A stretch of DNA of 32,117 nucleotides, from assembly GCA_017994695.1 (NCBI GenBank), contig JAGOKF010000041.1, positions 1 through 32,117 of the forward strand. The letters are read 5' to 3'. A program made the position numbers and the translations under genes. Origin of the DNA: Myxococcota bacterium (GTDB taxonomy: Bacteria > Myxococcota_A > UBA9042 > DTJE01). The notes beneath the pieces are model-generated. The model saw only the letters and a list, made by a program, of their open reading frames with translations. It made no database searches and had not been told where the DNA came from. Below are positions 1 through 32,117 of the stretch, one piece after another. Positions within the stretch are counted from its first letter, which is position 1. Each line of letters begins with the position of its first letter.

Positions 1-69
1 GGGTCTCGTCCGGGGGGAGGCGGGAGGGAGGGCACGGATCGGTGTCGGGAACCGGGCGAAGGATCGGGA

Positions 70-2337
70 GTGCGGCTGGATCCGGACCTCTTCCAGGGCC
101 TCCTGGACCATCTCCGGGACGGCGTCGCGGCGGTGGACCGGGAGGGGTTCGTCGTCCAGTGCAACCCGGCGTTCCTGGAGATCCTCGGCGGCTATCGCCA
201 AGACGAGGTCCGCTGCCTGCGATGGCAGGACCTGACGCCCCCGGAGTGGCAGGCCCGGGAGCGGGCGATCCTGGAGGAGCAGGTGGACCGCCGGGGCTAC
301 TCCGACCTCTACGAAAAGGAGTATTACCGGAAGGACGGGACCCGCGTGCCCGTCGAGATCCGGACCTATGCCAACCGCGATGACCGGGGGAGGCTGCTGG
401 GATACTGGGCCATCGTGCGGGACATCTCGGCCCGGAGGATGGAACAGGCCCAACTGATGCTGTTCAAGGAGTCCCTGGACAACGCCACCGACGGCGTCGG
501 GATGTCCACTCCCGAGGGTCGCCATTTCTACCAGAACCGGGCGTACACGGACCTCTTCGGGGAGGTCGGACCGGACCCCCGATCTTCGGCCTTTGTCGAT
601 CGCTCCGTCGCCGAGGAGGTCTTCCGGACGATCATGTCCGGCGGTCGATGGGAAGGCGAGGTTCGGATGTACGCGAAGGACCGGAGCATCCGGGACATCT
701 ACCTCCGGGCCCACGCGAACCTGGACGATGCAGGGCGGGTCACGGCCCTCGTGGGCATCCACACCGACATCACGGGCCGAAAGGCGACCGAGCGGCAACT
801 CCGGGAGCGGGAACGCCAGTTGCGGACGGTGATCGAGAACGTGGACCTGGTCTTCTTCTCCCTGAACCCCGCCGGGGTCTTCCTGTTCTCGGAGGGAAAG
901 GGCCTGGCGGCCCTCGGGCTGAAGCCTGGCGAGGTCGTCGGCAAATCGGCCTTCGAGGTGTACGCCGCGTTTCCGGAGATCATCGATTCCCTGCGGCGGG
1001 CCCTGGCCGGGGAACGGTTTCGGGTCGAGGTGTCGGTGGGTCCCCTCTGGTTCGACGTGGCCTACACGCCGGTCCGGGGACCCGACGGTTCCCTGGAGGC
1101 GACCATCGGGGTGGCGATGGACATCACCACCCGCCGGAAGGCCGAGGAGGAGCGGGAGCGCCTGACGGAACAGCTCGTCCAGGCCCGGAAACTGGAGGCC
1201 ATCGGGCAGCTGGCCGGGGGCGTCGCCCATGACTTCAACAACATGCTGGCGGTGATCCTGGGCGTCACGGAGGTGGCCCTGGGTCGCCTGGAACCGGAGA
1301 GCCCCGTCCGGGAGGACCTGGATCGGATCCGGGAGGCGGCGGAGCGTTCGGCCGACCTGACCCGGCAACTGCTGGCCTTCGCCCGGAAACAGAGCGTGGC
1401 TCCCCAGGTCGTGGACCTGAACGAGGTGCTGTCGGCCCGGATGGAGATGATCCGCCGCCTGATCGGCGAGCACATCACCCTGGATTGGCGGCCGGGGACC
1501 GGGGTCGGGAGCGTGCGGATCGACCCGTCCCAGATGGACCAGGTCCTGGTGAACCTGTGCGCCAACGCCCGGGACGCCATCGATGGCCCCGGGCGGATCG
1601 CCATCGAGACCGGGCGAGCGTCCTTTGACCAAGCCTACTGCGCGGATCACCCGGAGCACCTTCCCGGGGCCTACGCGGTGCTGGCGGTGTCGGACAACGG
1701 CCGGGGCATGGACCGGGAAACCCGCCAGCGGCTGTTCGAACCGTTCTTCACGACCAAGGCGCTGGGTAGCGGGGTGGGGCTGGGACTGGCCACCGTCTAT
1801 GGCATCGTCCGGCAGAACGACGGCTTCATCCATGTGTACAGCGAGCCGGGGATGGGCAGCACCTTCCGGATCTACCTGCCCCGCCGGGACGGGACGACCC
1901 CGGCGGCCCAGCCGTCCGCCGACGGCCGGGAGGCTCCGGCCCGGGGAGGCGAGACGATCATGCTGGTCGAGGACGACCTGCTGGTGCGCACCGTGGTGTC
2001 CCGGATGCTCCAGCACCTGGGATACCACGTGATCGTCGCGGACTCCCCCGACCGGGCCATCGATGCGGCCCGGGATCACCCCGGCGACCTGCACCTGCTG
2101 CTGACCGACCTGGTGATGCCAGGGATGAACGGGCGGGAACTGGCCCGGGCGGTGGCGTGCCTCCGCCCGGGGATCCGGAGGCTCTACATGTCCGGGTACA
2201 CGGCCGACGGGGTCGAACACCGGGGGCTCCTGGACCCCGGGATGGAACTGCTCCAGAAGCCCTTCTTGCTCCGGGACCTGTCGGAGCGGGTCCGGGCGGT
2301 CCTCGCGGCGCCTCCCGCCCGCGACGAGGAACCCTGA
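70..2337 (+). CDS. Soluble hybrid sensor histidine kinase: three PAS domains, HisKA, HATPase_c and receiver
   Basis: A 755-aa signalling protein with no evident membrane segment or signal peptide, so probably cytoplasmic. Three PAS-type sensor domains come first (about residues 5-125, 128-240 and 245-360), each ending in a PAC-like tail. The H box follows, with phosphoacceptor His387 in GGVAHDFNN. The ATPase domain (about 480-605) has an N box (VNLCANARDAI), a G1 box (DNGRGMD), an F box (FEPFFTT) and a G2 box (GSGVGLGLA). A C-terminal receiver (about 625-750) has acidic residues Glu634-Asp636, phosphoacceptor Asp680 in LLTDLVMPGMNG and Lys730 in QKPF. The GTG start is chosen because AAGGA lies 6 nt upstream, although the frame stays open to the window edge. 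His-to-Asp phosphotransfer within the protein is expected from the family. No DNA-binding output domain or cognate regulator adjoins it, so the target and signal are unknown. Confidence 0.93.
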   Translation: MRLDPDLFQGLLDHLRDGVAAVDREGFVVQCNPAFLEILGGYRQDEVRCLRWQDLTPPEWQARERAILEEQVDRRGYSDLYEKEYYRKDGTRVPVEIRTYANRDDRGRLLGYWAIVRDISARRMEQAQLMLFKESLDNATDGVGMSTPEGRHFYQNRAYTDLFGEVGPDPRSSAFVDRSVAEEVFRTIMSGGRWEGEVRMYAKDRSIRDIYLRAHANLDDAGRVTALVGIHTDITGRKATERQLRERERQLRTVIENVDLVFFSLNPAGVFLFSEGKGLAALGLKPGEVVGKSAFEVYAAFPEIIDSLRRALAGERFRVEVSVGPLWFDVAYTPVRGPDGSLEATIGVAMDITTRRKAEEERERLTEQLVQARKLEAIGQLAGGVAHDFNNMLAVILGVTEVALGRLEPESPVREDLDRIREAAERSADLTRQLLAFARKQSVAPQVVDLNEVLSARMEMIRRLIGEHITLDWRPGTGVGSVRIDPSQMDQVLVNLCANARDAIDGPGRIAIETGRASFDQAYCADHPEHLPGAYAVLAVSDNGRGMDRETRQRLFEPFFTTKALGSGVGLGLATVYGIVRQNDGFIHVYSEPGMGSTFRIYLPRRDGTTPAAQPSADGREAPARGGETIMLVEDDLLVRTVVSRMLQHLGYHVIVADSPDRAIDAARDHPGDLHLLLTDLVMPGMNGRELARAVACLRPGIRRLYMSGYTADGVEHRGLLDPGMELLQKPFLLRDLSERVRAVLAAPPARDEEP

Positions 2338-2416
2338 AGCGGGTCCGTCCTGTCGGGAGACGGGACGACGGTCCCGTGACGTCCACTCCCATCGGGCCGG
2401 GAGGCGTGGCGGTCTT

Positions 2417-2438
2417 TCCCGCCCCCCGGAGGGCGGGA
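2417..2438. terminator. GC-rich hairpin downstream of the hybrid kinase
   Basis: A perfect 8-bp stem (TCCCGCCC pairs with GGGCGGGA) closes a 6-nt loop. It starts 79 nt after the kinase stop and lies before the radical SAM gene. There is no U tract, so it may be a GC-type terminator or merely structured leader RNA. Confidence 0.3.
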
Positions 2439-2483
2439 CGCCCTGCCCGGAATCCGGTATCTTCCGTTTCGCGAGGTCCCTGG

Positions 2484-3479
2484 ATGGAGGGAGGGGTGGA
2501 GGTCCGGAAGATTGCCCGGCTGGCAACGGCGGTGCTGCGGTACCGGATGACCGGCCGGCCCTTCCCCATCGCAGTGGCCTGGATGATCACCGGGCGTTGC
2601 AACCGGGACTGCCGGTACTGTGACGCGACCTGGATGCGGGGCCTCGAGGAACTGGACGGAAGGGCGGCCATCGCCCTGGTGGACCAGATGGCCGACGCGG
2701 GGGTTCGGCTGGTGTCCATCACCGGCGGGGAGCCGCTGGTACGGGAAGACCTCGGCGCCATCGTCCGGCACATCCACGATCGGGGCATGGTCTGCAAGGT
2801 CAACTCCAACGGCCACCTGCTGGAATCGCGTCTCGGCGACCTCGAGGCCGTCGACCTGCTGCAGTTGTCCCTGGACGGGCCGGGGGAGGACCAGGACGAG
2901 ATCCGGGGCCCCGGATCCTTCCGGGCGGCGGTCCGGGCAGCGGAACTTGCCCGCCGCCGGGGCATCCCGTTCCATTTCGTGGGGGTCCTGACCCGGCGCA
3001 ACGTCGGGAGGCTCGAGGAGGTGCTGGATCAGGCCGCCGCCCTGGGAGGGCGGATCAGTTTCCAGCCGATGAACCGGGTGGCGGACCGCCCGGAAGCCGA
3101 GGAATTCGCCCCCTCCCGGGGGGAACTGCTGGAGGGACTCCAACGGCTGCGCCGGATCCGGGAGGCCGGGGGTTCGAGAGGCAGGGTCCTGAAGAACACC
3201 CTCGGGGAACTGGACCACTATGCGAGCAGGTGCCGGGATGGCCCGGGAAGGGTGGAGTGCGCTCCGGTGATGGCCACCGTGATGCCCGACGGCCGTCTGA
3301 CCGTCTGCGAGCAGGCCCGGAATCCCCGGTGGGAGGATGTCCGGGTCTCGGGCTTCCAGGAGTCCTTCGCACGGATGGGCCCGGTGTCCTGTGACGGCTG
3401 CGTGTGCGTCGGCACCCTCCGCCTGACCCGGGTCTGCCGCCTCGACCCTGCGGTGATCTGGGAGACGCTCCGGGACTGA
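2484..3479 (+). CDS. Radical SAM protein with SPASM/twitch-like C-terminal cysteines, substrate unknown
   Basis: A 331-aa enzyme with the radical SAM signature CNRDCRYC (Cys39, Cys43, Cys46), which binds the 4Fe-4S cluster that cleaves S-adenosylmethionine. The SAM-contacting strand follows as ITGGEPLVRED. The C-terminus has a second cysteine set: ECAP, then GRLTVC (the GX4C spacing of SPASM domains), then CDGCVC and a final Cys near RVCRLD. An auxiliary cluster is therefore likely, as in peptide- or protein-modifying and MoaA-like enzymes. The ATG at 2484 has GAGG 7 nt upstream. A GTG at 2496, four codons on, has an even better GGAGGGAGGG and is a real alternative. No precursor peptide, maturase or cofactor gene adjoins, so I assign no reaction. 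It may be transcribed with the kinase, but a 146-nt gap containing a hairpin separates them. Confidence 0.85.
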   Translation: MEGGVEVRKIARLATAVLRYRMTGRPFPIAVAWMITGRCNRDCRYCDATWMRGLEELDGRAAIALVDQMADAGVRLVSITGGEPLVREDLGAIVRHIHDRGMVCKVNSNGHLLESRLGDLEAVDLLQLSLDGPGEDQDEIRGPGSFRAAVRAAELARRRGIPFHFVGVLTRRNVGRLEEVLDQAAALGGRISFQPMNRVADRPEAEEFAPSRGELLEGLQRLRRIREAGGSRGRVLKNTLGELDHYASRCRDGPGRVECAPVMATVMPDGRLTVCEQARNPRWEDVRVSGFQESFARMGPVSCDGCVCVGTLRLTRVCRLDPAVIWETLRD

Positions 3480-3496
3480 GTGGCAACCCGGGCGCC

Positions 3497-3518
3497 CGGC
3501 GGTCGGAAGGAGCCGCCG
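3497..3518. terminator. Possible bidirectional terminator hairpin between convergent genes
   Basis: CGGCGG and CCGCCG pair across a 10-nt loop in the 72-nt gap between the stops of the radical SAM gene and the phosphate transporter. A 12-bp palindrome (CCGGGCGCCCGG, 3488-3499) adjoins it. There is no U tract on either side, so this rests on position and GC pairing only. Confidence 0.25.
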
Positions 3519-3551
3519 TGACCATCGGGGAAGCGGCCGGTCCGGATCGAA

Positions 3552-5171
3552 TCAGGCGGCCGCGTCCAGGGCATCGGCCGCGACGGCGGGAACCTCCGGC
3601 GCCTTCCGGCCCTGCAGGCGGTCGTGGGCCAGCACCCGGCCCCGGAAGATCCGGCCGTGGAGACGGTGGAAGTACAGCATCGAGGCCCCGAGCAGAACCA
3701 CGGCCAGGGGCACTCCGGCCCCGAGGCCCACGGCGGCCAGGCCGAAGGCCAGCAGGCCCGAGACCAGGAAGGCGGCCAGGCCGGTGACGATCCAGCCTCC
3801 CACGACGACCAGGATCCCGTGGACTCTCCGCTCGGCGCTGCCCCGATCCCAGACGCCGTCGCCCAGGGCGGCCCCCATCGCCACCATGAAGGTGATGTAG
3901 GTGGTGGACAGGGGCAGTTTCATGGATGTCCCGATGGAGATCAGCGTGCTGGCGACCGTCAGGTTCACCGAGGCCCGGAGCAGGTCGTATGGGGTCCCGT
4001 GGTCCGGATCCCCAGGCTTCGGTGCGAGGCGGTCCGCGGCCCGGTTCCGGATCCTCGACGGAAGCAGCGCGGTCACTCCCCGGCCGATCCAGGTTCCCAT
4101 GCGCACCACCGACCGGGCTGCCAGGCTCCCCCCGAAACGATGCTCGGTCTCCCCGCGGGCCGCCAGCCGGATTTCCGTGTCGGTGACGGCCCGGGCCTTC
4201 CGGCTGGCATGGAGGGCCAGCACCATCACCATTCCCGAGACCAGCAGCGCCCAGGCCGGGGTCGGCACCTGGCCCGACAGGCGCACGCCCTCGACGAACA
4301 TCGCCTGGCCCGCAGCCACCGTCGGCCCGATGAAGTTCACCAGGTCGTTGGCCGCGAAGGACAGGGCCAGGGTTCCCGTGCCGACCAGAATCAGCACCCG
4401 GAGCACGCGGGCGTGGTCCCGGCGCCGGATCCAGGCCCAGAGGGCGGCGACGGCGAACACCACGACGGACACTTCCCAGAGATGATCCCGCGCCCAGACC
4501 AGCGGGGCATCGCCCAGCAGCGGGACGTGCCCCACGCCCTTGCGCAGGATCGACCAGCAGACCACCGCCACGGACCAGCCGGCCCAGATCCAGCCATACC
4601 GGGCGAAGGCCCGCTCGGGGTCCTGGGTGAAGGCCAGTCGGACCAGCACCATCAGGACCAGTCCGCCCAGGAAGGCGATGCCCACCGATGCGAAGATGCC
4701 CATGTAGATGCCACCGAGGGGCTTCGCGTTCAGCACGGCCAGTGCTGCCGCCGGATCCCCCCCCGTGCGCCACAGCATGGTACCCACGGCCGCCCCGGCC
4801 AGGTTCGAGAGGATCGACACGGTGGTCGAGATGGGCAGGCCCAGGGAGTTGAACAGGTCCAGGACCAGCAGGTTCGCCACCATCGCGGCCAGGTACACGG
4901 TCAGGATCCCGGCGAGATCCACGCCGCCCTCCGGCGTGGAGAAGAGGTCCGGGTGGAAGACCCCCTTCCGGGCGACTTCCATCATGCCCGAGGAGAGCAG
5001 GGTCCCCGCGAGAGTCCCCAGGGCCGCCACCAGCAGGATCCGGCGCAGGGTTCCTGCGTGGGACCCGATGGCCGAGTTCAGAAAGTTCACCGCGTCGTTC
5101 GCGACCCCGACCCACAGTCCCAGGGCCGCCAGCACCACCAGGAGTCCGAAGGCCATCCCCAGAGGTTCCAA
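3552..5171 (-). CDS. PiT/Pho4-family inorganic phosphate transporter
   Basis: A 539-aa polytopic inner-membrane protein. It carries the duplicated family signature: GVANDAVNFLNSAIGS near the N-terminus and SFAANDLVNFIGP in the second half. Each repeat also has a serine/threonine-rich hairpin (LPISTTVSILSNL; LPLSTTYITFMVAMG). The family moves phosphate, usually as a neutral metal-phosphate complex or by cation symport. The TTG at 5169-5171 is chosen as start because GGAGG lies about 6 nt upstream and gives the short N-terminus usual here. The ATG at 5156 is an in-frame alternative with a poor ribosome site. A long hydrophilic loop (about residues 345-420) separates the repeats. No PhoU-like partner gene adjoins. 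The neighbour upstream on the same strand is a small membrane protein 146 nt away. Confidence 0.93.
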   Translation of the reverse strand: MEPLGMAFGLLVVLAALGLWVGVANDAVNFLNSAIGSHAGTLRRILLVAALGTLAGTLLSSGMMEVARKGVFHPDLFSTPEGGVDLAGILTVYLAAMVANLLVLDLFNSLGLPISTTVSILSNLAGAAVGTMLWRTGGDPAAALAVLNAKPLGGIYMGIFASVGIAFLGGLVLMVLVRLAFTQDPERAFARYGWIWAGWSVAVVCWSILRKGVGHVPLLGDAPLVWARDHLWEVSVVVFAVAALWAWIRRRDHARVLRVLILVGTGTLALSFAANDLVNFIGPTVAAGQAMFVEGVRLSGQVPTPAWALLVSGMVMVLALHASRKARAVTDTEIRLAARGETEHRFGGSLAARSVVRMGTWIGRGVTALLPSRIRNRAADRLAPKPGDPDHGTPYDLLRASVNLTVASTLISIGTSMKLPLSTTYITFMVAMGAALGDGVWDRGSAERRVHGILVVVGGWIVTGLAAFLVSGLLAFGLAAVGLGAGVPLAVVLLGASMLYFHRLHGRIFRGRVLAHDRLQGRKAPEVPAVAADALDAAA

Positions 5172-5253
5172 GAAGCCCCTCCAATCCGGACGCCCTGACG
5201 ATCCGCGATTCCCGTGACGTCCTGATGGACGCTTCGTGACAAATCGGAAACAG

Positions 5254-5275
5254 CCGCCGAGGGCCGCAACGGCGG
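5254..5275 (-). terminator. Weak terminator-like hairpin between the small membrane protein and PiT genes
   Basis: Read on the minus strand, CCGCCG and CGGCGG pair across a 10-nt loop and are followed by CTGTTTCC, a short T-rich stretch. It lies 43 nt past the stop of the upstream gene. If real, the PiT gene would need its own promoter, which I could not identify. Confidence 0.25.
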
Positions 5276-5317
5276 GGCGCCGGCTACCCAGGTCCATGGA
5301 TTCCGCATGATTGTCGG

Positions 5318-5866
5318 CTACATGGACTTCCTGGACCACCACCAGGGCGTGAACAGGACCCAGGATCCCGCCGCGATTCCCAGGGCCGGGCCCAGGGGGA
5401 TGCCCGACAGGGCCAGGACTCCGTGGACTGCCATCATCAGGCCGTGGGATCGGGTGAAGACCCCGACCCATCCGATCCGGTAGGACAGGGCCTCCCATCC
5501 GGTCTTGCACGCGAAGAAGGTCGCGAGGCCCGCGAAGTACCCCGGCGTCGCGTCTGCCGTGAGGGCCAGGGTCGCCCCGTACCAGCACAGCAGGATCGCG
5601 ATGTCCAGGACGAAGGCCGCTGCCCGGTAGGAACGGGTCCCGATGGTAGGAGCGTCCTCTGTCGCTTCGATACCCACGGAGTTCTTCGGCCGGATGACCG
5701 AGGACAGGTGGAAGGCGAGGTAGTCCTCCAGGACGACGGCCAGGGCGAAGATCTGTGCGGCGGTGGTGGCGTTCCAGACGAACCGGATGTTCTGCACCAC
5801 CACGCCGATGAGCACCGCGTAGAGCAAGTCCACGAACCCGACACGGACGGACGAAGGAGAAGCCAT
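5318..5866 (-). CDS. Small multi-pass membrane protein of unknown function
   Basis: A 182-aa hydrophobic protein with about five predicted membrane helices, near residues 8-27, 33-57, 79-102, 110-128 and 145-178. The tail is aromatic and basic (TPWWWSRKSM). I do not recognise the family. Charged residues sit in or beside the second helix (LEDYLAFHL) and the third (VLDIAILLCWYG), which suggests a structural or channel role rather than a simple anchor, but this is inference. The ATG is chosen because GAGG lies about 6 nt upstream. It is divergent from the lipoprotein gene at 6034 and upstream of the phosphate transporter on the same strand. A functional link to phosphate uptake is possible but unsupported. 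Confidence 0.78.
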   Translation of the reverse strand: MASPSSVRVGFVDLLYAVLIGVVVQNIRFVWNATTAAQIFALAVVLEDYLAFHLSSVIRPKNSVGIEATEDAPTIGTRSYRAAAFVLDIAILLCWYGATLALTADATPGYFAGLATFFACKTGWEALSYRIGWVGVFTRSHGLMMAVHGVLALSGIPLGPALGIAAGSWVLFTPWWWSRKSM

Positions 5867-5974
5867 TCCATGCCTCGTTGCCGCGAAGGCCCGCGGATCG
5901 GACTCCCGGGAGCAGTTCCCAGCGGGAGTATCCTGCGGACCCGGAAGGGGGGTCAACCGCCTCGGACCCGATCC

Positions 5975-6003
5975 TTGACGGCCGCTGGCCCGTGGGGCAG
6001 CAT
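5975..6003 (+). promoter_or_regulatory. Sigma-70-like promoter for the lipoprotein gene at 6034
   Basis: TTGACG (5975-5980), a 17-nt spacer and CAGCAT (5998-6003). The -35 matches five of six consensus bases and the -10 three. The start codon is 31 nt past the -10 box and has GGGGAGG just ahead of it. An inverted repeat, ACTCCC-N16-GGGAGT (5902-5929), lies upstream in the same divergent region and could be an operator. Confidence 0.4.
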
Positions 6004-6033
6004 GCACCCGACTCGAACCCCCCGGGGAGGTCC

Positions 6034-7170
6034 ATGAACCGCGGAAGGACGATCGCGAGGAATCCGGCGACCCTGACCTGCCTGCTGGCGGCCCTGGCGG
6101 CCTGCGGCGGGGATGGCGGGAACGTGAAGTCGCCCTTCGGGGCTCCCACCCGGACCACGGTCTTCGCGGTGGACGGCCGCATGCCCACGGGCGAGGTGAA
6201 ACCCTGGACCGTGAAGGTCACGGGAGAGGTGGAGGTGGACGGTCGCGCCTTCGACACCTACCAGGTGGGCATCGATCCGGCGGATCCCCGCCAGGGCATC
6301 GAGATCTGGATCGACAAGGAGGACGAACACCGCGTGACCTTCCGGGGGTTCCGGGAGGTGGGAGTGCTGACGGTCCAGGGCGACAGGCCCTACACGGTGC
6401 GCCTGGACGGGCCCGCGGGGCAGGTCGAGACGGTCGAGGTGGCCGGAACGGTCGCGACCGAGAACGACCCGAATCCCAGGCCGGGCACCGCGACGGTGGA
6501 GTACGTGAAGGAGTCCGACGACGTGACCATCGACACGCCCTTCGGCACGCTGTCCGGCGTGAAGCACTTCCGCGGCACGGTCACGCTCCAGGGCGAGGGC
6601 GTCCCGGAGATCCTGAGGGGCTTCCCGGTGGAGGCCCAGGTCTGGTACCACCCTTCCTTCGGGGTCGTGAAGGGAGACGTGCCGATGTTCCACCTGGGGA
6701 TGGACCTGCGCGGCGAGGCAGACTGCGGCGATCCCCTGACTCCCGGCTTCAACACGATCCAGAAGGTGGGCCTCGTGGCGCCCGGTGGAGAACCCTTCGA
6801 ACTGTCCACGTCGGACTGCTCGGGGCAGTGGAACGCCGACAAGATGACCCACGCGAAGATGCTGCTGGAACTGCGTTTCGCCGAGGAGGCCCTGGCGAGG
6901 ACGTCCACCCGGCCGCCGGTCGTCGAGGAGTTCACGACGGGCTGGGGCTACTTCCCCCACCAGCTGGTGGCGTCCCCGTTCAGCATCTTCCACCCCGAGG
7001 AGAACGGCAAGGGCTACACCTTCTGGTACGGGTACGCCGACGAGGCGGCCAGGAACGAGCCCGGCGACAACGGCATCCTGTACTCCATCGAGGTGCGGCC
7101 CGCCGACTCCATGTCCAACGCGGTGCGGGCCACGGCGCGGATCCGCTACAACGTCCTCGCGACGCCGTGA
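6034..7170 (+). CDS. Secreted lipoprotein of unknown function
   Basis: A 378-aa protein. A basic start (MNRGRTIARN) is followed by a hydrophobic stretch and the lipobox LAAC near residue 24, so it should be lipidated and exported. The rest is hydrophilic and rich in beta-type sequence (alternating Val/Thr runs such as VKVTGEVEVDG and VEVAGTVATE), without membrane helices or a motif I recognise. Two internal cysteines (in EADCGDP and STSDCSGQW) may form a disulfide. The start is fixed by GGGGAGG 3 nt ahead of the ATG and by the signal peptide. It is transcribed alone from the divergent region. Its stop is only 15 nt from that of the convergent ceramidase-like gene, so no classical terminator fits between them. 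Confidence 0.82.
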   Translation: MNRGRTIARNPATLTCLLAALAACGGDGGNVKSPFGAPTRTTVFAVDGRMPTGEVKPWTVKVTGEVEVDGRAFDTYQVGIDPADPRQGIEIWIDKEDEHRVTFRGFREVGVLTVQGDRPYTVRLDGPAGQVETVEVAGTVATENDPNPRPGTATVEYVKESDDVTIDTPFGTLSGVKHFRGTVTLQGEGVPEILRGFPVEAQVWYHPSFGVVKGDVPMFHLGMDLRGEADCGDPLTPGFNTIQKVGLVAPGGEPFELSTSDCSGQWNADKMTHAKMLLELRFAEEALARTSTRPPVVEEFTTGWGYFPHQLVASPFSIFHPEENGKGYTFWYGYADEAARNEPGDNGILYSIEVRPADSMSNAVRATARIRYNVLATP

Positions 7171-7185
7171 CGTGCCGGGCGGCGG

Positions 7186-10050
7186 CTAGCCGCCTTCCGG
7201 AATCACCGAGACGGGAGAGGACGACAGGCGGTAGGGGGCCTCGGTGCCTTCGGGAAGGACCGCGCGGCCAAAGACCGACAGGCGGAAGACCCCCCGGAAG
7301 ACCTGTTCCGGGGCCGGGATGCGGACGGCGGTGCGGACCCGGGCCACCCACCGGAAGGTTCGGCCCCCGGGCGCCGCCTCGGTCCAGGGCGGGTCGGGAT
7401 CGACCTGCAGCAGCACCCGGTAGTCCCGCTGGTCCACCACCCGGCCACCGGCTCTCAGGGGATGGAAGGTCCCGTCCGGTTCCAGCCGCTCCACCACGAC
7501 CTCGGGGCGATCCACGAAGGGATCGCCCCCATGCCACCGGAAGGTCCAGGGTTCCCCGGCGGCGGCAACGGCCGGCAGGTCCTCCACCACCGTTCTCGGA
7601 CCGACGGAGGCCGAGGGAACGTAGGGGCGCGACGTCGCAGGTTCCCAGGGCGGAATGACCTCGGGATGGAAGGCCAGCGGTGCCGCGGGATCCCCCAGGC
7701 GGGCGGCCACCGAGGCGGCGGCGTCCCGGAGGTACTCCCCCTGGCGGGGGCCCAGGAAGGCCATCCCGGGCTCGTAGCCCCCGCCGGCCCAGTCGTCGGG
7801 CAGCATCAGGTAGCCCACATAGTCCTGGGCGTATCCGAACAGGGCCCAGGTCTCGACCCCGGGAATCGCCCCCGCCACCCGTCGCAGCAGGTCCCGTCCC
7901 AGGGCGGTGTGAGGCTCCCCGGGAAGCGTCACGCCCGCCACGGGGCCCAGCCGGAAGGCCGCCAGGCGCACCGTGTCGGGAATCCAGCCCCAGTCGAGGT
8001 CCAGGCACGCATCCATCACCGGCGGAATGGCGCCGCAGACGGATCCCCCTCCGCCGCAGAGCATCGCCCCGGCCGGGTGGTCCCACTCCCCGGGGGCGTA
8101 GCCGATGGCCTCCCAGGTCATCGGGGCCACCGCTGCGCTGGTCCCGAGGTCCGGGTCGTCCTCCCAGGCGAAGGCCTCCCAGGCCCCCAGGACCGTCTCA
8201 GCGGCCGATCGCCCGATGGCCTCCAGGCGGTCCAGTTCCGGGAAGGGGGCTTCCGGCCACGGGGAATCCGGGAAGTCCCCCCGGGGATCGGCCGGCCCCA
8301 CGTCCCCCGTCCAGGACTGGAAGAAGAGCACCGGCGCTCCGCCCGGGATCGCCTCCTGGACCTTCTGTTCCACGGCCCGGGGCGCGTCCCCCCCCAGCAC
8401 CCCCTGCTGCCAGCCGAAGACCGTGCCGTGGAGGGCGTAGTTCACCAGCAGCCCGAGGGTGCCTCCTCCGTCCGCCCGGTCGAAGCGCCACAGGTGCATC
8501 GTGTCGTCCCGGAGCGGCGGGTTCTCGCACCTCCGGTCCACGTGCATGGCCGCGTTCGCCGCGACCGCGTGGCCGAACCGCACCGGCACGGCCTCGGCGG
8601 TCAGGGCCTCGACCACCGCGTCGGCGATGGCCCCGGTGACCCGGAGGAAGATCGCCTCGTCGTAGGTGTCCGAGAAGAGGGGGCCCAGGGGCGTGTCGAA
8701 GATCCTTCCCGGGGCGACGTGGGAGTGGTTCCCGGCGATCACCAGCGCGTCCCCGCAATCCAGGCCGGTCCTCTGGCGGACGAGGTCCGCGACGCGCCGG
8801 TGGACGGTGCGGAAGACGGCGATGAGGTCGGCCGTCACCAGCAGCAGGCGCCGGTCCCCCTTCACCAGGTGGATCACCTGGGCCCGGGGCGGCTGGACCA
8901 GGGTCGTGGTGGCCTGGAAGACGTCCTGGAAGGGGCTCCGGGGGGCACCCGGCGGGGGGGTCTGGCCGTAGCCGCCGGTGGAGATGCCCAGGGGCACCGG
9001 GAGGTCCCGGACCGCGTAGGAGGCCCGGAGGCGGTCGTCCGGCGGCACGAAGGGAGGGTCCGGCGGCGGGATGGCCTGGACTCCATAGGGCGGACTGGCA
9101 TTGATGAAGAGGTCCGGCTCGCAGCGGATCCGGGCGGGCAGGAAGGCGACCCCCTCCTTCACGCCGTAGAGCAGGTACTCCCCCGGAGGCACGTTCGGGA
9201 ACAGCACGCCTCCGTCCCGGGTGGTCTCCGACAACTGCGGGTCGGGGAAGATCGCGCCGTTGTCCATGGCCTCGAAATAGACCGGGGCGGAGGCCCCGGG
9301 AGGAGGGGGCCAGAGGTAGGCCCGGGCTCCCGGCTCCCCGCAGCGGTGGCAGGGTGGTTGCCCGAAGCGGTTCGCGGCGGTGAGGGTCGTCGCGACCTGG
9401 CAGGTCCCCGGCTCCGGTTCGACTCCGGCCATCGCGACGAAGAAGTCCCAGGTCCAGTGGTCCGGGGTCTGGAGGGTGACGTCCCGGAGGCCGTGGTTGC
9501 CGGTGTGGAGGACGGCCGTCCGGACGGGGTGGAGGGCCGGGTGATCCAGTTCCAGTTCCACCTCGGCACAGGCCGGGATCGAAGGCAGTTCGAACCGCCA
9601 ACCCGACCACCGGACCGACGGGCCGCCCACCACGCGGACGGTCCCCTCCGGCAGGTCCGGGTCGGGGCTGGCGGAGGCCTGGATCACCATCCCGGAGATC
9701 GACACGGTGGCCCGGGGGTCCTCGCAGGGCGGCGGCGGGGGGATTTCCGGGGGCGGGGGCTGTTCCGGGGAGGGGTCTCCCGTTCCCGGATCCGCCGGTT
9801 CCGGGTCGCCCGGCGCGGCATCCGCCGGCGCCTCTCCCGGGAGGTCCGTTGGCGCCGGATCGCCGGGGAGATCCCCCGGGAGGTCCGCGGCGTCCGGGGC
9901 ATCGTCGTCCCGGGCGGCCGCGTCCGGGCCGGTGTCCGGGAGTCCCCCATCCCCGGGACCGCCTGCTCCTCCGCAACCGGCCCAGAACGCCAGCCACAGG
10001 GCCAGGGCCCCGGCCGGGAGGGTTCCGGCGGGGCTGGTCCAGGATCGCAT
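7186..10050 (-). CDS. Large lipoprotein with a neutral-ceramidase-like domain; catalytic Ser replaced by Gly
   Basis: A 954-aa exported protein. The N-terminal signal ends in a lipobox-like WAGC near residue 25. A long Asp/Pro/Gly/Ala linker follows (to about 115), then a proline run, beta-rich domains that include a carboxypeptidase-regulatory-like segment, and a neutral/alkaline ceramidase-type domain (about 375-750). Family landmarks are visible: NHSHVAPG (His442, His444) and YALHGTVFG (His541), which match the zinc-site regions. The family nucleophile motif GDVSPN appears here as GDVGPA, with Gly585 where the serine belongs. Amidase activity on ceramide is therefore doubtful. It may use another nucleophile or act as a binding protein. 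The ATG at 10050 has GGAG 8 nt upstream. An in-frame ATG at 10080 with GAGG at 5 nt is equally possible and only lengthens the signal peptide. Confidence 0.82.
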   Translation of the reverse strand: MRSWTSPAGTLPAGALALWLAFWAGCGGAGGPGDGGLPDTGPDAAARDDDAPDAADLPGDLPGDPAPTDLPGEAPADAAPGDPEPADPGTGDPSPEQPPPPEIPPPPPCEDPRATVSISGMVIQASASPDPDLPEGTVRVVGGPSVRWSGWRFELPSIPACAEVELELDHPALHPVRTAVLHTGNHGLRDVTLQTPDHWTWDFFVAMAGVEPEPGTCQVATTLTAANRFGQPPCHRCGEPGARAYLWPPPPGASAPVYFEAMDNGAIFPDPQLSETTRDGGVLFPNVPPGEYLLYGVKEGVAFLPARIRCEPDLFINASPPYGVQAIPPPDPPFVPPDDRLRASYAVRDLPVPLGISTGGYGQTPPPGAPRSPFQDVFQATTTLVQPPRAQVIHLVKGDRRLLLVTADLIAVFRTVHRRVADLVRQRTGLDCGDALVIAGNHSHVAPGRIFDTPLGPLFSDTYDEAIFLRVTGAIADAVVEALTAEAVPVRFGHAVAANAAMHVDRRCENPPLRDDTMHLWRFDRADGGGTLGLLVNYALHGTVFGWQQGVLGGDAPRAVEQKVQEAIPGGAPVLFFQSWTGDVGPADPRGDFPDSPWPEAPFPELDRLEAIGRSAAETVLGAWEAFAWEDDPDLGTSAAVAPMTWEAIGYAPGEWDHPAGAMLCGGGGSVCGAIPPVMDACLDLDWGWIPDTVRLAAFRLGPVAGVTLPGEPHTALGRDLLRRVAGAIPGVETWALFGYAQDYVGYLMLPDDWAGGGYEPGMAFLGPRQGEYLRDAAASVAARLGDPAAPLAFHPEVIPPWEPATSRPYVPSASVGPRTVVEDLPAVAAAGEPWTFRWHGGDPFVDRPEVVVERLEPDGTFHPLRAGGRVVDQRDYRVLLQVDPDPPWTEAAPGGRTFRWVARVRTAVRIPAPEQVFRGVFRLSVFGRAVLPEGTEAPYRLSSSPVSVIPEGG

Positions 10051-10107
10051 CCTCGATGCTCCAGGGGTTCGCCGGCCCATCGGGTCCTCGAGGGGTTCGG
10101 TGTGCAC

Positions 10108-10136
10108 AGCATAGAGGCACCCGTTCCGGGAGACAA
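10108..10136 (-). promoter_or_regulatory. Promoter for the ceramidase-like lipoprotein
   Basis: On the minus strand: TTGTCT (10136-10131), a 17-nt spacer and TATGCT (10113-10108). Each box matches four of six consensus bases. The -35 box overlaps that of the divergent permease promoter. Confidence 0.45.
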
Positions 10137-10158
10137 CCGATCCGGCTCCGCGTAGAAT
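10130..10158 (+). promoter_or_regulatory. Promoter for the LolC/E-like permease and ogt
   Basis: GAGACA (10130-10135), a 17-nt spacer and TAGAAT (10153-10158). The boxes match four and five of six consensus bases. The leader would be about 18 nt and include GGAGG at 10167-10171. The -35 occupies nearly the same bases as the opposing -35. Confidence 0.5.
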
Positions 10159-10182
10159 CGCGCCCCGGAGGACGGTGGGACG

Positions 10183-11616
10183 ATGGCGGGCACCCTGCAG
10201 CGACTGCCCCTGGCCTGGGCCCTGGGGATCTCCCTGTTCCGGGGACGGGGGGGCGGGCGGGTGTCCGCCGCGACGGTGGTGTCGGTGCTGGGCATCGGGG
10301 TCGGCGTGGCGACCCTGACCGCCGTGCTGGCCGTCACCGGGGGGTTCGAGGCCGCCTTCCGGGACCGCATCCTGGGCGTCTATCCCCACATGGTGGTCCT
10401 GTCCCGGGGCGACCCCTTCGTCGAGTACCGGGAGGTGGCCCGGCGCCTGGGCAGGATCCCCGGGGTGGCCGCCACCAATCCCTCCACCTACGACGAGATG
10501 ATGCTGTCGGCCGACGGCGGCAGCGCCGGCGTGATCCTGAAGGGCGTGGACCTCGACGGGGCGGAGCGGGTGAGTTCCCTCAAGTCCCTGGTCCGGGGGG
10601 GCACCCTGGATCCGCTCCGGGCCGGGGCGGGCCGGCCGCCGACCCTGCTGGTCGGGTGTGCCCTGGCCTCGCGCCTCCGCCTGAAGCCGGGAGACCGGGT
10701 CACCCTGACCACCCCGATTCGGGGCCTGGAGGGCGGCGGCCCGGGCCCCCTGGGCATGGCGCCCCAGCAGGACGCCTTCTTCGTCGCCGACTGCCTGGAC
10801 TCGGGGTTCTGGGAGTACGACTCCCGGCTCGTGGTGATGGAACTCTCCCAGGCCCAGGCCTTCCTGGGACGGGGGGACGCGGTGCGGTGGGTCGAACTGA
10901 GGCTCCAGGACATCGACCGGACCGAGGAGATGCGCCGGGAGGTGCTGGCGTCCCTGCAGCCCTGGTCTCTGCTGGACGTCGTGCGGACCATGGCCCAGCT
11001 CCGGAAGGATCTCCAGCGGCTCCTGGGGGATCGCCTGGCCGCCGGGGGTGCCTGGAGCCTGCCGGACTGGGCCCGCCAGGTCCGCGAGGTCGGCCAGGCC
11101 CTGATGTTCAGCGACCTGGCCCTCGGCCCCCCCCAGCGCTACCGCATCATCGACTGGCGGGAGATGAACCGGAACCTCTTCGGGGCGTTGCGGACCCAGA
11201 AGGCGGTGCTGGCGCTGTTCTTCCTGATCATCGTGCTGGTGGCGGCCTTCAACATCGTGGGGACCCAGTGGATCGTGGCCCGGGAGCGCCAGCAGGAGGT
11301 CAGCACGCTGGTGGCCCTGGGGGCTTCCAGGAGGCAGCTGATGCGGGTCTTCGTGGCCCACGGATTCGCCCTGGGCCTCGCCGGGGTGGCCCTGGGCCTG
11401 GCCCTGGGACGGCTGGTCGTGGAGGGCATCGGCTTGCTGCGGTTCTCCCTGGACCCGAAGGTCTACCTGATCTCCCGCCTGCCCGCGTCCCTGTCCTGGA
11501 CCGACGGGCTGCTGATCGCCGGGACCTCCCTGGGGGTGGTGCTGGCGTCCTGCCTCTTCTCGTCCTGGCGGGCGACCCGGGTGGACCCCGTGGCGGGCCT
11601 CCGGAGGATCGGATGA
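10183..11616 (+). CDS. LolC/LolE-family ABC transporter permease
   Basis: A 477-aa inner-membrane protein with the four-helix plan of lipoprotein-releasing permeases. Helix 1 is at about residues 28-50, followed by a large periplasmic MacB-type domain (about 50-340), and helices 2-4 lie at about 345-370, 386-412 and 445-468. The N-terminus (ALGISLFRGRG) and the stretch WREMNRNLFGALRTQKA ahead of helix 2 are typical of LolC/E. In that family two permeases and the ATPase LolD lift lipoproteins from the inner membrane to LolA. The protein is longer than usual (about 400-415 aa) because of added sequence before helix 2. No LolD-type ATPase or second permease adjoins, so the partner is encoded elsewhere or this works as a homodimer, as in single-gene LolF systems. 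Its stop overlaps the next start (ATGA). Confidence 0.86.
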   Translation: MAGTLQRLPLAWALGISLFRGRGGGRVSAATVVSVLGIGVGVATLTAVLAVTGGFEAAFRDRILGVYPHMVVLSRGDPFVEYREVARRLGRIPGVAATNPSTYDEMMLSADGGSAGVILKGVDLDGAERVSSLKSLVRGGTLDPLRAGAGRPPTLLVGCALASRLRLKPGDRVTLTTPIRGLEGGGPGPLGMAPQQDAFFVADCLDSGFWEYDSRLVVMELSQAQAFLGRGDAVRWVELRLQDIDRTEEMRREVLASLQPWSLLDVVRTMAQLRKDLQRLLGDRLAAGGAWSLPDWARQVREVGQALMFSDLALGPPQRYRIIDWREMNRNLFGALRTQKAVLALFFLIIVLVAAFNIVGTQWIVARERQQEVSTLVALGASRRQLMRVFVAHGFALGLAGVALGLALGRLVVEGIGLLRFSLDPKVYLISRLPASLSWTDGLLIAGTSLGVVLASCLFSSWRATRVDPVAGLRRIG

Positions 11617-12122
11617 AGGACCGGGCCCTGGCATCCACCGACCTGGGGCTCCTGGGCCTGCGGTGGGGCCCGGACGGCATCCGGGAGGTGCGGTGGCCCG
11701 GGGACCCCGGGGCCGCGGGCTGGCCTCCCTGGACTGGCGAGGGGCCCCGGTGGGTGGGGGAGGCCGTCGAGGCCCTTCGCCGCCACCTGCGCACCGGCCG
11801 GGAGGACCTGTCGGGAATCCCGGTGGACCTGTCGGGCCTTCCCGGATTCACCCGGGCCGTCCTCGCGGAAACGCGCCGGATTCCCCCCGGGGCGACCCGG
11901 GCCTACGGGGAGGTGGCGGCGGCCCTGGGGCGTCCCGGATCGGCCCGGGCGGTCGGCCAGGCCCTGGCCCGGAACCCCGTCCCGCTGCTGGTGCCCTGCC
12001 ACCGGGTGGTCTCCCGGCAGGGGCGGCTGACGGGCTTCTCGGCCCCCGGGGGTCTGGAACGGAAGCGGCGGCTGCTGGAACTGGAGCGCGCCGTCGGGAT
12101 CCCGGCCGGGCCGGACCGGTGA
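11613..12122 (+). CDS. ogt: Methylated-DNA-protein-cysteine S-methyltransferase (Ogt type)
   Basis: A 169-aa DNA repair protein that removes alkyl groups from O6-alkylguanine by irreversible transfer to its own cysteine. The active-site motif PCHRVV is intact, with acceptor Cys129. The preceding helix-turn-helix and arginine-finger region reads RAYGEVAAALGRPGSARAVGQ, and the C-terminal GGLERKRRLLELE helix is typical. The N-terminal domain is short. There is no Ada-type regulatory domain. The ATG overlaps the stop of the permease gene (ATGA at 11613-11616), so translation is probably coupled and both share the 10130 promoter. Pairing a repair protein with a lipoprotein permease has no obvious functional logic and may reflect only compact gene packing. 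Confidence 0.93.
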   Translation: MKDRALASTDLGLLGLRWGPDGIREVRWPGDPGAAGWPPWTGEGPRWVGEAVEALRRHLRTGREDLSGIPVDLSGLPGFTRAVLAETRRIPPGATRAYGEVAAALGRPGSARAVGQALARNPVPLLVPCHRVVSRQGRLTGFSAPGGLERKRRLLELERAVGIPAGPDR

Positions 12123-12150
12123 TCGCCGGTCTTCCCGGGCCCCGGGCAGG

Positions 12151-13456
12151 TCACATCAGGAAGACCACGTACTCCAGGATCGAGGTGATGTCGGAACCCA
12201 GGTCCAGTTGCCGGGCATTGTGGAAGTTCGTGAAGGCGACCCTGCCGCCGTCGGGCGGATAGGGCCGGAACGAGATCATCAGCGGGGCGACCTTGCCCAG
12301 TTCCTTCACCATGGCCTCGATGTGGACGATCGAACCGGGACCCGCCGAGTCCACCGCGACGATGGGCCCGAGGTCGAAGTTGATGGACACCGTTCCCTTC
12401 TTCAGAAAGGCGGCGAGGTCCGGGTCGGTCACGGTGGCCGTCACCGTCTGGTGCCCGCCGACCAGGTAGGGGTTGTTCGGGAAGGTCATCGCGGACACCC
12501 AGGTGCCCTCGAGGTAGCTGAAGGCATAGTCCGAGGCGTAGACGGATCCTCCGGCCCGCACGAAGTCCTCCAGGTTCTTCCGCACCTGGACGCCGTGCTG
12601 TTCCATGATGGCCGACGACGAGTCGCTGCAGTTCAGGAAGATGATGTCGAACTCACTCATCCGGCCCAGGTCCGTCAGGAACCGGACTGCCTGTTCCGCC
12701 CCGACGGTGGTGAAGCCCTGGCCGCCGGTGATCCCGTCGAAGTCCGTGTGCTTCAGCCGCAGGTGGTTGCCCACGATCAACCCGATGTCGTCCCAGTCCC
12801 CGGTGACGATGGCGATCTTCGCGGCGGTGGAGGGGAAGCAGCCGACGGCGGGCCGGATCGTGGTGGTCATGCCCTTGTCCACCCAGCGGGTGAAGGAGTT
12901 GCGGTAGGAATTCTTCTCCATCCAGACGGTCTGGGTCCCGCAGGGGACCTCCAGGGAGAAGTTTCCCTGGGCGTCGGAGTAGGTCTGGTAGTGGTGGGGC
13001 ATGCCGTTGCAGTCGGTGGTGTCCACCCAGACCTTCACGTAGGGCACCGCGTTCCGGAGGTTCGGGGCGCAGGTGACGCCGGCGATGGTCCCCATGCCGC
13101 AGGGCTCGCATCCCCCGACCCCGTCCTGGGATCCGGGGTCCGCCATCGTCCCCGGGTCCCACGGAGTGCCCGGGTCCAGGACCGTCCCGGTGTCCGTCCC
13201 GTTGCCCCCGTCCCGGGGGCCCGGGTCCTGGGGCGTCGGGGCTTCGTCCAGCAGGATCGCGTCCCCGGGAGTCCCGGAATCGGGCGGCAGGGCGTCCCCG
13301 GTGGCGGCCGGGTCCCGGCCCGGGTCCGCCGGTTGGGCCGCGTCCCGGAGGGCCCCGCTGTCGCTGCGCGGCAGCCAGACGTCTCCCGAGGAGGAGGGAT
13401 TGGCCCCCCCCGCAGGCCCAGATCCCGACCAGGAGCGTGCATCCGTACCTGCCCAT
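12151..13456 (-). CDS. Secreted lipoprotein interrupted by a frameshift at a G8 tract; amidotransferase-like C-terminus
   Basis: The signal peptide and the body are in different frames. From the ATG at 13456 one frame reads MGRYGCTLLVGIWACGGG, a lipoprotein signal with a cysteine. It continues as nonsense after a run of eight G (13411-13404). Removing one G joins it exactly to the other frame, which runs GGANPSSSGDVWLPRS and on to the stop at 12151. The joined protein would have about 434 aa: an Asp/Pro/Gly-rich linker; a Cys-containing carboxypeptidase-regulatory-like domain (CAPNLRNAVPYVKVWV); then an alpha/beta domain (KIAIVTGDWDDIG, FDIIFLNCSDSS, GGSVYASDYAF) that resembles ThuA/class I amidotransferase-like folds. 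Function is unknown. The break could be a sequencing error, slipped-strand phase variation or true inactivation. The intact body argues against old decay. Confidence 0.75.
13404..13411 (-). repeat. G8 homopolymer at the frameshift point
   Basis: Eight consecutive C on the plus strand (G on the coding strand) sit directly after the lipid-attachment Cys codon. A G7 tract would restore one continuous lipoprotein reading frame. Confidence 0.9.
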
Positions 13457-13484
13457 GGGGACCACCCGCTGCAAGACCCTGAAG

Positions 13485-13490
13485 ATGATA
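13485..13490 (-). promoter_or_regulatory. -10-like box upstream of the frameshifted lipoprotein
   Basis: TATCAT on the minus strand matches five of six -10 bases and lies 28 nt before the ATG at 13456. No convincing -35 is present at 16-18 nt. It supports the ATG at 13456 over the TTG at 13474, which would fall almost at the transcript start. Confidence 0.3.
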
Positions 13491-13536
13491 CCACCCGACT
13501 TCCGGAATCACCCCGGTCGCCCTTGGTCGGGAAGGG

Positions 13537-13554
13537 GGCTGCCCGAGGGCAGCC
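13537..13554 (-). terminator. Strong hairpin downstream of the receiver/PPDK-N gene
   Basis: GGCTGCCC and GGGCAGCC form a near-perfect stem, extendable by about three G-C or G-U pairs. It starts 37 nt after the stop at 13591. A second short hairpin (CCCCG-GAC-CGGGG, 13575-13587) precedes it. There is no U run, as is common in GC-rich genomes. Confidence 0.45.
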
Positions 13555-13590
13555 TCTCCCGGGCGTCCGCGTTCCCCCGGACCGGGGACT

Positions 13591-16563
13591 TCACCGGGGT
13601 CCGCCAGGGCAGCCGGAGATCGCGGCCCGACCCGACCGGCCGTCCATCCAGACGCGCCAGGGACCGGGGCAGCGGAGGTGCATGCAGTGGGCGGTGCGGC
13701 GAACCACCTCCAGCGATCGGAGCATCCCCGCCCGGAGGAACGATCTCCCGGACCCCTGGCGGACCTTCAGGTACCCCACCTGCCGGGCGATCAGGTTGTG
13801 GAAGAAGTGGCTTCCCTGGGAGGACTCCACCTGGAAGTCCGGGAGGTCCACCTCGACGATGACCCGCGCCGCGCTGATCTCGGCCCAGGTCACCGGGATG
13901 CCCAGGAACCGGTCCCGGGACCCCCACCGGCCCGGCCCGATGAGCAGGTAGCCCCGGCCCTCGTCCCGGAGCGCCCGGTTCAGGGCGGCCACCTCCTCCC
14001 GGATCGCCAGCGTCTCGGTGGACCGGAAGGCCTCCGGGTCCACCACCACCAGGTCCCGGACGTCCTCGAGGACCCCGTTGCCCAGGGCTTCCTCGGTGTA
14101 CAGGAACAGGGCTTCCGGGGGGACCTGGGCCGGGTCCGGGACCTCGACCGGGGAGAAGTCGATGTTCAGCGGCCGGATCTGCAGCGGGAAGAAGACCGCC
14201 GGTTCGCCCCTGCGGAACCCCCGGGTCACCGCGAACTCCGCCTCCACCGGGAGGTTCATCGACCGCTGGCCGATGTCCAGCAGGCGGTTCAGGAGGGCCG
14301 GCAGGGGCAGGGACCCCTCCAGGGCGTCCCAGAAGGTGAGCACCCGGGGCCCCGGCCGGTCCAGGCCCTCGGACAGACGGTCGTTCTGGAGGTCCCACAC
14401 CGCCGCCAGCCCCTGGAGGGTGCCGTGGGCCTCGGCCTCGTGCAGGGGGAGCCGGGTCAGCGTGGCCTCCTCGCCGGCCCGGATCGCCCCCGCCGGGGCC
14501 TCCAGGTCCAGGGCCCAGAAATCCCGCTGGTTGCCCTGGAGCACCCCGCCCTCGGCCCGGATCGTGTGGGCCGGCCAACGGGGGCTGAACCGGAAGACCC
14601 TCCGTCCCTCGACCACCGTCCGCCCCAGGCCCAGGGCGATGGCGGCGACCCCGTCCTCGGGCCGGGCCGGGGCGGTCGGGTAATAGTTATAGGACTGGGC
14701 CACCCCGCTGATGTCGGGATAGAACCACCGGCCATGGCGCCGCCCGGCCACTTCCTGGACCACCACGGCCATCTTCTCGTCCAGGACCTGGTAGCTGGCG
14801 CTTTCCAGGAACTCCCGGGCCGACGACCGGAAGACCGACGCGAGGACCAGTTTCACGGCCAGGGTCAGGTCCTCGTAGCGCTGGCGGACCTCCGTGGCCT
14901 GGTTCGGGATCATGAACGTGTGATAGACCCCGGCCAGGGGGCAGTTCTGGCTGTCCTCCAGCAGGCTCGAGGACCGGATCGCCAGGGGCTCCGTCACGAT
15001 CTCGGCGAAGCGCCACAGGCGCATCTTCAGGGTCTCCGACAGGTGCCCCTGGAGGAACCGCTGCTCCGCCTCCGCCTCCGACAGGTTGCCCATCTCCTGG
15101 ACCAGGCGGTTCCGTTCCAGGAACTCCTCGAACTCCCCGGTTCCGATTACCGCGGTGGCCGGCAGGGTGACCCGGATCCCCGGGAACTCGTTCCGCAGGT
15201 TCACCGCGTGCACGAGGCTGTTCAGGAACGCGAGGCCCCGGCCCTTGCCTCCCAGGGATCCCTCCCGGAGGCGCAGCACCTGGGCCCGGTTCGGCCCGTC
15301 CCAGGCTCCGGCGTCCACCACCCTGCCGTCCAGGCGCTCCCTCCGCACGGCGTCGAAGGCGTCGATCAGGAAGGTCCGAAGCGCCTGGCAGTCGGGGAAG
15401 TCCGAGGCCCGGACGGGCTGGATCCGCCGGGCCGCGCGGATCTCCCCGTGGGCGACGAGCCAGTTGCTGAAGTGGTCGTGGCGGGCATGGAACAGCAGCG
15501 CCTCGTCGGGGACCCAGGACAGCACGTGCAGCAGGTCCTGCATCGTGGAGGCCCGGGCCACCTCCCGCCCGTCGGCCATCCGGAAGACGAAGTCCCCGTA
15601 TCCCAGTTCGGTGACCAGGAAGTCCCGCAACTCGGCCTTCAGACGGGGGGATCGCTTGTGGACGAACCGGGCCCCCAGGGCCCAGGCCCGGGAGGCGTTG
15701 GCGTCGTCCATCGACTGGACCAGCACCGGCAGGGTCCGCTCCTCCCCCCGGACCAATTCCAGGAAGCGCAGCCCCGCCTCGTCGTCGAGCCGGCCGACCC
15801 GCTGGAACTGCATGTCGGTGATCACGCAGGCCACATAGTCCCGGTAGTTGCGCCAGATCGCCTCGGCCGACTGGAAGTCGTGCACCAGGGCCACCTTGGG
15901 CCGGGTCCGCATCCGCAGCCGCCGGTTCGCCTCCGTCATCTCCTCCGAGAGCAGCATCTGGGTCTGGCGCACCAGGACCTGGTAGAGGATGGGCAGGAAG
16001 GTCGAGTAGTGGGGGACGCTGTCCTCCACGACCAGCAGCACCCGCACCAGGCCGTTCCGGGTGTCCTCGGGGAGGTTCAGGCGGTCCTCGATCACCTTGA
16101 TCATCGCCAGGAAGACCGCCGAGTCGCCGCTCCAGAGGAAGACGTCGTCCAGGGCCGACAGGTCCATGCCCTCGACCAGGCGTTCCTCGGCCGGGTTCGT
16201 CAGCAGCAGCACCACGGGGATCTTCGGCCGGACCGCCTTCATGGCCCTGGCCAGTTCCTGGGGCGTGGTGCCCTGGACCCTCAGCGTCAGGATCACCAGG
16301 TCCAGCCGCCGGTTGCGGACCAGGTCCAGGGCGTCCTCTCCCCTCGTGGCGTGGGTGACCCGGGGCGGGGAGGAGAGGTTCAACTCCCCGTAGTGGCCGA
16401 TCAGCATTTCCGACAGCACGCCGTCCTGCTCGAACACGAAGGCCTCGTAGAACGAGGACACCAGCAGGATTTCCTGGACGCGGTGGCGGAACAGTTCGAA
16501 GGAGGCGTCCTCCTGGGCCCGGAACCGGTTGTAGGAGGACCAGAGGTCGTCGGTCGGCTGCAA
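13591..16563 (-). CDS. PEP/pyruvate-binding (PPDK-N) protein with N-terminal receiver-like domains
   Basis: A 990-aa cytoplasmic protein. A first receiver-like fold (about residues 25-140) lacks clear phosphorylation residues. A second (about 170-310) keeps the plan: LLVVEDS (Glu180, Asp181), CVITDMQF (Asp250) and VHKRS. A conserved mid-region (HARHDHFSNWL) leads to a PPDK-N ATP-grasp domain (about 430-920) with EPLAIRSSSLLEDS, a block also found in phosphoenolpyruvate synthase and pyruvate phosphate dikinase. The signature GPGRWGSRDRFLGIPV and SSQGSHFFHN follow near the C-terminus. The phosphohistidine swivelling domain and the PEP/pyruvate barrel of true PEP synthases are absent. It may therefore be a regulated ATP-dependent phosphotransferase of unknown target. 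TTG at 16563 is chosen because GGAGGAGCGGGAG lies just upstream. GTG at 16584 is the longest possible start but has no ribosome site. It is divergent from gdhA. Confidence 0.85.
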   Translation of the reverse strand: MQPTDDLWSSYNRFRAQEDASFELFRHRVQEILLVSSFYEAFVFEQDGVLSEMLIGHYGELNLSSPPRVTHATRGEDALDLVRNRRLDLVILTLRVQGTTPQELARAMKAVRPKIPVVLLLTNPAEERLVEGMDLSALDDVFLWSGDSAVFLAMIKVIEDRLNLPEDTRNGLVRVLLVVEDSVPHYSTFLPILYQVLVRQTQMLLSEEMTEANRRLRMRTRPKVALVHDFQSAEAIWRNYRDYVACVITDMQFQRVGRLDDEAGLRFLELVRGEERTLPVLVQSMDDANASRAWALGARFVHKRSPRLKAELRDFLVTELGYGDFVFRMADGREVARASTMQDLLHVLSWVPDEALLFHARHDHFSNWLVAHGEIRAARRIQPVRASDFPDCQALRTFLIDAFDAVRRERLDGRVVDAGAWDGPNRAQVLRLREGSLGGKGRGLAFLNSLVHAVNLRNEFPGIRVTLPATAVIGTGEFEEFLERNRLVQEMGNLSEAEAEQRFLQGHLSETLKMRLWRFAEIVTEPLAIRSSSLLEDSQNCPLAGVYHTFMIPNQATEVRQRYEDLTLAVKLVLASVFRSSAREFLESASYQVLDEKMAVVVQEVAGRRHGRWFYPDISGVAQSYNYYPTAPARPEDGVAAIALGLGRTVVEGRRVFRFSPRWPAHTIRAEGGVLQGNQRDFWALDLEAPAGAIRAGEEATLTRLPLHEAEAHGTLQGLAAVWDLQNDRLSEGLDRPGPRVLTFWDALEGSLPLPALLNRLLDIGQRSMNLPVEAEFAVTRGFRRGEPAVFFPLQIRPLNIDFSPVEVPDPAQVPPEALFLYTEEALGNGVLEDVRDLVVVDPEAFRSTETLAIREEVAALNRALRDEGRGYLLIGPGRWGSRDRFLGIPVTWAEISAARVIVEVDLPDFQVESSQGSHFFHNLIARQVGYLKVRQGSGRSFLRAGMLRSLEVVRRTAHCMHLRCPGPWRVWMDGRSGRAAISGCPGGPR

Positions 16564-16695
16564 GGTCGTCTCCCGCTCCTCCACGATGATCTAGCACGAA
16601 ACCGGGGGGAAGGGGCCCGAACGGGGGCTCTGGAGGCCCGCCAGGAGGGACGGATCCCGATGCGGGACCGACCGGGGCGACGTGCCGGTGGCGCG

Positions 16696-16713
16696 GGCCG
16701 GATCGATCCGGCC
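16696..16713. promoter_or_regulatory. 18-bp perfect palindrome, candidate operator
   Basis: GGCCGGATCGATCCGGCC is identical to its own reverse complement over all 18 bases. It lies 65 nt upstream of the proposed gdhA -35 box and about 130 nt upstream of the divergent gene. Dimeric regulators often bind such sites. There is no direct evidence for the protein involved. Confidence 0.45.
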
Positions 16714-16777
16714 GCGCCGCGTGGCGGGGGATCGGGTCCCTCCCTTTTCCCGGAGGATTCGGGGAGATCGTTTGATC

Positions 16778-16806
16778 TTGACTTCCCCCGGGGCGTGGAC
16801 TACGGA
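16778..16806 (+). promoter_or_regulatory. Possible gdhA promoter
   Basis: TTGACT (16778-16783), a 17-nt spacer and TACGGA (16801-16806). The -35 is good (five of six) and the -10 weak. It would give a leader of about 95 nt before the GGTGGAGG ribosome site. Confidence 0.3.
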
Positions 16807-16908
16807 AGGCGACGGAACGCCGGGCCGGCGGCTCGGATGTGCTGCGGGAAGGCCCCGTCGCCTCCATCCCGCCCTGCCCCCCGGACCAGACTGGTGGAGG
16901 TACGTGCG

Positions 16909-18243
16909 ATGACTCGGCAGGAATTTCTGGACCAGGTGGCTGCCCGGAACCCCGCGCAGCCGGAGTTTCTGCAGGCGGTGCAGGAGGTGGTGGAGACCAT
17001 CTGGGACGTCTACGAGGCGAATCCCCGGTTCCAGCGGGCCAACATCCTGCCCCGGCTGGTGGAGCCCGAGGCGGTCCACCTCTTCCGGGTGGCCTGGGTC
17101 AACGACCGGGGCGAGGTGGAGGTGAACCGGGGCTACCGGGTCCAGTACAACAGCGCCCTGGGGCCCTACAAGGGCGGGCTCCGGTTCCACCCCAGCGTGA
17201 ACCTGTCAATCCTGAAGTTCCTGGGGTTCGAGCAGATCTTCAAGAACGCCCTGACCACGCTGCCGATGGGCGGCGGCAAGGGCGGGTCGGACTTCAACGC
17301 GAAGGGGCGCTCCGAGAACGAGATCATGCGCTTCTGCCAGGCGTTCATGACCGAACTGTTCCGCTACATCGGCCCGGACACCGACGTGCCGGCCGGGGAC
17401 ATCGGGGTCGGGGGCCGGGAGATCGGCTACCTGTTCGGCCAGTGGAAGAAACTGACCCGGGAGTTCAACGGCGTGCTGACGGGCAAGGGGCTGGAGTGGG
17501 GCGGAAGCCTGATGCGCCCCGAGGCCACGGGGTACGGGGTGGTCTACTTCACCGAGGCGATGCTGAAGACCCGGGGCCAGTCCCTGGAGGGGAAGAAGGT
17601 CGCCGTGTCGGGCTTCGGCAACGTGGCCTGGGGCGCCTGCAAGAAGGTGGACCAGCTGGGGGGCCGGGTGGTCACGCTGTCGGGTCCCGACGGTTACATC
17701 CATGACCCCGATGGCGTGCGGGGGGAGAAGATCGACTTCCTGCTGGAGATGCGGGCCTCCAACAACGACCGGGTCCAGGACTACGCCGACCGGTTCCACG
17801 TGAAGTTCGTGCCCGGACGGCGGCCCTGGGAAATCCCCTGCGACGTGGCCCTTCCCTGCGCCACCCAGAACGAGCTGGACGACCAGGACGCCGACCGCCT
17901 GCTGCACAACGGCTGCACCTGCGTCTGCGAGGGGGCCAACATGCCCTCGACCCTCGAGGCCACCCGAAAGTTCCTGGACGCGGGCATCCTGTTCGCCCCC
18001 GGCAAGGCCTCCAACGCCGGCGGCGTGGCCACCTCGGGCCTCGAGATGAGCCAGAACAGCATGCGGCTGCGGTGGCCCGCCGAGGAGGTGGACCGGCGCC
18101 TGCACGAGATCATGTTGCGTATCCACGAGTCCTGCGTGGAGTTTGGCAAGGACGCCTCGGGCCGCGTGAACTATGTGAAGGGCGCCAACATCGCCGGCTT
18201 CCTCCGGGTCGCCAACGCGATGTTGGACCAGGGCGTCGTCTGA
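16909..18243 (+). CDS. gdhA: NADP-specific glutamate dehydrogenase
   Basis: A 444-aa enzyme that makes glutamate from 2-oxoglutarate, ammonium and NADPH in the cytoplasm. The length matches the hexameric bacterial NADP enzyme (about 447 aa). The dehydrogenase signature reads LPMGGGKGGSDFN with catalytic Lys124. Substrate-binding Lys88 is in GPYKGGLRF, and PAGDIGVGGREIGYLFG is typical of this subfamily. The dinucleotide-binding fold begins at VAVSGFGNVAWG (about residue 232). ATG at 16909 has GGTGGAGG 8 nt upstream. The divergent neighbour contains a PEP/pyruvate-type domain, which may hint at carbon/nitrogen coordination, but this is speculation. The C-terminus is complete. Confidence 0.97.
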   Translation: MTRQEFLDQVAARNPAQPEFLQAVQEVVETIWDVYEANPRFQRANILPRLVEPEAVHLFRVAWVNDRGEVEVNRGYRVQYNSALGPYKGGLRFHPSVNLSILKFLGFEQIFKNALTTLPMGGGKGGSDFNAKGRSENEIMRFCQAFMTELFRYIGPDTDVPAGDIGVGGREIGYLFGQWKKLTREFNGVLTGKGLEWGGSLMRPEATGYGVVYFTEAMLKTRGQSLEGKKVAVSGFGNVAWGACKKVDQLGGRVVTLSGPDGYIHDPDGVRGEKIDFLLEMRASNNDRVQDYADRFHVKFVPGRRPWEIPCDVALPCATQNELDDQDADRLLHNGCTCVCEGANMPSTLEATRKFLDAGILFAPGKASNAGGVATSGLEMSQNSMRLRWPAEEVDRRLHEIMLRIHESCVEFGKDASGRVNYVKGANIAGFLRVANAMLDQGVV

Positions 18244-18336
18244 ACCGGGGGGCTTCCTCCCTCTTCCACTCCACCGCCGGTTCCCGGACCTTCCGTCGTT
18301 CCTCCCTGCCCGCAACATTCGCCCGTTCCCGAAGAC

Positions 18337-18360
18337 GGGGCCGCTTGATTTCCCGGCCCC
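18337..18360. promoter_or_regulatory. Inverted repeat enclosing the cysK -35 box
   Basis: GGGGCCG (18337-18343) and CGGCCCC (18354-18360) are perfect complements separated by 10 nt that contain TTGATT, the proposed -35 box of the next gene. As DNA it could be an operator. As RNA from gdhA it could be a terminator hairpin, with TTGATTTCC in the loop rather than after it. Confidence 0.4.
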
Positions 18361-18374
18361 TCGGGAGTCACAAT
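18345..18374 (+). promoter_or_regulatory. Promoter for cysteine synthase
   Basis: TTGATT (18345-18350), an 18-nt spacer and CACAAT (18369-18374). Each box matches four of six bases. The predicted leader is about 17 nt and includes GGGAGGA before the ATG. Confidence 0.4.
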
Positions 18375-18397
18375 CGGCCCCGCTTCGGGAGGACCCC

Positions 18398-19294
18398 ATG
18401 AGCGACGTCTCCTGCATCCTGGACCACATCGGCAACACGCCGCTGGTGGCCATCCGGCACCTGGCCCCGGGCCCGGTGCTGGCCAAGGCGGAGTTCCTGA
18501 ACCCCGGAGGCAGCATCAAGGACCGCATCGCCCTGCACATCCTGCGCCGGGCCCGGGAGCGGGGCGACCTCCGGGAGGGCGACGTGATCGCCGAGGCCAC
18601 CTCGGGCAACACCGGCATCGGCATCGCCCTGGTGGGGCGCCAGATGGGCTTCCGGGTGATCATCGTGATGCCCGAGAACATGTCCGAGGAGCGCAAGAAG
18701 ATCATCCGGGCACTCGGGGCGGACCTGGAACTGACCCCGGCCGAGAAGAGCCTGTCGGGATGCCTGGAGCGGCTGGAGCAGATCCGCGCCGAGCACCCGA
18801 GGGTCTTCGTGCCGGGGCAGTTCACCAACCCCGACAACCCCGAGGCCCACTACCTGACCACCGGTCCCGAGATCTGGCGGCAGGCGGACGGCCAGGTGGA
18901 CGTCTTCGTCGCCGGCATCGGCAGCGGCGGCACCCTGATGGGGGTGGGGCGCTATCTCCGGGAACGGAATCCCCGGGTGCAGATCGTCGCGGTCGAGCCC
19001 CGGAACTCCTCGGCCCTCCTGGGCCGGGAGCCGGGGCTCCACGTGATCCAGGGGATCGGCGACGGCTTCGTGCCCCCGGTGGTGGACCGCCACCTGATCG
19101 ACATGGTGATGACGGTCAGCGACGAGGACGCGGTGGAGACCACCCGGCGCCTGGCCCGGGACTGTGGCTTGCTGGTGGGGACGTCCTCGGGGGCCAACGC
19201 CTGGTGCGCGGCCCACTTCGCCGACGGCCGCCGCAGCGTCGTGACCGTGCTTCCCGACCGGGCCGAGCGGTACTTCAGCACCGCGCTGCTGTAG
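18398..19294 (+). CDS. cysK: Cysteine synthase (O-acetylserine sulfhydrylase family)
   Basis: A 298-aa pyridoxal-phosphate enzyme of the beta-substituting fold II family, forming cysteine from an activated serine and a sulfur donor. The PLP lysine is Lys41 in NPGGSIKDR. The asparagine/substrate loop reads ATSGNTGIG, the phosphate-cupping loop GIGSGGTLMGVG, and the C-terminal serine that contacts the pyridine nitrogen lies in GTSSGANAW. The length is close to CysM/CysK (about 300-320). CysK and CysM cannot be told apart with certainty by eye, and a CBS-like subclass is also possible. GGGAGGA sits 5 nt before the ATG. It follows gdhA by 154 nt with its own promoter-like sequence. Its stop lies only 3 nt from the convergent lipoprotein stop. 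Confidence 0.94.
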   Translation: MSDVSCILDHIGNTPLVAIRHLAPGPVLAKAEFLNPGGSIKDRIALHILRRARERGDLREGDVIAEATSGNTGIGIALVGRQMGFRVIIVMPENMSEERKKIIRALGADLELTPAEKSLSGCLERLEQIRAEHPRVFVPGQFTNPDNPEAHYLTTGPEIWRQADGQVDVFVAGIGSGGTLMGVGRYLRERNPRVQIVAVEPRNSSALLGREPGLHVIQGIGDGFVPPVVDRHLIDMVMTVSDEDAVETTRRLARDCGLLVGTSSGANAWCAAHFADGRRSVVTVLPDRAERYFSTALL

Positions 19295-19297
19295 GCC

Positions 19298-19837
19298 TCA
19301 CGGACCGGCAGGCGAAGGGTTCCCCTGGGCGGGGACGCCCCGCTGGCGGGCCCGGACGGGCCAGGTGGTCGGGTCGGAGACGATCCACGGCAGTGCGAAC
19401 CGAGGTTCCTCCGGCAGGCTCGTCTCGACGAGCAGGACCCCCTCGGACGTCTCCGGCGCCTGCTGGGCCACCACCCGGATCAGCCACCCGTCCCCCTCGG
19501 GGGCCACCGCCCCCCGGAGCACTCCCGCAGGGTCGCGGACCCGCACCAGGCGGAAGGGTCGTCCCCCGGGCGAGAAGACCCGGAGGGTGATCTCCGGGGG
19601 AGGCTGCCCCGGCTCAAACGGGGAGAGGACCGCGGCCGGAGGGATGACGCGGAGCAGCCTGGGGGCCGACGGGGCGGACTCCTGGGGGGCCGGGGCGGTC
19701 TCCTCCCGGGGACCCACCTTCCCGGTGCACGCCCCGAGGGCGAGGACCAGGGCGGCCCAGCAGAACCCCCTCCGGAGGGAGAGTCGCGGCAGGACTTCCC
19801 CGTTCCCCGTCCGGTCCGCGTCCCGGGCCACCGTCAT
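19298..19837 (-). CDS. Small lipoprotein of unknown function
   Basis: A 179-aa protein with a basic start, a hydrophobic core (FCWAALVLALGAC) and a clear lipobox LGAC at about residues 33-36, so it should be lipidated in the envelope. A Pro/Ala/Glu-rich tether (about 40-60) precedes a beta-rich domain (TLRVFSPGGRPFRLVRVRD; GDGWLIRVVAQQAPETSEG) that looks like one immunoglobulin-like sandwich. I recognise no family. The ATG overlaps the TGA of the gene upstream (19834-19837), so translation is probably coupled. With its partner it forms a two-gene operon read towards cysK. Confidence 0.75.
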   Translation of the reverse strand: MTVARDADRTGNGEVLPRLSLRRGFCWAALVLALGACTGKVGPREETAPAPQESAPSAPRLLRVIPPAAVLSPFEPGQPPPEITLRVFSPGGRPFRLVRVRDPAGVLRGAVAPEGDGWLIRVVAQQAPETSEGVLLVETSLPEEPRFALPWIVSDPTTWPVRARQRGVPAQGNPSPAGP

Positions 19838-20073
19838 CGGCTGCTTTCCCCGCCCGGCTGGAAGGACCGGAGGATCCGTCCGCAGGCGGCGAACTCCGCC
19901 TCGGTCTTCGCCTCCTTCGCGGCCCTCCGGGCGGACCGGCAGTCCTCGGGGCTGGTTCCCTCGGTCTTGCAGGTCAATTCGGCCAGGCGCTGGCAGTCGT
20001 TCTTCGGGCCGCAGGCCCAGAGGGCCAACAGGGCCGTCCCGATCAGCCATCGCCACCTCGTGGTTCGCACCAT
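19834..20073 (-). CDS. Very small Cys-containing lipoprotein
   Basis: A 79-aa protein. A basic N-terminus and hydrophobic segment (WLIGTALLALWAC) end in a lipobox-like LWAC at about residues 18-21. The mature part of about 59 residues has four further cysteines (NDCQRL, LTCKTE, EDCRSA, AACGRI) spaced as for two disulfides and is otherwise helical and charged. Function is unknown; a small disulfide-bonded helical hairpin is my inference. The ATG at 20073 is supported by GGGAGGAGG just upstream. It is the first gene of a coupled pair and is divergent from the porin operon. Confidence 0.72.
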   Translation of the reverse strand: MVRTTRWRWLIGTALLALWACGPKNDCQRLAELTCKTEGTSPEDCRSARRAAKEAKTEAEFAACGRILRSFQPGGESSR

Positions 20074-20100
20074 CGTCCTCCTCCCGACCGGGCCGGCGGA

Positions 20101-20129
20101 ATGGTATCCCCTTCTCGACGCCATTGCAC
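20101..20129 (-). promoter_or_regulatory. Possible promoter for the two small lipoproteins
   Basis: On the minus strand: GTGCAA (20129-20124), a 17-nt spacer and TACCAT (20106-20101). The -10 matches four of six bases and the -35 three. Position, 28 nt before the ATG, is its best support. Confidence 0.25.
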
Positions 20130-20161
20130 GTCGCATCCCCAGGCGGATGGGGATTCGGTGG

Positions 20162-20189
20162 TTGACCTTCTCGCCTCCTGGAGTAGCAT
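20162..20189 (+). promoter_or_regulatory. Promoter of the porin operon
   Basis: TTGACC (20162-20167), a 16-nt spacer and TAGCAT (20184-20189). The -35 matches five of six bases and the -10 four. The leader is about 27 nt and includes GGGGAGGAG at the start codon. No Pho-box-like direct repeat was recognised here. Confidence 0.5.
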
Positions 20190-20222
20190 CGGGCGACTCG
20201 GTTCCTACCTCGGGGAGGAGAG

Positions 20223-21398
20223 ATGCGCTTCTACCGTTACTCAGGGATCCTGGCCGTCCTGTGTTGCGTTCCGGTGCTGGCCCGGGCGGGCGAGGCCGAA
20301 GGGGCGGGAACCCCGCAAACCTTCTCGGACAGGGTCCTCCCGGTGCTGCAGCGGGGGGCTGCCCGCTTCGAGGCGGGGCCCTTCGAGGCGAGCCTCCATG
20401 GCCGCCTGAACGTCTGGACCGGCTGGGTGGGATCCGATGCCCTGCTGTCCGAAGGGGACCCGATGCAGGAGTACGGGTTCCGGATGCGCCGGGTCCGGTT
20501 CGGCGTGGACGGGAGCCTGTTCCAGACCGTGACCTTCGGGATCGAGATGGACCTCTTCGATTCCGAGAAGCAGGGCGGACCCCTCTACGACGCCTGGGTG
20601 GACTGGACCCCGACCCACTGGTTCGGCTTCCAGGTGGGCTTCCAGAAGTTCCCCTTCGTGAAGACCGAGATGAACTCCTCCGCCGGGACCGCCCACCTGG
20701 ACCGGGCCCTGGGGGTCAAGGCGATGGCGCCCGCCAACACGCTGGGCCTGGCGATCCACTCGGACCTCTGGAAGGACCACCTGCGCCTGACCCTCGGCGT
20801 CTTCAACGGGCTCCAGCGCAACGCCTCCTTCTGGGAGGGCTACGAGGGGGTCGGCGTGAGCCTCGGGAGCCGCTTCCAGCGCCTGGCCTACGTGGGCCGC
20901 CTGGACATCGAGCCCCTGGCCCGGCTGGGTTCCGGCGAGCCGGACCTCCAGGGCGGGCCGGTCCGCCTGGGCTTCGGCGGCGGCGGGTTCTACAGCGACG
21001 GCAAGACCGACGAGATCTTCGGCGCCTCGGGCTACCTGCACCTGAAGGCCTACGGCTTCCACTTCCTGGGCGAGGCCGTCTGGGACCGGGCTCGGCCCCA
21101 GAAGCAGCCCACCACGGTCACCACGACCCCGGCCGAGGTGGACCGGGTGACCGCCCAGGGGTCCCTGGGGTATTTCATCCGCCCGATCACGACGGGCCTG
21201 GCGGTCCGGACCGAGTACATCGACAACCACATGGACCAGAAGGACGAGGGGGACCAGGTCGTCGTCGCGGCGACGCTGACTCACTACGTCGTGCAGCACT
21301 ACCTGAAGGCGATGTTCGAGTACCAGACCCGGATCGAGCTGCACGGGCGCAAACTGAAGAACGACTCGGCCATCCTGGGCATCCAGCTGGCCTTCTAG
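20223..21398 (+). CDS. OprO/OprP-like outer-membrane porin
   Basis: A 391-aa outer-membrane beta-barrel. The signal peptide ends near ARAGEAEG (about residue 23). The barrel shows alternating strands separated by turns, and the protein ends in phenylalanine (QLAF), the usual BAM recognition residue. The strand pattern SLHGRLNVWTGWVG, GFRMRRVRFGVDGSLF and WVDWTPTHWFGFQVGFQKFPF is that of the phosphate-selective porin O/P family. That family includes phosphate- and pyrophosphate-selective channels but also many members of unknown specificity. The helical coiled coil seen at the N-terminus of some members is only weakly suggested (FSDRVLPVLQRGA). It is the first gene of a four-gene operon, 18 nt ahead of the PHP lipoprotein, so it probably admits that enzyme's substrate or product. 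Confidence 0.88.
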   Translation: MRFYRYSGILAVLCCVPVLARAGEAEGAGTPQTFSDRVLPVLQRGAARFEAGPFEASLHGRLNVWTGWVGSDALLSEGDPMQEYGFRMRRVRFGVDGSLFQTVTFGIEMDLFDSEKQGGPLYDAWVDWTPTHWFGFQVGFQKFPFVKTEMNSSAGTAHLDRALGVKAMAPANTLGLAIHSDLWKDHLRLTLGVFNGLQRNASFWEGYEGVGVSLGSRFQRLAYVGRLDIEPLARLGSGEPDLQGGPVRLGFGGGGFYSDGKTDEIFGASGYLHLKAYGFHFLGEAVWDRARPQKQPTTVTTTPAEVDRVTAQGSLGYFIRPITTGLAVRTEYIDNHMDQKDEGDQVVVAATLTHYVVQHYLKAMFEYQTRIELHGRKLKNDSAILGIQLAF

Positions 21399-21416
21399 TC
21401 TCCCCGGGAGGGCACG

Positions 21417-24400
21417 ATGAGCGCTCGGATCTTCTGGCGAGGGGCCCTCTGGGGGCTTGCTTCGTTGCTGTGGTGGTCGGCCTGCACCGACGGACGGGGG
21501 TTGCGGGCCAAGCGGGTCGAGTCCCAGGACGAGTTGATCGGAGGTCCCACGGCCAAGGGCAAGGTGGGCGACTACCTGCTGGAAAACGACCGCATCCGGG
21601 TCGTGATCAGCGGGCCCGGTCCGACCTTCACCGCGGGCCTGTTCGGGGGCACCGTGCTGGACGTGGACCTCCAGCGCACCCGATCCCAGGACGTCCAGGG
21701 GCGGGGATTCGACGCCTTCGCCGAGGCCTTCCCCCTGGCCAACCTCCTGATCGTGAACCCAATGAATCCCACCCGGGCCATGCGCCTCTCCGACGCCGGG
21801 GTCCGGGCCGAGGACGTCCAGGGGGCCGTCTCGGTCCTGAAGGACGGCAGCGACGGCCAGGAGGCGGTGATCCGGGTGACCGGGCATTCCGCCTACATCT
21901 TCGACGTGCTGAAGATGCTGAACCGGGACTTCCTGGAGGGGATGCTGAACCCCCTGAAGGTGGCGGGCATGGAGCTGGACATGTACCAGCTGGCCGACCT
22001 GCTGCCGGCCCTGGTGGGGGAGCCGGACCTGAACCTGTTCGGGCTGCTCAACCGCCTCCAGATCTCCTTCGACTTCCAGACGGACTACATCCTGCGCCCC
22101 GGGGAGCCCTTCCTGCGCCAGGTGACCCGGGTGACCCTGGCGCCCCAGTCGGATCGGCTGCTCCAGGGATGCCCGCCGACCCCCTGCGACAAGACCTGCG
22201 AGTTCGGGTACGCGGTGGCGGAACTGTCCGAGACGGTTGCCGGCGCCTCGACGCCCTACAAGCGGATGTGTCCGGTCTGCCAGTGCGCCCGGGAGCCCGG
22301 GGAGATGGCCACCTTCAACGAGAGCCGGGACTTCTTCCAGGTGCTGCTGGGCACCCTGGAGGGCTGGGTGGATCCCCTCTGGAAGGGCGGCGTCGTGACG
22401 GGCGACTTCCTCTTCTTCGGGGCCGACGCGCCCCCCTTCGCCCCGGGCTTCGGTTTCGACATCGACCGGAAGGTGTACGAGGACCTCTGGCAGGGCGTCG
22501 GGACGATGGGAAGCCCCATCGCCGCCGAGTGGGTCGCCGGCGTGGGCGAGAACGTGTCCTACGCCTGGGCCACCGTGAATCCGAAGGAACGGAAGGGGTT
22601 CGACTGTCCCGGTCACCGCCTCGCCATCGTCCGGGTCGATCCGTCCAGGGAAGAGGCCCTGGCCCAGGCCCTGACGGGACAGGGGGACCTGGATCTCGCC
22701 CGGAACCTGGCCTCCCGGGACGCCGCGGCCCGGGTGCGCCAGGCGATCGTGGATCGCCGCCCGATCCCCGTCCTTTCGGTCCCGACCGACCGGGCGTCGG
22801 ACCCGGGGGACCAGGCCGATCCCGCGCTGCGGGAACAGGCCTATCACCAGTGGGTGTCCGGGGTGCTGGCCCAGGCGGGGCAGACCCTGGCGGCCCGGTT
22901 CGGGGACGGCGTGGAACTGGGCCTCCTCCCGGCCCACGACTGCATGCCCTCCCGGGTGCTGGTGCCCCTCTTCACCACCAGCGCCACCGCGGTGCTGACC
23001 CATTTCGCCGAGGGCGACCGGCTGGAGCCCGCCGGCCAGGACGGGCCTCTGGTGGACGACCGCCGCTCCTACACCTTCACTCGTTACCTGAGCGTCGGGG
23101 AGGGGGACGTGGCCACGGCCGTGGCGCCCTTGTACCAGCTCCGGGGCACTGCGACCGGGACCCTGGAGGGCGTGGTCTTCGAGGACCCCTCCCGCCGGCC
23201 CCTGTCCCACATCGACGTCTTCCTGCTCCAGGATCCCCGGGAGAAGCCCGAGGACCCGGTGCCGGCGTCTTTTGCCGCCTACCGGCGGATGGCCATCGAT
23301 CGGTTCGGCCACTCGGGCATCGTGACCCATTTCCAGAGCGACGTGGGACTTCGGGCCGAAACGGACCCCTCGGGGTCCTTCGAGGGTCCGGTGCCTCCGG
23401 GACGCTACCTGGCGATGGCCCACGACCCCGACCGGGGGTCCTCGCCGCTGGAGCCCGTGGAGGTTCGGGACGGGAGCCGTTCCCAGGTGCTGCTGTTCCT
23501 CCAGGCGCCCGGGAAGGTGGCCTACCGGGTGACGGACCAGGCGGGAAACCGGATTCCCGCGCGCCTGTCCTTCCAGGCCCTCGACGATTCGGGCAGGCCC
23601 CTGGATTGGGACGGCACCAACGACCCCGAACTGGGCGACCACCGGTACGACCACGGGGTCCGGAAGGCCGAACACTCGGGCCACGGGGAGGGGACGATCC
23701 GCCTGGCCCCCGGGCGCTACCGGGTGCTGGTGTCCCGGGGCATGGAGTACTCCGTCGCCCAGGTGGAGGACCTGGAGGTGGCCCCGGCGAAGACGGTGCC
23801 CCTGCAGGTGACGCTGGTCCGGGAGGTGGACACCACCGGCTGGCTGGCCGGGGATTTCCACGTCCACGCGGTGGCCTCCGTGGACTCCTCGCTGCCGATG
23901 GAGACCCGGATCCGGGCCGCGGTGGCCGAGGGCCTGGAGGTGGTCGCCGCCACGGACCACGACCACATCGTGGACTACGGCCCCTGGATCCGCCGGGAAG
24001 GCCTCGAGAACTTCCTGAAATACGAGGTCGCGGCCGAGGTGTCCCCGCTGGAATACGGGCACTTCAACGCCTTCCCGATGCGCTACGACGACACGGCCGG
24101 GTTCGTCCACGGGGCGCCGGGGTGGCACGGGCTGACGATGCGGCAGATCTTCGACCGGATGCGGGACATGCGCGAAGGCCCCGAGGACGCCTTCGTGATG
24201 GAGGCGAACCATCCCCGGGACGGGTTCATGGGATACCTCGCCCAGCTGGGGGTGAAGGGCTACGACATGACCCGCAAGCGGCCGGGCATGGAGATGTGCA
24301 ACCAGGTGATGAGCGAGGCCCCCTGCGACTTCGACTCCTTCGAGATCCAGAACGGCAAGAACCTCCAGTACCTCCACACCCCGACGGTCGGCGAGGCCGA

Positions 24401-25901
24401 GCGCCACAACCGCTGCTACCGGGAGATCCTGGACCTGCGGGATGCCGGGCGCCTGGCCTTCCGGGCCGGGACCTCGACCTGCGCCTGGCTGCTGGCGGAC
24501 CCGGTGGCCGACTGCGACCGGGCGGCGGCAGCGGCCCGGGACCCGGCCCTCGGGGAGGCGGAGCGCCTGGCCTGGGCGGCCACCCGGGACCACTGCGCCT
24601 GGCACCGGGAGGCCCGGGAGGCCTTTGACGCGGCCTCGAAGGCCGACGGGCTGATCGCCGCGAAGCGCCAGGCCCTGGAGGCCCTGAAGGCACTGAGCCT
24701 CCGGTACCAGTTGGAGCGGACGGACCTGGAGAACGACGCCTTCTACAACACGACCTCCGAGGAGCAGGCCGCCCGGGACCCGACGAAGTTCGCCGACGTG
24801 GGCTGCTCCCAGCAGAAGGCCTGCGAGGCCTGCGTCGGGAAGAGGCATCCCGAGTGCGCGAAGAAGGTCTCCGACGGCGGGACCGGCTGGACCAGCGCCT
24901 GCGTGATCTGGTGCCGGGACGAGTGCCCGGAGCATGACGCCCGGCCCTGCACCGATCGCTTCGAGGTCCTGGAGGACTGGTTCCACTTCCTGGACATCGG
25001 CTTCGACAAGGTCGGAGTCGCCAATTCCGACAGCCATGGGACCGCGAAGGAGATCGGCCATCCCCGGACCTACGTCCGGGCGGACACCGATTCCCCGGCC
25101 GCGGCGGACATCCGGGACGTGAACCGGGCGATGAAGGCCGGCCGGGTGACGCTGTCCTCGGGGGCGTTCATCGACTTCTCGCTGCGCCAGGAAGGGACGC
25201 CGGGACGGGCGGAAATCGGCGACGTCCTGCCCGCGACCGGCGAAGGGGACCTGCTGGCCCACGTCCGCGTCCAGACCCCCTCCTGGTACCGGGTCGAGCG
25301 GATCGAGATCTGGAGCAACAGCCGGCGGGTCAAGCAGATCCCCGTGGATCCCCCGAAGGAGGCCATCCAGGACTTCGATGCCGAAGTGCGCCTTCCCCGC
25401 CCGGAGATCGACTCCTGGTACCTGGTCATCGCCTACGGCACCTCCGGGGACGCCTCCATGTCCCCCGTGTACAAGCGGGAGCCCTACGGGAACATCCTGA
25501 TCTCCACCGTCATCGCCCTGGCGGCGGACCAGCTGCTGGCATCCTTCTCGTCGCTGCTGGACAAGGTCTCGGCCCTGGGACTCGACGTGTCCTCGCTCCT
25601 CGGATCCCTGGAACTGCCCGATTCCTATCCGTCGTTCGCCTGGGGCGCCACCAACCCGATCCGGGTGGACGTCGATGGGGGAGGCTTCCGCCCGCCCAGG
25701 GCGGTGGACAGCAACGGCGACGGCGTGTGGGACCTTCCCTCCTTCTGCTCCGTGCCCTGCGACCCCTCGAAGGGCCAGGCGGCCTGTCCCGAGGGCCAGG
25801 CCTGCCTGCCGCGCATCGGCACCTCCGGGGCCGATGCCGTCCATCTCTGCCAGTCCCCGACCCCGGACTACTGCGTGGGCCTCCAGAAGGTGAGCCCCTG
25901 A
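21417..25901 (+). CDS. Giant CehA/McbA-type PHP metallohydrolase lipoprotein with Cys-rich inserts
   Basis: A 1494-aa exported protein. The signal segment ends at WWSAC (Cys23), a plausible but atypical lipobox. The N-terminal beta-rich region (about 35-570) carries a Cys cluster at about 253-295. Two beta-sandwich, carboxypeptidase-regulatory-like segments follow (about 575-810). The catalytic region is a PHP-type domain of the CehA/McbA family: GDFHVH (His815, His817), ATDHDHI (His848, His850) and NSDSHG (Asp1205, His1207) provide metal ligands. Family members cleave phosphoesters or carbamates. Between TDHDH and SDSH lie a long helical insert and a second Cys cluster (about 1129-1180). The C-terminus has a calcium-type loop DSNGDGVWD and a third Cys cluster. 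GGGAGGG precedes the ATG. It sits between the porin and SGNH-like genes with gaps of 18 and 22 nt. Confidence 0.85.
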   Translation: MSARIFWRGALWGLASLLWWSACTDGRGLRAKRVESQDELIGGPTAKGKVGDYLLENDRIRVVISGPGPTFTAGLFGGTVLDVDLQRTRSQDVQGRGFDAFAEAFPLANLLIVNPMNPTRAMRLSDAGVRAEDVQGAVSVLKDGSDGQEAVIRVTGHSAYIFDVLKMLNRDFLEGMLNPLKVAGMELDMYQLADLLPALVGEPDLNLFGLLNRLQISFDFQTDYILRPGEPFLRQVTRVTLAPQSDRLLQGCPPTPCDKTCEFGYAVAELSETVAGASTPYKRMCPVCQCAREPGEMATFNESRDFFQVLLGTLEGWVDPLWKGGVVTGDFLFFGADAPPFAPGFGFDIDRKVYEDLWQGVGTMGSPIAAEWVAGVGENVSYAWATVNPKERKGFDCPGHRLAIVRVDPSREEALAQALTGQGDLDLARNLASRDAAARVRQAIVDRRPIPVLSVPTDRASDPGDQADPALREQAYHQWVSGVLAQAGQTLAARFGDGVELGLLPAHDCMPSRVLVPLFTTSATAVLTHFAEGDRLEPAGQDGPLVDDRRSYTFTRYLSVGEGDVATAVAPLYQLRGTATGTLEGVVFEDPSRRPLSHIDVFLLQDPREKPEDPVPASFAAYRRMAIDRFGHSGIVTHFQSDVGLRAETDPSGSFEGPVPPGRYLAMAHDPDRGSSPLEPVEVRDGSRSQVLLFLQAPGKVAYRVTDQAGNRIPARLSFQALDDSGRPLDWDGTNDPELGDHRYDHGVRKAEHSGHGEGTIRLAPGRYRVLVSRGMEYSVAQVEDLEVAPAKTVPLQVTLVREVDTTGWLAGDFHVHAVASVDSSLPMETRIRAAVAEGLEVVAATDHDHIVDYGPWIRREGLENFLKYEVAAEVSPLEYGHFNAFPMRYDDTAGFVHGAPGWHGLTMRQIFDRMRDMREGPEDAFVMEANHPRDGFMGYLAQLGVKGYDMTRKRPGMEMCNQVMSEAPCDFDSFEIQNGKNLQYLHTPTVGEAERHNRCYREILDLRDAGRLAFRAGTSTCAWLLADPVADCDRAAAAARDPALGEAERLAWAATRDHCAWHREAREAFDAASKADGLIAAKRQALEALKALSLRYQLERTDLENDAFYNTTSEEQAARDPTKFADVGCSQQKACEACVGKRHPECAKKVSDGGTGWTSACVIWCRDECPEHDARPCTDRFEVLEDWFHFLDIGFDKVGVANSDSHGTAKEIGHPRTYVRADTDSPAAADIRDVNRAMKAGRVTLSSGAFIDFSLRQEGTPGRAEIGDVLPATGEGDLLAHVRVQTPSWYRVERIEIWSNSRRVKQIPVDPPKEAIQDFDAEVRLPRPEIDSWYLVIAYGTSGDASMSPVYKREPYGNILISTVIALAADQLLASFSSLLDKVSALGLDVSSLLGSLELPDSYPSFAWGATNPIRVDVDGGGFRPPRAVDSNGDGVWDLPSFCSVPCDPSKGQAACPEGQACLPRIGTSGADAVHLCQSPTPDYCVGLQKVSP

Positions 25902-25923
25902 CGGTCCGCCGGAGGAGTCCCGA

Positions 25924-27726
25924 GTGCGCCAGCGGCGGCTTTCCTGCATGGCGGGTCCCGGATCCCGCCCCCTGCTTTCGGCCCTGGCGTGCGCCTGGCT
26001 GCTGGTCCTTCCCGGGGAGGCGATCGCCCGGGTGCTGCCTCCACGGGCTGCCGAAGTGGTCACCCGGACCTTCCAGGGGCTGGACCCGGCCTGGCGCATC
26101 CAGGGGGTGGCCATCGAGTCGTCCCGGGTCCTGGCGACCTTGTGTCCGAACCCTTCCGGCGACTGCATCGAGGTCCGCCTGACGGATCCCGAGGAGGGCT
26201 GTCCGGAGGGGGACCGCCTGGGCCCCTGGTGCCTGTTCCTTCCTCCCGGGGACCCCTCGGGCCGGTTGCGGGAGGTCCTGGTGCCCCTGCTGTCGGCGAC
26301 ACCTCCCGGTTCCATCTGGGAGGATCCAGGCAGGGATCGGAGGGTCCAGCCGGCGCCGGAAGAGCCCCCCTTCGAGGCGGGGGATTCGGCCTCGACCGGG
26401 GAAACCCCCGGGTCGCGCTGGTGGGCCACCTTCGGGTTTCTGGCGATCCTGACGATCGGGTTCCTGCCGGGGTTCGGACTGGCCCTCGGGATCCGGGCCC
26501 GCTTTCCAGGGGCCGAGGGCCGCCGGGGACGGATGGCCGCACTGGCCATCTCGGGGCTTGCGATACTGATGGGGGCGGGCCTGGCCTGGCTGCCCTGGAA
26601 GGCCTGGGGGATCCTGCTGGGAGGCGGGGTCTGGGCGGGCACGGGATTCCTGGTGGGCATCGCGTGGCCCGGGCCCCCCACGCGGGCCTTCCGGCGATCG
26701 GCATGGGTCTGGGGAATCCTGGTGGCCCACGGCCTCGGGGCCGAGTTCGTGATGGCCCGGGGAACCGGACAGGGGCGGGCAGATCCCGACCTCCAGGCCC
26801 GCCCGGCCCTCCGGGACCGGTCCGCGATGCTGGGGGCCACCTGCGCGGCCCTGTTTCCCGAGGAACCGCCCTCCCCGGAGGCCTACCGGGAGATGCGCCG
26901 GGCGTTGCGGCAGACGCCCCCGCCCCGCCTGTGGCTCCACCTGGGAAGCGACCTCGTCCAGGAGGAGCCCGCAGGCCTGCCCCTCCCGGCCCTCGTCGGG
27001 ACCTTTCGCCCCGGGGAGGTCCACTGGGACGGGGGCCTGCCCGGGACCCCGACGGACGTGCATCTGCGCCAGGCCCTGTCCTGGACCCGCCGCGATCCTC
27101 CTCCGTCCGGGATCGTCCTGTACCTGAATCCCGCGACCGACGTCCCCGCCCTGGGCGAGCGCAACGCCTGCTGTGGCGCCGGGCCTCTCTTCGCGTTTGC
27201 CGGGGGGGAACCGCGCATTTCCTGCGAACGGACCGACCTCCGGGGCCGCTGGCGGGTGCTGCTGGGGCAGGTCCCTCCGCCGCCTGGCGTGGAGGCGCTG
27301 GGGGCCTCCCGCCTCGCCCGGCAGTTCGGCGAGGCCTGGCGGGCCGCCTTCGGCCGGCTGCTGGCGGGGCCGGACGAGCGGGTCGCGGCGTTGAGCCGCC
27401 TCCGGGTGCTGCTGCCCTTCGTGCGGGATCGGCTGGAGGAACGGGGTGTTCGGCTCCTGCTGGTCCTGGTGCCTTCCCCCGGGGACCTGGTCCGGGACGA
27501 CGGGACGAGCCCGGGATCCCGGGAGTGGGTCCAGACCATGGAGATCTGCCGGGTGCTGGACCTCCCGTGTCGAAATGCCCGGGAAGCCTGGGTTCCGCCG
27601 CGGGGGGAGGAGGCCCGTTTCGAGCCGTTCCTCCCGGGGACCGGACACCTGTCTCCCGCCGGCGAGCGGCGCCTGGCCCGGTGGGTTGCGGAACACTTGG
27701 CATCATTGGAGGATCCCCCGGAATAG
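25924..27726 (+). CDS. Membrane protein with a C-terminal SGNH-hydrolase-like domain
   Basis: A 600-aa envelope protein. The first 40 residues hold a signal-like hydrophobic stretch ([19 protein letters not shown]). A small Cys-containing domain follows (about 45-120), then a hydrophilic linker and three or four membrane helices between about 155 and 280. The rest is an alpha/beta domain that reads like the SGNH/AlgX-type fold: [10 protein letters not shown] as a possible block [18 protein letters not shown] as a late strand, and [19 protein letters not shown] with His575, the usual place of the catalytic histidine. The canonical GDS serine and the Asp two or three residues before that His are not clear, so activity is uncertain; an acyl- or acetyl-esterase role is inference. 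The GTG is chosen because GGAGGAG lies about 5 nt upstream. ATG at 25948 is an alternative. Confidence 0.72.
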
Positions 27727-27745
27727 GCCGGGGGCAGGAGGCGAC

Positions 27746-29389
27746 ATGGCACATCCCCTTGCAGGAAGACCCGCTCCCCGGGAGGCCCGGATCGACCCCG
27801 AGGCGCTGGTGGCGGCCTATCATCATCGGCGGCCCGACCCCTCGGACCCGGTGCAGCGGGTCACCTTCGGGACCTCGGGCCACCGGGGCAGTTCCCTCCG
27901 GGGGTCCTTCCAGGAGGACCACATCCTGGCCATCGCCCAGGCGCTTTGCGAGCACCGGCGGGACCGGCGGGTCACCGGGCCCCTCTACCTGGCTCCCGAC
28001 ACCCATGCTCTGTCCCTTCCGGCGCTTCGGACGGCCCTCCAGGTCTTCGCGGCCAACGGGGTCCGGGTGGTGCTGCCGGTGGACCTGACCCCGATGCCGA
28101 CCCCGGTGATCTCCCGGGCCATCGTGGTCCACAACCGGGATGCCGCCCGGGACCCGGCCGACGGGGTGGTGGTCACGCCATCCCACAACCCGCCCGAGGA
28201 CGGGGGGTTCAAGTACAACCCCCCCCACGGGGGCCCCGCCGAGTCGGTCATCACCGACGCGATCCAGCAGCGGGCCAACCGGATCCTGGAGGAGGGCCTC
28301 CGGGAGGTCCGGACGGTCCCCCTGGCCCAGGCCCTCTCGGCGGACACCACCGCCTACGAGGACCTGGTGGACCCCTACGTCCGGGACCTGCCGGCCCTGG
28401 TCCGGCTGGATGCCATCGCCGCCGCGGGGGTCCGGATCGGGGTGGACCCCCTGGGAGGGACCTCGCTGTACCTCTGGGACCGGATCGCCGATCGTCACGG
28501 TCTCTCCCTGGAGGTGGTCCAGCGGACCGTGGACCCCGCCTTCGCCTTCATGCCCCTGGACCATGACGGGCGGATCCGGATGGACTGCTCCTCCCCCTGG
28601 GCGATGTCCGGCCTGATCGCCTGGAAGGACCGCTTCGACGTCGCCTTCGGGTGCGACCCCGACGCGGACCGCCACGGCATCGTCACGCCCCGGGGCGGCC
28701 TGATGAATCCCAACGCCTTCCTGGCCGTGGCGGTCGATCACCTCCTCCGCCATCGCCCGGAATGGTCCGCGACGATCCAGGTCGGCAAGACCGTCGTGAC
28801 GTCCTCGCTGCTGGATCGAGTCGCCCGGTCGATGGGCCGGGAGGTAGTGGAAGTCCCGGTGGGATTCAAGTGGTTCGTGCCGGGTCTGTCCTCTGGCCGC
28901 CTGGCATTCGCTGGGGAGGAAAGCGCCGGCGCGGTGTTCCTGTGCCGGGACGGCTCCCCCTGGACCACCGACAAGGACGGCCTGGCGATGGGGCTCCTGG
29001 CCGCGGAGGTCCCTGCCCTGACCGGCCAGGACCCCTTCGGGCGCTACGAGGACCTGGTGGCCGCCCATGGGCGCCCCTGGTACTCCCGGGTCGATGCCCA
29101 GGCGGACACGGTCCAGCGCCAGCGCCTGTCCCGCCTATCCCCCTCGGACCTGAAGGCCACGATGCTGGCCGGGGAGCCCATCCGGGAGACCCTGACCCGG
29201 GCCCCGGGAAACGGGGCCCCCATCGGCGGCCTGAAGGTGGCCACGGACAACGGGTGGTTCGCGGCCCGGCCCTCGGGCACCGAGGACGTGTACAAGATCT
29301 ACGCCGAGTCGTTCCTGGGGCCGGACCACCTGTCCCGCCTGGTGGAGGAGGCCCGGGACCTCGTGAACAGCGTGCTCCAGGAGGCGTAG
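27746..29389 (+). CDS. pgm: Phosphoglucomutase (alpha-D-glucose phosphate-specific)
   Basis: A 547-aa cytoplasmic enzyme that interconverts glucose 1-phosphate and glucose 6-phosphate. The length matches the bacterial Pgm family (about 546). The N-terminal [10 protein letters not shown] is typical. The phosphoserine loop is [15 protein letters not shown] with Ser146. The metal loop is DPDADR (Asp304, Asp306, Asp308), the sugar-binding loop GEESAGA (390-396), and the phosphate-binding loop [12 protein letters not shown] near the C-terminus. All four active-site elements are intact. GGAGG precedes the ATG, which lies 19 nt after the SGNH-like gene, so it is the last gene of the porin operon. 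Its presence there suggests that a sugar or sugar phosphate matters to the operon, but Pgm also has a general role in glycogen and cell-envelope sugar supply. Confidence 0.97.
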
Positions 29390-29463
29390 TCCCGGCCCCG
29401 ACCGCGGCGTTGCGTGGTCCGGGACAGAGCCCCCCGCGCCGGCGAACCGGCTCGAAGAAGGAA

Positions 29464-29487
29464 TCCGGGGGCTTTCGGAGGCCCGGA
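29464..29487. terminator. Possible terminator hairpin between convergent pgm and lipoprotein genes
   Basis: TCCGGG (29464-29469) and CCCGGA (29482-29487) pair across 12 nt in the 122-nt convergent gap. It has no U tract. A short terminator-like element is expected here but the sequence support is weak. Confidence 0.25.
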
Positions 29488-29511
29488 AGGGGAGGCCGTG
29501 GGTACCGGTGG

Positions 29512-30687
29512 TCAGCCCTGGCAGTCCTGGGCGCTGTCGTCCAGGTTCTGCTGGTCCGGGTACAGGGAATTGCAGGCCTCGGAGTCGCAGTAGCCGTCCC
29601 CGATGTACCCGCAGGGGTCCGCCGCGGCGCAGGTGCAGGGGGTCAGAACTTCGGCCTGGCATTGATTCTGGACTTTCACCGGGTCCTCGCAGGTCCAGTC
29701 CTGGCAGTTGCAGAAGGACGTCCCCCAGAAGGTGGTGCAGCGCTCGTCGGTCCGGACGACCGCTCCCTGGTCCGCGCAGTAGGAATCACAGGGGATCGAG
29801 ACCTGGTTCCCGTCGGCTCCGCACCGGCACGGGTTGCCGTCCAGGTCGCAGTACTCCGAGAACTCTTCCGGATTGCAGGCGCCCCCGCAGGTGCAGTCGG
29901 CGGTGTCCACGAAGTGGTCTTCGGGGAACGAGGTGGCGCAGTCCGCGTCACAGAAGTCGTCCCCGATCCAGCCGCAGGGGTCCGCCGAGGCGCAAGTGCA
30001 CGGGGTGTAGTACAACTGGTCGCACTGGGTGGCCACCAGGTCCGGCTGGCCGCAGTCGAAGGAGCAGTCGCAGGTGTATCTGCCCTCCTGCCCCAGGACG
30101 CACGCGGTGCCGACCATCCCGTTGGCCGTGCACACCTCCCCGCAGGCATGGGGTTCCCAGTTCCCGCTGTCGGGATTGCAGTAGCAGATCGTCAGGCCGT
30201 CGGGCATGCACTGGAGCGACTGGGTGTCCGGGTCGCAGGGACCGGTGCACTCGAAGGGGGGCACGTCCGCGGCCGGCAGATCCGCTGCCGGCAGGTCCCC
30301 GGTGGACGGGACGTCCTGGGAACCGGGATCCACCGGACCGGGGTCGTCGATGCCAGGGTCTCCGACGCCCGGGTCAGCCGGGCTGGTATCCGTGGGGCCG
30401 GGGTCGATCGGCACCGTGTCCTGCGTGCCGGGGTCTCCGACGCCCGGGTCGGCCGGGCTGGTATCCGTGGAGCCGGGGTCGATCGGCACCGTGTCCTGCG
30501 TGCCGGGGTCGGCCGGAGACGGGTCCCGGTGGGTGTCCACGTCCTGGGGAGGGGCCTGATCGGAAGCGCCTGGATCCGCCGGGATGATCACGTCCGTACC
30601 CGGGCGGACGTCCTGGCCGGAATCGCTGCCTTCGCAGGCGGCGAGGGCCATCGCGATCACCAGAAGCAGCCGGACAGGAACGTTCAT
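29512..30687 (-). CDS. Cys-rich lipoprotein with Asp-Pro-Gly repeat tether and LNR-like repeats
   Basis: A 391-aa exported protein. The signal MNVPVRLLLVIAMALAAC gives a textbook lipobox (LAAC, Cys18). Residues of about 25-140 form a low-complexity Asp/Pro/Gly/Thr tether that contains a 25-residue unit present twice. The mature C-terminal part (about 145-391) has more than 35 cysteines. Two units of 44 and 47 residues are clearly related: both contain TPCTCA, then ADPCG, then an aromatic residue, then IGD, and both end in an Asp-rich tail with a final Cys. The part around GDGYCDSEACN and the Asp-rich end recall the Lin-12/Notch repeat, a calcium-binding disulfide module; this is resemblance by eye only. 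It is probably a surface-displayed adhesive or binding protein. GGGAG lies 8 nt ahead of the ATG. Confidence 0.83.
   Translation of the reverse strand: MNVPVRLLLVIAMALAACEGSDSGQDVRPGTDVIIPADPGASDQAPPQDVDTHRDPSPADPGTQDTVPIDPGSTDTSPADPGVGDPGTQDTVPIDPGPTDTSPADPGVGDPGIDDPGPVDPGSQDVPSTGDLPAADLPAADVPPFECTGPCDPDTQSLQCMPDGLTICYCNPDSGNWEPHACGEVCTANGMVGTACVLGQEGRYTCDCSFDCGQPDLVATQCDQLYYTPCTCASADPCGWIGDDFCDADCATSFPEDHFVDTADCTCGGACNPEEFSEYCDLDGNPCRCGADGNQVSIPCDSYCADQGAVVRTDERCTTFWGTSFCNCQDWTCEDPVKVQNQCQAEVLTPCTCAAADPCGYIGDGYCDSEACNSLYPDQQNLDDSAQDCQG
29521..29661 (-). repeat. LNR-like Cys-rich protein repeat, C-terminal copy
   Basis: Encodes the 47-residue unit that begins CQAEVLTPCTCAAADPCG and ends at the penultimate cysteine of the protein. 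It has seven cysteines and an aspartate-rich tail, and is related to the copy at 29893-30024. Confidence 0.7.
29893..30024 (-). repeat. LNR-like Cys-rich protein repeat, upstream copy
   Basis: Encodes the 44-residue unit that begins CDQLYYTPCTCASADPCG. It shares with the second copy the Cys spacing through ADPCG, IGD and CD. A different Cys-rich stretch of about 75 residues separates the copies. Confidence 0.7.
30356..30505 (-). repeat. 75-bp tandem repeat, two copies, in the lipoprotein tether
   Basis: Copies at 30356-30430 and 30431-30505 differ at only two bases. The unit equals 25 codons (GTQDTVPIDPG, TDTSPADPG, VGDP), so copy-number change would keep the reading frame and only alter tether length. 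A 5-nt start of a third unit follows. Confidence 0.92.
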
Positions 30688-30715
30688 CGGATTCTCCCTG
30701 GTAGAAGATGCCCCG

Positions 30716-30744
30716 ATGCTAGACGGAGACTCCGGGATTCGCAA
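30716..30744 (-). promoter_or_regulatory. Promoter of the Cys-rich lipoprotein
   Basis: On the minus strand: TTGCGA (30744-30739), a 17-nt spacer and TAGCAT (30721-30716). Each box matches four of six bases. The -10 is identical to that of the porin operon promoter and lies 28 nt before the ATG. Confidence 0.45.
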
Positions 30745-30760
30745 GCCGCTTCTCTTCCGC

Positions 30761-30788
30761 TGGACATGTCCCAGGGGAATGGCATAAC
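30761..30788 (+). promoter_or_regulatory. Promoter of the cyclic-nucleotide-binding gene pair
   Basis: TGGACA (30761-30766), a 16-nt spacer and CATAAC (30783-30788). The boxes match five and four of six bases. The ATG at 30789 directly abuts the -10 box, so translation should begin at 30816 instead. Confidence 0.45.
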
Positions 30789-30815
30789 ATGCCAGCGTTC
30801 ACAGGAGACGACGGG

Positions 30816-31361
30816 ATGGCGGAAGTGGATTTGTGGAATGCCCCTGTCTTCCGGGGGATGACCCCCGACGATCTGGAAGTCCTGAAGAAGGTCGGCCGGG
30901 TGATGCCCTTCGTGGCCGGCGAGACCCTCTGCGCGGGGCGTGCTCGGACGGGCATGCTGTTCGTGATTGCCCGGGGGATTGCCTCGGTGATGCTCCCGGA
31001 CCCGGAAACCGGGGAGGAAAAACCCCTGGTCTCCTTGAAGGCCGGGGACTCCTTCGGGGAAACCTCCCTGCTCGACGGACTGCCCAGGATCGCCCGCATC
31101 GTCGCGAAGGGGTCCGGCACTTGCTGGACCCTGGACCACGCGGGACTGGCGCGGTTGAAGCAGGAGGCCCCCGGCACCGCCGCGGTGCTGCTGGCCAACC
31201 TGTCCGAGGGGATGGCGGATCGCCTGTGCCGGTCGGCGGAGCAGATCGTCCGGCTCCAGGACCGGAAGCGGCAGGCGTCCGACGATCGGCAACGGCGGGT
31301 CGGGGAACAGGCCGCCCGGTCCCTGTGGTCCCGCTGGTTCGGGGGGAAGCGCGATGAGTGA
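30816..31361 (+). CDS. Cyclic-nucleotide-binding-domain protein with intact phosphate cassette
   Basis: A 181-aa protein with one CRP-like cyclic-nucleotide-binding domain (about residues 8-125). The phosphate-binding cassette FGETSLLDGLPRIAR keeps Glu82 and Arg91, which contact the ribose and cyclic phosphate in CRP and protein kinase A, so cAMP or cGMP binding is plausible. No DNA-binding helix-turn-helix or enzymatic domain follows. The C-terminus is a charged helix (RLQDRKRQASDDRQRRVGEQAARSL by position about 145-170) that may mediate protein contacts. The start is set by AGGAGA 7 nt upstream and by the promoter position. An ATG nine codons earlier is unlikely. The gene overlaps the next by 8 nt and probably makes a functional pair with it. 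Confidence 0.86.
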   Translation: MAEVDLWNAPVFRGMTPDDLEVLKKVGRVMPFVAGETLCAGRARTGMLFVIARGIASVMLPDPETGEEKPLVSLKAGDSFGETSLLDGLPRIARIVAKGSGTCWTLDHAGLARLKQEAPGTAAVLLANLSEGMADRLCRSAEQIVRLQDRKRQASDDRQRRVGEQAARSLWSRWFGGKRDE

Positions 31362-32100
31362 TGCCAGAACGCAACAGGTCCTGTCGTGGCTGAGGACGCT
31401 TCCCTTCTTCCAGGAGATGCCCCAGGATCACCTGGTCGCCCTGCTCCCGCGCCTGCGCACCCGCCGCCTGGCGGACCAGGAGGAACTCTGCCGGACCGGC
31501 GACCCGCCGGGCTGCCTCTGGCTGGTGGTCCGGGGGGCGCTCCAGGTCCGGTCGCCCAAGGGGCGGGACGTGACCCGGATCGAGACCGGCGATGCCTTCG
31601 GGGTAGGGACCCTTCTCAGTCACAGGCCCCGGATCTTCGGGGCCGTCGCCATCGGGGAGACCTGGCTGCTGCAGCTGGATCGGACGACCTGGGACGACCT
31701 GATTGCCCGGCGAGACGCCCATTCCCTGGTCCTGGCGGACCGCCTCGCGGTGCTGCTGGCGTCCCAGATGCGCCATGCCGACGACATCCTCCGGCGGCTC
31801 CTTCCCTCGCCGAAGCCGGCCGTGGCCGGTTCCTCCGAAGGGGAGGTCGCACAGAAAGAATCCCCGGCCTCCTCCCGTCGCCCATCCGGCCCTGCCGAGG
31901 ACCCGGCCGGACGACCGGTCCGGCCTTCCGTTCCTGGGTCGGTGGCCCCGGGTCGCCGGGCCGCCACCCGGATTTCCGAGCAGGACCTGGACACCTTCCT
32001 ATCCGAAATGGAGACGAAGGTCGGACTCGACGGCCAGACGAACATCCGCGTCGTCCACTCGGCCGAGAAGCCCGTCCGTCCCAAGACCCCCGGTTTCTGA
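31354..32100 (+). CDS. Second cyclic-nucleotide-binding-fold protein with degenerate cassette and disordered tail
   Basis: A 248-aa protein. Residues of about 8-130 form a second CRP-like beta-roll. In its phosphate-binding cassette, FGVGTLLSHRPRIFG, Val84 replaces the usual glutamate while Arg93 remains. Cyclic-nucleotide binding is therefore doubtful, and the fold may serve as a structural or dimerisation partner of the first protein. A Pro/Arg/Ser-rich tail (about 145-205) is probably disordered. It ends in a short, more conserved-looking segment (ISEQDLDTFLSEMETKVGL) that could be an amphipathic docking helix. The ATG overlaps the upstream stop by 8 nt and has GGGGGGAAG as ribosome site, which indicates coupled translation. 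Confidence 0.83.
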   Translation: MSDARTQQVLSWLRTLPFFQEMPQDHLVALLPRLRTRRLADQEELCRTGDPPGCLWLVVRGALQVRSPKGRDVTRIETGDAFGVGTLLSHRPRIFGAVAIGETWLLQLDRTTWDDLIARRDAHSLVLADRLAVLLASQMRHADDILRRLLPSPKPAVAGSSEGEVAQKESPASSRRPSGPAEDPAGRPVRPSVPGSVAPGRRAATRISEQDLDTFLSEMETKVGLDGQTNIRVVHSAEKPVRPKTPGF

Positions 32101-32107
32101 CCCCCCC

Positions 32108-32117
32108 TAAAGTTTTC
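32108..32117 (+). promoter_or_regulatory. FliA/sigma-28-like -35 box, cut by the window edge
   Basis: TAAAGTTTTC begins 8 nt after the last stop. TAAAGTTT is the full -35 consensus of flagellar sigma-28 promoters. The -10 element (GCCGATAA-like, 11 nt on) would lie outside the window, so it cannot be confirmed here. Confidence 0.4.

Follow-up and report, generated by a model that had tools for sequence, protein, structure and literature searches.

The gene at positions 7186 to 10080 on the minus strand of the window, the whole 32,117-nucleotide stretch of DNA analyzed here, most likely encodes an exported, membrane-anchored lipoprotein with the neutral ceramidase fold that acts as a zinc-dependent amidase, a reading to which we give a probability of roughly 0.75 from the sequence and the predicted structure. 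All seven equivalents of the zinc-binding and catalytic residues of neutral ceramidases are present in the protein by alignment, and the motif serine alone is missing. A working zinc enzyme is the most likely interpretation because these residues are all kept and because the same serine has been lost separately in many relatives.

The window is the entire contig C82 of a 3.96-Mb draft genome in 158 contigs that is 97% complete. The extent of the gene was drawn from the open reading frame, the match to PF04734 and the GC3 pattern; read from the ATG at 10080 the product has 964 amino acids, and from the ATG at 10050 it has 954. All of its features lie on the minus strand. A lipobox (LAFWAGC), read by eye, ends in Cys36 of the 964-residue form (9973-9975), which points to a bacterial lipoprotein with a putative lipid anchor that would be exported. 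Downstream of the lipobox lies a low-complexity linker rich in Asp and Pro (9700-9972), evident in the sequence and of low pLDDT where modelled, and then one or more N-terminal modules (9061-9699) that resemble a beta-sandwich, as judged from weak similarity to the EMC7 type and a low-confidence model. The neutral ceramidase-like catalytic domain (7681-9021) was delimited with the Pfam profile, the AlphaFold model and Foldseek. The model and Foldseek also gave a C-terminal all-beta domain (7189-7653) in the position of the C-terminal Ig-like domain of ceramidases, although the protein had no match to the Pfam C-terminal ceramidase domain PF17048, which was found in the canonical ceramidase L038.

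The initial annotation had proposed a neutral ceramidase-like domain, and the profile and the fold match both agree with it. PF04734 (Ceramidase_alk) matched with an E value of 2e-12 and 47 bits, above the superfamily cut-off of 32.1. In the AlphaFold model, built from 27 homologues, most of the catalytic and C-terminal domains have a pLDDT over 90, and Foldseek gave four PDB matches with E below 0.001, each a neutral ceramidase (2zws, 2zxc, and chains A and B of 4wgk; E 5e-39 to 5e-38, TM-score 0.71-0.75 normalised by target). A sequence profile of the subfamily finds 2zws at E 1e-37 and 4wgk at E 9e-29. The protein thus shares its fold with the Pseudomonas aeruginosa enzyme (2zws, 2zxc; best E 5e-39) and with human ASAH2 (4wgk; E 1.7e-38), but is only 17% and 15% identical to them, respectively. 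It differs further from the former in being a putative lipoprotein with an N-terminal linker and extra module, and its putative lipoprotein anchor contrasts with the signal-anchor and mucin-like region of ASAH2. The canonical ceramidases L037, L038 and L039, from the same bacterial family, have the same fold family and an exported, lipoprotein-like N-terminus; however, their match to PF04734 runs the full length (L038 scores 476 bits) and they retain the serine. Against the NCBIfam equivalog NF041649, which has a cut-off of 1200 bits, the window protein scored 30 bits and the canonical-type L038 only 504. The window protein belongs to a hitherto uncharacterized lipoprotein subfamily, defined here, with members in 178 of the 379 genomes searched in its phylum (E ≤ 1e-30).

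Columns were assigned through L038. Its alignment spans the whole of 2zws and most of 4wgk and thereby locates every known residue; numbering along the chain of 2zws agrees with that published for His97, His99, Arg160, His204, Glu411, Tyr448 and Tyr460. In the Pseudomonas enzyme, His97, His204, Glu411 and Tyr448 are zinc ligands, and His99, Arg160 and Tyr460 are catalytic. The alignment equivalents of the ligands, which would bind the metal in the window protein, are His452 (8725-8727; His97 in P. aeruginosa, His194 in human), His551 in LHGT (8428-8430; His204, His303), Glu722 in PGEPHT (7915-7917; Glu411, Glu540) and Tyr757 in VGYLML (7810-7812; Tyr448, Tyr579). Those of the catalytic residues are His454 (8719-8721; His99, His196), Arg516 in DRRCEN (8533-8535; Arg160, Arg257) and Tyr769 in GGYEPG (7774-7776; Tyr460, Tyr591). 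The NHSH and LHGT motifs previously noted are indeed found, at 8730-8719 and 8433-8422.

The plus strand at 8290-8307 reads ggccggccccacgtcccc, and its reverse complement, GGG GAC GTG GGG CCG GCC, encodes G-D-V-G-P-A (residues 592-597 of the longer form and 582-587 of the shorter), where canonical ceramidases are expected to read GDVSPN with serine. Gly595 (8296-8298) stands in place of Ser354 of the human enzyme. The sequence at 8307-8290 confirms the glycine reported by the initial annotation, whose numbering, Gly585, holds when translation starts at 10050, since the hexapeptide then occupies residues 582-587. Its description of GDVSPN as conserved needs to be relaxed: residues 247-252 of the 2zws chain read G-N-L-S-P-N, and the hexapeptide is therefore variable even among characterized enzymes. 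The flanks align without a gap (FQSWTGDV-G-PADP against FNTTAGDV-S-PNVH), which rules out a serine shifted into the site, and no serine elsewhere occupies it.

The residue at this site varies widely among relatives. We compared 150 non-redundant homologues from the phylum of the window, one of which (L006) is from the Chloroflexota. The columns of His97, His99 and His204 were invariant (150/150 each), as was that of Tyr448 in the 148 sequences read; Arg160 was present in 147 of 150, the Glu411 column held 141 Glu and 7 Asp, and the Tyr460 column 143 Tyr and 2 Phe. The serine column held Ser in 98 homologues, Ala in 25, Phe in 8, Thr in 7, Gly in 6, Arg in 2, and Gln, Glu, Asn and Tyr in one each. 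On a 143-row tree built without the serine column, residue changes numbered 0 to 2 per metal or catalytic site and 31 for the serine column; scored as hydroxyl or no hydroxyl, the latter changed 25 times, at least 22 of them forced by supported branches. A careful, well-supported 54-row tree of the half of the subfamily that holds the window gave 13 such changes, at least 12 of them forced, which rules out a single origin of serine loss. The window protein falls in a serine-less clade of five rows (the window and its sister, plus three Ala-bearing genomes; support 100/99), and the sister to this clade, L012, bears the serine (GDVSP), is 52% identical to the window protein over the domain and has the same catalytic residues, which makes it a natural comparator for the loss. 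Change counts alone do not tell gain from loss, but loss is favored, the serine being present in canonical ceramidases and in most members. The simplest reading of these sequences is a single loss in the common ancestor of the five-row clade and many independent losses elsewhere.

The eight Phe rows are short PF04734 paralogues that form a separate clade where they are in the tree, and most have Asp for the zinc-ligand Glu411. Paralogues with this Phe/Asp pair are L001, L044, L045, L048, L050, L054 and L059; L001 lies in the window genome itself (contig C118). Outside the phylum, a relative from the Thermomicrobiaceae (Chloroflexota; L006:3942-4460) also has Gly at the serine position (GDIGP).

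Amide cleavage by a zinc-bound water is established for bacterial and human neutral ceramidases. Mutation of Ser354 reportedly destroys the activity of the human enzyme, and a member without the serine could therefore be weak. In ACER3, an unrelated zinc ceramidase, a Ser-to-Ala change leaves only about 0.17% activity (PMC9436119). The premise that the serine is the nucleophile belongs to an older view, which came from amidase-motif work cited in PMC5874051. According to a review of the human enzyme (PMC6952831), His196, Arg257, Tyr579 and Tyr591 are critical and Ser354 stabilises Arg257. In the window protein, zinc would be held by His452, His551, Glu722 and Tyr757, and the N-acyl (amide) bond would be attacked by the zinc-bound water with the assistance of His454, Arg516 and Tyr769. 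Gly595 would not lie at the nucleophile site and, on the structural view, the exchange of Ser for Gly would take away a support for the arginine rather than the nucleophile. The arginine lies in D-R-R-x-E-N in the subfamily rather than in the canonical N-R-S, with a second arginine where the Pseudomonas enzyme has R-S, so that its surroundings were already rebuilt; we infer that this rebuilding frees the serine to vary. The different chemistry suggested by the initial annotation is unlikely, since the shared zinc chemistry does not need the serine as nucleophile.

The candidate substrate would be exogenous (foreign) ceramide or another N-acyl lipid. Self-made ceramide is probably not the substrate, because a serine palmitoyltransferase model found nothing at E ≤ 0.001 in the window genome, which is 97% complete. 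The same model, which also detects related oxoamine synthases, matched in all 14 control genomes and, at E ≤ 1e-60, in 335 of the 379 genomes of the phylum. The window genome is unusual in its phylum in having no alpha-oxoamine synthase homologue that the model detects, not even a BioF-like one; the sister and several members of the family likewise have no strong match. A link between loss of the serine and absence of serine palmitoyltransferase is not evident, as the serine-bearing sister genome (G008) also has no strong match and several genomes with serine-less members do have one. A search of the window genome for a canonical ceramidase as backup found none; the only match (E 1e-7) was to another protein. 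The genome also carries a paralogue (L004, contig C96) whose weak ceramidase-like region apparently passes into one that resembles a GH5 cellulase (Pfam E 0.003).

The substrate may differ from ceramide, because the similarity overall is distant (17% identity, 47 bits to PF04734, and a score far under the NCBIfam ceramidase cut-off). It is a serious possibility, to which we give not quite even odds, that the subfamily is a zinc hydrolase acting on some other N-acyl or ester lipid, and that the serine varies since it helps only in the hydrolysis of ceramide. This interpretation overlaps with our preferred one, which leaves the substrate open. It fits with the canonical-type ceramidases (L034 and L037-L041) keeping Ser or Thr while the subfamily varies, with three genomes (G005, G011 and G012) that each carry a canonical ceramidase together with a serine-less subfamily member, and with the window genome having no serine palmitoyltransferase homologue; however, most subfamily members still have the serine, and an organism that makes no ceramide of its own may still meet foreign ceramide. 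A more specific version, which we regard as tentative, holds that this large subfamily performs zinc amidase chemistry on a non-ceramide substrate and can dispense with the serine by having its arginine re-anchored through D-R-R-x-E-N. If this is true, the natural Ser/Ala/Gly series would show the real role of the serine.

Another proposal, that of the initial annotation, was that the protein is a non-enzymatic lipid binder: a pseudoenzyme that keeps the ceramidase fold and binds a sphingolipid or other lipid at the surface without cleaving it. The serine exchanged for glycine is one reported to be essential in human neutral ceramidase, the predicted architecture is that of a surface lipoprotein, and the extra N-terminal beta-sandwich-like module could be a binding domain. 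We nevertheless consider a pseudoenzyme unlikely. Pseudoenzymes usually drift at their metal ligands, but throughout the subfamily, serine-less members included, the zinc ligands and the catalytic His, Arg and Tyr hardly vary, and members with and without the serine are intermixed on the tree and show no further loss. The chemistry of the family being zinc-based, and the zinc ligands, Arg and Tyr being kept while the serine is repeatedly lost, the non-enzymatic reading is unsupported; such retention in serine-less proteins is what working enzymes would show, whereas relics that bind lipid would not be expected to.

The subfamily amounts to a natural, phylum-wide experiment: Ala, Gly, Gln, Glu or Arg has many times taken the place of the serine, and the zinc site has stayed intact. 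The repeated replacement is independent evidence against the serine as nucleophile and offers natural pairs with which to test it. The structural literature had, however, already given this residue a lesser role, which limits the interest of the finding. For annotators it is a caution that one motif residue is not enough to call such proteins dead.

Finally, the glycine is present in an independent genome. The orthologue in the nearest named genome, a Deltaproteobacteria metagenome-assembled genome (L005, JAKPOP010000024.1), is 83% identical over 599 amino acids and keeps it. The reading frame is uninterrupted, differences between the two fall mostly in third codon positions (176, against 64 in first and 59 in second positions), and dN/dS is about 0.24 (NG86) or 0.05 (YN00). 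Although the window comes from a draft of 158 contigs, a sequencing or assembly error is excluded by the same glycine in this independent genome and a decaying pseudogene is refuted by the low dN/dS, codon-position pattern and intact frame, and both can be dismissed; the glycine is real and inherited, and purifying selection acts on the gene. The DNA of the sister contig is collinear with the window, except that it is missing the segment at 3504-5324, which overlaps a minus-strand PHO4 phosphate-transporter gene. Within 9070-10062 the window carries about 690 bp beyond the sister sequence, which correspond to the N-terminal beta-sandwich-like module between the linker and the catalytic domain, a module absent from the sister-species orthologue.
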